Source: Fuerstiella sp.
Lineage (GTDB): Bacteria > Planctomycetota > Planctomycetia > Planctomycetales > Planctomycetaceae
NCBI GenBank assembly: GCA_022447225.1
Contig: JAKVAZ010000001.1
Span: 341,824 to 405,823 of the forward strand
Direction of reading: 5' to 3'
DNA: 64,000 bases
A model generated the notes under the pieces. It did no database searches and was not told where the DNA came from. It was given only the letters and a program-made list of their open reading frames with translations. The translations under genes and the position numbers were made by a program. Below are positions 1-64,000 of this stretch, piece by piece. Position 1 is the stretch's first letter. Each line of letters opens with the position of its first letter.

Positions 1-67
1 CCCCGACGCTTATCATCGGGACGTTTTTCGATCTGCTCGAAAAACGTCCCGATGATAAGCGTCGGGG
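1..67. repeat. Perfect 31-bp inverted repeat at the window edge
   Basis: Bases 1-31 are the exact reverse complement of 37-67, separated by a 5-base loop. The arms are parts of the 45-bp repeat unit in opposite orientations. This is the left junction of the inverted block. Because it sits at the first base of the window, a contig-end or chimera artefact is possible. Confidence 0.85.
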
Positions 68-815
68 GAACAAACGGCAGATCGAAAAACGTCCCGATGA
101 TAAGCGTCGGGGTGACAAACGGCAGATCGAAAAACGTCCCGATGATAAGCGTCGGGGGAACAAACGGCAGATCGAAAAACGTCCCGATGATAAGCGTCGG
201 GGGAACAAACGGCAGATCGAAAAACGTCCCGATGATCTGCCGTTTGTCCCCCCGACGCTCATCATCGGGACGTTCTACGATCGGACGCCTGTCTGCGGGA
301 GTCTTACCAAGGTCTCGTTTCGGAAGTTTAAGAACTGGAGGTTTAGCCGTCAGAGACTTCAGCTTTCCCTGTGCCTTGGTTTTTGGACTCACTTTCGGTC
401 GGTTGGCTTTGCGGGTGACCCCGCGCTGAGAAGCTTTTTGTTTACTACGCACCGAACGATTTTTTAAACTCGACCGCGTTGTTTTTGGGCTCACTTTCGG
501 TCGGTTAGCTTTGCGGGTGACCCCGCGCTGAGAAGCTTTTTGTTTACTACGCACCGAACGATTTTTTAAACTCGACCGCGTTGTTTTTGGACTCACTTTC
601 GGTCGGTTAGCTTTGCGGGTGAGGGCTCGTCGAGACCGCCTTTCGTCGTTACGCGCCGAACGATTTTTCCGTCTTGCCGAATCTTTGGCGGCTACCAGGA
701 CTCCCGACTTAAAACTTTTCTTCCGACCTGAAGATTCAGCGAAACTGTGAGACTCGTTGATGACCGGCAACATCGTGCAAGCTGCGATCATGATAATTTT
801 GACTGGTTGTAACAT
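1..815 (-). CDS. Highly basic repeat-built exported protein (5' part; continues beyond the window edge)
   Basis: An open minus-strand frame runs from an ATG at 815 to the window edge (271 codons, no stop). A G-rich GGGGGTG lies about 6 nt before the ATG. Residues 1-26 look like a signal peptide (MLQPVKIIMIAACTMLPVIN, then SHSFA). The rest is rich in Lys and Arg. About two and a third copies of a 34-residue repeat (KANRPKVSPK..., 102 bp at DNA level) are followed by a Pro/Lys linker and a 15-residue, 45-bp repeat of the type EKRPDDKRRGNKRQI. From about 236 down to 38 the 45-bp repeats lie in reverse orientation, so the same frame reads GTFFDLPFVPPTLII instead. The frame stays open because both strands of the unit lack stops. 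The function is unknown. The composition suggests binding to DNA, RNA or acidic polymers, but that is inference. It is missing from a simple ORF listing because no stop lies in the window. Confidence 0.6.
   Translation of the reverse strand, partial: MLQPVKIIMIAACTMLPVINESHSFAESSGRKKSFKSGVLVAAKDSARRKNRSARNDERRSRRALTRKANRPKVSPKTTRSSLKNRSVRSKQKASQRGVTRKANRPKVSPKTTRSSLKNRSVRSKQKASQRGVTRKANRPKVSPKTKAQGKLKSLTAKPPVLKLPKRDLGKTPADRRPIVERPDDERRGDKRQIIGTFFDLPFVPPTLIIGTFFDLPFVPPTLIIGTFFDLPFVTPTLIIGTFFDLPFVPPTLIIGTFFEQIEKRPDDKRR
38..236. repeat. 45-bp tandem repeat, four full units plus a partial one, inverted relative to the flanks
   Basis: Units start at 38, 83, 128 and 173, and a partial unit covers 218-236. 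They are identical except that the second has GGTGAC where the others have GGGAAC. The flanking copies at 1-35 and 237-282 run in the opposite orientation and encode the expected basic repeat of the minus-strand gene. At the right junction CGTCCCGATGAT at about 225-236 is mirrored by ATCATCGGGACG at about 261-272. Confidence 0.85.
379..622. repeat. 102-bp tandem repeat inside the basic protein gene
   Basis: Units begin at about 386, 488 and 590. The first two are full and nearly identical; the third diverges after about 33 bases. Each encodes the same 34-residue Lys/Arg/Ser-rich block on the minus strand. Near identity at the DNA level points to recent duplication or gene conversion. Confidence 0.85.
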
Positions 816-1531
816 TGTGTCACCCCCGTAATGGATGGAATAACAGAAGGCCTGTCCTGGATGCTTTTCCATGAAGCGTTCTCTGTACCACTTCAGCAGC
901 ATTTTTTGCCCATGGGCGGGCAGGGGGTGTCCGAAATTCCAGTCAGTCGACACAACACATTGTTATAAAACATGTTACAGCTGACAAAAAAAATCGGCCT
1001 GAGTGGTGCCCGCAAACGTTGACCTTGATTTATTTTTCTATTCCTAAGCCTTTAGTGTCTCTTTTAAGCGGCGCGTTGTTTCTGTATGAGGTCATTTCGA
1101 TTGCGCTTGTGGTTTGGCGGAAGCCGTGAGGATGAAGCTTCCGCCATCAGGTCATCCACATTTCTCCACATTACGGAACTCGTGCTGTCTTCATAGATTC
1201 GGGCTATGGTGCGCAGTTCGTACCCGAATGACGTGTCCCGCCTTGTAGTCTGGGCTCGGAGTGAGAGTGAGTTGGTCTAACACAGAGGCCGTGGCAAAAC
1301 ATCACGATCGTGTAAGCCTCACCGGGCGAACGCGCGTATTTTGATCCGCCATACGATTCTGAACGAATCGAAAATCTATGGAAAAACCAGAACGGTTTTG
1401 AACTGGCTGATCAACAGGACTGCAAAATCATCCTTCAAACAGTTTTACTGTCCCGGAAAGAAACGAGCTCACAGCGATGAAACCGTAAGCTCGTTACTTG
1501 TTAGCCGGACCAGTCCCTGTTCAGGGCAGGA
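816..1531. other. Non-coding stretch upstream of the basic repeat protein
   Basis: No credible gene was found. An AT-rich patch at about 960-1000 could hold the minus-strand promoter for the gene starting at 815: TTGTCA-like and TATAAC-like boxes are visible, but their spacing of about 14 nt is short. A weak stem, CGAGCT/AGCTCG around 1467-1497, lies just past the end of the next minus-strand gene and could be its terminator. Confidence 0.4.
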
Positions 1532-2227
1532 TCAGTCGTCTCGTCCACCCAGCAGTCCCGCACGCATCAAATAGTACAGCAGCGTCAGTAGCGTTGAGAT
1601 GACGGCGGCAACATAGGTCAAAGCCGCCGCATTGAGTGTGCGGTCGATGCCGACTCGTTCATCGGTGTCGACGATACCGGCTTCCAGAACCAGCCGTTTG
1701 GCTCGTGCAGTTGCGTCAAATTCAACCGGCAAAGTTACCAGCTGAAACAGCAGTACGGCCGAAAAAAGGATCGCTCCAAATCCCACAATACCGGCACTGG
1801 ACATGAACAAACCGACAACCATTACCAGATATCCGATATTGGAACCAACGCTGGCCATGGGTACTAACGCGGAACGCAGACCCAGTGGAGCGTATCCCTC
1901 GGCATGCTGGATGGCGTGACCGGCCTCATGACAGGCAATGCCGACGGCGGCAACCGACGTGCTTCCATAGACATCACCGGAAAGAGCCAGCTGTCGTGAC
2001 TGAGGATTGTAGTGATCGCTGAGATGTCCCTGCGTTGCCACTATGTCAACATCATGAATACCAGCGTTGTCCAGCAGAACTTTGGCCGCCTGCGCTCCGG
2101 TAAAACCTCGCCGGGTTCTTACTTTCGAATAGCGATTGAACGCCGTTCGAACCATCAGGCTGGCAGCCCCGGAGATGATCATGCCGGGAATCAATACGTA
2201 CAGGATGTAGCCCATATCGAAAAACAC
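1532..2227 (-). CDS. Zinc-dependent membrane metallopeptidase, YugP family
   Basis: A predicted membrane zinc protease of the YugP-type neutral zinc metallopeptidase family (Pfam Zn_peptidase_2). The HEAGHAIQH motif is the HExxH zinc site with its general-base Glu. A hydrophobic helix at the N-terminus (MGYILYVLIPGMIISGA) and two to three hydrophobic segments in the C-terminal half fit a membrane protein, as does the length of about 230 residues. I chose the GTG at 2227 because GAGG lies 8 nt upstream and because it gives the usual short MFFDMGYILY start. A longer TTG start at 2251 and an ATG at 2215 are possible. The substrate is unknown; in the family it is assumed to be a membrane protein. 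It stands alone, and the neighbouring gene upstream runs the same way but lies about 390 bp off. Confidence 0.85.
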   Translation of the reverse strand: MFFDMGYILYVLIPGMIISGAASLMVRTAFNRYSKVRTRRGFTGAQAAKVLLDNAGIHDVDIVATQGHLSDHYNPQSRQLALSGDVYGSTSVAAVGIACHEAGHAIQHAEGYAPLGLRSALVPMASVGSNIGYLVMVVGLFMSSAGIVGFGAILFSAVLLFQLVTLPVEFDATARAKRLVLEAGIVDTDERVGIDRTLNAAALTYVAAVISTLLTLLYYLMRAGLLGGRDD

Positions 2228-2619
2228 GTTGAATGCCTCAAATCGGTGCAAAAGGAAATTTGGTCACTGGAACTGGGCTGCTGATGAGTCAGTTGGCGCG
2301 GTGCCATCCGGTAAGTGTTGCATCCGCACCTAAGAGATCAATCCAAAACTTTCGGTGAAGCCATATTTTGAAGTTGACGATTGATCATTTAATCGGGCTA
2401 TTCATTCTCCCTCATAGCCTTTCACTGCGTCATCGGTGATGACGCAGTGATTTTTGACATCGATCACGATGAAGCTCACCGGCGATGCGATCAGCAGCCG
2501 CGAAGCCAAACACGGATCTGAACAAAGCCGGATTCCTGAGCACGGTGGAGAACAGTCAGAAATCAAGCTGACCTCATTTCAACGTGGGCTGATGTCCGGT
2601 TCCGGATGGCCGTGCCCGA
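2228..2619. other. Intergenic region with an orphan terminator hairpin
   Basis: No gene was found. The stretch separates two minus-strand genes and contains the strong hairpin described at 2423-2455. Confidence 0.5.
2423..2455 (+). terminator. Rho-independent terminator-like hairpin, best fit to plus strand
   Basis: CACTGCGTCATC (2423-2434), a GGT loop, and GATGACGCAGTG (2438-2449) form a perfect 12-bp stem, followed on the plus strand by a short T-run at 2451-2455. Read on the minus strand there is no T-run after the stem. It lies about 170 bp past the stop of the minus-strand DUF1501 gene, so it may still act as that gene's 3' structure. No plus-strand gene precedes it. Confidence 0.55.
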
Positions 2620-4068
2620 TCAGCAGAGAATATCCTGAAGAATTCGACCGTGGACATCGGTCAAACGCTGATCTCGCCCGCTGTGGCGGTACGTCAGTCG
2701 TTCGTGGTCGACTCCCAGCTGATGCAGCACGGTGGCGTGAATGTCGTGGATGGTGACCAGATTCTCTACCACGGAATTACCAAATTCGTCAGTTTCACCA
2801 TACGTGATTCCCGGACGAAATCCTCCACCTGCCAGAAAAATGGAATAGCCGTTCACGTGATGGTCCCGACCACAGCCATCTTTGACGGCAGGAGTGTGTG
2901 GTGTTCGGCCCATTTCCCCGGCCCACACAACGATGGTCTCATCCAGCAGGCCGCGCTGTCTGAGATCAATGATCAATGCCGCAACAGACTGTTCAGTGAT
3001 TCGTGCATTCTTTTCGTGGTTCTGTTTCAGCAGACCGTGTTGATCCCAGGGAGAATTGTTGCCGTCAAAACTCGGGCAGGTGATTTCCACAAAGCGAACT
3101 CCGGCTTCGACCAGTCGTCGTGCCCGAAGCGTCTGCATAGCGTAGAGATGCTGATGTTCGTCTGACGAATTAACACCATACATTTTTCGGATGTGTTCCG
3201 GTTCTTCACCGATATCCGCCACCCGAGGAATAGTACTCTGCATTCGAAAGGCAGTTTCGTAGTTGGCAATGGCGCCTTCGATGGACTGAGGAGACGCGGT
3301 TTGCTTAACAAACTCCTGATCCTGCTGCAGCAACAACGCCAGTTTTCGCTGCTGGACGTCACGTGTGTCGGAGGGAACGATGTTGTCCACAGGTGTACCG
3401 CTCGGACGCAGCATGGTGGCCTGATGGGACGCGGGTAAATAGGAGCAACTGAAATTCTCAAGGCCGCCGTTTGGTACCCAGTCATTGTTGAGTACGACAT
3501 AGCCAGGCAGATTTTTGTTTTCACTGCCAAGGCCGTAAGAAATCCAGGAGCCGATGCTTGGTGCGTGTCCGTTGATACGTCCGGTATGCATCAGCAGGTT
3601 CTGCTGTCCGTGCAGAGGCAGTTCGCCGCGCATTGACCGCACGACACAGATTTCGTCAGCGACCTCAGCAATATGGGGAAACAGGTCACTGACCCACATT
3701 CCGCTTTGGCCGCGTTGTCTGAATCGCCAGGGACTTCCCAGCCAGACTCGATTGGCGGCCGATTGTGCTCGTTTGGAAACGGCATCTGGTCCGATCGCCT
3801 GACCCTGATACTTTGTCAGGTCGGGTTTCGGATCAAATGTGTCCACGTGACTGGGACCACCATCCATGAAGCAGAAAATCACATTTTTTGCACGTGCTGT
3901 CTGAACAGACAACGGTGCCGTTACTCCGGCAAACGATTGATCCGCCAGCAGTCCGCTCAACGCCAGCCATCCGAAACCGCTGGATGCGTTTCTAAGGAAT
4001 CCCCGGCGAGACGGATCGCCAGAAATTCTGCCAGGACATTGTGGATAAAACGGCGTGGGGAACATCAT
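2620..4068 (-). CDS. DUF1501 domain protein with Tat-type leader
   Basis: A 482-residue member of DUF1501, which belongs to the sulfatase/alkaline phosphatase-like superfamily and is greatly expanded in planctomycetes. The N-terminus has a twin-arginine type leader (RRGFLRNASSGFGWLALSG) around residues 21-40, so export by Tat is likely. The conserved early motif DGGPSHVDTFDPKP, with metal-binding Asp/His residues, and the late GRDHHVNGYSIFLAGGG motif match the family. In planctomycetes DUF1501 is usually coupled to a DUF1549/DUF1553 cytochrome-like gene. Here that partner is missing and the upstream gene on the same strand is DUF1080, 265 bp away. The exact reaction is not known; a hydrolase role in polysaccharide or sulfate-ester use is often proposed. 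Confidence 0.9.
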   Translation of the reverse strand: MMFPTPFYPQCPGRISGDPSRRGFLRNASSGFGWLALSGLLADQSFAGVTAPLSVQTARAKNVIFCFMDGGPSHVDTFDPKPDLTKYQGQAIGPDAVSKRAQSAANRVWLGSPWRFRQRGQSGMWVSDLFPHIAEVADEICVVRSMRGELPLHGQQNLLMHTGRINGHAPSIGSWISYGLGSENKNLPGYVVLNNDWVPNGGLENFSCSYLPASHQATMLRPSGTPVDNIVPSDTRDVQQRKLALLLQQDQEFVKQTASPQSIEGAIANYETAFRMQSTIPRVADIGEEPEHIRKMYGVNSSDEHQHLYAMQTLRARRLVEAGVRFVEITCPSFDGNNSPWDQHGLLKQNHEKNARITEQSVAALIIDLRQRGLLDETIVVWAGEMGRTPHTPAVKDGCGRDHHVNGYSIFLAGGGFRPGITYGETDEFGNSVVENLVTIHDIHATVLHQLGVDHERLTYRHSGRDQRLTDVHGRILQDILC

Positions 4069-4234
4069 TTAAACTCTGACCAACGGTACTCACAGTCTAC
4101 CATCGAATCAGCCACGGGAACATGCCGAAGTACGGATGCCGCAGTATGGACAATGGATTCGGTCCGTGCTGATGGGTTATCAGTGATTCCGTCCGGTGAT
4201 GACAGGTTTTGTAGGGATAATTCGGAGTACAGTC

Positions 4235-4319
4235 GTTATGTCAGCTGCAGTGCACACGGCGCCGATGGCGGGGCCATGTGCACTGCAGATGCCGGGTGGT
4301 GGCGTGCAGCAGACATAAC
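4235..4319. other. Nested alternative hairpins between DUF1080 and DUF1501
   Basis: GTTATGTC (4235-4242) pairs with GACATAAC (4312-4319), continuing after one mismatch as GCTGCA/TGCAGC. An alternative inner stem pairs CTGCAGTGCACA (4245-4256) with TGTGCACTGCAG (4277-4288). The two share bases, so they cannot both form completely. There is no T-run on either side, so it is not a classical terminator. It could be an RNA processing or attenuation structure between two genes of one transcript. Confidence 0.45.
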
Positions 4320-4333
4320 GGAGCCATTTTCAT

Positions 4334-5026
4334 CTAATGTTCCCTGATGCGAATATTGCGCCACGCCACGTCGAAGGGACCGGTTCCTTTTTTGATGCTG
4401 TGCACCTGCAGTCCAATGCGACCTTTTGGGTGAGTTTTGTAAATCCCTTCATCCGTGAGGTCTGCAATCTGTTCGCCATTGATCCACGTCTGGATTCGAG
4501 CACCCCTGGCAACGATGCGAAACCTGTTCCATTCGCCGTTTTTCATGTGGTTGTGAGCAGCATTGTTTTTTGGCTCGGGTGACAGCCATCCGCGCCCGGT
4601 AGCTTCTCCGTAGATGTAGCCGGATTGACCCGGACTGGCCTCAATCTCCACCTGTGGACCGTGAAACCGACCCAGACCGCTGTTTTTGTTCTTTCTCTGT
4701 TCTTCTGTCAGGTCTGCTTTCGTTTTCCCTCTTGAGCGAATCTGGCATCCTGAATTCAGCAGGTCGTGAACCTTGACTTCGAACTCCAGCTCGAAGTCTC
4801 CGTATTCCTGTTCGGATGCCAGAAATGTATTTGGACTGCCTTCAACCGTTTTGCCGTGAATTGTTCCGTTGACGACTGTGTATTGCGCTTTGCCGAGGTC
4901 ATCTCGCTTCCAGCCATCGAGAGTCTTGCCGTCAAACAAAGATTTCCAGCCATCTTCAGCAAAAGTCGAACCGGTCCCGTGGAAAATTAAAAATGCTGCC
5001 AGTGCAACACGGATGAGTAATTTCAT
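4334..5026 (-). CDS. DUF1080 protein (3-keto-disaccharide hydrolase family), secreted
   Basis: About 230 residues, consisting of a signal peptide (MKLLIRVALAAFLIFHGTGS, cleaved near FAED) and a single DUF1080 domain with a concanavalin-like beta-sandwich. Family landmarks are GWKSLFDGKTLDGWKRDD near the N-terminus, the FELEFEVKV strand, and the WNRFRIVARG...TWING block. DUF1080 proteins are abundant in planctomycetes and some hydrolyse 3-keto-glycosides; whether this one does is inference. The ATG at 5026 is preferred over the longer start at 5077 because AGGAA lies 8 nt upstream and the signal peptide begins there. It precedes the DUF1501 gene on the same strand by 265 bp, so the two may be co-transcribed. 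Confidence 0.88.
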   Translation of the reverse strand: MKLLIRVALAAFLIFHGTGSTFAEDGWKSLFDGKTLDGWKRDDLGKAQYTVVNGTIHGKTVEGSPNTFLASEQEYGDFELEFEVKVHDLLNSGCQIRSRGKTKADLTEEQRKNKNSGLGRFHGPQVEIEASPGQSGYIYGEATGRGWLSPEPKNNAAHNHMKNGEWNRFRIVARGARIQTWINGEQIADLTDEGIYKTHPKGRIGLQVHSIKKGTGPFDVAWRNIRIREH

Positions 5027-5646
5027 GACGAAAGTTCCTGAATGAAAAGACATGGTATGCAGGTCATTGAGATTCACATCGGACAGTCAGCAGGATTCTG
5101 GTTCCTTCGTGGAACAGTTTGCCACTTGCGATCAACTCCGACATCATCACTTCACGAGTACCTGAATTCCGGATACTCCGGCAGCGGACCTATCAAGCTG
5201 ACCCGGTCATCGTGAACGTTGATCCGGTGAATTCGCTGTCGATAATCAACGGAGTAGAATGTGACCGGTGGTGACAGACACCAGACTATCACCCGACGAT
5301 TATTGCAAACAAGCCGCTAGGGCCGTTTTTTGAATACAGCGACCTGCTCTTCCACCGGCTGGTCGGGCAGTGGTTGAAGCGGTTATCCCCGTCCCGAGTC
5401 CTTCAGTTACCTGGCAGTTGAATCCGGAGGGCTGTCGGTGGTATTGCAGATTGCCGACCTGTCGTAACGCGGTGTAACGGAATCGACCCACTTGGGGCGT
5501 TGTCGGTAACGTTGTTCAGTATATTTATTGCCACAGCAATAGCCGATTTCGCTGAGATCTCGGTATCGTGTGCATTCCCTTCAGCAACGGTTAAGATCGT
5601 GATGGTTGCAGAACTCTCCATTATTCTGAACACGGGATGTCATTGA
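5027..5646. other. Divergent intergenic region, no gene seen
   Basis: About 620 bp lie between the minus-strand DUF1080 gene and the plus-strand propeller gene, so both promoters must lie here. I see no recognisable RNA gene and no strong hairpin. Confidence 0.4.
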
Positions 5647-7071
5647 ATGTTGCGACTTAGTTTTGTTTTTACCGGTATGTTGACGTCCCTTGTCTGTTTC
5701 GATGAGTTTGCTCAGGCCGCTGATGTCAGCTACTTTCGACATGATTACGGGATTGCTCAGGGGGACGCCGCTCTGCCGGAAGATTTTGGTGAGGAATCCG
5801 GTCGTGTCTGGCGTGTGCCGACGAGTTCCGGTATTTCTTCACCCTGTGTGCATGGGAATTTCGTTTTTCTCACTACATATGATGAAGCCTCATCCGAACT
5901 GGCAACTGTTGCGCTCAATCGGGAGACCGGAGTGACACTGTGGAAACAGGTGGCACCGGCGCAGCGGATTGAAGACGTCCATCCGACAGGTAATCCGGCA
6001 GCCTGCACTCCCGCGTGTGACGGCGAACATGTGTATTCGTTCTTCGGCAGTTACGGGCTCCAGTGTTTCGATGTCAGTGGTGAACTGATCTGGCAGCGTG
6101 CGATGGGACCGTTTCAGGATGAATTCGGTGCGGCCAGTTCTCCGATTCTGGTTGATGACCTTGTGATTCTGAATGAAGACCACGATGTCGACAGTGTGTT
6201 GACGGCCATAGATAAACGGACGGGTGATATTCGCTGGACCACGCCCCGCGACGGATTCACTCGCAGTTATTCCTCTCCGATTCTCCTTGAAACAGCGGGT
6301 GAACGGTCTGTTGTGGTTGCCGGGGCGCTCCGACTGGTGGCCTATGAAATTGCTACCGGAAAGCCAAGGTGGTGGGTCAACGGGCTGTCGCGGATTGTGG
6401 ACCCGACTCCGGTTCTTGCAGACGGTCACCTTTTTATGGCGACATGGACACCAGGTGGTGATTCTTCCAGTCGCATCTCGATGGGACCGTATGCTGAAGC
6501 TCTGAATACGTTCGACAGTGATCAGGATGGATTGATCGCCAGATCAGAGTTGAGTGAAGGACCCGTTCTGTCTCGATTCTTTCGCATTGATCTGGATCAG
6601 GATGAACATCTGAACAATTCCGAGTGGGACGCCCATGCTCGCGTTTTTGAACTGGCTCAAAACACGGCCATGTCGATTCGGCCAGGTGGAACAGGGGATG
6701 TGACGGCATCGGCCATCGAATGGACCTATCGGAGAGGACTGCCAACCGTTCCCAGTTCGATTGTGTACGACGGGGTGCTGTATATGGTGAAGGACAGCGG
6801 GATCATCACTACGCTTGATGCCACGACCGGTGATTTACTGAAACAGGGTCGATCGCGTGGTCCGGGGAATTACTATGCCTCCCTGGTCGCCGGGGACGGC
6901 AAGGTCTACATGTGCAGTGAGAAAGGGGTTATTACCGTTTTGAGTGCAGGACGTGAATGGTCGATCCTGTCATCGCATGATTTCGGTGAGCGGATCATGG
7001 GGACACCCGCGATCAGAGACGGACGGATCTACATTCGCACCGATGATGCCATGTATTGTTTTGGTGGGTGA
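5647..7071 (+). CDS. Secreted PQQ-like beta-propeller protein with two EF-hands
   Basis: A 474-residue protein with an N-terminal signal peptide (MLRLSFVFTGMLTSLVCFDE, cleaved after FAQAA). Propeller blades of the PQQ/PQQ-like type follow, seen as repeated A-x-D/N-R-x-T-G-x-x-x-W motifs such as ALNRETGVTLWK, AIDKRTGDIRWTT and YEIATGKPRWW. Around residues 291-335 two EF-hand loops interrupt the propeller: DSDQDGLIARSEL and the weaker DLDQDEHLNNSEW. A last blade with TLDATTGDLLKQG follows. The PQQ-binding and catalytic residues of true dehydrogenases are not evident, so a calcium-dependent structural or binding role outside the membrane is more likely than PQQ enzymology. This pairing of propeller and EF-hand is common in planctomycetes. 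It starts at an ATG with GGGATG about 6 nt before it, and has no close operon partner. Confidence 0.88.
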   Translation: MLRLSFVFTGMLTSLVCFDEFAQAADVSYFRHDYGIAQGDAALPEDFGEESGRVWRVPTSSGISSPCVHGNFVFLTTYDEASSELATVALNRETGVTLWKQVAPAQRIEDVHPTGNPAACTPACDGEHVYSFFGSYGLQCFDVSGELIWQRAMGPFQDEFGAASSPILVDDLVILNEDHDVDSVLTAIDKRTGDIRWTTPRDGFTRSYSSPILLETAGERSVVVAGALRLVAYEIATGKPRWWVNGLSRIVDPTPVLADGHLFMATWTPGGDSSSRISMGPYAEALNTFDSDQDGLIARSELSEGPVLSRFFRIDLDQDEHLNNSEWDAHARVFELAQNTAMSIRPGGTGDVTASAIEWTYRRGLPTVPSSIVYDGVLYMVKDSGIITTLDATTGDLLKQGRSRGPGNYYASLVAGDGKVYMCSEKGVITVLSAGREWSILSSHDFGERIMGTPAIRDGRIYIRTDDAMYCFGG

Positions 7072-7442
7072 ATGCGGGAGTGTGACAATCGAAATGCCGA
7101 AAGTACTGCAACGGAGAATCGGGATGTTCACCCGCAGTCATCACCGCGGGTGATATGTGGGACCAGGTTGAGTAACAGCATCCTGCATTGACGTTTTTGT
7201 CTGCAACCGCAGGTGGTATCCGTTTCCTGCGGATGTCACCTGAAGCGGATCCATACTCTACGATTTTTTCCGATGAAACGGGGACGAGGGGCATCACACT
7301 GCCGGCGATTTATTTCGGGACAACAACCGGACGGTTGTGACCGGAACGTAAGGGTTGTGAACAGTGAACCTTTCTGTTCGACCGGTTGCCGCCAGTCAAT
7401 AGTGTGAAGGTTACTGTCATCTGAAACAGGCATGAGGTTACT
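7072..7442. other. Intergenic gap with a small hairpin
   Basis: No gene was found. TCACCCGC (7128-7135) pairs with GCGGGTGA (7146-7153) around a 10-base loop. There is no T-tail, so it is a weak candidate 3' structure for the propeller gene. Confidence 0.3.
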
Positions 7443-8567
7443 ATGTTCGTTCATCCGCCCGCTCGTATTGGCGATCGCCTGCAGGATGTCGATACTCCTG
7501 CCCTGCTGGTTGACCTTGACGCGCTGGAACACAACATCAGGCGAATGCAGAGCGCAGTGGTTCGGCGCGGTGTGCGCCTGCGGCCGCACTCAAAGACTCA
7601 TAAATGTGCCGTGATCGCCAAAATTCAGATGGACCACGGTGCCGTCGGGGTCTGTGCTCAAAAAGTGGCGGAAGCCGAGGCATTGGTGTATGCGGGTATC
7701 GACAACGTATTGGTGAGTAACCAGGTCGTTGGTCAGCGTAAACTTGAGCGTCTTGCGGCACTTGCCAGGCAGGCGGTGGTTGGTGTCTGCGTGGACGACG
7801 CGAACAATATTGCTGAGATGAGCGAACAGGCGGTTCGATTTGGATCGCAGCTGAATGTGCTTGTGGAGATAGAAGTCGGTTCCGAGCGCTGCGGTGTGTT
7901 CCCCGGGGAGGCGGCGGTGACTCTGGCCCGTCAGATAGATACTGCTCCCGGGCTTCGTTTTGGGGGGATCCAGGCGTATCACGGGGGAGCACAACACCTT
8001 CGTCGGATTGAAGAACGGCAAAAGGCCGTTGCGGATGCAGTGGCCCGGACCGCGGACACGGTCAGTCGGCTGCAGGCGGCCGGACTGGACTGTGAAACCG
8101 TTGCCGGTGCGGGCACTGGCACCTATGAATTTGAGCGTGATAGTCAGGTCTTCAATGAGCTGCAGGCGGGGTCTTACATCTTTATGGACGTGGACTATGC
8201 GAAGAATTTTGATACGGCAGGCAACCCTGTGAGTGAGTTCAAACACAGTCTTTTTGTGTATACCAGCGTCATCAGCCGTACCGCGGATGTGCGAGCTGTT
8301 GTCGATGCCGGTTTGAAAGCCTTGAGTTTTGATTCCGGTATGCCTCTGTTTGCTGATCGTGAAGGACTGACCTACTTTCGACCTTCTGACGAACACGGCC
8401 GTGTTCTGTCATCGAATGGAAGCCCCTTACCGGATCCGGGTGAAAAATTTCGACTGATCCCGGGTCACTGCGATCCGACCGTTAACCTGTATGACTGGTT
8501 CGTCGGTATTCGACAGGAATACGTCGTGGCCCTGTGGCCGGTTGTGGCACGCGGCGCACTGACTTAG
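7443..8567 (+). CDS. D-threonine aldolase / 3-hydroxyaspartate aldolase family enzyme
   Basis: A 374-residue fold-type III PLP enzyme of the DSD1/D-threonine aldolase family, which cleaves D-3-hydroxy amino acids (D-threonine, 3-hydroxyaspartate and relatives) to glycine and an aldehyde. The PLP-lysine motif RPHSKTHK sits near residue 55, following VDTPALLVDLDALEHN at the N-terminus. The C-terminal metal site GHCDPTVNLYD near residue 345 (His and Cys/Asp ligands) and the glycine-rich AGAGTGTYEFE phosphate-binding loop match. The length is normal. The true substrate cannot be read from sequence; beta-hydroxyaspartate cycle partners are not next to it, so a general D-amino-acid role is as likely. 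The start is the ATG at 7443, and it is transcribed alone. Confidence 0.87.
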   Translation: MFVHPPARIGDRLQDVDTPALLVDLDALEHNIRRMQSAVVRRGVRLRPHSKTHKCAVIAKIQMDHGAVGVCAQKVAEAEALVYAGIDNVLVSNQVVGQRKLERLAALARQAVVGVCVDDANNIAEMSEQAVRFGSQLNVLVEIEVGSERCGVFPGEAAVTLARQIDTAPGLRFGGIQAYHGGAQHLRRIEERQKAVADAVARTADTVSRLQAAGLDCETVAGAGTGTYEFERDSQVFNELQAGSYIFMDVDYAKNFDTAGNPVSEFKHSLFVYTSVISRTADVRAVVDAGLKALSFDSGMPLFADREGLTYFRPSDEHGRVLSSNGSPLPDPGEKFRLIPGHCDPTVNLYDWFVGIRQEYVVALWPVVARGALT

Positions 8568-8739
8568 CACGCAAGTCTGATTTCGCACAGATCGCAAATG
8601 ACACAGATGAGCAGGAGTGTTTGTGGTTACTCAGTGACTCGCAGGCGGCTCGGATTTGTGTTTGCGCAAAAACGGAACCGTCCGGGCACACGTCTGTTTG
8701 CGAATCCCTGCAATGAAGATTATCGACCGATCTGCCACG

Positions 8740-11560
<2,821 letters not shown>

Positions 11561-11677
11561 TGTCAGCTCCCTGCTGATTCTTTCCTGTCATTTGCAGCCA
11601 ACCACCGGTCTGGAAGCGAAATCGGACAAAACCTGCGTCATTGATCTGTTTTGCCGACATCGACCATGCTCTCGAAA

Positions 11678-12790
11678 TTAACGGTCCTGAGCCAGAGGCA
11701 TGATGACATAGGTGTACGAATCTTCCACTTTGAACACGGCGGCCATGTCTCCGCTGGTGAGCAGTAATTCCACCAGCGATTCAGGCGGCAGGACCTTCAG
11801 GAAATCAGACACATATCTTGGATCGAACGTAATACAAATGTCATCACTGGTGAATTCAATCGGAAGTTCCACGCGGGATTCACCGACATCCTGAGCACGG
11901 CTGTTGAGCTTGAGGGTGTTGTCACTAAACAGAAAATCCACACCTCGACTTTCTTCATCGGTCACAATCTGTGCCTGGCGAACAGCAGAATGAAACGGTC
12001 CGACTGACAACGGCACTGTCACAGTCGACTCCTTGGGAATCACATCGCGGTACCGCGGAAACCTGCCTTCCACAAGTCGACTGTAGACGACGCACCGTCC
12101 GGACCGCATCAGCACATCATTATCCCGCACAGCAACATCAACATATTCAGCATTGTCATCAATGGAACGTTCGAGAAGAGACATTGCACGTGCCGGAACG
12201 ACAGTCGTGCGTTCCGGAGCTTCAGGGTTACCTTGGGTTTCGCAGGCGGCAGAGGCAACTGCCAGACGCCGACTGTCTGTCGCGGCCAGTGTCACCTGGT
12301 CTTCACCGAACTCAACCAGAATACCTCCAAGAGCATACCGAGTGCTCTCCACGTCAGTAGCGAACGATGTTCGACGAATCATTTGCCGGAAGACTGATGA
12401 TGGAATACGGAAATAATCTGATTCACTGAATTCCGAAACAGGAGGAAATTCACGGGGATCTTCTGAGCTCAGTTTAAACTGAGACGACGATGTCGTGACC
12501 AGCAGTGTCTGCTCTTCGGCGTTGATCTCGAACTGCTCATCATGGAGTTCGCGCAGGATGGAGGCGACTTTTTGTGTCGGTAGCAGAGCTTCACCTGTGG
12601 AACTGGATGTGATGCCTTCGACGCTGAATCGGATGGCGACTTCCTGGTCGGTACCGATAAGCTCCACTCCGCTGGAATTCAGCTGCATATAAACGTTGCG
12701 AAGGATGTCCCTGGGAGTACGACTGGGAACCGCGGCAGCAGCCGACTGAAAGGCGTGTGTGAATTGATTTCGATCACAGGTGAGTTGCAT
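11678..12790 (-). CDS. dnaN: DNA polymerase III beta subunit (sliding clamp)
   Basis: A 370-residue sliding clamp that tethers DNA polymerase III to DNA. It has the three-fold repeat of the beta-clamp domain. Characteristic segments are IRFSVEGITSS, the LPTQKVASILREL helix of domain 1, SVFRQMIRRTSFATDVESTRYALGG in domain 2, and the C-terminal YTYVIMPLAQDR, matching the usual ending that lines the partner-binding pocket. The ATG at 12790 is the natural start. It heads the minus-strand set dnaN-dciA-gyrB. dnaA is not upstream; instead 506 bp of non-coding DNA separates it from fumC. Confidence 0.96.
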   Translation of the reverse strand: MQLTCDRNQFTHAFQSAAAAVPSRTPRDILRNVYMQLNSSGVELIGTDQEVAIRFSVEGITSSSTGEALLPTQKVASILRELHDEQFEINAEEQTLLVTTSSSQFKLSSEDPREFPPVSEFSESDYFRIPSSVFRQMIRRTSFATDVESTRYALGGILVEFGEDQVTLAATDSRRLAVASAACETQGNPEAPERTTVVPARAMSLLERSIDDNAEYVDVAVRDNDVLMRSGRCVVYSRLVEGRFPRYRDVIPKESTVTVPLSVGPFHSAVRQAQIVTDEESRGVDFLFSDNTLKLNSRAQDVGESRVELPIEFTSDDICITFDPRYVSDFLKVLPPESLVELLLTSGDMAAVFKVEDSYTYVIMPLAQDR

Positions 12791-13296
12791 TTTTTTCCCA
12801 GGATTTCCGAAGAACAGGGATCAATTGACAAATTGTTGGCTCAATCGCACATCATAGCAGAATCGGGTCTGTCGGGCAGCGGACTGCACCGTCGGTTCGC
12901 AACGATTACGACAAATTGGAGTCGTCGTAATGTCTTTTAAAACAATGGGTTACATACAGTCGTTGCAAACTGTTGGCATCACGCGTTCGAATCCACGCGT
13001 TCTCAGACATTCACCCTTGCCTGCCTGCCACATCACACCGGGGTGAGTCCTTCAGGACCTGCTGCGCCCAGGTCATGTCGATCGAGGGAGCTGCAGGGCG
13101 AACTGTCTGTGATCACACACTCTTGAACGGACCGCGTTCATTTGCTGAGGCGGGTTGCGACGGACCGTATTACTGCCTGCCGGGGCTGTGGTGAAGTTCC
13201 CGGACAGTCGGAAACGAATCGGTTTGTCGGACCTTCGCCAGCACCGAACTGATTCCGATCCGCACGTCCTGGTACGCGGCTGAAAATGGTCCGGCT
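12791..13296. other. Gap upstream of dnaN, no origin signature seen
   Basis: About 500 bp lie between fumC and dnaN. I looked for DnaA boxes (TTATNCACA and its complement) and AT-rich repeats and found none convincing, so there is no support for a replication origin here. The dnaN promoter presumably lies near 12800-12960. Confidence 0.4.
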
Positions 13297-14721
13297 TTAC
13301 GCCTGGGGTTCGGTCATCGTCATTGGATCCAGAGCGTCCTTCAGTACGTCTTCGGGAAGAATGTCCTGCTCCAGACACAGTTCGCGGATTGTCTTACCTG
13401 TGCTGAATGCTTCCTTGGCCAGGGCGGCCGCCTTTTCGTATCCGATATGCGGATTCAGACTGGTACACATGGACAGACTCTTTTCAACGGCTGCCTCGCA
13501 TCCTTCGACATTTGGTTCCATGTTTACCAGACAGAAGTTGACAAACGTTGTTACGCTGTTGGACAGCAGTCGAATGCTTTCCTGTGTGGTGTGTCCCATT
13601 ACCGGCATCATGATATTAAGCTGAAACTGTCCTCCGGCTGCTCCACTGAAAGCAATCGTCTGATCGTTTCCTATGACGCGTGCGCAGACCTGCATCAGCG
13701 ACTCACAGATTACGGGATTAACCTTACCCGGCATAATAGACGATCCTGGCTGCAGGTCGGGAATCTTCACTTCGTAGAAGCCGCAGCGCGGACCGGAACC
13801 CAGCCAGCGAATGTTGTTGGCGACGTTGAACAGCGTTGACGCAACTGCACGCAGCTGTCCGTGGCATTCGACAAGACCGTCACGCTGAGCATTCGCTTCG
13901 AAATGATTACCGGCTTCAACGAACGGCACATTTGTTTCTTCGGCCAGCACTGCAGCAACCCGTCGGCCGAATTCAGGATGAGTATTGATGCCTGAACCCA
14001 CCGCTGTGCCACCAACCGGCAGTTCTGCAACGGCGGACATCGCTCGTCCGGCTCGCTCGACAGACAACTCAATCTGTCTGGCAAATCCGCCAAATTCCTG
14101 TCCGAGTCGTAATGGAGTCGCATCCGCCAGGTGAGTACGGCCAATTTTGATGATTGTATCCCAGGCAGACGCTTTGGACGCAAGTTCATCGTGGAGTCGC
14201 TGCAGTGCGGGAATCAGATCATCATGGATGGCCGTACCCACGGCCACATGAATGGCCGTGGGAAATGTGTCATTGGTGCTTTGCCCCATATTGACATGGT
14301 CATTGGGGTGGATTGGCTTTTCCTTCCCAAAACGTCCGTCGCCCGTTAGTTCGAGAGCCCGGCTGGCGATCACTTCATTCACGTTCATGTTGCTGGAGGT
14401 GCCGGACCCGGTCTGAAACACGTCAATCGGAAACTGATCATCCAGCGTGCCTTCGGCCACATCACGGCATGCCTTCAGCAAGGCCTCCACCTGTTCCCTG
14501 GTGAGCGGATTTCGGCCCGTTCCGGTCAGTTTTCCGAGATCTTTGTTCGCCTGGGCACAGGCGAATTTGACTCGGCCCATTGCATGAATCAATTCAGGCG
14601 GCAGTTCCCAGCCGGAAATCGGAAAATTCTCAACGGCACGCTGTGTCTGAGCACCGTAGTAGGCTTCGGCCGGGACCTGAACCTCCCCCATAGAGTCACG
14701 TTCAATGCGAAATTCTGACAT
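13297..14721 (-). CDS. fumC: Fumarate hydratase, class II
   Basis: A 474-residue homotetrameric, iron-independent fumarase of the TCA cycle, converting fumarate to L-malate. The superfamily signature GSSIMPGKVNP is intact, as are TGSGTSSNMNVNEVIA near residue 100, the HPNDHVNMGQSTND substrate site and KIGRTHLADATPL. The N-terminal sequence MSEFRIERDSMGEVQVPAEAYYGAQT fits the ATG at 14721; the open frame extends to 14766 but adds nothing conserved. It is divergent from selB across 125 bp and apparently monocistronic. Confidence 0.96.
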   Translation of the reverse strand: MSEFRIERDSMGEVQVPAEAYYGAQTQRAVENFPISGWELPPELIHAMGRVKFACAQANKDLGKLTGTGRNPLTREQVEALLKACRDVAEGTLDDQFPIDVFQTGSGTSSNMNVNEVIASRALELTGDGRFGKEKPIHPNDHVNMGQSTNDTFPTAIHVAVGTAIHDDLIPALQRLHDELASKASAWDTIIKIGRTHLADATPLRLGQEFGGFARQIELSVERAGRAMSAVAELPVGGTAVGSGINTHPEFGRRVAAVLAEETNVPFVEAGNHFEANAQRDGLVECHGQLRAVASTLFNVANNIRWLGSGPRCGFYEVKIPDLQPGSSIMPGKVNPVICESLMQVCARVIGNDQTIAFSGAAGGQFQLNIMMPVMGHTTQESIRLLSNSVTTFVNFCLVNMEPNVEGCEAAVEKSLSMCTSLNPHIGYEKAAALAKEAFSTGKTIRELCLEQDILPEDVLKDALDPMTMTEPQA

Positions 14722-14846
14722 GTGAGTTTTACTCAGGTTGAATTGGAGTGCGATTGTTCGATTCAACCGGATAATATCCGCATCCGGTCAATTGGCAATC
14801 CGCCGTTGACGTCATCACTGTTTCACCTCGTTGAATCCTGTTCTTC

Positions 14847-16736
14847 ATGGCCTACGCAATCATCGGCACTGCCGGACACATTGACCACGGCAAGACCAGT
14901 CTGGTCCGGTCGCTGACCGGGACCAATACCGATCGTCTGGCAGAAGAGCAGCGCCGCGGTATGACGCTGGATCTGGGGTTTACCTGGTTTGATGTGAATG
15001 AACACCGGCTCGCGGTCATCGATGTGCCAGGACACGAAAAATACATTGCGAACATGTTATCCGGAGTGGCAGCCCTTGATATCGGTATGCTGGTCGTTGC
15101 CGCCGATGAAGGTGTGGCACTGCAGACCCGGGAACACCTGGCTATTCTCACATCATTGGCAGTGCCGCGGCTGGTTGTGGTGATGACCAAAGCTGACCTG
15201 TCCGACGAAATCACGATGGAAATCATCGAAGAAGATCTTCGTGACCTGACCGAACAGGCGGGATATTCAGAAGTCAAGATTCACCGCGTGTCTTCCAGGA
15301 CGGGCGACGGAATTGAGCAGCTTCGTGAAAATCTGCGGTCTCTTGTGTCCGACATCGATCGACCCGAGCCCGGCGGGCCTTTTCGAATGCCGATTGACCG
15401 AAGCTTCAGTGTACCAGGTCGGGGCTGTGTAGTGGCCGGGACGGTCTGGCAGGGGTATGTCAGAAACGGTGATCAACTGCAGGTACTGCCTGCCGGTACG
15501 GTCGCGCGTGTTCGTGACGTGGAAGTCCACGGTGATTCCGTAGAGACCGCACAGACCGGATACAGGACGGCACTGAATCTGGCGGGTGTGTCACACACTG
15601 ATGTAACGCGAGGCTGTGAACTGGTGGCAATCGATTCGTATCAGGCATCAAATCGGTGCGTTGCAGAGATTCGCATGTACGACGACGCTCCGGAAGTCGT
15701 TAACGGTCGGATTGTCCGGATGCACACTGCAGCAGGGAGCAGAGAAGTTAAAGTCCTGACAGGTGGTGGTTCGCTGCTTCCGGGAGAGAAGACGGCGGCC
15801 ATCCTGAAGTGTGAGCAGTCGGTTTTGCTGATACCAGGCCAGCCGCTTCTGTTGCGCCGTCCCGGCGCCAGCGGGACATTTGCCGGCGGACGCGTGCTGG
15901 CCGCTTCCCGCATTCCTGATCTGCGAACAGGAGTTCTGGTTGAGTTTGGCAGGAGACTGGCGAATCATCCTGCATCTGTACTGGAAACCTGGCTGGACCT
16001 GTGCGGGCACATCGACCTGTCAGATCCGGCCGTTGCCATGGATATGGGAATCACATCCGAGACACTCGACGAACATTATCGGGCGGGCCAACAAAACGGT
16101 ACGATTTACGGGGTTCCGAAATCGTCGGTTGTTGTGTCAGGCAAAGGCCGGGAATCACTCAGCCGTGCCATTATTCAGCGACTGGAAGGACGGTCTCGGG
16201 ACGGTAGAGCGGTCTGGACAGATGAAGCGTCACTGACTGACGAACTGCGTGCACTGGCTCCGGAGGTGGTGATTCGATGGCTGCTTGACGAGCAAATAAA
16301 CAGCGGGCAGGTCATCCGGCTCAATCGCCAGATTACTGCGGCCTCTGCCCTGAACCTGTCGACGTCACAGCAGCAGGTTCTGACCAGGCTGCTGAATCGT
16401 TACCAAGAGGAACGTCGGCCGCCAAATGCCTCCGGTTTGCCCGAGCTTGAAAATAAGCCACGGAAAGAACTCGATTCACTGATCAAACTGGCCGTGTCTC
16501 AGGGTATGCTGCTGAATCTCGGTGGTGGCTGGTTTCTGACGCCTGCTGTTGTTGAGGAGTTGAAACAGCAACTGCGGGAACTGTTTTCCGTGCGTTCGGA
16601 ACTCACAGTGGCTGAGATTCGAGATCACTGGGGATTGACCCGAAAGCACGCAGTCCCGTTCCTGGAGTACTTCGACAGCTCGGGATTTACCTGTCGAAAT
16701 GACAATCACAGAACCGCCGGCCCCGGTCTGGGGTAG
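14847..16736 (+). CDS. selB: Selenocysteine-specific translation elongation factor SelB
   Basis: A 629-residue GTPase that delivers Sec-tRNA(Sec) to UGA codons marked by a SECIS element. The N-terminal G domain has the P-loop GTAGHIDHGKTSLVR, the switch region RRGMTLDLGF, DVPGHEKYIANM and the MTKADL specificity motif. Domains 2 and 3 with FRMPIDRSFSVPGRGCVVAGT follow. The C-terminal third holds the winged-helix units that bind SECIS RNA (HWGLTRKHAVPFLEYFDSSG near the end). It is the first gene of selB-selA-selD, starting 125 bp from the divergent fumC, and its end overlaps the longest selA start by 38 bp. Confidence 0.95.
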   Translation: MAYAIIGTAGHIDHGKTSLVRSLTGTNTDRLAEEQRRGMTLDLGFTWFDVNEHRLAVIDVPGHEKYIANMLSGVAALDIGMLVVAADEGVALQTREHLAILTSLAVPRLVVVMTKADLSDEITMEIIEEDLRDLTEQAGYSEVKIHRVSSRTGDGIEQLRENLRSLVSDIDRPEPGGPFRMPIDRSFSVPGRGCVVAGTVWQGYVRNGDQLQVLPAGTVARVRDVEVHGDSVETAQTGYRTALNLAGVSHTDVTRGCELVAIDSYQASNRCVAEIRMYDDAPEVVNGRIVRMHTAAGSREVKVLTGGGSLLPGEKTAAILKCEQSVLLIPGQPLLLRRPGASGTFAGGRVLAASRIPDLRTGVLVEFGRRLANHPASVLETWLDLCGHIDLSDPAVAMDMGITSETLDEHYRAGQQNGTIYGVPKSSVVVSGKGRESLSRAIIQRLEGRSRDGRAVWTDEASLTDELRALAPEVVIRWLLDEQINSGQVIRLNRQITAASALNLSTSQQQVLTRLLNRYQEERRPPNASGLPELENKPRKELDSLIKLAVSQGMLLNLGGGWFLTPAVVEELKQQLRELFSVRSELTVAEIRDHWGLTRKHAVPFLEYFDSSGFTCRNDNHRTAGPGLG

Positions 16737-18150
16737 GCCCTTGCAGTATTCCGCACCAACGATGTCCAGTCCACTTCGCAATCTTCCGGCTGTTAATACG
16801 GTGCTGAGCCACCCGGACGTTGACGAACTGCACGAGGAGATGTCGCGCGCCCAGCTGACTCATTGTGTGCGTGTTGTTCTTGATGACCTTCGCAGTCAGG
16901 TGAGGGCAAGGCCGGATTCGATTCCGGAAATGACACTTGCTGCTGTTGCCCGTCGAACGGTTGAAGCCGCTCAGCAGTTGAAACTTCGGCGGATGAATTC
17001 CGTCATCAACGCCACGGGTGTCGTGCTCCATACCAATCTGGGTCGAGCAGCCCTGTCAGATTCAGCGACCACCCGGATTCTTCAGGCGGCTAAAGCGACA
17101 AATGTCGAACTTGATCTGGACTCGGGTCGTCGCGGGCGTCGGGGGATCTATGCCGAAGACCTGATCCGGCAGTTGACGGGAGCAGCGGATGCGCTGATCG
17201 TCAACAACTGCGCGGCAGCCACGATGCTGGCGCTGCAGGGAGTGGCCGTCGGAAAAGAAGTCATTATCTCCCGGGGCCAGCTTGTGGAAATTGGTGGTGG
17301 ATTTCGGCTGCCGGATGTGTTTGAAGCGGCCGGGGTGATTCTGAAAGAAGTCGGGACATCCAATCGAACCCGGGTCGACGACTATGAGAAAGCGATCCAC
17401 CACAAAACCGGAGCAATTCTTCGGGTGCATCGCAGCAACTTCCGGGTGTCCGGGTTCGTGGCGGAACCGTCAGCCGCTGAACTGGTCGGTCTCGCCCGCA
17501 GGCATAATCTGCCCATGATTGATGATCTTGGCAGTGGCTGTCTGACAAGCCTCGTTTCGCTTGGCCTGGATGAGCCGGATGTCGCTTCCAGTCTTGCCTC
17601 CGGTGCAGACCTCGTTCTCTTCAGCGGAGACAAACTGCTGGGAGGACCGCAGGCCGGAATTCTGCTGGGCAAATCAGACTGGATTGGGCGACTTCGCAGG
17701 CATCCGATGGCTCGGGCCACCCGGGTCTGCAAACTGACACTCGCGGCGCTCGAAGCGACGCTGGAAGATCACCTGGCGGGCAATGCATTCGATTCAGTTC
17801 CTGTCCTGTCGATGCTGTCCATGTCTGCAGAACAAATCAGGGAACGCTGCGAACGCACTGTAGATGAATTATCCGATACTGGACTGAATCTTTCGGTGGT
17901 CCCGTGTCAGTCAGAAGTAGGCGGCGGCAGTATGGCCGATCAGCCGATCGCCAGTTTTGCTGTACGGATCGACGGAGCTCATGCAAACGAGCTGGTAAAG
18001 TTACTGCGCACCGGTAACGCACGGATTCTGGGACGGATTGAAGCCGGAGCCGTACTGCTGGATTTTCGCACGGTTCGGCCGAAAGACGATTCAATCCTGA
18101 TCGACGAACTGAGACGGATCACACGAGAACTGTGGAGAACGGATCGATGA
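16699..18150 (+). CDS. selA: L-seryl-tRNA(Sec) selenium transferase SelA
   Basis: A 483-residue PLP enzyme that converts Ser-tRNA(Sec) to Sec-tRNA(Sec) with selenophosphate. The N-terminal domain includes LRNLPAVNTVLSHPDVDEL and is followed by INATGVVLHTNLGRA, the classic SelA signature. The PLP lysine is in LVLFSGDKLLGGPQAGILLG near residue 311. The longest start (ATG at 16699) overlaps selB by 38 bp. The ATG at 16762, 26 nt after the selB stop, gives MSSPLRNLPAV and may be the real start; no clear ribosome site decides it. It lies 67 bp before selD, and the three genes form an operon. Confidence 0.94.
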   Translation: MTITEPPAPVWGRPLQYSAPTMSSPLRNLPAVNTVLSHPDVDELHEEMSRAQLTHCVRVVLDDLRSQVRARPDSIPEMTLAAVARRTVEAAQQLKLRRMNSVINATGVVLHTNLGRAALSDSATTRILQAAKATNVELDLDSGRRGRRGIYAEDLIRQLTGAADALIVNNCAAATMLALQGVAVGKEVIISRGQLVEIGGGFRLPDVFEAAGVILKEVGTSNRTRVDDYEKAIHHKTGAILRVHRSNFRVSGFVAEPSAAELVGLARRHNLPMIDDLGSGCLTSLVSLGLDEPDVASSLASGADLVLFSGDKLLGGPQAGILLGKSDWIGRLRRHPMARATRVCKLTLAALEATLEDHLAGNAFDSVPVLSMLSMSAEQIRERCERTVDELSDTGLNLSVVPCQSEVGGGSMADQPIASFAVRIDGAHANELVKLLRTGNARILGRIEAGAVLLDFRTVRPKDDSILIDELRRITRELWRTDR

Positions 18151-18217
18151 GAATCATCCGATCGGTGATGGATTGTGCTCACCCCGCCGGCAAAGCAGGC
18201 CCACCGGGGAATAACCA

Positions 18218-20476
18218 GTGAAAGCGGAATACGCCTGTCGCCGTCATGTGGTGCTCGTGGGAGTCGGCCACACTAACGCTCACATCGTTCGCATGTGGGC
18301 CATGGATCCGCTGCCGGACACAGACCTTACGTGTATTTCCGACAGCGGGACAGCAACTTACTCTGGATTTCTGCCGGCAGTACTGGCAGGTCAGCTTCCT
18401 GCGAGGGCGATGGAAATTGATCTGGTACGACTGTGCGCAGCAGCGGGTGCTCGCTTAATAACAGACCGGGTGACGGGACTGGATCGCGTCCGGAAACAGC
18501 TGCTGTTTGCTGAACGGCCGTCAGTGCCGTACGACGTCGTTTCTGTTGGAATTGGCTCCGTGCCGCAGATGCCGGATATCGGTGCCGACTCTCCGTCGCT
18601 GGTAACGATCAAGCCGATGAGCTCGTTTCTCGATCGTCTGCAGGCTGCTGTCAGTCGTTGCACACCCCGATCACGACAACTGCAGGTGGTTGTCGTCGGA
18701 GGCGGCGTGGCGGGTGTGGAAGTCACACAATGCCTGTCGGCACGTTTGAAACTGCTGACGCAGTCGGAATTTCATATCACACTGGTCGATCGAGGGAACA
18801 AGTTACTGCCTGGTTGTACGCCGAAAACAACTCGTCGTGTGCTGAACACGATTCAGGAATATGGCCACACTGTGCTGCACAGCAGTTCAGTTGAGCAGGT
18901 TGATGAATCCGGTGTCAGACTGCAAACCGGTAACTTTCTGCCGGCTGACATCGTGATCTGGGCGACAGCCGCTGCGGCCCCTGCCCTGTTGTCAGAATTC
19001 GATTTACCAAAAGACGATCACGGTTTTTTGCTGACCGATGCTACGTTGCGCTGCAGCGGTACGGATTCGATCTTTGCCGTTGGTGATACCGGGACCATGG
19101 AGCATGCAGCGGTCCCCAAGGCGGGTGTCTATGCGGTACGCCAGGGCCCCATACTTTGGGAGAACATTCAACGACAGCTGGACGGTCGCGGGCTGGTTCC
19201 CTTTGTTCCGCAAAAATCATTTCTCAAGCTCCTGAACATGGGGGACGGAACAGCGGTGGGTGAATGGCGGGGCATCAGCTTTTTCGGTCGCCCGGTCATG
19301 AGACTGAAACAGTGGATTGATCAGCGATTCATGGACAGATATCAGCAGTTGCCGGACCGGATGAAAATGCCGGACGACATGCAGTGTCGGGGCTGTGGCT
19401 GCAAACTGGGTGGAGATGCCCTCAACGCGGCGCTCGGTGCTGCTGTTGACGGTTCCCGGGACGATGCAACTGTGATCCGTATTGGTCCAAACGTTTCAAC
19501 CGGTGAGTCCGTGCTGGTCACTACGGACTTCTTTTCTGCTCCGTTTCCGGATGCGTGGCTCACAGGTCGCATTGCTGCCATCCATGCGGCCAGTGACATT
19601 TATGCCACGGGGGCAAAGCCGTTTGCTGCAGAAGCGATCGTGGTCTTACCGGATGGTGACGGAGTGACCCAGCAAAACATGTTGAGTGACTTCCAGCAGG
19701 GGGCGGAACGTGAATTCCGTCTTATGGGTGCCACAATAACGGGTGGTCATACGATCACCGGGCCACGATGGGAGGTGGGGTTCACTGTGTTTGGACGCCC
19801 CACTGGAAACCATCTGATCCGCAAACAGGGAATGAATCCGGGAGATCAGCTTGTGCTGACCAAGCCTCTGGGAAGCGGAGTCCTGATGGCAGCTCACATG
19901 CGTGCGAAGTGTCAGTATTCCGACTTCGAATCCATGATCGGAATCATGCTGTCCGGAAATCATGAAGCTGCCAGGATAGCGGTGGATCTTGGCGTAGTTG
20001 CCGGGACGGACATCACCGGATTTGGGCTCTTGGGACACCTGCACGAGATGCTGACAGATGACGTACGAGTAACCCTGAATGGAAGCCGTATTCCGGTGAT
20101 GCCGGGCGCGATTGAGGCTGCGCAGCATGGTGTTACCAGTTCTCTGCTGCCATCGAATCGATGTTATCTGCGAGACGTTGATGTTCGCGGGAATTCGGGT
20201 CTTCCGTTGCTCCCCTGTTCGAAGACTGTCAGGCAGATGTCCGGCGAACGACCTGTTACCGCCGAACAGATCCCGGACGACCGTGCCGGGCGAAGCGAGT
20301 CAGTCGATTTACTCCTGGATCCACAAACCTGCGGCGGGCTTCTACTGGCTGTGCCCGGTGAGTGTGTCACTGAATTCCAATATCGTTTTGCCGAGTGCGG
20401 GCTGTCGGAGCCTGCACTTATCGGGACCGTTTCTCACGCGGAATCTTCGGCTCCACGAATCATTGTGAAATTCTGA
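18218..20476 (+). CDS. selD: Fusion of a pyridine-nucleotide-disulfide oxidoreductase and selenide, water dikinase (SelD)
   Basis: A 752-residue two-domain protein. Residues about 1-370 form an NDH-2/SQR-like flavoprotein: FAD-binding VVLVGVGHTNAHI at residue 11, NAD-binding VVVVGGGVAGVE near 160, and SIFAVGDTG near 285. Residues about 385-752 are SelD, which makes selenophosphate from selenide and ATP: RGCGCKLGG carries the catalytic Cys393 and Lys396 (Cys form, not Sec). TTDFF, HAASDIYATGAKP, ITGGHTI and a C-terminal LLLDPQTCGGLLLAV follow. Fusions of this type are known in some bacteria and eukaryotes. The oxidoreductase part is thought to supply or protect reduced selenium, but that is inference. 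It is the last gene of the selBAD operon, and a tRNA-Sec gene is not seen beside it. Confidence 0.93.
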   Translation: MKAEYACRRHVVLVGVGHTNAHIVRMWAMDPLPDTDLTCISDSGTATYSGFLPAVLAGQLPARAMEIDLVRLCAAAGARLITDRVTGLDRVRKQLLFAERPSVPYDVVSVGIGSVPQMPDIGADSPSLVTIKPMSSFLDRLQAAVSRCTPRSRQLQVVVVGGGVAGVEVTQCLSARLKLLTQSEFHITLVDRGNKLLPGCTPKTTRRVLNTIQEYGHTVLHSSSVEQVDESGVRLQTGNFLPADIVIWATAAAAPALLSEFDLPKDDHGFLLTDATLRCSGTDSIFAVGDTGTMEHAAVPKAGVYAVRQGPILWENIQRQLDGRGLVPFVPQKSFLKLLNMGDGTAVGEWRGISFFGRPVMRLKQWIDQRFMDRYQQLPDRMKMPDDMQCRGCGCKLGGDALNAALGAAVDGSRDDATVIRIGPNVSTGESVLVTTDFFSAPFPDAWLTGRIAAIHAASDIYATGAKPFAAEAIVVLPDGDGVTQQNMLSDFQQGAEREFRLMGATITGGHTITGPRWEVGFTVFGRPTGNHLIRKQGMNPGDQLVLTKPLGSGVLMAAHMRAKCQYSDFESMIGIMLSGNHEAARIAVDLGVVAGTDITGFGLLGHLHEMLTDDVRVTLNGSRIPVMPGAIEAAQHGVTSSLLPSNRCYLRDVDVRGNSGLPLLPCSKTVRQMSGERPVTAEQIPDDRAGRSESVDLLLDPQTCGGLLLAVPGECVTEFQYRFAECGLSEPALIGTVSHAESSAPRIIVKF

Positions 20477-20595
20477 TTCTGTCTGAGCAGAACGAGTCAT
20501 TCGTGGCGACGGTGTGATCGGTATAGCGACACAATCAGGGTGACTTTGTGAGGAGTGTTGTGGAGTCAGGTTGCGGCTGTCAGCTGTAAATCGAT

Positions 20596-20627
20596 GAAAA
20601 AAGCCACGACGTGCTGCACGTCGTGGC
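20596..20627 (-). terminator. Rho-independent terminator of the EF-hand protein gene
   Basis: GCCACGACGTG (20603-20613) and CACGTCGTGGC (20617-20627) form an 11-bp GC-rich stem with a 3-base loop. Read on the minus strand the stem is followed by six Ts (20597-20602). It lies 34 bp past the stop of the minus-strand gene ending at 20661. With selD converging from the other side, it may also limit read-through from the sel operon. Confidence 0.85.
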
Positions 20628-20660
20628 CTGGCCCCTGGCAGGTTCTGTCCGTCGCTTTGT

Positions 20661-21494
20661 CTATACGTCAGCATTATTCGGTGCAGGCTTTTTGCCTTTC
20701 CTGTGCCGGCCGCCGTGTTCGTCTTGATTCTGACCTCTGTTACCATGACGTCTGCGACCACCGCGTCTTTCGGTGATTCGTTTTGCCATCTGTTCGATTT
20801 CTAATTTGTCGATAGAACCATTTCCATCAGAGTCGATGCGATCGAATCCACGAAGAAGTCGGTCCGAAGCTTCATCTCTCGAAATCAGACCATCTCCGTC
20901 CGTGTCTGATTCCATCAATTTCTCGACGAGTTTTTCCGGTGACGGTCCTTCGCCGCGACTGCGGTTTCGGCGTTGTCCCGGTCCGCCTTCGGGAGGCCCA
21001 GACTGACCGAAGTCATCACCTTCCGGACCGCGGTTTCGGCGTTGTCCCGGCCCACCTTCGGGAGGACCAGGTCGACCAAATTCATCACCTTCCGGACCGC
21101 CACGTCGGCGTTGTCCCGGCCCACCTTCGGGAGCACCACCGTGTCCAGCACGTTCGGGACGAAGTTCTTCCACCGTAATATTTCCGTCACCGTTTTTGTC
21201 AAGTGTTTTGAGCGCGATGACCGCTCTGTCGATTTCTGACGACGAGATCACTCCATCAGCATCGGTATCCAAAGCCGCAATAATCGGGGGAGGACTATGA
21301 TGGCCAGGTCCGCGCCGTCCGCGATTTCCCCGTCCGCGGCGTCTTCCTCCGTTAGCCGGAGTTTCTCCGTTATTTGGGTTTTGCAGCTGTCTGCCGGCTG
21401 GTGGATTCCTGTCGTCACCGGCCCGGGACAAACTGGTTTCCATTATCAGACCGGTTGTCGCCGCCAACATCAAAAAGGGTGTAATTTGTCGCAT
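20661..21494 (-). CDS. Secreted EF-hand protein with Gly/Arg-rich repeats
   Basis: About 277 residues. A signal peptide (MRQITPFLMLAATTGLIMET, ending near SRA) leads into a Gly/Arg-rich segment. Four EF-hand loops follow in two pairs: DTDADGVISSSE and DKNGDGNITVEE, then after a spacer DTDGDGLISRDE and DSDGNGSIDKLE. The spacer carries tandem 23-residue repeats of the type GPPEGGPGQRRNRGPEGDDF (69 bp at the DNA level, about 20939-21145). Such calcium-binding proteins are typical exported products of planctomycetes; the function is unknown. The ATG at 21494 follows AAAGGA about 9 nt upstream; a GTG directly before it is an alternative. A strong terminator follows at 20596-20627. Confidence 0.85.
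   Translation of the reverse strand: MRQITPFLMLAATTGLIMETSLSRAGDDRNPPAGRQLQNPNNGETPANGGRRRGRGNRGRRGPGHHSPPPIIAALDTDADGVISSSEIDRAVIALKTLDKNGDGNITVEELRPERAGHGGAPEGGPGQRRRGGPEGDEFGRPGPPEGGPGQRRNRGPEGDDFGQSGPPEGGPGQRRNRSRGEGPSPEKLVEKLMESDTDGDGLISRDEASDRLLRGFDRIDSDGNGSIDKLEIEQMAKRITERRGGRRRHGNRGQNQDEHGGRHRKGKKPAPNNADV
20939..21145. repeat. 69-bp tandem repeat within the EF-hand protein gene
   Basis: CGTTGTCCCG recurs at 20971, 21040 and 21109, exactly 69 bp apart, inside three close copies. Each encodes a 23-residue Gly/Pro/Arg-rich unit between the two EF-hand pairs on the minus strand. Confidence 0.85.
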
Positions 21495-22176
21495 CACGAG
21501 GTCCTTTCCTTTTATGTTCGTTACACCAGCTGTCAGTCGGTTTTGCTGGTTGTTTGTGTCTGTCTGCTGTTACAAACCTGGATCGTTGCGCTGAGTGTCG
21601 GCAAATCCGGGAGAAATTCAGATGTGTCGATCTTTTATACGGCTTCAACCTGATCAGACGTCGTTCTGAACTGTCGACACCCCGTGCAGCAGGGCGTTTC
21701 CCGAGGCCGTCAACCGGTTATGATCGTGGTTCTCACCCTTCCGGCAGTGATTGCCACCACGCCCGACGAACGCATCGCACCTGACAGAACCAAGCGTTGA
21801 CATTTTCAGAAGACCCGACGGAGATGTTGCTCGCCGGGGTGGACCGATTCCTGCTGAAGCAAATTGCCGAAACCTGCGTCCCTTGATGTTCCACAACAAT
21901 GCGCACGTCCTCAGCCCGCTGACAAAGCTCGATGGTTCGTCTGTGTGGTACCATGGTCTCACTCCCAATCACAATCACGAAACATTGAGTCCCGGCAAAG
22001 TGCCTGCACCATGTGGTATCGAATCCCTGCACTCCGTCGTCGGTTTTCGTCACGATGAACAGGAACGGCTGTACTTTGCAAACGATGTGAGAGTGCATGG
22101 ATGCAATCAGCACGGCGATGTCGTAACGTGATGTTCCTGATTTCGGCAAGTTCACCCGCATTGGAGGTTCCCGGTC
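21495..22176. other. Divergent intergenic region, 680 bp, no convincing gene
   Basis: This stretch separates the minus-strand EF-hand gene from the plus-strand transporter. Overlapping open frames exist on both strands (about 21733-22161), but neither resembles a known family and neither has a good ribosome site. GGAGG before the transporter's GTG start is the only clear signal. Confidence 0.4.
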
Positions 22177-23550
22177 GTGGCAGCAGACATCCGCATGGAC
22201 GGTGATCGGCCCACCAATCGACGCTGGGTTATCTTTTTTCTTGCCGCCGGGACTTCATTTATTTTGTACCTGCACCGATTCACTTGGCAGTTTGTACGAC
22301 CGGAACTCATGAAAGAGTACGGTTTCTCAAACCTGCAGGTTGATTCGCTCTACACACTGTTCAGCGTAACCTATGGCCTGGGGCAGATTCCCTGTGGAAT
22401 CATCTGCGACTTTTTCGGTCCCCACATGTTTCTTGGAATCATCATCGCCGCCTGGTCTCTGATGATGCCGTGCGTGGGCCTGGGCGGCGGACTGTACGGC
22501 GTAGGGGTGTCGCGTCTCCTGTTTGGAGTCACTCAGGCCGGTTGCTATCCGTCGCTGGCCAAAGTTACAAGGGTCTGGTTTGCTGAAGAGAACCGTACAA
22601 GTCTGCAGGGACTGATTGCCAGCTTCTTTGGACGTAGTGGTGGCGCCGTTTCTTCTATGGTCATTGGCATAGTCCTTATGGGCTGGCTGGAGCTGACATG
22701 GCGGTGGTCGCTGATTGTACTTGCTGCCACAGGTGTCGGATTTTCCTTCGTCTTTCTGAAATTCTGCCGAAACAGCCCGGTGCAGGACCCGCTGGTGAAT
22801 CAGGCCGAACGGGATCTCATCCGCGGGGATGACACTGTCGACGTTGCTGAACCAGCTGTGTTGTCGGTCCGGCGGGCTATCCGAAATCGAAGCATGCTGG
22901 TTTTCGTTATTCAGCAATACATGAATGCCGGAGCTGATTATGTTTATTCGGCGATCATGGTCAGCTATTTCATAACTGCGCGCGGTGTTTCGGATATGGC
23001 AGTTGTGGGACTGTTGACCAGTGCTCCGTTGTGGGGCGGTGCGGTGGGTGGAGTTGCTGGTGGATTCATCAATGACGGCCTGATTCGCCTCACCGGCCGT
23101 CGTCGATTTGCACGCAGCAGTGTTGGATTTTTGGGTAAGACGATTGCGTGTGGATTTCTGTTCCTTTCCATCAACCACCCCGATCCCGCGTGGGGGGCGG
23201 GGCTGCTGTTTGTCACCAAGTTCTTCAGCGACTGGAGTCAACCCACAGTTTGGGGTGCCTGCACGGATATCGGCGGGCGATGTTCAGCCACTGTTTTCAG
23301 CATCATCAACTCGGCCGGCAGCGTGGGAGGAACGGTGACACCAATCGTCGGCGGACTTCTGCTGGACCGTTACACCACGACGTCAATCGTTGACGGTGTC
23401 GAGCAGGTAGTGACGAATTTTAATCCGGTTTTTCTGATGGTTGGATTGATGTATCTGGCCAGCGCCGTCGGGTGGCTGTTCATCAATACGGAGAACTCAC
23501 TCGATGTTGATGAACGTACTGATCAGCAGGAAAAGAGATCGCCATCATGA
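22177..23550 (+). CDS. Major facilitator superfamily transporter
   Basis: A 457-residue permease with about 12 hydrophobic segments, starting with WVIFFLAAGTSFILYLHRFT and ending near VGLMYLASAVGWLFI. The loop GIICDFFGPHMFLG after helix 2 resembles the MFS signature, and RLLFGVTQAGCYPSLAKVT resembles anion:cation symporters of the phthalate/hexuronate type. That would fit uptake of a sugar acid for the enolase-superfamily enzymes next to it, but the substrate is inferred from context only. The GTG at 22177 has GGAGG 9 nt upstream. Its 3' end overlaps the convergent enolase-family gene by 6 bp. Confidence 0.88.
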   Translation: MAADIRMDGDRPTNRRWVIFFLAAGTSFILYLHRFTWQFVRPELMKEYGFSNLQVDSLYTLFSVTYGLGQIPCGIICDFFGPHMFLGIIIAAWSLMMPCVGLGGGLYGVGVSRLLFGVTQAGCYPSLAKVTRVWFAEENRTSLQGLIASFFGRSGGAVSSMVIGIVLMGWLELTWRWSLIVLAATGVGFSFVFLKFCRNSPVQDPLVNQAERDLIRGDDTVDVAEPAVLSVRRAIRNRSMLVFVIQQYMNAGADYVYSAIMVSYFITARGVSDMAVVGLLTSAPLWGGAVGGVAGGFINDGLIRLTGRRRFARSSVGFLGKTIACGFLFLSINHPDPAWGAGLLFVTKFFSDWSQPTVWGACTDIGGRCSATVFSIINSAGSVGGTVTPIVGGLLLDRYTTTSIVDGVEQVVTNFNPVFLMVGLMYLASAVGWLFINTENSLDVDERTDQQEKRSPS

Positions 23551-24792
23551 GGGATCGTGGATTGGTGACACGCAGGCCTGTTCGTACCTTTTTCTCCATT
23601 CGGCAGAACCATCGTCCTTGACTCGAGTGAGGTTCACCCCTGACACAAATGCGGGAAGATCACCGCTGGTAAATGCATCCCACAACTGCTGAGCGTGAGT
23701 AAACCAGCTCTTCGTACCGGACGGCCAGTCCAGACGCAGCAGTAAATCCGGATGTGGATACGGCTTATCCTTTGCTTCGATGCGGTATTTTTCCACGATA
23801 TCCCAGTTTACCGTCACTCCAATTCCTGGTGTGTCGGGAATCGGACTCAACCCGTTCGATACGACCCAAGGTTCGTTAATGAACTGATCTGAGTACATGT
23901 GATTACAATGGATTGCCGGCCATCGCGCATGAGACAGTGCGGCCTGAATATGCAGGCAGTACGCTGCTGCAAGATTTGAGCCCACCCACTGCAGCCAGAA
24001 CGGTTTGTTGAATTCGGCGCATGTCCGACCGCGGCTCAGGGCATTGCTGATTCCTCCTTCCATCACGAATCCGTCACAGATATCCCGTCGAATCTGAGTT
24101 TCGAAAGCCGGGCGATCGACGTGATGCGCAATGGGTACGCTTAAATGTTTGCGCAGGGCACGGTTGCCTTCGACGTCTTCCTGTGCGATGGGACTCTCCC
24201 AGATGGCGACTTTTTCGAAACGTTCCAATCGTTTACAAAGCGGTCGTGCGACGGCAGGATCCAGTCCGAAGTCGTTGAAATCCATGTCGAGCTTGAAGTA
24301 ATCCGGCACAGCATCTGACAGGCGGGCCACCTGATCCTCCAGATCGAACCACGGTCGGGCTTTAGTTTTGAATGTGGTGTATCCGTGTTCGACGGCTTCG
24401 GTACATTCGCAAATCCAGTCTTCGACAGGCATGTCAATCGCCCACCATCCGACGTGAGCGAACGAACGGATCTTTTGCCCGAGAAGGCCCCAGACCGGGG
24501 TGTCGAGCGACTGGCCGACGGCGTCGAACAGTGCCATCTGCAGTCCGGCTCCCAGCGAGTCATCCCACATTACGGCTGCCGGATGCTGACTGTGGACCCG
24601 TTCGACGGCTTCGTCAGTCACCTCGCCCCAGGTGTAATAAGGCATGGTCTCGCCGACTCCGACAACGCCGTTGCTCAGCGTGACCTTGCACAGTTCGAAC
24701 AGCGACCAGTGCGGAATCTCACGAACCATATTGCGCCAGGGCACTTCCCTGAGAGGCAGGTCGACCCAAATACGCTCGATCGATTCTATTTT
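23545..24792 (-). CDS. Enolase superfamily enzyme, mandelate racemase/muconate lactonizing type
   Basis: About 415 residues with the N-terminal capping domain (MKIESIERIWVDLPL...GVVGVGET) and a C-terminal barrel. Catalytic-type elements are TTFKTKARPW (K-x-K at the second strand) and the metal-ligand sites KLDMDFND and AIWESPIAQED. AHHVDRP and VMEGGISNAL follow. The family abstracts the proton alpha to a carboxylate to racemize or dehydrate acids; the substrate cannot be assigned. It is divergent from the second enolase-family gene (144 bp) and convergent with the transporter, so the three probably serve one catabolic route. The start at 24792 (ATG) gives the conserved N-terminus; the longer frame to 24849 has nothing conserved. 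Confidence 0.88.
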   Translation of the reverse strand, partial: KIESIERIWVDLPLREVPWRNMVREIPHWSLFELCKVTLSNGVVGVGETMPYYTWGEVTDEAVERVHSQHPAAVMWDDSLGAGLQMALFDAVGQSLDTPVWGLLGQKIRSFAHVGWWAIDMPVEDWICECTEAVEHGYTTFKTKARPWFDLEDQVARLSDAVPDYFKLDMDFNDFGLDPAVARPLCKRLERFEKVAIWESPIAQEDVEGNRALRKHLSVPIAHHVDRPAFETQIRRDICDGFVMEGGISNALSRGRTCAEFNKPFWLQWVGSNLAAAYCLHIQAALSHARWPAIHCNHMYSDQFINEPWVVSNGLSPIPDTPGIGVTVNWDIVEKYRIEAKDKPYPHPDLLLRLDWPSGTKSWFTHAQQLWDAFTSGDLPAFVSGVNLTRVKDDGSAEWRKRYEQACVSPIHDPS

Positions 24793-24935
24793 CATTACTT
24801 GTTCACTTTCCGTTACCGTGACTGGACACCGGACGACAGCCGCTTTCACAATGAATATCAGGAAGCATATCCTGCCGACAGTTGTCGACCAAACGGGGAA
24901 TCCGGCATTCGGCTTTAGGCGCTGCGAAACACGAC

Positions 24936-26165
24936 ATGACAGTTCAAATCAGAAATATCCGCTGTATTCCCACGGCTCCGGCCGGCATCCGTCTGCTCAT
25001 TGTGAAAGTTGAAACGACTGAGGATGGGTTGCATGGCCTGGGTTGTGCCACGTTCACACAGCGACCGCTGGCCGTGATTGCAGCGGTTGAGCAGTACCTC
25101 ACTCCGTTTTTGAAAGGACGAAACGTTGACGAAATCGAGGACATTTGGCAGTCTGCTTATGTCAGTTCCTACTGGCGCCAGGGACCGGTGCTGAATAATG
25201 CGTTGTCCGGTGTGGACATGGCCCTGTGGGACATCAAGGGCAAGAGAGCCGGCATGCCGGTTTACGAATTGCTGGGTGGTAAGTGCCGTATGGCAGCGCC
25301 TGTCTATGTTCATGCCTCCGGCCGAGAGTTCCGTGACGTGACTGAAAACGCCGGCCAACTGATGTCTCAGGGATTTCGACACATTCGAATGCAGGTTGAG
25401 GTTCCAGGTCAGGCTACCTATGGAACGGAATCCGATCTGCAGACCCACGATACGGTTGATGGTCCTACCGCCCCGCGAAACATTTTTGAACCGGCAGACT
25501 ACGCACGGCTGGCACCAAAACTTTTCGAACATGCCCGCAGTGAACTTGGTGACGAAGTCGAACTGCTGCATGACATTCACGAACGTCTGCCGGCACCGCT
25601 TGCCATCCGGCTGGCTAAAGATCTGGAGCCGTTTCGGCTGTTCTTTCTGGAAGATGCATTGCCACCTGAAGACATCAGCAGCTTCCGTCGTCTGCGGGCA
25701 GCCAGCGGTATCCCGATTGCCATGGGTGAATTGTTTACGAACGTCAGTGAGTATCTGCCGCTGATTCAGAATCAGCTGATTGATTTTATTCGTGTCCATC
25801 TTTCAGACATCGGTGGACTGACGCCGGCCCGCAAATTGGCCGCACTTTGCGAATTCTTTGGTGTGCGTACCGCCTGGCACGGTCCCGGTGACACATCGCC
25901 GATTGGCCATGCAGCGAACCTGACCCTGGACCTTTGCGTACCGAATTTCGGTATTCAGGAATTTACCCGTTTCAACCAGGCAACTCATGACGTTTTTCCT
26001 GGTTGTCCGGAACTCCGGGACGGGATGTTGTGGCCAAACGATCAGCCGGGATGGGGGCTGGAGATCAACGAGAGGCTTGCGGCAGCATTCCCGTATCCTG
26101 AGCACCCGTTCAACGGGGCATGGCCGGCCATTCGAAAACGTGATGGTAGTGTGATTCGCCCCTGA
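24936..26165 (+). CDS. Enolase superfamily enzyme, mannonate dehydratase (ManD/RspA) subgroup
   Basis: About 409 residues. It matches the ManD group: TFTQRPLAVIAAVEQYL, the SGVDMALWDIKGKRAGMPVY segment, LLHDIHERLPAPLAIRLAKD (metal Asp and catalytic His), FFLEDALPPED (metal Glu), IAMGELFTN (Glu), and TAWHGPGDTSPIGHAANL (His). These enzymes dehydrate D-mannonate, some prefer D-gluconate, and others have little activity. The residue after HG (Pro here) has been linked to substrate preference, so I do not name the substrate. The ATG at 24936 is used; the frame opens with a TTG at 24882. It is followed at 63 bp by the M81 peptidase gene. Confidence 0.9.
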   Translation: MTVQIRNIRCIPTAPAGIRLLIVKVETTEDGLHGLGCATFTQRPLAVIAAVEQYLTPFLKGRNVDEIEDIWQSAYVSSYWRQGPVLNNALSGVDMALWDIKGKRAGMPVYELLGGKCRMAAPVYVHASGREFRDVTENAGQLMSQGFRHIRMQVEVPGQATYGTESDLQTHDTVDGPTAPRNIFEPADYARLAPKLFEHARSELGDEVELLHDIHERLPAPLAIRLAKDLEPFRLFFLEDALPPEDISSFRRLRAASGIPIAMGELFTNVSEYLPLIQNQLIDFIRVHLSDIGGLTPARKLAALCEFFGVRTAWHGPGDTSPIGHAANLTLDLCVPNFGIQEFTRFNQATHDVFPGCPELRDGMLWPNDQPGWGLEINERLAAAFPYPEHPFNGAWPAIRKRDGSVIRP

Positions 26166-26228
26166 TTGTATCGTTGCCTGACTGTTCACAGTTACACACC
26201 TACACACCAGAATTTTGTGGAGATCAAT

Positions 26229-27725
26229 GTGTCTCGAATTGTTATTGCTGAATGTAAACAGGAAGTCTCGACTTTCAATCCGGTTCCCAGCACCTATGAA
26301 GACTTCCGTCTGCGGCAGGGACAGGCTGCTCTGGACTATCACCGCAACGTCCGCGAAGAAGTGGGTGGAGCGCTGGGTGTTTTTGAAGAATCCGGTTCTG
26401 TGGAAGTTGTCCCCACGTTTGCGGCGAGCGCCAATACTTCGGGAGGTCTTCTGACAACGGAGAGTTTTGATCGTCTGAGTAACGATCTGCTGAGTCGTCT
26501 GGCGGAGGCAGGCCGAGTTGATGCGGCGTACTTTGCACTGCACGGGGCCATGCAGGCGGAGAGTGAGAATGATCCGGAGGGTTATCTGCTTCAGGAGGCC
26601 AGACGGATTCTTGGCGAAGACATTCCGTTTGTGGTTTCGCTCGACTTACACGGAATTCTCACGGATCGAATGCTTGAACACTCCAATGCAATCGTTGCGT
26701 TCCACACGTATCCTCACGTTGACTTTTTCGAGACCGGAGTCCGGGCCGCGAAATTACTGTTGCAGATTTTGGCAGGAGAAGTCCGTCCCGTAACAGCCCG
26801 GGTAAAAATCCCTGTGCTGGCTCGCGGTGATGAAATGATCACAGAGACCGGATCTGTCTCTGAATGCATTCAACTGGCCCGGTCAGTTGAATCGAGTGAA
26901 ACCGGACTTTCCGCGGGTGTGATGTGGGGCAACCCTTTTACCGACGTTCCCGAACTTCGAACCAATAGTTTCGTGGTCATGAACGGAGATGAATCGGCCG
27001 CAAAAGAACGTGCTGTCGAACTTGCCGAACGATTTTGGAGCCATCACGAAAAAATGCGGGTTCCGCTGACCAGCCTGGAGGACGCAGTGCGTCAGGCATC
27101 TGCGGTTACATCCGGTACCGTGGTGATGATGGATGCGGCAGATGCGACCAGTTCGGGGGCGTCCGGTGACAGTAATGCGATCCTGAGTGAGGCCATTCGT
27201 CAGGGATACCGTGGTCGATTATTGGCGCCTGTAGTGGATCCGGCTGCAGTCCAAAAAGCGATTGCTGTCGGTGTGGGTGGAACGATTGTTACGCCTGTTG
27301 GCGGAGCACTTGATCCCGATCGATATCAACCCGTCGAAGTTGAGGCACGTGTGTGTTCCCTGTCTGACGGCAAATTCCAGAGTGAGTCATTTGGATGGTA
27401 CTGGGATGCAGGACCCACGTCCGTGTTGCAGGTCGACAACATCACGCTTGTAGTCGGTACGCGTCCGGTCAGTCTTTTCGATCGTTCCTGGTTTTTGGCG
27501 AACGGTCAAAATCCGCGACGATTTGACATGGTTGTCGTTAAGTCTCCCCACTGCGAGTCGCACATGTTTGCCGACTGGTGCACGAAGTTAATTAACGTGG
27601 ACGCTCCCGGGGCGACCAGTGCCAACCTGAGCAGCCTGGGACACACGATTTGTGCCCGCCCGATATTTCCACTTGATTCCGGCGTTGAATTTGAACCTGT
27701 GGCAGACATCTTCTGCAGGACATAA
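26229..27725 (+). CDS. M81 family metallopeptidase (MlrC/microcystinase-like)
   Basis: About 498 residues. The N-terminal MlrC domain opens with SRIVIAECKQEVSTFNPVPS and contains the probable zinc-site region SLDLHGILTDRM...VAFHTYPHVD. The C-terminal MlrC domain includes MMDAADATSSGASGDSNAIL and VVKSPHCESHMFADW. MlrC was first known from degradation of linearised microcystin, but the family is wide and most members act on unknown amides or peptides. The GTG at 26229 is chosen for its GGAG 7 nt upstream; the frame opens at 26166 with a TTG. It is 63 bp downstream of the ManD-like gene and probably in one operon with it, so it may process a related amide. Confidence 0.88.
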   Translation: MSRIVIAECKQEVSTFNPVPSTYEDFRLRQGQAALDYHRNVREEVGGALGVFEESGSVEVVPTFAASANTSGGLLTTESFDRLSNDLLSRLAEAGRVDAAYFALHGAMQAESENDPEGYLLQEARRILGEDIPFVVSLDLHGILTDRMLEHSNAIVAFHTYPHVDFFETGVRAAKLLLQILAGEVRPVTARVKIPVLARGDEMITETGSVSECIQLARSVESSETGLSAGVMWGNPFTDVPELRTNSFVVMNGDESAAKERAVELAERFWSHHEKMRVPLTSLEDAVRQASAVTSGTVVMMDAADATSSGASGDSNAILSEAIRQGYRGRLLAPVVDPAAVQKAIAVGVGGTIVTPVGGALDPDRYQPVEVEARVCSLSDGKFQSESFGWYWDAGPTSVLQVDNITLVVGTRPVSLFDRSWFLANGQNPRRFDMVVVKSPHCESHMFADWCTKLINVDAPGATSANLSSLGHTICARPIFPLDSGVEFEPVADIFCRT

Positions 27726-28250
27726 TCCGTACTCCTGTACTGCACTGCCGGACAATTTTCGATTCGCCTGTCGCACGGACAAAAAAGTTTGGCAATGCAT
27801 TCAGGACCCGGGACAGGCAGTTCCTGCCGGCAGCGGTCGCCATCAATCAATTCACTGAACACACCACCTGTGAACGATGTCTCGTGGTGCATGGACTGCC
27901 CTACTCAAAAATAATCTGAGGCTGGGTATGATGGGCGAAAAGAGGCCGGGAACTGCAGCACACGGTTTGACAAATACGACACCTGCACAGGCAATGAAAT
28001 CCCTGATCATCAGATGATACCTGCCCGGCCGCAGTTGTTGCGGGGTATGATCACTGATACTCGAATTTGGCATTGTTTTAAGTCCGGGTTTCGGATTCCA
28101 CCTTCATGCGCCGAATCAGAGCCTGGAGTTTGCGTCGATGCGGTGACGTTGTTGACTCTATCTGCTGCAGATAGCGGAATGCCGCCGGTTGGCTGTTTCC
28201 AGGTAACCGATCCGCCTTTTCAAACCGCAGCTTTTAGATTTCCGCTTCCA
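27726..28250. other. Intergenic stretch between convergent units, no gene seen
   Basis: Little structure is visible beyond a small palindrome, CTATCTGC-T-GCAGATAG, around 28160, past the end of the small minus-strand frame, which could act as a weak 3' hairpin. Confidence 0.35.
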
Positions 28251-28397
28251 TCAGACGTTCGGCAGATCGATGTTTTTTGGGGTCGCTGCAACATTCAGCT
28301 GTTCCCTCAGTTTGTCCAGGAGCTCTGTCTTGTCCGTAGCGTCAAGCGACGAGGCATCGATTTCCTTCAACGTATGTTCATGCTGATCGATGACCAT
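28251..28397 (-). CDS. Candidate small acidic/amphipathic protein, 48 residues
   Basis: A short minus-strand frame from ATG at 28397 to TGA at 28251 encodes a charged, helix-prone peptide (MVIDQHEHTLKEIDASSLDA, then DKTELLDKLREQLNVAAT). The regular spacing of Leu/Ile and charged residues suggests an amphipathic helix or coiled coil. It begins 22 nt after the stop of the next minus-strand gene (28420-28872), so the two may be co-transcribed. No clear ribosome site precedes the ATG, and the open frame extends about 20 codons upstream without a better start. There is no family assignment. Confidence 0.4.
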   Translation of the reverse strand: MVIDQHEHTLKEIDASSLDATDKTELLDKLREQLNVAATPKNIDLPNV

Positions 28398-28419
28398 TTC
28401 AATCTGGCTGAAAGCAATT

Positions 28420-28872
28420 TCACAACAGTGAGTCAGCTCGGACGGAACCCGTTATGGACTCCAGTAGTTGACGATATTCTGCCAATTCATGGTCGGTGCC
28501 CTGCCAAAGAACCAGCAGTGTAAATTCCGTCGTGCGGACGCTTTGCAATGAAGCAGTGTTCATCAGTTCAAAACAGGAAAAATGCACTTCTTTCGCATAT
28601 GCCGGCATTTCGGCAAGCTGCTGTTCCGCAGGACTTTCCTCTGCATCATCGTATTCTTCAGTGAATGCTGCGACACAGGACTCAATGACCTGTGGCGGCG
28701 GTGGGCAGCCGCCGAGAATATGCATTGACCAGAAACACGTTCCCTCGTTCGATATGGTGATGACGATGTCGTCATCGTTTCCGGATTCTTCCAGTTCCCA
28801 GATATCCGGATACAGGAACCGGATGCCGTACTTCTGAAACGGAACCAGGCTGGCTTCGACGGGAATGTCCAT
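28420..28872 (-). CDS. Conserved-looking hypothetical protein, 150 residues
   Basis: A cytoplasmic-looking 150-residue protein without signal peptide or membrane segment. The start MDIPVEASLVPFQKYGIRFLYPDIWELEE, then strands IVITISNEGTCFWSMHI and FTLLVLWQG, and the C-terminal helix AEYRQLLESITGSV, give the pattern of a small beta-sheet domain of the kind used in PsbP/DUF1795-like proteins. That resemblance is weak. The codon pattern and the coherent predicted strands support a real gene. The possible small protein at 28251-28397 follows it. Function unknown. Confidence 0.7.
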   Translation of the reverse strand: MDIPVEASLVPFQKYGIRFLYPDIWELEESGNDDDIVITISNEGTCFWSMHILGGCPPPPQVIESCVAAFTEEYDDAEESPAEQQLAEMPAYAKEVHFSCFELMNTASLQSVRTTEFTLLVLWQGTDHELAEYRQLLESITGSVRADSLL

Positions 28873-29165
28873 ACAGTTGTCTCTGCAAGTAGAGTGAACC
28901 GGGAGTCACAGGACATTCAACCGTACCTCCCGACGTCCGAAGGTCAAGACTGTGTGGCGTCCGCACACCTGAAATTCGATGATCGATTTCGTCTGACGTG
29001 GGTTCACCACTGCCGGTGGAAAAATCAAGGTTACCAGGTGATAGGCCGAACAACCCGGCCTGTATTCGGGGACAACGTCCATCACCACGACAGTTTACTC
29101 CCTGTTGATCCGTGCGTATCATGGAAGGTGTCGCCATTCAGCCCTTCATTCCGGGAAAATCTCGC

Positions 29166-30194
29166 ATGCGTGGTCAACGACTGTTGCGCCCGGTTGCTGT
29201 GTGTGGAGTTCTGCTGGTGTGCCCGATCTCGTCTGCGGCTCCGCCTGAACCGGTGCCGGACAAGGAGTTGAACCAGTCGGCAGATAACCGGAATCAGCGA
29301 CCTCCGCTGATGCCGCTTCCGGATGCACTTAGCGGACTGCTTGATAATGCAATCCCTCTGAATCCTCAGAGAACCGTGTTTCTGAACCGAGACGAAAAAC
29401 GAATTTACCTGCACACCGAAGTTTCCTGCAGAAATTGCGTTCTCGAAATGTTGTGCGTTCCCATAGGGCAGCGCGAACACGAAACCATTCTGAATGTCAG
29501 GGCCCGTGCTTTTGTGATTCACGCAGGTCTGGTTGCACTGGGCCTGAAACCGGGAAAACCGGCTGCTTTCTATCCTGATTACCGTCCGCCGGAAGGGCCG
29601 GCACTGGACATGCGTGTGCACTGGGTTGACAGAACTGAGAAACTACAAAGTGAAGACCCGCGTTCGTGGATTCGACACTCAATTCATCGTTATTTTTCCC
29701 GGTCACTGGCGGCCGCGCCCCCAGGAATCGAACTTCCGCACGAAGAACTGCGGTACGATCCGTATAACAGACAGATCCTGTGGTACGGACCGATGACAAA
29801 AAAACAGCGTCAACATTTGCTGACGCTTTGGGAGGATATAAATTACCAGGACGCGATCAGGCAGTTTTATGAAGAAAGCCAGTCGCGACCGATGGAGGCC
29901 GGTTTTGTATTCACCGGCAGTCGCTGGCACACGAATGAAGCAACCGGCCGGCGGCGTTATACCGCAGAGGATGGTCACTTCATTACGGTCGCCAATTTTC
30001 CGTCGTCAACAATCGATATAGCGGAGGCCAGTTCTTCATCCGATGGAGGTCAGTTGTACGAAGCCTGGGAACAGCGGATTCCGGCGGAAGGAACGCCGGT
30101 GATCCTGGAAATCGGTCCGACGATCCACAGCACAAAGCCAGGTACGTCAGACAGCTTCCCGAAGCCTTCTGTCTCTTTGGAACCGAACGAGTGA
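29166..30194 (+). CDS. Secreted YdjY-domain protein
   Basis: About 342 residues with a signal peptide (MRGQRLLRPVAVCGVLLVC, cleavage near SSAAPP). A YdjY-like domain follows around residues 75-150, with RIYLHTEVSCRNCVLEMLCVP and ILNVRARAFVIHAGLVALGL. A second segment at about 215-300 contains HWVDRTEKLQ..., YFSRSL and FVFTGSRWHTNEATGRRRY. A set of cysteines (SCRNC...LC) is notable. Such proteins are recurrent in planctomycetes and of unknown function. I prefer the ATG at 29166 because the signal peptide begins there; an ATG at 29121 and a GTG at 29112 lie upstream. It stands alone between two long gaps. Confidence 0.78.
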   Translation: MRGQRLLRPVAVCGVLLVCPISSAAPPEPVPDKELNQSADNRNQRPPLMPLPDALSGLLDNAIPLNPQRTVFLNRDEKRIYLHTEVSCRNCVLEMLCVPIGQREHETILNVRARAFVIHAGLVALGLKPGKPAAFYPDYRPPEGPALDMRVHWVDRTEKLQSEDPRSWIRHSIHRYFSRSLAAAPPGIELPHEELRYDPYNRQILWYGPMTKKQRQHLLTLWEDINYQDAIRQFYEESQSRPMEAGFVFTGSRWHTNEATGRRRYTAEDGHFITVANFPSSTIDIAEASSSSDGGQLYEAWEQRIPAEGTPVILEIGPTIHSTKPGTSDSFPKPSVSLEPNE

Positions 30195-30865
30195 CCGGTG
30201 CCAGCCGGCGGTCAGCTGAATGTCAGCTGAATATTGAGGTCGACAGTCGGGCTTACGCTGTTCCATCATCTTTGCGGCGGGAAGGGACTGTCATCCGCCC
30301 CCTCCTGTGTAACTGCCGTGAGATCACCTAAACGTCATGCTTCGTCGTCCGGTACGTTCAGGATTGCTGTTTTCGCAACGACTGGTCGGGTGGGCAGTCA
30401 GTACCGGTGTCCTTAACTGTATGTTCTGAAGGTTGCCAAATTCAGTAGACGGCAATTACTCGCAGGCCAATGCACCGCGTCGGCAGTGATGATTGCTGTA
30501 GTCGCTGCCGCGATTCCCGGTGCTGTTTTTTTAAGAATGTACAGTGCCTGACGAAGAAATAATTTAGCTGCGGAAAGACGCACGGGTTTCCCGGGGAGGC
30601 AGATCATCGAGGAGTTTCGTAGAAAGGTATGCCTCAGTCTATCGGTGTTAACCCGACAGAAGCGGCCCTGTGCTTGAAATCGACATGGTTAACTCGTTCC
30701 GGGGCCATCGATAGCAGGATTTGTTGTGCAGTTCGTTTTGCGACTTGGACCAACAGCATATCATGCATAGAACATTTGTTTTTCTCCAGGTGGTGACAGG
30801 GTTGGTTGCTACAATGACCAGACCGTATCTGCCACTTGCTTCCATGTCGTCAGTCGGACGGTCAA
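30195..30865. other. Long intergenic region upstream of the DUF1549/DUF1553 gene
   Basis: 670 bp with frequent stops in all frames. A T7 run lies at about 30530-30536 without a stable GC stem before it. No tRNA or known regulatory RNA was recognised. Confidence 0.35.
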
Positions 30866-33364
30866 ATGTTTCTGCGAAGTAGTCTGATCACTTTCCTGTG
30901 TGCTGTAACTGCGTCGGTCGGTAATGCCCGGCTCACTGACGAGCAACAGGAACTATGGAAGCATGCGACAGAGATCCTCACCCGGTCGTGTCTGAAATGT
31001 CACGCCGGCGAGTCTCCCAAAAGTCAACTGGATCTCAGCACACGTGCCGGAATTCTTGCAGGCGGAGAACTGGACGGACCTGCGTACGATGCTGATGACC
31101 CGAACAACAGCAATCTGATACGGGTGATTCGCTATGATGGTCTGGAAATGCCGCCGAACCGGCAATTATCTGCTGCTGACATTCGGTTTCTGGAACTTTG
31201 GGTGCAGCAGGGAATGCCGTGGCCCCGGGAGCAACTGCAGCTCGAATTCGATCAAGTAACGGGTCCTCCGGAAGTTAACGAGGACACGAAAAATTTCTGG
31301 TCGTTCAGGCCGCTGACGGAACCAGCTGTACCGGACTCCGACTGGGGGCTCAATGCGATCGACAGTTTTATTTTCCGTCGGCTGATAGAGAACGGGCTTG
31401 AGCCGTCGCCTCCGGCCGATGCGCAAAGCCTGGTGCGTCGGATGTATTACAACATGACCGGGCTTCCTCCCGAACCGGAAGCTGCTGAACGCTGGGCCGC
31501 CAGACTCCGCCGAAATGACGGAACCATGGATCAGGCAGCAGTGGAAGAACTAATCGAGACGTTGCTGGCCTCCCCTCATTATGGAGAACAGTGGGGTCGG
31601 CACTGGCTGGATCTGGTGCGTTATGCGGAAACAAACAGTTATGAACGCGATGGAGCCAAGCCATATGTCTGGCGTTATCGGGACTATGTCATACAGGCAT
31701 TCAATTCCGACATGCCGTATGACCGGTTTATTACAGAACAGCTGGCCGGTGACGAACTCGAAAACCGCACGAGTCAGTCGGTCATTGCAACCGGATACTA
31801 CCGCCTGGGGCGCTGGGACGATGAACCGGTCGACCATACCCTGGCATTTTACGATGATGTAGATGACATCATTGGAACCACGTTCCAGACGATGCTTGGA
31901 CTCACGGTGAACTGCGCGCGCTGTCACGATCACAAGATCGATCCGATTCCCCAGCGCGACTATTACCGATTGCTGGGATTCTTTCGAAACATACGGCGGT
32001 ATGGTATTCGCGGTGACAAAACGGTTAGAGATGCTTCTGTGCGGGAAGTGGATCTTCCGGAAGAACCGGGGCTGCTGGAACAGGAATCTATCGCTCACAA
32101 TGAGAAGATTTCCGACGTGCAGCGACTGATCAGCGAATTCGAGCAGACCGTGATTCCGCTGCTGACGGAACCTCAAAAGCAGGATTTTGAGTTTTTTGAA
32201 AACCGCCTGTCCCTGGTGAAAAATCTGCAGAGCAGCGGACTCAGCAAAGAGCAGGTTGACGAATACCAAAGACTGCACCGGCGACTGAAGACGTTGCAGG
32301 AAAACGGCCCCAGCGGACGGGCAAAGGTCCTGTGTGTTACCGAGGACATGGAAACAATCCATGCGACTCATGTACTGACACGCGGGAATCCGCATGCGCC
32401 GGCTGACGAAGTCACGCCCGGTTTTCTGTCGGTGTTGTCACCACCGGATGTCAACATGCCGGAGATACCCGAAGGCGCTAGAACTACCGGACGACGTAAG
32501 CTGCTGGCTGCCTGGATTGCCAGTCCAAAGAATCCGTTGACTGCCAGGGTGATGGTCAACCGGATCTGGCAGTTTCACTTTGGGCGTGGAATTGTCCGGT
32601 CCTCCAGTGACTTTGGATTTCAGGGAACTCAGCCGACTCACCCTCGGCTGCTTGACTGGCTGGCCTCGCAATTCATCACAAACGGCTGGTCAGTCAAACA
32701 CATGCACCGCCTGATCATGAGTTCCGCGACATTCCAGATGTCGTCGTCGGCACGTCAACATGCACTGAATCAGGATCCTGTCAACGATCTGTTTTGGAGG
32801 TTCGATATGAGACGAATGTCAGCAGAAGAGATTCGTGATTCCGTGCTGTGGGCTGCCGGAAACCTGAATACGAAAAAGATGTTCGGCCCCAGTATCTACA
32901 CCGATATTCCGGACGAAGTGAAGGCGGGACAGTCGCAGCCAGGGCGGGGTTGGGAAACATCACCCCCGGAAGATCAAAATCGTCGCAGTATATATATTCA
33001 TGTTAAACGGTCTCTGGTTGATCCGCTGCTGGCGAGCTTCGACTTTGCAGACACCGATCAGACGTGTCCGGTTCGGTTTGTGACAACTCAGCCAACACAG
33101 GCGCTCGGTCTGCTTAACAGTAAATTTATGCAGCAGCAGGCATCCGCGTTTGCAGACAGTCTGCGGAAACAGAAATCTTCCTTTGATCGGGTTCGGCGGG
33201 GTCTGACCGTGGTGACTCAGCGGCCGCCTTCAGAAGATGAGATCCGCAAGGGTCTGGCACTGATAGAACAGCTGCAGTCAAAAGAAGGATTCACGTCCGA
33301 TCAGGCGCTGCAGTACTTTTGCCTGCTGGCGTTGAATCTGAATGAATTCATTTATCTTGATTAG
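30866..33364 (+). CDS. PSCyt1/DUF1549/DUF1553 domain protein (planctomycete cytochrome-type)
   Basis: About 832 residues. A signal peptide (MFLRSSLITFLCAVTASVG) is followed by a planctomycete cytochrome C-type domain with one heme-binding motif, SCLKCHAGE, near residue 40. DUF1549 follows, with PPADAQSLVRRMYYNMTGLPPEP and HYGEQWGRHWLDLVRYAETN. The central part has a second Cys-His set, NCARCHDHKIDPIPQRDYY. DUF1553 follows with LTARVMVNRIWQFHFGRG and MRRMSAEEIRDSV. These proteins pair with DUF1501 partners and are thought to take part in periplasmic or surface polymer breakdown linked to electron transfer; this is not proven. The ATG at 30866 is used. A DUF1501 gene follows 344 bp downstream on the same strand. 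Confidence 0.92.
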   Translation: MFLRSSLITFLCAVTASVGNARLTDEQQELWKHATEILTRSCLKCHAGESPKSQLDLSTRAGILAGGELDGPAYDADDPNNSNLIRVIRYDGLEMPPNRQLSAADIRFLELWVQQGMPWPREQLQLEFDQVTGPPEVNEDTKNFWSFRPLTEPAVPDSDWGLNAIDSFIFRRLIENGLEPSPPADAQSLVRRMYYNMTGLPPEPEAAERWAARLRRNDGTMDQAAVEELIETLLASPHYGEQWGRHWLDLVRYAETNSYERDGAKPYVWRYRDYVIQAFNSDMPYDRFITEQLAGDELENRTSQSVIATGYYRLGRWDDEPVDHTLAFYDDVDDIIGTTFQTMLGLTVNCARCHDHKIDPIPQRDYYRLLGFFRNIRRYGIRGDKTVRDASVREVDLPEEPGLLEQESIAHNEKISDVQRLISEFEQTVIPLLTEPQKQDFEFFENRLSLVKNLQSSGLSKEQVDEYQRLHRRLKTLQENGPSGRAKVLCVTEDMETIHATHVLTRGNPHAPADEVTPGFLSVLSPPDVNMPEIPEGARTTGRRKLLAAWIASPKNPLTARVMVNRIWQFHFGRGIVRSSSDFGFQGTQPTHPRLLDWLASQFITNGWSVKHMHRLIMSSATFQMSSSARQHALNQDPVNDLFWRFDMRRMSAEEIRDSVLWAAGNLNTKKMFGPSIYTDIPDEVKAGQSQPGRGWETSPPEDQNRRSIYIHVKRSLVDPLLASFDFADTDQTCPVRFVTTQPTQALGLLNSKFMQQQASAFADSLRKQKSSFDRVRRGLTVVTQRPPSEDEIRKGLALIEQLQSKEGFTSDQALQYFCLLALNLNEFIYLD

Positions 33365-33708
33365 TGTTTTCGCGTATGGATTCCTGCGATTTGGGTGTGG
33401 ATGTTCCGAGCTGTCATCGGAAATGTTTCCGGGCATCAGTCCGAATGGGGCTGTAGCCGTTCTCCATGAGGCGTTGAACAGAAGTAAACTGTCAGATTAG
33501 CGGAACCGCGGGACCTGTTCGGTGTGCCAAAAGACAGGATGATTTGTGTTTTGGAAATCAGTCTCCCGGGAGAGTCACAGGGAATTTATACAGAGAGTGT
33601 GAAGGTCGTGACAGAGGGTGTTGTGCCCTGTCGATCGCAATTGATTCGGTAAATTCTTCCGCTGACGGACGAGATGCTGAGTCTTCAAAAAGACTGGTGG
33701 AATTCGAT
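33365..33708. other. Gap between DUF1549/DUF1553 and DUF1501 genes
   Basis: The DUF1501 frame is open upstream to 33544 without conserved content. No terminator-like stem is seen, so read-through from the upstream gene is possible. Confidence 0.35.
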
Positions 33709-35169
33709 ATGAAACAATCCAATTTCTGCGGCCGAACGCGGCGTGAATTCCTGTGGCAGACCGGAGCTGGTTTTACGGGGCTGGGACTGACGGGCCTGAT
33801 GAGTCAGGATGGTTTTCTGTCACGGCAGACGGTGGCAGCGGATGGTCAGACAGCTTGGCGGAATCCCCAGGCTGCTCGTCCTTCACATTTTACTCCGAAG
33901 GCGAAACATGTCATTTTTCTGTACATGTACGGTGGCCCCAGTCATATCGACACATTTGACTATAAGCCGTCCATGAAGGGGATGGATGGACGGACAATCG
34001 ACGTCAAAACTTTCGGGCGCAGTGGTCATCGCAACCAGGGTCGCATCGTTGAACCACGCTGGAATTTTAAACAGTACGGAGAGTGCGAAAAATGGGTTAG
34101 TGATCTGTTCCCGCATCTTGGCGGGTGTGTAGACGACATCGCATTTATTCATTCCATGACAGCCGATTCTCCGATTCACGGATCAGCCATGCTGATGATG
34201 AATTCCGGTCGGATTCTAAGCGGACATCCTGCACTGGGTTCCTGGGTCAATTACGGGCTGGGGTCCGTCAATGAAAACCTGCCGGGCTTCGTAGTGATGC
34301 TTGATCCTCGCGGCGGACCGATCAGTGGTGCCAAGAACTGGAGCAGCGGATACATGCCGGCCAGTTTCCAGGGAACCGTCATGCGGTCAGCGGGAACACC
34401 GATTCTGGACCTGAATCGACCGGCGGCGCTGACAGATTCTGCTCAGCGACGAATTCTGGATACGCTGAGAAGTTTCAACGAACAACATCTTGCGAGTCGG
34501 GCAGACAACAGTCACCTGGAGGCGCGGATTGCGTCTTACGAACTGGCCTATCGAATGCAGTCAGAAGCACCGGAGGCCGTTGACATCAGTCAGGAAACCA
34601 GACAAACCCAGGATCTCTACGGCCTGAACGCCCCTGCGACATCAGCATTCGGACGGCAGTGTCTGCTGGCTCGGCGACTGGTCGAACGTGGTGTGCGGTT
34701 TGTTCAGATCTACTCCGGCGGTGCCCACAATGATGACAACTGGGATGCTCACAGGAACATGGAACACAACCATAATCTTCACGCGGCGGAAACGGATTTG
34801 CCGATTGCCGGACTTATCAATGATCTCAAACAACGGTCATTGCTTGACGAAACGCTGATCGTCTGGGGTGGTGAGTTTGGTCGGCAACCAACAGCTGAAT
34901 ATGCAAAAGGCAGTGGGCGTGACCACAACAGTTATGGCTTTACCACGTGGATGGCCGGTGGGGGTGTCAGAGGAGGAACCAGTATCGGAACGACCGATGA
35001 GCTGGGGAGTACTGCTGTGGATGACGTTTTTCATGTCAAACACATGCATGCGACAGTGCTGCATCAGATGGGGATCAATCCTGACAATTTGACGTATTTT
35101 TTCGGAGGTCTTGAGAACCGGCTGGTTGGAGTCGAAGGGGCGAAGCCGATCAGCCAGATTATCACCTAA
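33709..35169 (+). CDS. DUF1501 domain protein with twin-arginine leader
   Basis: About 486 residues. The leader is Tat-like (GRTRREFLWQTGAGFTGLGL) at residues 8-27. The metal-binding start YMYGGPSHIDTFDYKPS, the middle DDIAFIHSMTADSPIHGSAM and the late WGGEFGRQPT and GRDHNSYGFTTWMAGGG are the typical DUF1501 landmarks in the alkaline-phosphatase/sulfatase-like fold. The ATG at 33709 is preceded by GGTGG about 9 nt upstream and begins right at the leader; the upstream extension to 33544 is not conserved. It forms the standard planctomycete pair with the DUF1549/DUF1553 gene. It differs clearly from the other DUF1501 protein of this window (minus strand, 2620-4068). Confidence 0.92.
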   Translation: MKQSNFCGRTRREFLWQTGAGFTGLGLTGLMSQDGFLSRQTVAADGQTAWRNPQAARPSHFTPKAKHVIFLYMYGGPSHIDTFDYKPSMKGMDGRTIDVKTFGRSGHRNQGRIVEPRWNFKQYGECEKWVSDLFPHLGGCVDDIAFIHSMTADSPIHGSAMLMMNSGRILSGHPALGSWVNYGLGSVNENLPGFVVMLDPRGGPISGAKNWSSGYMPASFQGTVMRSAGTPILDLNRPAALTDSAQRRILDTLRSFNEQHLASRADNSHLEARIASYELAYRMQSEAPEAVDISQETRQTQDLYGLNAPATSAFGRQCLLARRLVERGVRFVQIYSGGAHNDDNWDAHRNMEHNHNLHAAETDLPIAGLINDLKQRSLLDETLIVWGGEFGRQPTAEYAKGSGRDHNSYGFTTWMAGGGVRGGTSIGTTDELGSTAVDDVFHVKHMHATVLHQMGINPDNLTYFFGGLENRLVGVEGAKPISQIIT

Positions 35170-35416
35170 CCGATCTGAACGAAGGTCTCTGATGTCCGCG
35201 GGTCGATCGTCTGCCGGCGGCCGGTTCTGTACTCGTCGAATGACTGCGGCTGCAGCCAGCACAAAGCTCCGCTGCCTTGACACCCGGACTGGTTGGGCTA
35301 AGGTTGAAACTACACGTGTCGTGCTGTTTTTGGTTCCTGGCGAATCTTCCAGTCAAAGTCGAATTGGCAGCCTGCGGGTTCACTTTTTTTCCTGTCCTCC
35401 ATGGATGAGGCTTTAT

Positions 35417-35773
35417 ATGCCCAGTTCTGACCAGCGATTAGACATCGAAGAGATTGGAAGCGTTACGGTTGCGCGATTTCTCGACAAAAAGATCCTCGAC
35501 GAAGGCAATATCGAACTCGTTGGCCTCGAACTCTTTGCCCTCGTTGATTCCGATCAGCGGACAGACATCATTCTGGACTTCGATCTGGTTGAATATCTGT
35601 CCAGCGCAGCTCTGGGTAAGCTGATTACGATGCACAAAAAGGTGTGTACTGCGGGTGGCAAGCTGGTGTTGTGTAACATTCACAAAGACATTCTTGAAGT
35701 TTTCCAGCTGACGCGGCTTGACCAGGTATTGACACTGTGTACGAACCTCGATGACGCTCTGGCCAGGATGTGA
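35417..35773 (+). CDS. STAS domain protein (anti-sigma factor antagonist type)
   Basis: 118 residues, a single STAS domain as in SpoIIAA/RsbV: GSVTVARFLDKKILDEGNI, then DIILDFDLVEYLSSAALGKLI with the phosphorylatable serine at SSAALG, then GGKLVLCNIHKDILEVFQLTRL. Such proteins bind anti-sigma kinases in partner-switching. No kinase or sigma factor is adjacent, so the target is unknown. The ATG at 35417 has GAGG 6 nt upstream and begins the domain naturally. The frame is open far upstream (to 35111, overlapping the DUF1501 end), but that part has no conserved content. Confidence 0.86.
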   Translation: MPSSDQRLDIEEIGSVTVARFLDKKILDEGNIELVGLELFALVDSDQRTDIILDFDLVEYLSSAALGKLITMHKKVCTAGGKLVLCNIHKDILEVFQLTRLDQVLTLCTNLDDALARM

Positions 35774-36028
35774 TTCTCTGCGGCAGGTACGGAGTGTTGT
35801 TACGGCGTTGAGAAATGCACTTCTCTCGGTCGCCGGTGTGTGTTGAGACTGTTCCCATTTGTTGGTGGACGTATCGCAGGCGGGATGTTTGTTTCGGAAT
35901 TCGATAAACCGATTTTGTGACAAAAGCCCGTTCCCTGCCGGGAAAGATCTCGATTCTGTGTTTCTGACAGTCGGGTGATGACTCTGCAAGACACACCGTC
36001 GAGTGATCTGCTGTTCCGGTATCAGAGA

Positions 36029-36736
36029 TCATTCCGAGTTCAGAATCAAATCTACGATCCGTTTGATTTCGTCTGACGGGTCGACTTCCTTCACGGTTTC
36101 CGCCACGTTCGCAGTATCCGCACGTTCCCTGGCTTCGGCGAGGCATTCACGCAGTTCTTCGTCGGTGACGTCGTCGCGAAAAACCCAGTTTCCGTCCGGG
36201 TCCTTTGTGCCGATGTGACCCAAAACAGCGTCAACATCCTCTTCCGTCAGGGTCCCGTCGGAGTAACCTCGTACACAGCGCCGAAGTGTCGTTCGGCCGT
36301 CGTTTTTTTCTTTGTCGCTGAGGTCGGAACGATCGAAGTATTTTTTTTCGATCGTGAAAGCAATCACCGCCCCGGACAGTGGGGACTGCACCAGTTCATC
36401 GACCAGCATTTCAACCTGAGTACCGGTCAGGGCGCCTTCTTCAAACGCTGTCACGACTCGGTCTACCTGCTCCTGAATCTGCTCTTTCTCTTCTGCAGGC
36501 AGGTCCGTTTCGTTCAACGTTTCTTCAAGTCCTGCTCTGACGAAAGCAGCCGTCCAGTTACGCCAGTTGGCTGAAACTATCCACCCGGCGATCAGGCCCA
36601 GTATCAGTAGCACCGCTGTGGCAATCAGGCATCCTTTCAGGCAGCCTCTGCTTTCGCTGTTCGGCAAATCCGGCTCTACCTGCCAGTTGCCAAAATTTTC
36701 TTCACCTTTCGGTCTTGGTTCAAAACCCTGCGACAT
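36029..36736 (-). CDS. Membrane-anchored hypothetical protein
   Basis: 235 residues. A hydrophilic N-terminus of about 31 residues precedes one transmembrane helix (CLKGCLIATAVLLILGLIAG). The remainder is a soluble acidic domain with helices rich in Glu and Asp (DLPAEEKEQIQEQVDRVVTA, DGTLTEEDVDAVLGHIG). It contains acidic motifs suggestive of protein-protein contact but no catalytic motif. It is the last gene of a minus-strand run, ctp-pgpA-this, 12 bp after pgpA. GGAAG precedes the ATG. Function unknown; similar single-helix proteins are common in planctomycetes. Confidence 0.78.
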   Translation of the reverse strand: MSQGFEPRPKGEENFGNWQVEPDLPNSESRGCLKGCLIATAVLLILGLIAGWIVSANWRNWTAAFVRAGLEETLNETDLPAEEKEQIQEQVDRVVTAFEEGALTGTQVEMLVDELVQSPLSGAVIAFTIEKKYFDRSDLSDKEKNDGRTTLRRCVRGYSDGTLTEEDVDAVLGHIGTKDPDGNWVFRDDVTDEELRECLAEARERADTANVAETVKEVDPSDEIKRIVDLILNSE

Positions 36737-36748
36737 TTCGCTTCCAGC

Positions 36749-37246
36749 TCAAATGAAGTTCAGACTATCAACGAGTACTAACAGTACGAATACCGTATAG
36801 AAAGCAGCAATCGTATCATCGACCATGATTCCCAGACCGCCGCCCAGGCGTTCTGCTGCACGAATCGGTGGCGGTTTGGAAATGTCAAAAACACGAAACA
36901 AGACAAATCCGGCGATCAGCGTTTGCCAGTTAATCGGAACAAACGCGTACACCAGCGGGAACACCGCGATTTCATCCCAGACTACACTGCCGGGATCCCT
37001 GCTGCCTCGCAGGCGAGCCGCCCGACCACAAAGAGGAATTCCCGCGAGGAACATGACTAATCCGATTCCCAGTCGTCCCCACACCGGGACCCCCTGTCCC
37101 AGCAGCCAGCCCAGCGGAAGTCCCCACAGACTTCCAAACGTTCCAGGCATGACAGGAATTCGGCCCAGACCGCATCCTTCCGCGATCAGCAGTATGCTGC
37201 GATCGGTCAGATTCAACTGTTGCTTTGATGAAGGCTGTTCAGACAC
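36749..37246 (-). CDS. pgpA: Phosphatidylglycerophosphatase A
   Basis: A 165-residue membrane enzyme that dephosphorylates phosphatidylglycerol phosphate in phospholipid synthesis. PgpA motifs are present: GCGLGRIPVMPGTFGSLWGLPLG, RDPGSVVWDEIAVFPLVYAF, FRVFDISKPPPI and GGGLGIMVDDTIAA. Three to four hydrophobic helices are present. The start is a GTG at 37246. It lies between the S41 protease gene (10 bp upstream) and the anchored hypothetical protein (12 bp downstream), probably in one transcript. Confidence 0.93.
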   Translation of the reverse strand: MSEQPSSKQQLNLTDRSILLIAEGCGLGRIPVMPGTFGSLWGLPLGWLLGQGVPVWGRLGIGLVMFLAGIPLCGRAARLRGSRDPGSVVWDEIAVFPLVYAFVPINWQTLIAGFVLFRVFDISKPPPIRAAERLGGGLGIMVDDTIAAFYTVFVLLVLVDSLNFI

Positions 37247-37256
37247 AGATCATTGT

Positions 37257-38567
37257 TCACTGTTCGGCAGAAATGTTTTCCCGAAGGTAGTCAATTGCTG
37301 CGTTCAGCTGACTGTCGGTAAATGCATCCGAATTGTCGTCCTGAGTCGATTCATCCTGGCGCAGAAACTCGCGGCGGTGAAGTGATTCACTCCAGTCACG
37401 AAACTGGGCAATATCGAATTTGTATTCAAAGCCCTCATTCGGCTTAACACCCCAGTCGTCTTCCGGTTTGGCATCCCGCATTCGATGAATGTTGACTCCG
37501 CTGGGACGATGGTAGGACGCCATGGTCAGTTTTAGCTGACTGTTACCGTCTTCCAGGCCAATCACATTCTGCACACTGCCTTTCCCCCAAGTGCGTTCAC
37601 CGATAATGACGGCTCGTTCGTTATCCTGCAGCGCAGCACTCACGACTTCGCTGGCCGAAGCGCTATATCGGTTCACCAGAACTGCCATCGGAAAATCCGG
37701 AAAGGTGTTGGCCGCTTTGGCGTCCCAAGAGCGATCAGCAACGTTGCGTCCCCGGACACTGACAATCCTGCCGCCGGCCAAAAACATGTCACAGATTTCG
37801 ATTGCGACGTCCAGCAGGCCTCCGGGATTGGACCGCAAATCGAGAACCAGTCCTTTCATTCCCTGGTCGATCAGCTGGCTGACCACGTCGTGAACTTCGT
37901 TTGCGGTGTGACGACCGAAGTGAGTTAGATGCACAAATCCAACTTTATCCTGGTCTGAATACATAAAATTCCACTGTTTATCTTCTTTCAGGTGAAAACC
38001 GTAAACAGTCGGAATCTGAATCGCCTCACGTACGATTGTGATCTCGACGGGCTCCTCTCCTTCACCCACATGCAGAACGCTTAGTCGCACAGGGCGGCCT
38101 GCTGGTCCCCGAATCTTTGCAATCGCTTCACGACGTGTCACTCCGTCCAGTGACGTTCCGTCGACTTCCAGAATAATGTCGCCGGACCGCATTCCCGCCC
38201 TGGATGCCGGACCTCCGAGAAGCGGACTCATGACCACAATCCGGTGTCCACCCGGTTCGATGTGCACTCCGATGCCGCCGATTTCCTGTTCGATCGCCCG
38301 ATTGAACTGATCTGTATTTGCAGGCGGAATGTAGGTGGAATACTGATCAAGGTGTTGAATCATGCCTTGAATTGCAGCTTCCATCAGCTCGCGACGATCG
38401 ACATCGGTCACGTAGTTCGATTCAATCTGTTGAAACGATTCCACAAACAGTTTCATGAGCTCATACTGCTCACGGCGGTCGTCGTCCGCGTCATCTGCGC
38501 GGATCGAAACAACGGACGACACTAATATCAGACAGCTAAGGCCTGCTAACAGACTTCGATGCATCAT
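37257..38567 (-). CDS. C-terminal processing peptidase (S41 family) with PDZ domain
   Basis: 436 residues. A signal peptide (MMHRSLLAGLSCLILVSSVV) precedes the S41 N-terminal region. A PDZ domain spans about residues 90-165 (GIGVHIEPGGHRIVVMSPLLGGP, then AGMRSGDIILEVDGTSLDG). The catalytic region contains LVNRYSASASEVVSAAL with the nucleophilic Ser and GERTWGKGSVQ with the general-base Lys, the Ser-Lys dyad of CtpA/Prc. It removes C-terminal peptides from exported proteins. ATG at 38567 or 38564. It is the first gene of the ctp-pgpA-hypothetical set, divergent from the aminotransferase gene by about 185 bp. Confidence 0.93.
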   Translation of the reverse strand: MMHRSLLAGLSCLILVSSVVSIRADDADDDRREQYELMKLFVESFQQIESNYVTDVDRRELMEAAIQGMIQHLDQYSTYIPPANTDQFNRAIEQEIGGIGVHIEPGGHRIVVMSPLLGGPASRAGMRSGDIILEVDGTSLDGVTRREAIAKIRGPAGRPVRLSVLHVGEGEEPVEITIVREAIQIPTVYGFHLKEDKQWNFMYSDQDKVGFVHLTHFGRHTANEVHDVVSQLIDQGMKGLVLDLRSNPGGLLDVAIEICDMFLAGGRIVSVRGRNVADRSWDAKAANTFPDFPMAVLVNRYSASASEVVSAALQDNERAVIIGERTWGKGSVQNVIGLEDGNSQLKLTMASYHRPSGVNIHRMRDAKPEDDWGVKPNEGFEYKFDIAQFRDWSESLHRREFLRQDESTQDDNSDAFTDSQLNAAIDYLRENISAEQ

Positions 38568-38753
38568 TCTTTTCCAAACAGCGGGATGACAGGACGACCG
38601 TCTCTCTGCAGCCCCTGCAACCGGCCAGCCGCTGACTACAGGATCTCACGCAAAAGCAACCACCAGTGCAAACAACGCGCCGCACGATGAAACTCAGGAT
38701 AGTCCATGATGCGGGGGCGGGTCGAGTGTCCTTTGGCAGAGAAGGCTTTCGTA

Positions 38754-39662
38754 ATGACTGATCGGTCACCGCTTGCATGGCAGAATGGTCGGCAGATTTT
38801 GTATTCTGAGGCGGCCGTGCCGGTCTGGGACCTGGGTGTGGTTGCCGGAGCCACCATCTCTGAAATGGGGCGAACCTATCGCCACCAGCCGTTTGGTGTG
38901 CACCGCCATCTGGCACGACTGACAGCGTCCTGTCGTGAACTTGGGTTTCTTCTGCCATATTCTGAATCAGAACTGGCCGACGCAGCTTCTGCAATCGTTC
39001 AGGCAAATACTCGATGTCTGGACGAAAAAGAGGATTTGGGAATTGTTTGGTTTGTGACAGCGGGAGCAAACCCGACTTACGTGTCAGACGACATGCTCAT
39101 GGAGCCAGTTGTGTGCGTACACACATTCAGGCTTCCGTTCCACCTCTGGCAGGACGCCGTTCTGACCGGTGCCAGGCTGACAATTCCTGCACAACTACAG
39201 TTGCCGGACTCGTCATTTCCCGTGCAGCACAAGACACGTAATCGGCTCCACTGGTGGCTTGCCGACCGGGCAGCAGCCGAAAGCCGACCGGGTTCACGTG
39301 CCCTGCTGATTGACGGGAACGGCCACCTGACTGAGACCAGTACAGCGTGTTTCTTTGCAGTTGTTGACGAAACGGTGTTGACACCCCGGACTGGGGTCCT
39401 TCGCAGTACGACTCGCGATGTCCTGCAGGGTCTCTGCGGTCGCATGGGTATTCGCTTTCGCATGACCGAACTTCCGGCTGACCAAATCGGCAACTTTCAC
39501 GAAGCATTTCTGTCATCGACGCCGTGCGGACTGCTGCCGGTGGTTTCGATTGACGAACACTGTTTACCCGGCCCTGACGGTCCGATGATCCGTCGGCTGC
39601 AGTCTGAGTGGACCCGACTGACGAGCGTGGACACATTCCTGCAGATCCTGCATTCACAGTAG
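38754..39662 (+). CDS. Class IV PLP aminotransferase (branched-chain aminotransferase / aminodeoxychorismate lyase family)
   Basis: About 302 residues of fold-type IV. The N-terminal RQILYSEAAVPVWDLGVVAGATISEMGRTY and FGVHRHLARL motifs match. The PLP lysine lies in SFPVQHKTRNRLHWW near residue 165, and the C-terminal LTETSTACFFAVVDETVLTP motif marks the family. It may be a branched-chain amino acid transaminase, a D-amino acid aminotransferase or an aminodeoxychorismate lyase; sequence alone does not tell which. The ATG at 38754 has AGAAGG upstream at about 8 nt. It is divergent from the protease gene and overlaps the convergent serine hydrolase by 9 bp. Confidence 0.84.
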   Translation: MTDRSPLAWQNGRQILYSEAAVPVWDLGVVAGATISEMGRTYRHQPFGVHRHLARLTASCRELGFLLPYSESELADAASAIVQANTRCLDEKEDLGIVWFVTAGANPTYVSDDMLMEPVVCVHTFRLPFHLWQDAVLTGARLTIPAQLQLPDSSFPVQHKTRNRLHWWLADRAAAESRPGSRALLIDGNGHLTETSTACFFAVVDETVLTPRTGVLRSTTRDVLQGLCGRMGIRFRMTELPADQIGNFHEAFLSSTPCGLLPVVSIDEHCLPGPDGPMIRRLQSEWTRLTSVDTFLQILHSQ

Positions 39663-40730
39663 AGTTGCGGCAACTGCGTTCGACAGACGCTGCAGGGTAA
39701 ATCGACTTTGCTCGAAGGGTGTCGATGTCAGAATGACGACGTAGGTTTGTGATCGTGGATCCAGCCAGAAAATCGTACCTGTGGCTCCCCAGTGGCCAAC
39801 GGCCGATTGAGGCACGAGGTCACCGAAGCTGGCGGAATGTTCCGGCCAGGCATAACGCCAGCCGTATCCCCACGGTCGCTTTTGCCATGTCTGTTCCGGC
39901 AGGTCGAACAGGTGTCGTGTCTGTTCGGAAGCCAAAGCATTGATTGCAGCGGGTGTCAGGACGGACTGTCCGTTCTCGCCGGTACCGCCACGGAGCATCA
40001 TACGACAGAATTTTCCCAGGTCGGAAGCCGTCGTTAACAGTCCGCCCCACGGAGCGCCAAGACGTCTCCAATAAGGACTGTTCCAGTCCCAGTTTGGTGC
40101 GTCCTGCTGCCAAGGAGGGAGAATACACGGAACAGCTGTTTGCAGAAGATCATCACGGTCCGCGGGAATTCCCAGCCAGCTGTCATTCATCTTAGATGGA
40201 AGAAATATTTGAGTCCGCAATACCTCCGGCAGCGGCAGGCCGGTCGCCCGACTGATGATTTCTCCGAGAAGCAAAAAACCCATACTGCTGTAGCGACAGT
40301 CTGACCCGGGAGTGAAGTCAGTTCCGTGCTGACCGACTTGATTCAAAAAAATCGGCAGACCGGCCTGTGATTTCCGCAGTCTCTCGTTTTCCGGCAACTG
40401 ATCCGGCAGGCCGCATGTATGCGTTAACAGATGACGGATGGTGATTCGCCGGAAGGAAGTGGACGGCAGTTCGCCCAGACGGTCGGTGACACGTTCGGAA
40501 AGTGAGAAGCGTCCTTCGCCAACCAGCTTCAGCGCCATAGTGGCCACGATTGATTTGGTAATACTGGCTACCAGAAACAGCTGGCTGCCTGGAGGTCTGT
40601 TGTGGTGAGAAAAACCATGCGAAAACTGCAGAGGACTTCCGGAAACACCACCGGCTTGCACCTCAACATACGGCAGCTGTGCTTCGTCAATGATCGGCTG
40701 CAGCTTCGAGCTGAGGTCGGTTACTGCCAA
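39654..40730 (-). CDS. Serine hydrolase of the class C beta-lactamase / penicillin-binding protein-like family
   Basis: 358 residues. The S-x-x-K nucleophile is SITK at residues 56-59, the Tyr motif is near residue 148 (CRYSSMG), and the third motif is HWGATG in the last quarter, which replaces the usual KTG. The TIRHLLTHTCGLPDQ motif is typical of the esterase/EstB-like group rather than true beta-lactamases. No signal peptide is visible, so a cytoplasmic esterase or peptidase-like role is likely. The start is a TTG at 40730 with a GGAG ribosome site 7 nt upstream. It overlaps the upstream DUF457 gene end by 10 bp, suggesting coupled translation. Confidence 0.85.
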   Translation of the reverse strand: MAVTDLSSKLQPIIDEAQLPYVEVQAGGVSGSPLQFSHGFSHHNRPPGSQLFLVASITKSIVATMALKLVGEGRFSLSERVTDRLGELPSTSFRRITIRHLLTHTCGLPDQLPENERLRKSQAGLPIFLNQVGQHGTDFTPGSDCRYSSMGFLLLGEIISRATGLPLPEVLRTQIFLPSKMNDSWLGIPADRDDLLQTAVPCILPPWQQDAPNWDWNSPYWRRLGAPWGGLLTTASDLGKFCRMMLRGGTGENGQSVLTPAAINALASEQTRHLFDLPEQTWQKRPWGYGWRYAWPEHSASFGDLVPQSAVGHWGATGTIFWLDPRSQTYVVILTSTPFEQSRFTLQRLSNAVAATLL

Positions 40731-41464
40731 CGGGTTTCTCCAGGTTCATCGACCATCCGGTATTCCGGCGCATCTTTCAGTTCGTTTGTAATCGTCAGGA
40801 CTTCCGGTACCGGTTCTTCAGTCAGTTGTTTCAGAACATCTGCGCTGTTGAGAGACGCCCAGGTCAGGAAGATCAGCAGGCCGAGTGTGAATCCATTCGG
40901 CAATGGTTCCCTGCCCATCATTTTTAACGCGCTTCCTGCGGATTTTTTCAGTTTGATCCGCACGCCGTTCCACTGCACGCTGTAAACCTCATCAAGGACC
41001 AGATGTGACAGGAAACCGATCCCCACACCTACGGCCATGAGCAGCCGCACTCGTAGTTCTTCGCTGTAGTAGCACAGGAACGTGAGTTCCGACGCGATCA
41101 AAAGTGCCGGAATACTGTGGAACATTCCGCGATGAACGGTCAGTTTTCCAAGGACATACGGTGCACCATAGCGCACTGCTCCGTACATCAGCAGTGATAC
41201 CAGCATGGCCCGATCTCCGGCGATACCAAACGAGGTGGAGTGCTGAAACACCAGCATTGGTGCAACAGCTGCCGTTACTCCCGATAATTCCCGAACAGGG
41301 CGACCGGTTTCTGAATCAAGGTCGGGCAGCATTCCGGCGATCCAGGTAAGAATCGAGGCAATCGCAGCCTGGACAGCGGAATACTTGAACAGGAAGATCG
41401 CGGCGAGTGCGTATCCCAGGCCCATCATGCCGCTGACGCTGATATGTTCACGATAGCCGGCCAA
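40721..41464 (-). CDS. Membrane-bound metal-dependent hydrolase (DUF457)
   Basis: About 247 residues with several hydrophobic helices. The family hallmarks are LPDLDSETGRPV (Asp-rich metal motif), HRGMFHSIPALLIASEL and GFLSHLVLDEVYSVQW. Members resemble YdjM and are proposed metal-dependent phospholipid or membrane hydrolases; a biochemical role is unproven. The frame is open to a GTG at 41548, but I chose the TTG at 41464 because the family usually begins close to AGYREHISVSGMMG and an AGGA lies about 10 nt before it. The soluble C-terminus (AGSALKMMGREP...) extends past the last helix. It overlaps the serine hydrolase start by 10 bp. Confidence 0.78.
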   Translation of the reverse strand: MAGYREHISVSGMMGLGYALAAIFLFKYSAVQAAIASILTWIAGMLPDLDSETGRPVRELSGVTAAVAPMLVFQHSTSFGIAGDRAMLVSLLMYGAVRYGAPYVLGKLTVHRGMFHSIPALLIASELTFLCYYSEELRVRLLMAVGVGIGFLSHLVLDEVYSVQWNGVRIKLKKSAGSALKMMGREPLPNGFTLGLLIFLTWASLNSADVLKQLTEEPVPEVLTITNELKDAPEYRMVDEPGETRWQ

Positions 41465-41965
41465 CTCTGGTGATCCTGACACAGAAGACGATGTGGTCTG
41501 TTCCAAAAACAGTGCGGTGTTCGACAGGTGATGCAAGAAAATGATCACATCGGGTTAGCGACCGCGCTGGAGGTGTCAGCTCTCTGTGACACTTTTCCGG
41601 ACCCGGCAACCACTATGGATTTTCGAAGGGCGTTGAGTAATTCAACGTCCGACATCCGTAACTGGAGACCGGTGACTGAAAAGAGTTGACGGTGTCCGGG
41701 GATGGTTCCGGCCGGAACAGCCAAAACAGCTGGCACAGATACAAATAGTACCTGCTGACCAACTCATTGTGACCGAAGAAATCGGCTCTCACACAGTCTT
41801 ATGCCGACCGCTGGGCGGGGCAGCATTGCCGGATCGGCAGATTCTGCCGCTCAGGCGGCAAACATCCGATAAACGTTTCATAGTGCAGGGACAGGCAGGC
41901 TGCGTTTCGTGATCCGCCTCGTCAAACTCGTGAGACCTGACACACACGCGCTGTCTTTCCGGCGT
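41465..41965. other. Intergenic gap, possible longer 5' end of the DUF457 gene
   Basis: The open frame of the DUF457 gene reaches 41548. A 63-codon open frame (41545-41736, minus) ends in a GTGA overlap with that GTG but looks non-coding. Nothing else is recognised. Confidence 0.35.
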
Positions 41966-43618
41966 CTATTGCTGACTCAATGCCTGACCACGAAGCCCGG
42001 TGCTCAGCGATGTGCTGACCGGATGATTTAGCCCGTTTACCAGCAACAGCCCGTCAATTGTTGCATCGGCCACCGCTGCTTTGGAACGAGCATCAACGTA
42101 CTCGATGCTGGCGTCATACAATGCCCGTCGTGCTGTCAGCACACGCAAAAAATTGTATTCGCCGCCGGCCTGTGCCTGCTTCATCAGGTTAAGAGTCTCT
42201 TTGGCCTTGGGAAGGATGACGTCCCGGTATTGTTCAACAGCAGATTTGGCGGACTGATAATCAAGCATTTGCACAGTAAGGTCGCGGCGAATCTGCATTT
42301 TCAGGCGGCGAATATTCTGTGTTGCTTCGCAATATTCGGCCCAGGCTGCATGAACATTTCCCTGATTCCTGTTGTGGACCGGAATTGGAATACTCAACTG
42401 GACATTGGCGTAAGCACTATCTGTTTCGGCGTCGTGTCCAGTTCCCAGTCGAGCCGTAATATTGGGTATTTTTTGAACCTGCTGGCGTCTGAGATTGGCC
42501 TGCGCACGGCTAACCCGATGACGAGCGGCAGTGAATTGCGGACTGTGTGCCAGCAGTTCTGCCAGCGTATTATCGAGATCCATCGTCCGGCTGCTTAATT
42601 CAAGGTTTCCCTGCAGCGTTTGGCGTGCAAGATTCGGCAAACCGACCACGACTGCGAGTTGTTGCCAGGCAGCTTCCCGCTGTAATTCTGTTTGTTTAAT
42701 TGCAAGGTCAACCTGACTCAGCTGAATTTCGGATTGCAGAATATCAGGCCGACCGGCAAATTTGGCAGCGACTCGTTGCCGGGAAATTCGGACACCCTGC
42801 CGCGCAACTTGGCGAAATGCATGCATGAGATCCAGTCGCTGCTCTGCCACCAGAACTGTTATGTAATGCAGCCGGACATCTGTCAGAACACGCTGACGCT
42901 GAATGTTTTTGCTCCAGCGAAGCATTTGAACTTCGTGACCAACCACCTGTCGATTCCATGCCAGCTTCTCACCGCGCACAAACATTTGAGACACAAACAG
43001 GCCGTGAAGTCCTGCCGACCCCCCATTGCCGATTTCTTCTGCAGAATATCCCAACGTTGGGTTTGGCCTCAGTCCGGTCTGATTGTGAATACCATCAGCT
43101 CTGCCGGCGGCAGCGGATGCCTGCTGAATTGCCGGATTATTTTGGAGAGCCAGATCCTGCAAAGTACTGAGCGTCCATGAGCCGGACGGTTCGGTGACGG
43201 GATCCGCCCGGTAGGTGTCGACGACCGGTGAAGTAGCCGCCGCAGTTATTTCGGCAGAATCGCATACGATGGAATTAGAGACCGGGACGACTGCCGCGGG
43301 ATCCGGACCACCGTCGAACGCAGCTGCTGACGGGGCTTCGATCACAGGATTGGAGAGAGTGGTTACGGTTGTCAGTATTTGATGAATCGGAACCTGATCA
43401 ACATCAAGGCCGACCTCAACATCACTGACGGTGTCAGTCACCGGAGACCGGCCGCGATCATGATATCGATCAACGGAAACAGACGGTTCGGTGGCCGGAA
43501 TCAGACCAGATACACACCCTGTCAGCAGGCATACCACAGGAATCAGTCCGCAGCGAAAACAGATTCGGCGAATCAATTTGAGAATGACTTTTGCCGGACT
43601 ATTTGGAGCAGCATCCAT
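41966..43618 (-). CDS. TolC-family outer-membrane efflux lipoprotein
   Basis: About 550 residues. The N-terminus carries a lipobox (VCLLTGC, Cys35), so lipid anchoring after export is likely. A long non-conserved segment rich in Pro/Ser/Val (about 36-170) precedes two OEP/TolC repeats of coiled-coil helices: LQDLALQNNPAIQQASAAAG...NQTGLRPNPTLGYS and LAELLAHSPQFTAARHRVSRAQANLRRQQ...IPNITARLG. It forms the outer-membrane exit duct of a tripartite efflux or type I secretion pump, but no inner-membrane partner or adaptor is encoded in this window. The ATG at 43618 is preferred over the GTG at 43672. The upstream region carries a 9-bp tandem repeat. Confidence 0.86.
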   Translation of the reverse strand: MDAAPNSPAKVILKLIRRICFRCGLIPVVCLLTGCVSGLIPATEPSVSVDRYHDRGRSPVTDTVSDVEVGLDVDQVPIHQILTTVTTLSNPVIEAPSAAAFDGGPDPAAVVPVSNSIVCDSAEITAAATSPVVDTYRADPVTEPSGSWTLSTLQDLALQNNPAIQQASAAAGRADGIHNQTGLRPNPTLGYSAEEIGNGGSAGLHGLFVSQMFVRGEKLAWNRQVVGHEVQMLRWSKNIQRQRVLTDVRLHYITVLVAEQRLDLMHAFRQVARQGVRISRQRVAAKFAGRPDILQSEIQLSQVDLAIKQTELQREAAWQQLAVVVGLPNLARQTLQGNLELSSRTMDLDNTLAELLAHSPQFTAARHRVSRAQANLRRQQVQKIPNITARLGTGHDAETDSAYANVQLSIPIPVHNRNQGNVHAAWAEYCEATQNIRRLKMQIRRDLTVQMLDYQSAKSAVEQYRDVILPKAKETLNLMKQAQAGGEYNFLRVLTARRALYDASIEYVDARSKAAVADATIDGLLLVNGLNHPVSTSLSTGLRGQALSQQ

Positions 43619-43914
43619 GCTTAAGAACTCATTTCTCAGGCCGAGACAGTGTTGACATCCTGTCCATCGCACCCGAGATTGGCTGTTATCGCTGTTATCG
43701 CTGTTATCGCTGTTATCGGTTTAATCCTCCTGTCAGGGTGCATCAGTAAAGATGTGCACCGATGACTACTACAACCGTCACAGATTCACTCAAAGTGTCC
43801 CGAATACAGGCAGGACTCGCTGTTGACCCCGTCTCAACGGGTCGCCAGAATCCCCGCATGCCTCTGCTCTGTTCACAATAATGCTGACACGATGTCGCTT
43901 TCATCTTATGCCGG
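43619..43914. promoter_or_regulatory. Divergent promoter region of the TolC-family gene and murE
   Basis: About 296 bp between the minus-strand TolC gene and the plus-strand murE gene. It must carry both promoters and includes the 9-bp tandem repeat at 43682-43717. No specific boxes are assigned. Confidence 0.4.
43682..43717. repeat. 9-bp tandem repeat, four copies
   Basis: GCTGTTATC is repeated four times exactly, head to tail, between the TolC-family gene and murE. The number of such units can change by slippage, which would alter promoter spacing or a leader. Confidence 0.92.
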
Positions 43915-45456
43915 ATGGTCGGAATGATTCCGCACTTCATTCACGTTCAGGCCTGTCTCCCCAACGCCAGATTTCTTCCAGACCGTCCGATCCTGGTTGC
44001 ACAAATCAGCTGTGACAGCCGTCAGGTCCCTCCTGGCTGTGCATTTGTGGCGATTCCGGGTACCAGGTCAGACGGTCATCAGTTTATCGGTGATGCGATT
44101 GCCGCCGGAGCGACAGCGGTTGTCGTGGAGCATCCTCAGGCTGACCTTGCGGTGCCGCAGATCGTGGTGGAGTCTACTCGACGAGCGTGGAATCAACTCT
44201 GCATGGCGGTGCATGGCAACCCACACCGTCACCTCAGTATTGCCGGAATCACCGGGACCAACGGTAAGACAACATCCGCCTGGCTGCTGAGAAACATCCT
44301 CACCGCAGCCGGGCATTCTGCCGGGATGATCGGCACGGTCGAATACAATGATGGGCGGCAGCGACTTCCGGCCTGTTTGACCACACCGGATGCTGAGATA
44401 CAGGCGCCATTGATGGCATCGATGCTGACTCACGGGCTGCGACATTGTGTGATGGAAGTCAGCAGCCACGCCATTCAACAGGATCGGTGCAGTGCCGTTC
44501 AGCTGGCCGCAGCTGCGATTACCAATATCACTGATGATCACATGGATTATCATCGGACACCGGCCGCCTACCGTGCGGCTAAAGCTCGTATCGCCGGACT
44601 CCTGCACTGCGACGCTCCGCTGCTGGTGAACGGTGACGACATGAATAGTCGAAAAATGCTCGATGACACACATTTTACGTGTCCCGTCATTATTTTTGGC
44701 CGGCAGGCTCCGTCGGAGCTGCGGTATACGGTACTGACCCGGACGCACCGTTCGCAGCGGCTGCACCTGGAACTGGCTCAGGGCGATGTCACTGTCCGAG
44801 TACGAATGATTGGCGACCACAACGCAGCCAACTGTATGGTGGCTGCCGGACTTGCCGAGCAAATGGGAATCAGCCTGCCGGCGATTGCATCAGGTCTTGA
44901 AGCGACACAGGAGGTGCCAGGACGCCTTGAGCGAATCGATGAAGGGCAGCCGTTTCAGGTGTTTGTTGACTATGCTCATACGCCGGACGCTCTGCGAAAC
45001 TGCCTCACGACGGTCCGGGAATTCACGCATGGTAATCTGATTTGCGTGTTTGGGGCGGGCGGAGATCGTGATCAGGTCAAGCGACCGGCGATGGCAAAGG
45101 CGGCGGCAGCAGCCGACCATGTGTTCCTGACATCAGATAATCCTCGTCATGAATCGCCAGCGCGGATCATTAGCGACATTCTGAAAGGGTTTTCGACTCG
45201 GCGACATGTCGAAGTTGAAACCGACAGAAAAGAGGCGATTCGCCGTGCTTTGTACATTGCTCAACCTGGCGATGCCGTGGTCCTGACCGGTAAAGGACAC
45301 GAAAAATCGCAGGTGATTGGTGCCCGGTCCGTTGACTTTGACGATTGTCAGGTCGCCGGCCGGATCCTGAGAGAACTCATCGGTTTACCTCAGGTTGTCA
45401 ATGCTGATCAGCACGGCGTACCAGTGTCACCAGGAGTGCTTACCTCTCCAGTGTGA
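43915..45456 (+). CDS. murE: UDP-N-acetylmuramoyl-L-alanyl-D-glutamate ligase, probably meso-diaminopimelate type
   Basis: 513 residues. It adds the third amino acid to the peptidoglycan stem. The ATP site is GITGTNGKTTSAW near residue 112. The central LTTPDAEIQAPL and VMEVSSHAIQQDR (conserved substrate and carbamylated-lysine region) follow, then the C-terminal FVDYAHTPDAL and FGAGGDRDQVKRPAM. The motif TSDNPRHESP carries DNPR, the signature for meso-diaminopimelate. It is followed at 13 bp by murF. A functional peptidoglycan pathway in this planctomycete is therefore supported. The ATG at 43915 is used. Confidence 0.95.
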   Translation: MVGMIPHFIHVQACLPNARFLPDRPILVAQISCDSRQVPPGCAFVAIPGTRSDGHQFIGDAIAAGATAVVVEHPQADLAVPQIVVESTRRAWNQLCMAVHGNPHRHLSIAGITGTNGKTTSAWLLRNILTAAGHSAGMIGTVEYNDGRQRLPACLTTPDAEIQAPLMASMLTHGLRHCVMEVSSHAIQQDRCSAVQLAAAAITNITDDHMDYHRTPAAYRAAKARIAGLLHCDAPLLVNGDDMNSRKMLDDTHFTCPVIIFGRQAPSELRYTVLTRTHRSQRLHLELAQGDVTVRVRMIGDHNAANCMVAAGLAEQMGISLPAIASGLEATQEVPGRLERIDEGQPFQVFVDYAHTPDALRNCLTTVREFTHGNLICVFGAGGDRDQVKRPAMAKAAAAADHVFLTSDNPRHESPARIISDILKGFSTRRHVEVETDRKEAIRRALYIAQPGDAVVLTGKGHEKSQVIGARSVDFDDCQVAGRILRELIGLPQVVNADQHGVPVSPGVLTSPV

Positions 45457-45469
45457 GTCCTGAAGTTCA

Positions 45470-46858
45470 ATGTTTGCACAGACGATTCAGCAATTTTGTG
45501 AAATGACAGGATCCCGTTACATCGGTGACCTGTCATTAGACACCACGATCGACAGTGTCGTGATTGACAGCCGGCAGGCCGGACCACGCAGCTTGTTCTT
45601 TGCACTTCCAGGATCGCGAACCCACGGTATTCATTTTGCGAGTTCGGCGCGGACGAGGGGAGCGATTGTTGTTGCTGATGAGGAGTCCGCCGGGGAACAC
45701 GGCGGGTCGATGATCGTCACAGCAAACCCGCTCCGTGCTCTGCAGCAACTGGCGAGTTTTAATCGTCGGCAGTCGGATGCTCTGACGATCGGTATCACCG
45801 GCAGTGTCGGTAAAACGACCACTCGGCGATTACTCACCTCCGTACTCTCACCAGTGTACCGCGGGGTTCAGAGTCCGGCCAACTACAATAATGAACTGGG
45901 AGTACCGCTCAGTGTTTTGCAAATAGAAGACGAGACAGAATTTGCGGTGATTGAAATGGGCGCGCGCAAAGCGGGCGATATCACCGAACTGTGTGAGATA
46001 GCTCTGCCGGAATTCGCTGTTGTCACCTGTGTTGCACCGTCTCATCTGAGTAGTTTTGATTCGATCAGGACAATTGCACGCACCAAACAGGAACTGATCG
46101 AATCACTGGACACAGACGGCATCGCGTTTCTCAACGCTGATGATCGTCACGTACTGGCTATGCGCGATTCGGCCGTCTGCCGGGTCATCACCTATGGTCG
46201 GTCGTCTGAGGCGGACCGGCGTTATGAAATTGTGGATGTCTCGAATACACAACTGGTGCTGCAGACGGGTGGCCATGAATTTTGCGCTCAGATCTGTGGA
46301 CAACATCAAAGCAGCGGTCTTGCTGTGAGCATTGCTGTTGCTCAGGAACTTGGACTGTCCGCCCGTGACATCCAGGCCGGCCTTGATGAGTTTGAACCGG
46401 CATCGGGTCGCACCGTGCTGCATAAAGTCAACGGTATCGACGTCATCGATGATACTTATAACGCGAATCCGACAAGCGTGCGGGCCGCGATTCTGCTGCT
46501 GGACCAATGGACAACGCCCGGTTGTAAAACCTTTGTCCTTGGTGACATGCTGGATCTTGGTGAACAGACGGCAGAACTGCACTTTGCAATTGGTGTTGTG
46601 CTGTCACAGACGCAGATCAATCATGCTGTTGCCTACGGAAAATATGCACGTGATGTCGCCGACGGTTTTTTGTCTGCCGGAGGCAGTCTGAGTCGCATTT
46701 CCGTGTTTGACAGCGAAGCGGTGCTGCTGAGTATCCTTGACTGCCTGGTTGATCACGGCGATGTGCTTCTGGTGAAAGGTTCACGAGGCATGGCGATGGA
46801 ACGTATTGTGGAAGGAATTCGTGAGTTGTCAGCGGATTCACTGCAGCACGCCGCTTAG
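45470..46858 (+). CDS. murF: UDP-N-acetylmuramoyl-tripeptide--D-alanyl-D-alanine ligase
   Basis: 462 residues. It adds D-Ala-D-Ala to the peptidoglycan precursor. The ATP site is GITGSVGKTTTRR near residue 106, followed by SPANYNNELGVPLSVL and FAVIEMGARKAGDI. The C-terminal DDTYNANPTSVRAAILLL and FVLGDMLDLGEQ segments match MurF. It starts 13 bp after the murE stop and is surely co-transcribed with it. The usual following genes (mraY, murD) are not next to it; a 241-bp gap leads to a phosphoglycerate mutase gene. Confidence 0.95.
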   Translation: MFAQTIQQFCEMTGSRYIGDLSLDTTIDSVVIDSRQAGPRSLFFALPGSRTHGIHFASSARTRGAIVVADEESAGEHGGSMIVTANPLRALQQLASFNRRQSDALTIGITGSVGKTTTRRLLTSVLSPVYRGVQSPANYNNELGVPLSVLQIEDETEFAVIEMGARKAGDITELCEIALPEFAVVTCVAPSHLSSFDSIRTIARTKQELIESLDTDGIAFLNADDRHVLAMRDSAVCRVITYGRSSEADRRYEIVDVSNTQLVLQTGGHEFCAQICGQHQSSGLAVSIAVAQELGLSARDIQAGLDEFEPASGRTVLHKVNGIDVIDDTYNANPTSVRAAILLLDQWTTPGCKTFVLGDMLDLGEQTAELHFAIGVVLSQTQINHAVAYGKYARDVADGFLSAGGSLSRISVFDSEAVLLSILDCLVDHGDVLLVKGSRGMAMERIVEGIRELSADSLQHAA

Positions 46859-47099
46859 CCGGTTTTTCATGTCGGGATTCCGGAAACGTCTGCGCAGCGA
46901 CTCGTCCGGCTGTACCTCGCTTGCCACGGTCTGCCCGGAATCGGTACGTTGTGTTGAATCGAAGTGTGGTCAAAACCACGCCGGACGTCGATGACGGTTT
47001 ATTCAGCGGCGCCACTGTTCATCCCCTGCTGCACAACGCGTCTCTCCATGAGAGCGTCAGGCATCAGCGGTTTTCTCAGCCACGATCCCCGGACTCATC

Positions 47100-48314
47100 A
47101 TGAAAACTGTTCTCGTTATTCCTGATGGTGTCGCCGATGAACCACAACCGTCTCTGGATCATCAAACACCACTTCAGGCGGCGGTGCTGCCTCATATGGA
47201 TGAAGTTGCGAGGCTTGGTGTCGTTGGTCGAACGGACAACGTACCTGCCAGTATGCCTTCCGGAAGTGACGTGGGTACAATGTCACTGTTCGGATATGAC
47301 ACGCTTCGATTTCACACCGGTCGCGCTCCGATCGAAGCCGCTGCACAGGGCATTGAACTGGAACCGGGCGACTGGGCCATTCGCTGTAATCTGGTTACGA
47401 TTAACTCCGGGCGAATGCAAAGCTTTACAGCCGGTCAGTTTCCGAGTGTGGCCGCAGAACAGCTGATTGAATCCCTGCAGCGTGAGACTTGTGGCAGCGA
47501 ACACTGGAAATACCATGCTGGAGTGAGCTATCGAAATTTGCTCATTTATCGGGCACGAGGCGCGGCCGCCCCGTTCGACAATCAGACGCAAACCACTCCT
47601 CCGCACGACATTACTGATCTGAATATCGACGACTACCTGCCGTCCGGTCCGGGCAGCAGTGAACTGTTGTCTCTGATGGAAGACAGTCGGCGACTGTTTG
47701 CAAAATCTAATGCCAATGTCCGTCGACTCGACGCAGACGAACTGCCGGCTACTCAAACGTGGCTGTGGGGACAGGGAAGCCGTCCGGAGCTGGAACCATT
47801 TTTTGAACGTTACGGGGCGCGCGGTGCGGTGATCACGGCAGTCGATTTACTTCGAGGCATGGGGCGACTTATTGGCTGGGACGTTATCGAAGTCGATGGT
47901 GCCACCGGTTATCTGGATACCGACTACAAAGCCAAGGGACTGGCCGCAATAAAAGCTCTGGAGCGTGATGACCTTGATTTTCTGGTGGTTCACGTTGAAG
48001 CGACCGACGAAGCTTCTCATGAAGGCGACACTGACGCGAAATTGCAGGCGGTGCAGCAGATTGATAAACATATCGTCGGTCCGGTTCATGCGTGGCTGAA
48101 GCAGCAACAACAGTACCGTCTGTTGATCTGCCCCGACCATCCGACATATCTGAGAACGAAAACGCACAGCCATGGATACTGCCCGTTTGCAGCGTGTGGA
48201 AGCGGATTCGAACAGGATTCACATACGGAGTACCACGAAGTCACAGCGGCAGCGTCGGATCTGTCGTTTCCTGCGGGACATGAATTGATGGGCTGGTTTC
48301 AGCCGCGGGCATGA
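47100..48314 (+). CDS. apgM: 2,3-bisphosphoglycerate-independent phosphoglycerate mutase, archaeal type
   Basis: 404 residues of the ApgM family, alkaline-phosphatase superfamily, interconverting 2- and 3-phosphoglycerate in glycolysis and gluconeogenesis. The N-terminal VLVIPDGVADEPQPSLDHQTPLQAA holds a metal Asp; the nucleophilic Ser is in PASMPSGSDVGTMSLFGYD; the phosphate pocket is in FHTGRAPIEAAAQGI. The C-terminal HVEATDEASHEGDTDAK and LICPDHPTYLRTKTHSHGYCPF contribute the other metal ligands. The ATG at 47100 is clear. It is a separate unit from murEF, though on the same strand. Confidence 0.92.
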   Translation: MKTVLVIPDGVADEPQPSLDHQTPLQAAVLPHMDEVARLGVVGRTDNVPASMPSGSDVGTMSLFGYDTLRFHTGRAPIEAAAQGIELEPGDWAIRCNLVTINSGRMQSFTAGQFPSVAAEQLIESLQRETCGSEHWKYHAGVSYRNLLIYRARGAAAPFDNQTQTTPPHDITDLNIDDYLPSGPGSSELLSLMEDSRRLFAKSNANVRRLDADELPATQTWLWGQGSRPELEPFFERYGARGAVITAVDLLRGMGRLIGWDVIEVDGATGYLDTDYKAKGLAAIKALERDDLDFLVVHVEATDEASHEGDTDAKLQAVQQIDKHIVGPVHAWLKQQQQYRLLICPDHPTYLRTKTHSHGYCPFAACGSGFEQDSHTEYHEVTAAASDLSFPAGHELMGWFQPRA

Positions 48315-48592
48315 CAGATTCTGTTCACCGTGTACTTAAGGCATGTTGGCTGTCAGTTGTGACTTGAGTGGTTCATTGGCCGGTTTCCCCGGCGTGTTGG
48401 TTACCGACAGCCGGACCAGGGGAACGGGTCACCGGATCCACGACTCGAATTTTACCGTTTCATGAACAGGTCCGAAAAAAGTGTCCGATGGCGGAACCAA
48501 TCCGGTTGCCGTTATTTCAGGAGACGGCTCAGGCGGCCTTGATGTGGGGCGTCCCGGCACTGTCCTATTCCTCGTCCACCACCGACAATGTA
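48315..48592. other. Convergent intergenic gap
   Basis: The end-to-end space between apgM and the HAD gene. No gene and no clear terminator are seen. Confidence 0.3.
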
Positions 48593-49552
48593 CTAAATGA
48601 TTCCGAACACTGTTGCGACCTGACTCAAATCGGTGAGAAGGCGATCGGGACGAGTTGCCGAATCCTTCAGCAGTTTTGACCGTGCTTCGAGTCCTGTTTT
48701 CTCAGCGGCCAGCAAAGCTGTTCGCATTCCTATCGCCTTTGCCGGTTTCAAATCGGCTTCCATTCGACAACTGATGTGCAGAATTTGTTCCGGCAGAAAT
48801 CCGGCGGCTTTGAGTCGCTCCACCGTCAGTTCGAACAAAGACCGTGACGGTTTGCGGATTCCAAGTTCGTAGGAAAACAGGACGGCATCGGGATGAAACA
48901 TGGCAGCAAGTGGCGGGAGTTTGCCTTGTCGGGTCAGTGCACGCAACATCTGGGTAAATGAGAACACCTGACCATCTGCCAGCACGCCCTGCCGGATTTC
49001 GATTGCATGAAGATCCTGCATGGCCTGTACGGCACCCGGGCGAGCTTCGACGCCCTGCAGATTCGAGTGGAAGAAATAGGCCACTTTTTCACTGTACTGT
49101 CTGATATCTCCGTAAAAATTTTTATCGTAGCTGTAGTTTTTGTCGAACAGTCGTGTGATGATGGCTTCCCAGATGTCGACCAGGTCCGGGTCTGTCAGGT
49201 CGCCGTGGCGTTTGGTGGCCGCCATCGACAGACGCTTGTGATACCGCACGAAGATGTTGATCATCGACTTCCAGGGAGGACCCGGTTTGCGATACATGCT
49301 GTTCCACATGTTGAATTCATAGATCGTTTTCTCCAAAGCAACCTCAAGAGAAGTCTGCGGATCCGGCACCAGGCAAAACGTACCGCCTGTTGTTCGCAGC
49401 AATGTTCCGTAAACATCCCACAGAACAATCCGAATGCCGTCAAGCGGCTTGATGAACGGCGTCGCCTGAACGGCGACCGGCGGTGGCACACGGGGCCACA
49501 TCAGATCGCGATCATCCAGAAATTTCGCATATTCAGCGAGCGAGACAGCCAT
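48593..49552 (-). CDS. HAD-superfamily hydrolase
   Basis: About 319 residues. The nucleophile motif is RIVLWDVYGTLLRTTGG near residue 45, with DxYGT as in haloacid dehalogenase-like members. The cap region is large and helical. Motif III lies in DAVLFSYELGIRKPSRSLFEL (catalytic Lys). The expected late Asp motif appears as HISCRMEADLKPAKAIGMRT, where the usual HVGD is changed. A phosphatase or related hydrolase role is likely, substrate unknown. The ATG at 49552 is used; a TTG two codons before is the frame's first start. It is convergent with apgM. Confidence 0.83.
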   Translation of the reverse strand: MAVSLAEYAKFLDDRDLMWPRVPPPVAVQATPFIKPLDGIRIVLWDVYGTLLRTTGGTFCLVPDPQTSLEVALEKTIYEFNMWNSMYRKPGPPWKSMINIFVRYHKRLSMAATKRHGDLTDPDLVDIWEAIITRLFDKNYSYDKNFYGDIRQYSEKVAYFFHSNLQGVEARPGAVQAMQDLHAIEIRQGVLADGQVFSFTQMLRALTRQGKLPPLAAMFHPDAVLFSYELGIRKPSRSLFELTVERLKAAGFLPEQILHISCRMEADLKPAKAIGMRTALLAAEKTGLEARSKLLKDSATRPDRLLTDLSQVATVFGII

Positions 49553-49674
49553 AGACAAAAAAACACGTGCAACGGGGCGGGAGACTGAGACTCAAGGTTA
49601 GCTGCGTTTGCTGGAAAACCCGAACTCCGAATCCCGAATTTCGAAACAAATTTAAAACGTATAGCTTACGGCGC

Positions 49675-50835
49675 TCAACAACAGCCGGTGTCACTGCAGC
49701 AGTCTTCGCCCGGCAGCACGTCAGCCAGCCCCTTGGCGGTTTTTGTTTCCTGCGGACTTCGCAGTGCTTCCCGATGGCAGTCGAACTGTGGTGCCTCGTC
49801 CGGTGGAACCATCTCCGCCGGCTGAACTGGTGTGATCTGCGGCGCGTATGGTGCCCTGGTGTAGATGTTGAACGTTTTGTCACAGACGGCCATTCTCTTC
49901 CCGCGATGCAGGCGATGCCCGTCGTCGTCGACGACAGTCTTCCAGGGACCATTGTAGATCACGGCCTGACGGCGATCGAGGCACGGACCGTCTTTACCCT
50001 TCCATGCCTGAACCGTAAGGCTTCGAAACTCGATTCCATCGATCACAGCCCACGCTTTGTCCTGTCGTGTGAGAATCTCAGCACCATAGAATCCGGCGGC
50101 TGTGAACGCTTCAAGGAACGCATCTTCACGGAAGGCACCGCTGATACAACCACTCCACAATCGCGGGTCATCCTGCAGCGACCGAGGAACCTGTTCGTCG
50201 CTGACAATATCGCTGATGATTGCTCTTCCGCCCCGTCGCAGAACACGGAAGACTTCGCCAAACAGCTGTTCACGGTCGTCGTTTTTCACCAGATTCAGTA
50301 CACAGTTGGAAACGACGGCATCCATTGAATCCGAAGCGACAAGCGGTGACTCGCGACGCATACGTTCGGCTTCTTCTTCGGCCGCGAGCCAGTCAGATGC
50401 TGTATTAACAGGGTGAGTCTGCAGCCAGCGTTCAAAGAGTTCCAGGTTCAACTGCAGGTCCTGAATGCGGCCTTTGCGAAAATCGACGTTACGGTGGCCG
50501 ACTCTTTCAGCGACTTCTGTCTGGTATTGTCGGGCCAGTGCGAGCATGTCGTCATTCACGTCGACTCCCACCACGTATCCGGTCTGACCAACGACCTGAG
50601 ACGCGATGTAGCAAATCTTTCCTCCACCCGACCCAAGATCCAGGACGTGATCTCCCGGATTCAAATGTCTGGACGGGTCACCGCAGCCGTAGTCTCGATC
50701 GATGATTTCCTGAGGAATTGCTTTGAGATACTGAACATCGTAGTCGACAGGGCAACACAGAGAACTTTCAGCGGCCTGCGCCGCTTTGCTGTAACGATTT
50801 CGAACAGCCGAATCGACGTTTAACGATGCAGACAT
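49675..50835 (-). CDS. Arsenite methyltransferase-like (ArsM-type) SAM-dependent methyltransferase
   Basis: 386 residues. The SAM-binding motif is HVLDLGSGGGKICYIASQVVG near residue 64, followed by VGVDVNDDMLALAR. The three Cys positions used for arsenite binding in ArsM enzymes have counterparts: CC in SSLCCPVDYD, then VVSNCVLNLV, then WSGCISGAFRED. A C-terminal extension ends in EDCCSDTGCC, an extra vicinal-cysteine pair suited to thiol metal(loid) handling. The stop is TGA, followed two codons later by TAA. It probably methylates arsenite to less toxic or volatile forms, although another metal(loid) is possible. No arsR, arsB or arsC is adjacent. The ATG at 50835 is used. Confidence 0.85.
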   Translation of the reverse strand: MSASLNVDSAVRNRYSKAAQAAESSLCCPVDYDVQYLKAIPQEIIDRDYGCGDPSRHLNPGDHVLDLGSGGGKICYIASQVVGQTGYVVGVDVNDDMLALARQYQTEVAERVGHRNVDFRKGRIQDLQLNLELFERWLQTHPVNTASDWLAAEEEAERMRRESPLVASDSMDAVVSNCVLNLVKNDDREQLFGEVFRVLRRGGRAIISDIVSDEQVPRSLQDDPRLWSGCISGAFREDAFLEAFTAAGFYGAEILTRQDKAWAVIDGIEFRSLTVQAWKGKDGPCLDRRQAVIYNGPWKTVVDDDGHRLHRGKRMAVCDKTFNIYTRAPYAPQITPVQPAEMVPPDEAPQFDCHREALRSPQETKTAKGLADVLPGEDCCSDTGCC

Positions 50836-51051
50836 GAGTCGTTTGATTCCTAAGAATCATCCTGAAGCTGAGACGTGTCCGTGAACCGCTATCCTATCAA
50901 ATTTCATAAAACACGCGACGCTCTGGTCACCTGCGATCCTGCAATTGTGGTACAGAATGTTTATTTCCCGGTCGCCAGTCGACCACCGGGAATAAATGAA
51001 CGCACTCGCTTCGCCTGATTCCCGTTAGAACTTCGGAATGTGAGTGTGTGT

Positions 51052-52416
51052 TCACGGTGCTTTCGGAATCTCACGTCCATGCGGGTCGGCACTCGGTTGA
51101 TCCAGATCTTCTTCCAGCTGTCGCAGAATTTGGGGGCCGATAAAATGCTCCATCGTTTCAGCCGGATCGTGCAGATGATCTGAGGGCAGGTCAAAATTCT
51201 GATCCAGCCAGGATTCCCACAATCGATGTGCCCTCACCAGATCCTGCGCATAACGTTGCCCTTTTTCGCTCAGTTGAGCAGTGCCGTCAGCCATGACCAG
51301 TAGGCCACGATGTCCGAGCCAGTAGACCGCAATATGTGCGGCAAAACCGTTGCCGGCCAGTGTTCGGCACTCTGAAATCGATTCGGGGTGGATTGTTCCT
51401 GCTCTTTCCCGGCGACGGAACAGCGCCGCCAGTATGTCTTCGGCAGCGATACGTACTTTGAGTTGAACACTGCGTATCAGTCGGCCAAGGATTCCATATC
51501 TGGGAGCGACCAGAATCGCTGCCAGTAATTCGGCCCCCGCTGTCACGGCGGTGAGTCCGGCAGCTGAGGAATTCCATCTGAGGGCCAGAAAATATCCCAG
51601 TGTCGTGCAGCTGATACCACTCAGAACGGCAATCAGCAGCATGCGTTCCAGTCGGTCCGTGAGCATTCTGGCGATACACGCCGGCACGGTCAGCAGTGCC
51701 ACAACCAGTAAACCCACAACTTCCATTGCCGAAACAGTAACCAGAGCCACGATCGTCGTCATCAAATAGTGCATGACGGGAACACTAAAACCGAGAGTTG
51801 CAGCGAGAGTGACATCGAATGAAGTTAGCCGCAATTCCTTCCAGAACAGCACGAAAACGAGCACGGTGATCAGCAGTGCCGGTACGACCGTGTGTGTGGC
51901 TTCCGGCAACAGCCAGCCCATTGTTGGTACGAAATTCATTCCGGCAAATGCAAGATTACCAAACAACACGCAGTCGAGGTCCAGGTGAACTCCCTTTGCC
52001 TGTGACACCACTACCACGCCAAATGCAAACAGGGATGTGAACACGATACCAATGCTGGAATCTTCCGGCACCGAACCGGTGCGGTGAATCACCTGAGTCG
52101 CGACCGCCGTGACTACACCAGCCGCCAGTGCTCCCAGAAACATCGGAAGCGGTTCGATTCTGCCGGTCAACAGGTAAACGCAGGCCACACCGGCCAGAAC
52201 CGAGTGACTGAGCGCATCACCAAGCAGACTCATACGCCGCAACAGGAGAAGACAACCCACCAGTGCGCAGCCTGTTGCACACATGGCGCCGACGAACAAC
52301 GTACCGGCAGCATTCTCGACTGCCGGTTTTGGCTGACCGAGCCAGATGGCGATCCACGTCCATGCAGACTCGAACGGGACAGAAATCTGTTCGGCAGCCA
52401 GTACACAGGTGTTCAT
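51052..52416 (-). CDS. Metal ABC transporter permease fused to a DtxR/MntR-like regulatory domain
   Basis: 454 residues. The first ~290 residues are an ABC-3 family permease with eight or so hydrophobic segments (ALVGCLLLLRRMSLLGDALSHS, then VVGLLVVALLTVPACIARM). The C-terminal ~150 residues are soluble. They start with a winged-helix-like part (HIAVYWLGHRGLLVMADGTAQLSEKG) and end in RAHRLWESWLDQNFDLPSDHLHDPAETMEHFIG, which is the dimerization and metal-binding pattern of DtxR/MntR repressors. The same layout, permease YtgC joined to repressor YtgR, is known in Chlamydia. It overlaps the upstream permease gene by 4 bp (ATGA), so it is translationally coupled. It is last in the operon. Whether the regulator part is cleaved off, as in Chlamydia, cannot be seen. 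Confidence 0.88.
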   Translation of the reverse strand: MNTCVLAAEQISVPFESAWTWIAIWLGQPKPAVENAAGTLFVGAMCATGCALVGCLLLLRRMSLLGDALSHSVLAGVACVYLLTGRIEPLPMFLGALAAGVVTAVATQVIHRTGSVPEDSSIGIVFTSLFAFGVVVVSQAKGVHLDLDCVLFGNLAFAGMNFVPTMGWLLPEATHTVVPALLITVLVFVLFWKELRLTSFDVTLAATLGFSVPVMHYLMTTIVALVTVSAMEVVGLLVVALLTVPACIARMLTDRLERMLLIAVLSGISCTTLGYFLALRWNSSAAGLTAVTAGAELLAAILVAPRYGILGRLIRSVQLKVRIAAEDILAALFRRRERAGTIHPESISECRTLAGNGFAAHIAVYWLGHRGLLVMADGTAQLSEKGQRYAQDLVRAHRLWESWLDQNFDLPSDHLHDPAETMEHFIGPQILRQLEEDLDQPSADPHGREIPKAP

Positions 52417-53336
52417 GGAGACACCTCAGTACGATTTCCGGACTCTGCTGTCAGTAGCTCTTCAGCAGCGGCGGCGACTTCTTCCTCTGAAATTCTTCGA
52501 TTCCACAGCCAGCCGCGTCGGGGTGCAAACATCCACGAGATAATGAACAGAGTTGCGGATGTGAGCACCACCAGCGGTCCTGTCGGCATTTCGGCCATGT
52601 TGGCACTGAGCAGCGTTCCTGTCGCTCCGGACACGCCACCAATGCCGGCGGAGACAGTCATCATGTAAGAAAGTCGGTCTGTCCAGTATCGAGCCGCAGC
52701 TGCCGGGATGATCAACAGGGCGGCCGTCAGGACCACGCCCACTGCAGGAAGTCCGACAATCACGGTCACCGCCGTAAGAAACATCAACAGCAGGTCCAGA
52801 CCGGTGGCCGGCCATCCCTGTACGCGACAGAAAGATTCGTCGAAACTGAGCAGCTTAAGCTCTTTAAAGACCACCAGCACTACGATTGAACATCCGGCGG
52901 CCACCACGGCAATCTGCAAAACATCGCCGGTGAGCATGGTTGCTGCCCGGCCAATGATGAAGGACTCCAGGTCAGCACCCCGTTCGTTACGGTAGTTGTT
53001 TTGAATTGTCCGTGTGAGTGCGATTCCCAGTCCGTACGAGACACTGAGCACCGTTCCCAGAATTGCATCTTCCCGCAGACGGGATACGCGACGAAGGAAA
53101 GACATCAGGAAGGCTCCCGCCACTCCGGTTATCAGGGCACCGATCAGCAGGACAGTAATCGACCGACTCTGTGTGAGCAGGAATGCCATACACAATCCGG
53201 GCAGTGCTGCGTGAGCAATCACATCACCGGCAAGAGCGCGTCGTCGGAGGTATGCGAACGTTCCAACCAGGCCGGCGGTCACCCCCAGCAGAACCGTTCC
53301 GATGAGAACCAGTGATGTTTGAGTGAATACAGTCAA
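52413..53336 (-). CDS. Metal ABC transporter permease (ABC-3 family)
   Basis: 307 residues with about eight hydrophobic helices and the family motif FAYLRRRALAGDVIAHAALPGLCMAFLL near the N-terminus. AVGVVLTAALLIIPAAAARYWTD toward the C-terminus holds the conserved block of the permease. Together with the fused permease it would form a heterodimeric channel for Mn, Zn or Fe. The start is a TTG at 53336. It lies 64 bp after the ATPase gene and overlaps the fused permease by 4 bp. Two different permeases match the YtgC/YtgD arrangement. Confidence 0.9.
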   Translation of the reverse strand: MTVFTQTSLVLIGTVLLGVTAGLVGTFAYLRRRALAGDVIAHAALPGLCMAFLLTQSRSITVLLIGALITGVAGAFLMSFLRRVSRLREDAILGTVLSVSYGLGIALTRTIQNNYRNERGADLESFIIGRAATMLTGDVLQIAVVAAGCSIVVLVVFKELKLLSFDESFCRVQGWPATGLDLLLMFLTAVTVIVGLPAVGVVLTAALLIIPAAAARYWTDRLSYMMTVSAGIGGVSGATGTLLSANMAEMPTGPLVVLTSATLFIISWMFAPRRGWLWNRRISEEEVAAAAEELLTAESGNRTEVSP

Positions 53337-53400
53337 TTGTTGAGGGACAGCTTTAGTGTGAATCGAGTCATCTTGGGGGCCTTCACGTCAGGCAGGAAAT

Positions 53401-54183
53401 TTATTCACTTTCCCGTTGCATGCGCACAGCTTCTGACATCGTATCCAGAATTGACAGTCGACCGCGATAAGTTGCCTGAAGCGCTTCGGGACTGAACGTT
53501 GTTGCCACCGGTCCACTGGCAACAACCCGGACATTCAGCAGTACAACCTCATCGAAGTGTTCGGCTACTGTTCTCAGATCATGATGTACAACGACGATTG
53601 TGCGTCCGGAGTCACGGAGTGTTTTCAACAAATCAAAAATGATCCGCTCCGTAGCGGCATCAACGCCTGCCATCGGTTCATCCATGAAATACAAATCAGA
53701 ATTCTGGGCCAGCGCCCGAGCGAGAAATACCCGCTGCTGCTGACCTCCGGACAACTGCCCGATCTGCCGTTTCTCATAGTCCTGCATTCCAACACGTGCC
53801 AGGCACTCGCGTGCACGCTGACGGTGTTTTGATTTCGGTCGACGGAACCAGCCCAGTTCGCCGTAGGTTCCCATCAACACTGTTTCCATTACATTAATTG
53901 GAAAGTCCCAGTCGACTGTTTCTCTCTGAGGCACATAACCGATTCGCCGGCGCTGTCGGTGCACCGGCTTTCCCCATGCTGCAACCCGACCGCTTGTCAC
54001 CGGAACCAGACCCATCACGGCTTTGATCAGGGTGCTTTTTCCGGCTCCGTTTGGCCCTACAATGGCAATCAGCCCGGGTTTGCAGAGTGTCAGGTCGACA
54101 TTCCACAACACAGGCCGGCGGTCATAGGCCACGGTCATGTCGTGGATATCAAGAATCGCGTGCGAATCGGCCGTCGCGTTCAC
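53401..54183 (-). CDS. Metal ABC transporter ATP-binding protein
   Basis: 260 residues, the cytoplasmic motor of the transporter. Walker A is GPNGAGKST near residue 44, the Q-loop lies in [13 protein letters not shown], the signature is [16 protein letters not shown], Walker B is [13 protein letters not shown], and the switch His is in [19 protein letters not shown] is typical of the Mn/Zn/Fe type (ZnuC, TroB, MntA). The start is a GTG at 54183, which overlaps the TGA of the binding protein in a 4-bp GTGA, so translation is coupled. Confidence 0.94.
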
Positions 54184-55169
54184 GGTGTTTCCTGATTCAA
54201 CTGTTGAACGTTCAGGGCACTGGCGATTTGCTGAATATTGTGCACGACTGCACCTGCCAACGTTTCCTCGGGCGTTCCGGCCGGTCCGGCGGTATCCGAA
54301 TAAAGCGTGCCGCCTACCTCAAGATGATGCTCGCGCGATTCACACGCAGAAATCAGGGCCAGAATATTGCGGTCCGAGACACTCTGCTCCGTGAAGATGG
54401 CCGAAATCTTGGAGTCGACTAACAACGTCGCCAGATCGTTAATCCGTTTGAGCCCGGGTTCACTTTCTGTGGACAATCCCTGGACCGCTTCAACTCGAAA
54501 ATTAAAGGTACGCGCGAAGTACTGAAACGCGTCGTGTGCAGTCACCAGAACGCGATGTTTCGCAGGAATGTCTGCAAACGTTATTCTGCCGCTCTCCCGT
54601 GTGGATTCCATCAATTGCTGAAACTCTGCAGCGGCCGCACCGTATTTGTCCGCATGTGTCTTGTCGATTCTTGCGAATTCTTCAGCAAGCCAGTCTCCGC
54701 ATTTGCCCCACAGCTCCAAATCAAACCAGACATGAGGATCGACTGCGCCGTCAGCGTGAAGCAGATGATCTGAAAATTCCTTTTCCAGAATTTCAGTGAC
54801 TTTGATTACGGGAATACCCCGATTCACCAGGCTATCAAGGGCGCCTTCAAACTGAGCTTCCAAGTGCAGGCCCGAATAGACAACAACGTCTGAATTTGTC
54901 AGCACATTGATGTCCTGAGGCGATGGGGTGTAGAGGTGCGGGTCGACGGCCGGACCGTCCATGATGGCTGTCACCTCAACATATTCGCCGCCGATTTGCC
55001 GCACTAGATCCTTGACAATATTCGAAGTGCAACCGACTTGCAGTTTATTTGAATCAGCTGCGGATTCTGTCGTAGTGGCACCGGGTGGTTCAGCAGGTGT
55101 ACAACCGGAAACAGCTGCTACACAACCGAACGCCAGTGCGGCGATTGGCATGATCTGTTTTGTATGCAT
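54180..55169 (-). CDS. Metal ABC transporter substrate-binding lipoprotein (ZnuA/TroA type)
   Basis: 329 residues. The lipobox AAVSGCTPA (Cys at about residue 23) gives lipid anchoring. The cluster A-1 fold is marked by metal ligands in [12 protein letters not shown] (first His), [12 protein letters not shown] (second His), [14 protein letters not shown] (Glu) and LYSDTAG (Asp). That two-His, Glu, Asp set fits Mn(II), Fe(II) or Zn(II); no His-rich zinc loop is present between the first two ligands, which mildly favours Mn or Fe. It is the first gene of the operon, with a candidate operator 72 bp upstream at 55241-55253. Confidence 0.92.
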
Positions 55170-56738
55170 AGCAGTTTTGAATACCCAAATTCATTTTTTT
55201 GTTCAATCAAAATTCAGAAAACAAAGCTGTTTTCGTTTACATATGCAGCATATTTCATTTTCAGTCGTTTGGGACAACGGCCACTGATGACAGTTTCAGG
55301 GTAGATTGAAAATCTGAAAAGGTGTGAACCGGAATGAAAAACAGGCCTTCGACCGACCGGACTCTGTCGAGGACAACTCCGTACTGTTGACAGGGGACGA
55401 CCTCAGTGTGAGAGCAGATGGTCGTACGACGGACTGTCTCTATGATTTGATGCAATAGCCAGCAGTTACATAGAGGCAGATATTCCCCCGTATGCGGACT
55501 AATTTCCCGGGATTCCCCGCGGAGTTGTGACCTGAGAACTTCTGTTTTTTCCAGTCACACAATACGAAGACGTGACCGTGGTGATTCTCTGCCCTGCCGT
55601 GTTGGGATGAGCGAGGTGGCTTCTTCTTGTGTTGCTGACTTGTATACGACTGGGGTTTGGACCTTCCGTATCTGTTCCGACAAATACGTATTCATGCCGG
55701 CAGGTCTGTCATCGTGGCCCTCGAAGTTAAACGTGATTTGTTTGTGACCGATTTCCAGGCAGTGCAAAATGTTCACCTGCAGGTCACCTATCTGAGGCTA
55801 GGGCTTCCCCGACGTTCATACATAGTCATGGATGGTGTCTTAGTTCAGGACGGTGAGGATTCGGATCTGCATTGTGGACTGCACGTCGGGGCGTGACAGA
55901 GAAGAATGTAGAACTCTCGGCAGTCAACTGAATGCAGTGCTGATATTTGGGAAAGATAATTGAGTCGCCCAGTTTGGGGGTGTTGGGAAAACGGATTCAG
56001 GTCCCCAGATCGTGGAAAGGACTTAACGGCGTAAATCCGTTCCTTACCAGTGGACTGAAATTTGTTGCCCCGAGTAACCGATTTTCCTAAGACGCGAAAC
56101 CATGATGCAACCGTTCGTCTAGTCCCGACTATGCTGACCGGCAACTGGCCTGTAGCAGAGAACGCGATCGGATGGGGCGAAATCTTTCTAGAAAAATTGC
56201 TGGAAGCAATTCCGGCACCAGGCTGACGCGTGCCAGTCATTCTTCACTGTGATTCTGCGGTATAAAAGTGGAACACTAATGCACTTACACTGCGTCATCC
56301 GGTTTTCAAGACGGTTGTCAGCTACGAGATTCGATCGTGGCAGCGGTCATGAATTCAACTTAGGACCGTAGATTCTGAAGAGGAACTCATCAGGAAACAC
56401 ATCCAGCAGAGCGTCTCACTTTTGAGAAGATCTTCGCTTGTAAATCGGTCGATCTTCCCGGAACGTTTCCCGTGCACCTGATTTGTGTGGGTCGAACGGA
56501 CGGAGATGTTTCGTCTCTGCATCACTGGTGACAAGAGATCCGGCTAATCCACGATCTCCCGTACAATCCCGCATTTCACCCAGGTCTTCCTTGCTTAGAC
56601 ACGGTAAGGATTGGAATACTGAGAAATACTGGGCTGTCTAGGCGCGATAGTTTCGTTTTGTCGTGTCCGGAAATTTATGTTTTACGTCTTATTTTAGAAC
56701 GGAATCAGGTCGGACGTCTCTGCACTGGGTGAGCAAAA
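55170..56738. other. Long divergent non-coding region between the metal-transport operon and the synthase
   Basis: 1.57 kb. Short open frames occur (the longest about 131 codons, 55845-56240) but none resembles a known family or has a good start signal. No tRNA cloverleaf was found. The part next to the binding-protein gene (55190-55260) is clearly AT-rich. The part near 56670-56720 is also AT-rich and could hold the promoter of the synthase. Confidence 0.4.
55241..55253. promoter_or_regulatory. Candidate operator: 13-bp palindrome upstream of the metal-transport operon
   Basis: ATATGC-A-GCATAT is a perfect inverted repeat in an AT-rich patch, 72 bp before the ATG of the binding protein. The operon encodes a DtxR/MntR-like domain, so autoregulation through this site is a reasonable guess. 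The sequence does not match the textbook DtxR or MntR boxes. Confidence 0.35.
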
Positions 56739-59700
56739 GTGTCATCACGAACACTGGAGCCGGTAGCGGTGATCGGTATTGGGTGCCGATTTCCAGGGGC
56801 TGGCAATGCCGACGAATACTGGGGAATGATCAAGCGGGCAGGAACGGCGATTTCGCCATTGCCTGAGTCACGTTTGGACCGTGACCTTTACTACCATCCG
56901 GAGAAAGGAAGAATCGGCAGCACCTATACTGCGCTGTCGGGTCTCGTCCCTGAAACTCCGTTTGATCATAATCGCTTTCCGATTCCAGGTGACCTGTTGT
57001 CGTCATACGACAGTGTCCATTTGCGGATGCTTGAAGTCTGTTGTGAGGCGGTGACGAGCGCGGGCATGGACCCTCTGTCCGGACTTGGCGGTTCGCGAAC
57101 CGGCGTCTATATCGGTAATACCAGCGGCAGTACACTGGCTGGTGATCTGACGTTCGGCACATTATCGACGGAAGTCGTTTCAAGACTGCGTGATTCCGAA
57201 TTCGCAGATCTGCCAGCCGATATGCGCGAGCGAGCAATTCAGCGCACGATTGCTCAAATTCAAGCGAACTCGCCCGTACGTAATGCGAATGGCGGACCGA
57301 ATGTCGAAGCGCACGACGTATCGGTACTGGTTAGTCGCGCTATGCAACTCGACGGTCCGGCAGTGGCCGTGGACGCGGCATGTGCTTCTGCCCTGATTGC
57401 GACCGCACAGGCTGTTTACGCCCTGCAGCGCGGCTATCTCGATATGGCAATTGCCGGTGGGTGTTCATTCAGTAAATGGTTCGCCCTGATTCTGTTTTCG
57501 CAGGCTCAGTCAATCAGCGGTACCGGTACACGTCCTTTCGACCAGGATGCTGACGGACTGATCAGTTCGGACGGCTATGCGGCGATTGTTTTGAAGCCAC
57601 TGTCGCGGGCCCTGGCTGATGGCGATTCGATTCTGAGCGTCATTCGGAATCTGGCGGTTGGGTCTGACGGCAAGGGGAAGAGTCTTTGGGCGCCTCGGCG
57701 AGAAGGTCAGATTCACGCCGTCCGCAGAGCCTACAATGCCGAAGTCAGTCCGGGCAGCCTGCAATACATTGAGTGTCATGCCACGTCGACGCAGGTTGGT
57801 GACGCAACGGAAATCTCAGCGCTCAGCGAAGCCATGCACGGAGCATTTCCGCCAGGACATAAAATTCCGATCGGCAGTGTAAAAGGCAACATTGGTCACA
57901 CCCTGGAATGTGCGGGTCTGGCCGGCGTTTGCAAGACCATCCAGGCGCTACGACACGGTGTGATTCCTCCGCAGCCATCGATTAAGGAACTTAATCCGGA
58001 CATCGCGTGGGACGACATTCCTTTCTATGTTCCTACATCAGCACAGCCCTGGCCCGGAGTGAATCAGCAGGGAGTCCGTCGGGCGGCTGTGAATGCCTTT
58101 GGAATTGGAGGTTTGAATGCACATGTCGTTCTTGATGACCGTCCTGAGCCTCAGCGCATGGTTCATGCGGCCGTCCCTGCAGATATTCAGTCTGCAGATG
58201 TTTCAGCGGACGACGACCTGATCGCGGTGATCGGCGTCGGAGTGATCGCTCCCGACGCTAACAACCAGGAAGAATTCTGGTCACTGATTTCCAGCGGGAA
58301 ATCGGCGGTCAGCGAAGTGACCGATGATCGCTGGGTGTCTGCACATTATCACACATCGGAACCGGGCCCGCGTTGTTCTTCTTCTAAACTTGGCGGCTTC
58401 GTCCGCAACTTTGAGTTCAACTGGAAAAAACACCGGATTCCGCCCAAGCAAATTCAAAACAGTAATCCTTTGCAGTACATGCTGCTGGATGCTGCTGATC
58501 AGGCTTTCATCGATGCAGGTCTCGGCGACATGGAGTTTCCGAGAGAACGGGCGAGCGTTGTTGTTGGTACGATGTTTGGAGGCGACTTTTCCAGTCACAT
58601 GCAGGTGGGCCTTCGACTTCCTGTGGTCCAGCGTGAGTTGAAAAAAGCTCTGATGGCCGATGGACTCGATGAAACCCAGGCTGACTCCATTGTTGCCCGT
58701 TACCGGGAACACGCGTTAAATATTTATCCGGCCGTTCGTGATGAAACGGGAAGCTTTACCAGTAGCACGCTTGCATCACGGCTGACCAAATCATTTGATC
58801 TCATGGGAGGTGCCTGGGCGATTGATGCCGCGGACGTGTCATCATTTGTTTGCCTGCGGGCTGCTGCTGATTTGCTGCTGACCGGTTCGTCTGACATGGT
58901 GATGTGCGCGGCGGGCCAGCGAAGTATGGATGTTTCCTCTTTCGAACTGATGGATCTGCAGGGCCGTTTGTCGGGTGATCGTGTTGCTCCGGCCTTCGAT
59001 GCAAATCAGAACGGAGGCGTGCCGGGTGAAGCTGTCGGTATCGTCCTGCTGAAGCGACTCGCGGATGCTGAACGGGACGGAGATCGAATTCGCGGTGTGA
59101 TTCGTGGCATTGAAGTTTCGTTTACTGATCAGAACCGTGCCGACGGAATTGCGAAGAACCTTAAACGACTGATGCCAGCCGATGGTCAGGCGGCAAGGAT
59201 AGATGCCCTCGAAACCGCACGTGTCTGCAGTCCTGCACTGGATGCCGCTGAAATCGAAGGCATGCAGCGCGCCCTGCCTGATCAGCCTGCGCCACTGGCA
59301 CTGGGTTCAACCTCAAAGCAGATTGGTTACTCCCTGAGTGCCAGTGGAATGATTTCAGTCATCAAAGCAATGCTGGAACTCGAACACCAGTCGATTGCTC
59401 CTGTTGCTGCTGATGCTGAACCGTCGGAACTTGTGCGCAGGAGCGGCAGTCAGTTCACACTACCCCATCAGTTGTCACCGCTTGGCAGTCAACTGCCTCC
59501 GGGGGCCGGACGGATCATGGTCAGCAACATGGATCCGTCAGGAGCCATCGGACATCTCATCGTGGAAGGTGTGAAGGAGCGTATGAATGTGTCGGCTCCG
59601 CTTTCTGCGGCGACACCACCGACAATGACTCAAACGCCTGCTGAGGAACCGGACCGGTTTGAGATTCTGCGGGTTGCTGCTCCCTCAACATCTGAACTTG

Positions 59701-62700
59701 AGGCAGTTGTTGCTGCCGGTGTTGCCAGCCGAAATTCCGGATTTGGGTCTGACGACGGGGTTCGTCTGGGAATTGTGGCAACAGGTCCAGACGACCTCAC
59801 TCGAAAACTTCCTGCCACCAGAATGGCCCTGGCCGACTGTCAGCGGCGTCACATTTTGGGTGACAACGGAATTCTGATTGCTGAGCCTGGCCGGCAGGGA
59901 AAACATTTGGCGGTCGTTTTCTCGGGACAGGGAGCGCAGTATACAGGAATGCTGGCTGACTGGATCCGGACGTCTGTCGCTGTCCAGCAGTTCATTGAAC
60001 AGGCCAACACGGTTTTGGCTTCACTGAATCTGCCGTCATTCGAATTTCTGACACAGGACACAGCTGCTGATCTTGGCAACCACGTACTCAACACACAGCT
60101 GGCGGTCCTGCTGGCGGATCTGGCTGCCTGGGCTGCGTTGACGGAAGCTGGTGTTCGGCCTGATTTTATTGCAGGACACAGCTATGGCGAATTCCCCGCA
60201 CTGGTTGCGGCCGGTGCCTGGGACCTGAATGCTGCTCTGCAGGCGACGATTCACCGAACAAATGCGGTCGAAGGAGCAGGAGTGTCGAATGCTGCGATGC
60301 TGTCCACGACAGCGGAACCGGCAACTGTCACGTCGTTGATTCAAAAGCTGCAGCTGCCGTGTGACATCGCATGTTATAACGCTCCCGATCAAACAATCAT
60401 TGCCGGACGTATTTCGGATTTGGATCAGCTGAGTGAAGAGCTGAAGACGGGTGGATATGCCAGCCGAACGATTCGCGTGCCAATGCCTTACCACAGCCGA
60501 ATGATGCAGGCGGCTCAGGCGCCTCTGGAGGCTGCTCTTCAGCAAATTCCGATCAGCACTCCTGCGGTTCGGTTCATCAGCTGTTGTTCCAGTCAGCCAC
60601 TTGAGACTCCGGACGAGATTCGGGCCAGCCTGGTGGCTGAACTGACACATCCTGTACGCTGGGAAACGCTTGTCGAAACACTGATCGCCAGCGACACGGG
60701 TGTGGTCTTTGAAAGCGGTCCGCGGCAAATTCTGACACGTCTGAACAGACGAATTATCGGAGCACGTCCCGTACTTCATCTCGCTCTGGACGCGCGTCCA
60801 GGGCATGCCAGAGAGCAACAGGCTCGAATCAGGCTTTTGCTGGAAATGTTTCAGGAGACTCCGTCAGCAGCCACGCAGCACTCTGCGGAGTCGGTTCTTT
60901 CCGGGCCACCTTCGGTGCCAGTACCTGTTGATTCAGTTTCTGCGCCTGTAAATGCACCGGAAGTAACCGCATCAACTCAACGCGTCAATCACACTCCGTC
61001 GGAGAAAACCTCCATGACTGATGACCGGAAGAAAGGTCGAATTATCTGGGTCGATGCGACGGAGCGACGCCGATCGAAGATGCGCGAAGCAGCTCAGGCA
61101 AAGGCTGCCGGCCGACCTGTCGCCAACAGGACGAGCGACAATGGTTTCGGGGCCAGGAGTAACGGAGCTCCTGCTTCCGTCAGCGGCAACGGAGTTCCTG
61201 TATCGGGCAGCGGCAACGGAGTTCATCCGGCGAGTCGGACCGTGCAGACGGGACCTGCTGATCCCCATACAGGCAATGGTGTTTCTTCTGCTGTGTCCAT
61301 TGCTGCTGTACCGTCCATCGAACCGCAGGTGGCTGGTACCGCACCGCAGGCTGAGAAGTCAACTCTGTCTCAGCCTGTTGCGGCAGCGCAGGTTTCGTCG
61401 GAGATGGAACTTAGTCGCGACAAGCTGGAATCCTTTGTACTGGATTACGTGGTGGAACAAACGGGCTATCCTCCGGAACTGGTTGAGCTGGATGCGAACC
61501 TGGAGGCGGACCTGGGTGTTGACAGCATCCGGAAAGCTCAGCTAATGGGTGAAATTTCCGAAACATTTCAAATCCAGCAGGCCAGGGAGCACATTAACGA
61601 TCTGTCACTGGATGACTTTCCGGATCTGAGTTCCATCATCGATTTTTTCCTTAGAATCTGTGAATCACCGGATGCGGTCCAGACTGCTGCTTCAGTTGTT
61701 CCCCAGGTGTCTTCGGTGCCTCAGGTACCCGACGTCCCTTCGGTGTCTTCACCTGCGTTTGTTTCGCCGACAGTCCAGGATGTTCTACCGAATCAGGACG
61801 ACGTAACGGCTGCAGGCAGGTCGATTGATCGGGAAGACCTGGCCAATTTTGCCGTCAGGTTTGTGGTCGAACAAACCGGATATCCGGAAGAGCTGGTGGA
61901 ACTCGACACGAATCTGGAAGCAGACCTTGGCATTGACAGTATTCGCAAGGCGCAGTTGCTGGGTGAAATCGCTGAAAATTATGAAATGACAGGTCTGGCA
62001 GGTCAGATTACCGATCTGTCACTTGACGATTTTCCAACGTTGAATTCGATTGTGGACTTCTTCGTCGGCCAGGCGGGGTCCGGGGCCGCAGCGGAACCGC
62101 TCCCCGTTCCATCAGGCCATACGCCACCTTCCACGATGGCCCCTGTCGCTCCTGCGATTCAGGCACCGACTGCTCCGACTGTTGCTATGCCGGCGATTCC
62201 GGCAGTGGCAGTACCTGTGACTCCAATGGTCCCCGTAGTTGAGACTGCACCCAAACCGGTTCCGGCAATACCGGTGGCATCAACCGACGTGAGTGTGTCG
62301 AAAGATGAACTGATGACATTCGCAATTGCTTTTGTCGTCGAACAGACCGGCTACCCGGAAGAGCTGGTTGAACCGAATGCCGACCTGGAGGCCGACCTGG
62401 GTATCGACAGCATTCGCAAAGCGCAGCTGCTTGGCGAAATTGCAGAACACTATCAGATGACAGGTCTGGCAGGTCAGATCACCGATCTGTCACTGGATGA
62501 TTTTCCGACGCTGGAGGCAATTACCGATTTTTTTTTCGCAGCTGCAGGACGCACAACTGAACACGGAGCAGACACAGTAATCGACGATGTTGCGGCACCC
62601 GGACTCGATACATCAACAACCAAAAATACCGTCCCCGCAGTTGCGGGTTCGGCGGATCTGACATCTGTCGATCGACTGCCGGAGAACGATCGGATCATGC

Positions 62701-64000
62701 AGCGGTATATTGTCCGCTCCATACCCGAATCCCTTCGTGAGGCTTCCGATGCCGTCGGGACCACGTTTGCCGGTAAGGTCGTGATTCTGGGAGAAGATCG
62801 TGATGCTCAGGCACTCGTCCAACGGTTGCAGTCTGCAGGCAGTCTGGTCGAGATCCTTCCGGCATCCATTCATGCTCAATCAGCGGTTGCAGCGTTTGAA
62901 ACAAGCTGGAAACAACAGGCTGTTGATCATTTGATTGTAATGACTTCAAACGGTGATCAGCCGGCCGACTGGGATACACTGCGTGATCAACAACTTCTGG
63001 TTCCGTACTTTGTGATCCAGAAATGGGTGCAACTCCGAACACAACTTTACGGAAAAGATTCTCCACCGGCAGGAAATCTGGCGGCAATCACACGTCTGGG
63101 TGGCGATTTTGGCATTGGCGGTCGTATTGGCAACGTTTCGGGTGCAGGACTCGCCGGGCTATTCAAAGCAATTATTCGGGAGCACGCTGAGCTCAATGCA
63201 ACGGTTCTCGACGTTCCGGCTGACGAACCCGTACGACTTGTGATCGATGCTTTGTGTCGGGAAGCGGCGGCCGCTGGACCGCACGTGGAAATCGGCTGCA
63301 TTCGCGGCAAACGGCATCGCCTGCACATGATCCCGCAGCCCGCTTCCGGCATCTGTCCGTCCGACGTCAGTCTGGCCGGACCGTGGGTCGTCACGGGCGG
63401 GGCTCGTGGCATCACTGCGCGTATCGCAGCAGCACTCGGTCGTTCATCCGGTGTTCGCCTGCATTTGGTTGGTCGCAGTTCGGAATCGGAAGTGGATCCA
63501 GCCTGGGTTGCGTTGGATGAAACCGGACTGGGAGAACTGAAGAAGGACGTGATGAGAAAGGCGGCAGCTGAAAACCGTAAACCAATCGACGCCTGGAATT
63601 CATTAAACAGCAAAATTACTCTGGCAAAATCGCTCCGGAAACTTCGTGAACAGGGATTGGATGTAACATACCACGCATGTGATGTGAGTCAGCGTGACTC
63701 TGTTGGCAATATGCTGCAGGCTGTTCGGCAAATGCACGGGCCAATTACCGGAGTCATTCACGGTGCCGGTGTCGAAGCGGCTGCTCGTTTTGAACGCAAG
63801 CAGGCCGATTCGGTGCGTCTGACAGTGACATCGAAAGTTGACGGGGCTCGCTGGCTGTGGGAACACACTGCGAACGACGACCTGTCGTACTTTGTGTGCT
63901 TCGGTTCCACCAGTGGCCGATTCGGTGGACTTGGTCAGACTGATTATTCTATGGCGTCCGATCTGCTGTGTCGTATGGGTTGGCAGTTTGGGATTGAGCG
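56739..64000 (+). CDS. Giant multidomain polyketide/fatty-acid synthase: KS - degenerate KS - AT - ACP x3 - KR (3' end outside window)
   Basis: An open frame of 2420 codons without stop. Its start is a GTG at 56739 with GGTGAG about 6 nt before it. Domains in order: KS1 (residues ~6-465) with Cys215 in DAACASAL, His347 in ECHATSTQVGD and His387 in KGNIGHTLECAG, all intact. KS2 (~485-890) is degenerate: Asp699 stands where the Cys should be (IDAADVSS) and Tyr864 where the last His should be (SKQIGYSLSASG). The AT domain (~1050-1350) has FSGQGAQYTGM and Ser1148 in GHSYGEF. Three ACPs have phosphopantetheine serines at 1596, 1734 and 1891 in DSIRKAQL. The KR begins near 2215 (VVTGGARGIT) and continues to the window edge. 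The set resembles PfaA-type PUFA/secondary-lipid synthases, with the chain-length-factor-like KS in the same chain. The product is unknown. Confidence 0.92.
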   Translation, partial: MSSRTLEPVAVIGIGCRFPGAGNADEYWGMIKRAGTAISPLPESRLDRDLYYHPEKGRIGSTYTALSGLVPETPFDHNRFPIPGDLLSSYDSVHLRMLEVCCEAVTSAGMDPLSGLGGSRTGVYIGNTSGSTLAGDLTFGTLSTEVVSRLRDSEFADLPADMRERAIQRTIAQIQANSPVRNANGGPNVEAHDVSVLVSRAMQLDGPAVAVDAACASALIATAQAVYALQRGYLDMAIAGGCSFSKWFALILFSQAQSISGTGTRPFDQDADGLISSDGYAAIVLKPLSRALADGDSILSVIRNLAVGSDGKGKSLWAPRREGQIHAVRRAYNAEVSPGSLQYIECHATSTQVGDATEISALSEAMHGAFPPGHKIPIGSVKGNIGHTLECAGLAGVCKTIQALRHGVIPPQPSIKELNPDIAWDDIPFYVPTSAQPWPGVNQQGVRRAAVNAFGIGGLNAHVVLDDRPEPQRMVHAAVPADIQSADVSADDDLIAVIGVGVIAPDANNQEEFWSLISSGKSAVSEVTDDRWVSAHYHTSEPGPRCSSSKLGGFVRNFEFNWKKHRIPPKQIQNSNPLQYMLLDAADQAFIDAGLGDMEFPRERASVVVGTMFGGDFSSHMQVGLRLPVVQRELKKALMADGLDETQADSIVARYREHALNIYPAVRDETGSFTSSTLASRLTKSFDLMGGAWAIDAADVSSFVCLRAAADLLLTGSSDMVMCAAGQRSMDVSSFELMDLQGRLSGDRVAPAFDANQNGGVPGEAVGIVLLKRLADAERDGDRIRGVIRGIEVSFTDQNRADGIAKNLKRLMPADGQAARIDALETARVCSPALDAAEIEGMQRALPDQPAPLALGSTSKQIGYSLSASGMISVIKAMLELEHQSIAPVAADAEPSELVRRSGSQFTLPHQLSPLGSQLPPGAGRIMVSNMDPSGAIGHLIVEGVKERMNVSAPLSAATPPTMTQTPAEEPDRFEILRVAAPSTSELEAVVAAGVASRNSGFGSDDGVRLGIVATGPDDLTRKLPATRMALADCQRRHILGDNGILIAEPGRQGKHLAVVFSGQGAQYTGMLADWIRTSVAVQQFIEQANTVLASLNLPSFEFLTQDTAADLGNHVLNTQLAVLLADLAAWAALTEAGVRPDFIAGHSYGEFPALVAAGAWDLNAALQATIHRTNAVEGAGVSNAAMLSTTAEPATVTSLIQKLQLPCDIACYNAPDQTIIAGRISDLDQLSEELKTGGYASRTIRVPMPYHSRMMQAAQAPLEAALQQIPISTPAVRFISCCSSQPLETPDEIRASLVAELTHPVRWETLVETLIASDTGVVFESGPRQILTRLNRRIIGARPVLHLALDARPGHAREQQARIRLLLEMFQETPSAATQHSAESVLSGPPSVPVPVDSVSAPVNAPEVTASTQRVNHTPSEKTSMTDDRKKGRIIWVDATERRRSKMREAAQAKAAGRPVANRTSDNGFGARSNGAPASVSGNGVPVSGSGNGVHPASRTVQTGPADPHTGNGVSSAVSIAAVPSIEPQVAGTAPQAEKSTLSQPVAAAQVSSEMELSRDKLESFVLDYVVEQTGYPPELVELDANLEADLGVDSIRKAQLMGEISETFQIQQAREHINDLSLDDFPDLSSIIDFFLRICESPDAVQTAASVVPQVSSVPQVPDVPSVSSPAFVSPTVQDVLPNQDDVTAAGRSIDREDLANFAVRFVVEQTGYPEELVELDTNLEADLGIDSIRKAQLLGEIAENYEMTGLAGQITDLSLDDFPTLNSIVDFFVGQAGSGAAAEPLPVPSGHTPPSTMAPVAPAIQAPTAPTVAMPAIPAVAVPVTPMVPVVETAPKPVPAIPVASTDVSVSKDELMTFAIAFVVEQTGYPEELVEPNADLEADLGIDSIRKAQLLGEIAEHYQMTGLAGQITDLSLDDFPTLEAITDFFFAAAGRTTEHGADTVIDDVAAPGLDTSTTKNTVPAVAGSADLTSVDRLPENDRIMQRYIVRSIPESLREASDAVGTTFAGKVVILGEDRDAQALVQRLQSAGSLVEILPASIHAQSAVAAFETSWKQQAVDHLIVMTSNGDQPADWDTLRDQQLLVPYFVIQKWVQLRTQLYGKDSPPAGNLAAITRLGGDFGIGGRIGNVSGAGLAGLFKAIIREHAELNATVLDVPADEPVRLVIDALCREAAAAGPHVEIGCIRGKRHRLHMIPQPASGICPSDVSLAGPWVVTGGARGITARIAAALGRSSGVRLHLVGRSSESEVDPAWVALDETGLGELKKDVMRKAAAENRKPIDAWNSLNSKITLAKSLRKLREQGLDVTYHACDVSQRDSVGNMLQAVRQMHGPITGVIHGAGVEAAARFERKQADSVRLTVTSKVDGARWLWEHTANDDLSYFVCFGSTSGRFGGLGQTDYSMASDLLCRMGWQFGIE
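61400..62545. repeat. Three tandem acyl carrier protein domains
   Basis: Within the giant synthase, ACP1 (~61410-61650), ACP2 (~61830-62065) and ACP3 (~62305-62540) are direct repeats. ACP2 and ACP3 are nearly identical in protein over about 75 residues (FVVEQTGYPEELVE..., MTGLAGQITDLSLDDFPTL), while ACP1 is more distant. Pro/Val/Ala-rich linkers join them. An uninterrupted run of nine Ts at 62528-62536 encodes Phe residues at the end of ACP3. Confidence 0.88.

Follow-up and report, generated by a model that had tools for sequence, protein, structure and literature searches.

The window, that is the whole stretch of 64,000 nucleotides of the Fuerstiella sp. contig that was analysed, contains four genes on the minus strand at 51052-55169, which according to open reading frame and Pfam analyses encode a TroA-like binding protein, an ATPase and two ABC-3 permeases. 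The substrate-binding protein belongs to the ZnuA family (54180..55169; PF01297, E 1.7e-63), and Treponema TroA is its nearest solved relative (E 8.7e-53). For the ATPase (53401..54183; PF00005, E 5e-30), the top NCBIfam model describes a manganese/iron ABC ATPase, the score being under the cut-off of the model. The first permease is a tail-less protein of 307 aa (52413..53336; ABC-3, E 3.6e-60), and the second permease of 454 aa is fused to a DtxR/MntR-type tail (51052..52416; ABC-3 and PF02742). The Pfam matches thus bear out the first-pass annotation, which had listed a binding protein, an ATPase and two permeases, one of them with a C-terminal DtxR/MntR-like domain. The overlapping starts that were said to tie the genes together are also present (GTGA at 54180-54183 and ATGA at 52413-52416). 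A ZnuA-type binding protein, an ATPase and ABC-3 permeases within one operon characterise the ABC-3 (Tro/Mnt/Znu) importers and, judged by its sequence, the operon is a TroA/MntABCD-type metal importer, which shares these protein families with TroABCD, MntABCD and PsaBC. We infer that the imported metal is most likely manganese, with iron or zinc being possible. Between 48000 and 64000, there were no Rfam matches at the gathering threshold and therefore no known metal riboswitch was found in this region. An apparent gene-poor gap at 55.3-64 kb was rejected because the region is a reading frame extending past the end of the window.

The fusion protein consists of an ABC-3 permease domain (residues 40-301; 51514..52299, minus strand; E 1.5e-48), a connector PRYG...AED that begins where the last membrane helix ends and reaches the first metal-ligand position (residues 305-327; 51436..51504, minus strand), a region with a predicted winged-helix fold (residues 309-383; 51268..51492, minus strand) and a metal-binding and dimerisation domain (residues 384-452; 51061..51267, minus strand; PF02742, Fe_dep_repr_C, E 5.2e-21). 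The model of the full-length protein is poor (mean pLDDT 50) and usable for the tail only; its top fold match is PsaBC, the matched chains of which comprise 258-290 residues and, in contrast to the fusion, lack a sensor tail. In the tail, a few-residue loop precedes a predicted helix (residues 309-339) that spans the connector end. The fusion is conserved: its counterpart in one Fuerstiella MAG is 90% identical, and that in a further Planctomycetaceae MAG 58%. Moreover, the tail was matched in 55 of 61 genomes of the family at E <= 1.8e-16; the frames concerned measure 334-962 aa, apart from a single frame of 268 aa that runs off the contig end. A separate PF02742 match was detected in 41 of the 61 genomes (E <= 6e-30), 40 times in frames of 225-291 aa. 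In the accessible portion of the open-licence PMC literature, no planctomycete permease-DtxR fusion was found.

The SloR ligands H76, E80, C123 and H125 of one site and D7, E99, E102 and H103 of the other align with H, E, D, H and D, E, E, H in the tail. Thus, alongside the PF02742 match, all eight metal positions of sites 1 and 2 are occupied by possible ligands, as expected for a DtxR/MntR metal-binding domain. In SloR numbering, H76 is present in all 37 second-permease tails, and H95 and E102-H103 in 36 of them; E80 is also invariant, which has to be read with the fact that the tails were searched for with a motif that requires it. Of all segments of the fusion, the metal domain is under the strongest constraint, as judged from ligand conservation and from dN/dS ratios that were derived from a single pair, the window protein and its sister (0.056 for the metal domain, 0.092 for the permease and 0.191 for the HTH region), and it is under purifying selection. 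With a dN/dS of 0.19 in this one pair, some constraint also persists in the HTH region.

The DNA-binding half has fared differently. At E 0.1, the Pfam DtxR HTH model PF01325, which characterises the transcriptional regulators of the DtxR/MntR type, matched neither the window tail nor any of 25 second-permease tails and only 1 of 30 first-permease tails, whereas it matched all of 30 free planctomycete MntRs. By contrast, PF02742 matched all 85 proteins of the three groups (25, 30 and 30), the scans covering 25 of 37 second-permease tails, 30 of 36 first-permease tails and 30 of 61 free MntRs. The description of the domain as DtxR/MntR-like therefore holds for the metal-binding and dimerisation half but not for the DNA-binding half of the window protein. 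Likewise, the mean identity ratio between HTH region and metal domain is 0.46 and 0.51 in tails versus 0.80 in free MntRs. A recognition-helix motif, itself derived from free proteins, occurs in 0 of 36 and 0 of 37 tails versus 51 of 61 free proteins, and the helix at the recognition position of the window tail (residues 358-369, FAAHIAVYWLGH) is mostly hydrophobic. AlphaFold2 nevertheless predicts a winged-helix fold for the three sequences modelled (block means of 86-93 across tail residues 21-90), and a fold search with the tail model retrieved MntR and DtxR at Z 8.2-8.8, with MarR proteins about equal. Structural modelling had been suggested as a check on the metal ligands and the DNA-binding helix: the ligand positions are filled and the fold is predicted to be kept, but the recognition sequence has decayed. 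Hence, the tails examined across the phylum appear to have kept the metal half of the regulator and to have lost its DNA-recognition half. The fusion tail shares the metal and dimerisation domain, the ligand positions and the predicted winged-helix fold with the free regulators MntR, DtxR, SloR and DR2539, from which it differs by not being free, by the lost HTH sequence and by the Trp in HRLWE. This Trp follows HRL in 35 of 36 and 35 of 37 tails versus 1 of 61 free proteins (the search motif permitted W, L, V, I and A), which points to a tail-specific contact.

In 72 of 73 tails, the last membrane helix and the first ligand are separated by exactly 23 residues, whereas the ligand-to-H distance across the HTH part varies between 60 and 108. 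Such a fixed connector is unlike a cleavable linker. In typical relatives, both permeases are tailed and a separate free MntR is present. The first permease is equally tail-less in the operons L004/L083, L005, L103 and L124 and carries a degenerate tail in L122 and L123. At least one intact tail was found in 46 of 47 operon stretches, a count that is biased because the set was picked via PF02742 matches in long frames. The second permease of L085, the frame of which is truncated because the stretch ends there, was counted as partly read and not as tail-less. In operon L133, the first tail is degenerate and the second is absent; as the search motif is missing, the L133 tail was excluded from the ligand and identity counts. 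The second permeases of L089-L091 have tails without any metal domain. From the free-MntR set, L061, L084, L086, L092, L093 and one of two frames of L099 were excluded before counting; L084 and L086 are ordinary MntRs with PF01325, L093 and L099 are of another kind, and L061 is a cut first-permease tail. A phylogeny against free MntR and YtgR had also been proposed. Concerning the free MntRs, these separate from all tails on one side of a branch with a support of 100/99 in an unrooted tree without a chlamydial row (73 columns, 116 of 134 rows, 43 of 61 free sequences, bootstrap unsettled). Neither the first-permease nor the second-permease tails form one clade in this tree.

In the genome under study, the free mntR gene is a wreck, whereas it is intact in the sister genome. 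Its mere absence from the assembly was rejected as an explanation because both flanks (88% and 80% identical) are present around the wreck. The tail of the first permease is gone as well. Apart from the window tail, no intact DtxR-family domain was found in the genome. Two Fur-family genes are also present. Upstream of the operon lies a conserved block of 33 bp (55180..55212, minus strand) that is 97% identical in the sister MAG; apart from it, just one sizeable upstream stretch matches, over 50 columns at 76% identity. The block contains the dyad TTTTGATTGAACAAAA (55197-55212, minus strand), a candidate MntR-type operator that seems to have been retained despite the decay of mntR. The pattern TTTTG-N6-CAAAA occurs in 11 of 38 upstream regions, against 0.03 on average across 300 shuffled sets, and its single exact match in the genome is located upstream of the operon.

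These observations bear on the idea that the tail, either released by cleavage or translated from an internal start, represses the operon together with metal and thereby replaces the decayed MntR. In Chlamydia, YtgC of the ytgABCD operon carries such a fusion (PMC7755916, PMC5599777), and a DNA-binding fragment is reported, which represses its own operon (PMC5599777). The claimed likeness to YtgCR in architecture stands: in both cases, a metal ABC permease carries a C-terminal DtxR-family domain with conserved ligands in an operon with a binding protein and an ATPase. The wrecked mntR, the retained candidate operator and the predicted fold, with DtxR and MntR among the matches, also speak for a released repressor. 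However, the tail has no PF01325 match, its recognition helix is mostly hydrophobic and its connector is rigid and length-invariant; moreover, many relatives keep a separate MntR, as does the Fuerstiella sister genome in contrast to what is described for Chlamydia. The sister with its intact MntR carries a tail that is 88% identical, which gives no hint of a newly acquired DNA-binding function, and its operator is equally imperfect, so the retention of the dyad may merely reflect recent loss of mntR. The released repressor invoked by the first-pass annotation is therefore unlikely. A tail that binds the operator while still attached to the membrane could likewise draw on the candidate operator and the predicted winged-helix fold, but it would face the same HTH decay, and the few-residue loop before the tail helix gives little reach; this variant is highly improbable.

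Two further claims, the "same layout" as in Chlamydia and an old solution of the PVC superphylum, are unsupported because the fused gene is the last of the operon and not the third, as is YtgC in Chlamydia, and because a related tail exists outside the superphylum. The first-permease tail of an Azospirillum plasmid is related to those of planctomycetes (hhalign 95.8%, E 8e-9), having lost the ligands and lacking a PF02742 match at E 1. Furthermore, a Deinococcus second-permease tail without metal domain matches the HTH part (hhalign 90.7%, E 1.3e-6), and the first and second permeases of the window best match the first and second permeases of Deinococcus, respectively. A PVC-specific fusion was rejected on account of these two tails. 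Tails in Paracoccus and Halomonas look similar by eye, with zero supporting Pfam models. A plasmid-borne Bacillaceae permease was discarded as a further case since, with 292 aa, it is too short for a tail. The MntC protein of Bacillus subtilis may also be a long permease. The metal-domain-less tails of Deinococcus and L089-L091 and the ligand-less tail of Azospirillum would fit a structural or docking module that pairs the permeases, holds the ATPase or passes metal to a client, with no regulation of transport and with ligands serving stability. The lone surviving tail of the window cannot pair with a first-permease tail, which was also counted in favour of such a module. However, the ligand set is strongly conserved and no other segment of the fusion is as constrained as the metal domain, and we regard this explanation as rather unlikely, too.

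We slightly favour, at little better than even chances, that the tail acts in place as a metal-dependent feedback brake on the importer. In favour of this reading speak the conserved ligands and the purifying selection on the metal domain, the lost HTH sequence, the invariant connector, the Trp typical of tails, the branch that sets the free MntRs apart, and the free MntRs that accompany the tails in relatives. The C-terminal part of the second permease would be a cytoplasmic domain of DtxR/MntR origin with its metal sites preserved and its DNA recognition lost, and the first tail helix would be a direct, rigid continuation of the last membrane helix. At high cytosolic metal levels, metal bound by the tail may link this helix with the metal domain and thereby cause a shift that could lock the permease or block the ATPase, amounting to trans-inhibition. 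A precedent is provided by MetNI, which is reported to be inhibited by methionine bound at its regulatory domains (PMC12357092). The proposed logic, in which substrate binding by a cytoplasmic sensor on the transporter halts uptake, would be the same; the likeness concerns the mechanism only. MetNI differs in sensing methionine, whereas the Fuerstiella permease is fused to a metal-sensor domain derived from a repressor.

Several points count against the brake. To our knowledge, trans-inhibition domains are located on the ATPase and not on the permease. DtxR domains function as dimers, and the partner tail of the first permease has been lost here. The operator persists in a genome where no intact DtxR-family domain besides the tail was found, as the repressor reading would likewise predict. 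In addition, the HTH region is partly constrained and keeps its fold in the model, operon L133 has a degenerate first and no second tail, and metal-domain-less tails exist outside the phylum.

The prevailing view is that metal importers are controlled chiefly at the promoter, by repressors. If the brake exists, a repressor-derived sensor on the permease would provide direct product-feedback control of metal uptake. Tentatively, and at somewhat less than even chances, we extend this proposal to the Planctomycetota, where one or two domesticated, DNA-blind MntR domains per manganese-type importer may gate transport allosterically in response to cytosolic metal, YtgR being a released or re-purposed brake. 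If so, the odd chlamydial YtgCR fusion would gain an ancestral, testable function, and the Fuerstiella lineage, which lacks a free MntR, would depend on the brake alone.

The window genome (Planctomycetaceae, 5.43 Mb, 97% complete) contains a minus-strand operon of four genes (51052-55169) encoding a TroA-like binding protein, an ATPase, a first permease (52413-53336) and a second permease (51052-52416). The first-pass annotation had proposed that one permease is fused to a DtxR/MntR-like domain, which was confirmed: the second permease of 454 residues has an ABC-3 domain (residues 40-301) and, beyond it, a DtxR/MntR-type metal-binding and dimerisation domain (residues 384-452; PF02742). The fusion protein of the sister, a close Fuerstiella MAG, is 90% identical. 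At E 0.001, the window genome has two ABC-3 permeases and a single PF02742 domain, that of the fusion. The binding protein most resembles TroA, and family names alone favour manganese as the putative imported metal. Downstream of the operon, an ArsM-like arsenite methyltransferase gene is located on the minus strand (49678-50835; best NCBIfam NF040538, 327.9 bits, under the cut-off of 500). On the plus strand, a frame (56739-63998; 2420 aa or more) continues past the window end and reads like a PUFA synthase-like ketosynthase/acyltransferase protein with three acyl-carrier repeats.

The metal ligands of SloR are listed in the excerpt of PMC9253540 as H76, E80, C123, H125 and D7, E99, E102, H103. 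By alignment, the corresponding residues of the window tail are H, E, D, H and D, E, E, H. Using SloR numbering, H76 is present in 37/37 second-permease tails and H95, E102 and H103 each in 36/37, while the E99 position varies (E in 23/37). The first-permease tails (n = 36) have H at the H76 position in 31 cases, E102-H103 in 33, and D (22/36) or H (9/36) at the H95 position. E80 is constant in both kinds of tails, a residue that the tail-finding motif requires.

PF02742 matched all 85 proteins analysed (25 second-permease tails, 30 first-permease tails and 30 free, i.e. unfused, MntRs). The Pfam DtxR HTH model (PF01325, E 0.1) matched none of the 25 second-permease tails and 1/30 first-permease tails, and all 30 free planctomycete MntRs. 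The mean identity of the HTH region is 22-25% among tails versus 53% among free MntRs, and that of the metal domain 48% versus 66%. Nevertheless, in the predicted model the winged fold of the HTH part survives this sequence decay: the first helix is long, two more are short and the wing has two strands (pLDDT block means 86-93 over tail residues 21-90), and the model resembles MntR, DtxR and MarR proteins. At the recognition position, the window tail has a mostly hydrophobic helix, FAAHIAVYWLGH. The dN/dS values of the window-sister pair are 0.092 (permease), 0.191 (HTH part) and 0.056 (metal domain).

Across Planctomycetota, PF02742 was found in 230/392 genomes and the first-permease tail profile (E <= 2.2e-26, frame of at least 427 aa) in 66/392, a count whose permease part is confirmed solely in the operons that were read. 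In the family, the window tail was matched in 55/61 genomes (E <= 1.8e-16), 49/61 have at least three PF02742 matches and 41/61 a separate one at E <= 6e-30, in 40 cases within frames of 225-291 aa. A tail census covered 47 operon stretches with permease, which were picked from hits and are hence biased. Both permeases have an intact tail in 20 stretches; the second tail is intact and the first absent in five and degenerate in another five; the first is intact and the second degenerate in one or devoid of the metal domain in three (L089-L091); one stretch (L133) has no intact tail, and 12, counting L085, were partly read. The window's relatives form a series in which the first tail is ligand-less (L122, L123) and then absent (L005, L083, L103, L124 and the window). 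In the L133 operon (genome G409), the first tail is degenerate, the second is absent and a divergent free MntR adjoins; thus, the tail is dispensable.

Several variants were also observed. Winged-helix-like tails without metal domain occur on the second permeases of L089, L090 and L091 and in L104 (3036-4118), and second-permease tails of this kind are found within and beyond the phylum. The second-permease tails of L075 and L077 exceed the rest by about 100 residues, perhaps a FeoA/SH3-like domain, and both stretches have degenerate first-permease tails. G344 (L076), a genome placed in the same genus, has tails on both permeases, and no free DtxR-family frame was found in it. Moreover, L099 (frame 2850-4520) and L093 (3801-4700) encode a DtxR metal domain and FeoA repeats after a membrane-like stretch, with a connector of the same kind as in the fusion tails and no ABC-3 match; PF01325 is absent in L099 and weak in L093. 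These proteins are perhaps a membrane-anchored, permease-free form of the tail.

In an unrooted tree (116 rows, 73 columns), a branch with support of 100/99 separates the free MntRs from all tails, and the window tail lies among the second-permease tails (98/95), which form one group save two exceptions; the first-permease tails form two groups. Given the separation from free MntRs, the tails seem not to derive from recent copying of local MntRs. The proposed view of the fusion as an old PVC-superphylum solution was not supported, since the first permease of an Azospirillum plasmid has a tail aligning with planctomycete first-permease tails (95.8%, E 8e-9). This tail has lost the ligands and has no PF02742 match, and a divergent mntR adjoins the fused permease. 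Furthermore, in Deinococcus the tail of one second permease is short and aligns with the HTH part (90.7%, E 1.3e-6).

In the sister genome, the free MntR is intact (230-aa frame, L128 6727-7416). At the corresponding place outside the window (G000:C20:9653-10013, stretch L160), the window genome retains only fragments of a decayed mntR, between flanks 88% and 80% identical to the sister; the HTH-coding part is mostly gone, and there are other deletions and frame breaks. Upstream of the operon, a 33-bp block with 97% identity to the sister contains an MntR-type dyad, TTTTG-N6-CAAAA. This dyad occurs in 11/38 upstream regions, whereas shuffled sets average 0.03. A longer operator pattern has one exact match in the window genome; with one mismatch there are 16 matches versus 11 for the reversed control, so that weaker matches mean little. 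The dyad was kept although mntR decayed; either mntR was lost recently or the site is still read by something. The fusion tail would be one candidate reader of the predicted operator, but a poor one because its HTH part has decayed. A second dyad, TGTAG-N6-CTACA, is located upstream of the L067, L070, L073 and L078 operons (4/38 upstream regions, 0 in 300 shuffled sets) and is perhaps the site of a different regulator.

A less favoured reading, that the tail is cleaved off and works as a repressor, is retained mainly because Chlamydia does so according to the excerpts of PMC7755916 and PMC5599777 and because no further intact DtxR-family protein appeared in the window genome. The suggested likeness to the chlamydial fusion stands for the architecture; it fails for gene position, DNA-binding half and taxonomic scope. 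The connector, moreover, bears little resemblance to a protease-sensitive linker. It runs from the conserved PRxG, where the last membrane helix ends, up to the first metal-ligand position; its length is 23 residues in 72/73 tails and 22 in the other, and most of it lies within one predicted helix (window protein residues 309-339), whereas the length through the HTH part ranges from 60 to 108. Such constancy of the connector, next to the variability of the HTH region, is consistent with a domain exerting push or pull on the membrane part. For methionine, the principle of a substrate brake on the importer is known from MetNI, as far as the excerpt of PMC12357092 describes it. We favour that the tail acts in place as a metal brake on the importer: at high cytosolic levels, metal would occupy the site between the first tail helix and the metal domain, and the filled site would displace the rigid helix exiting the membrane.
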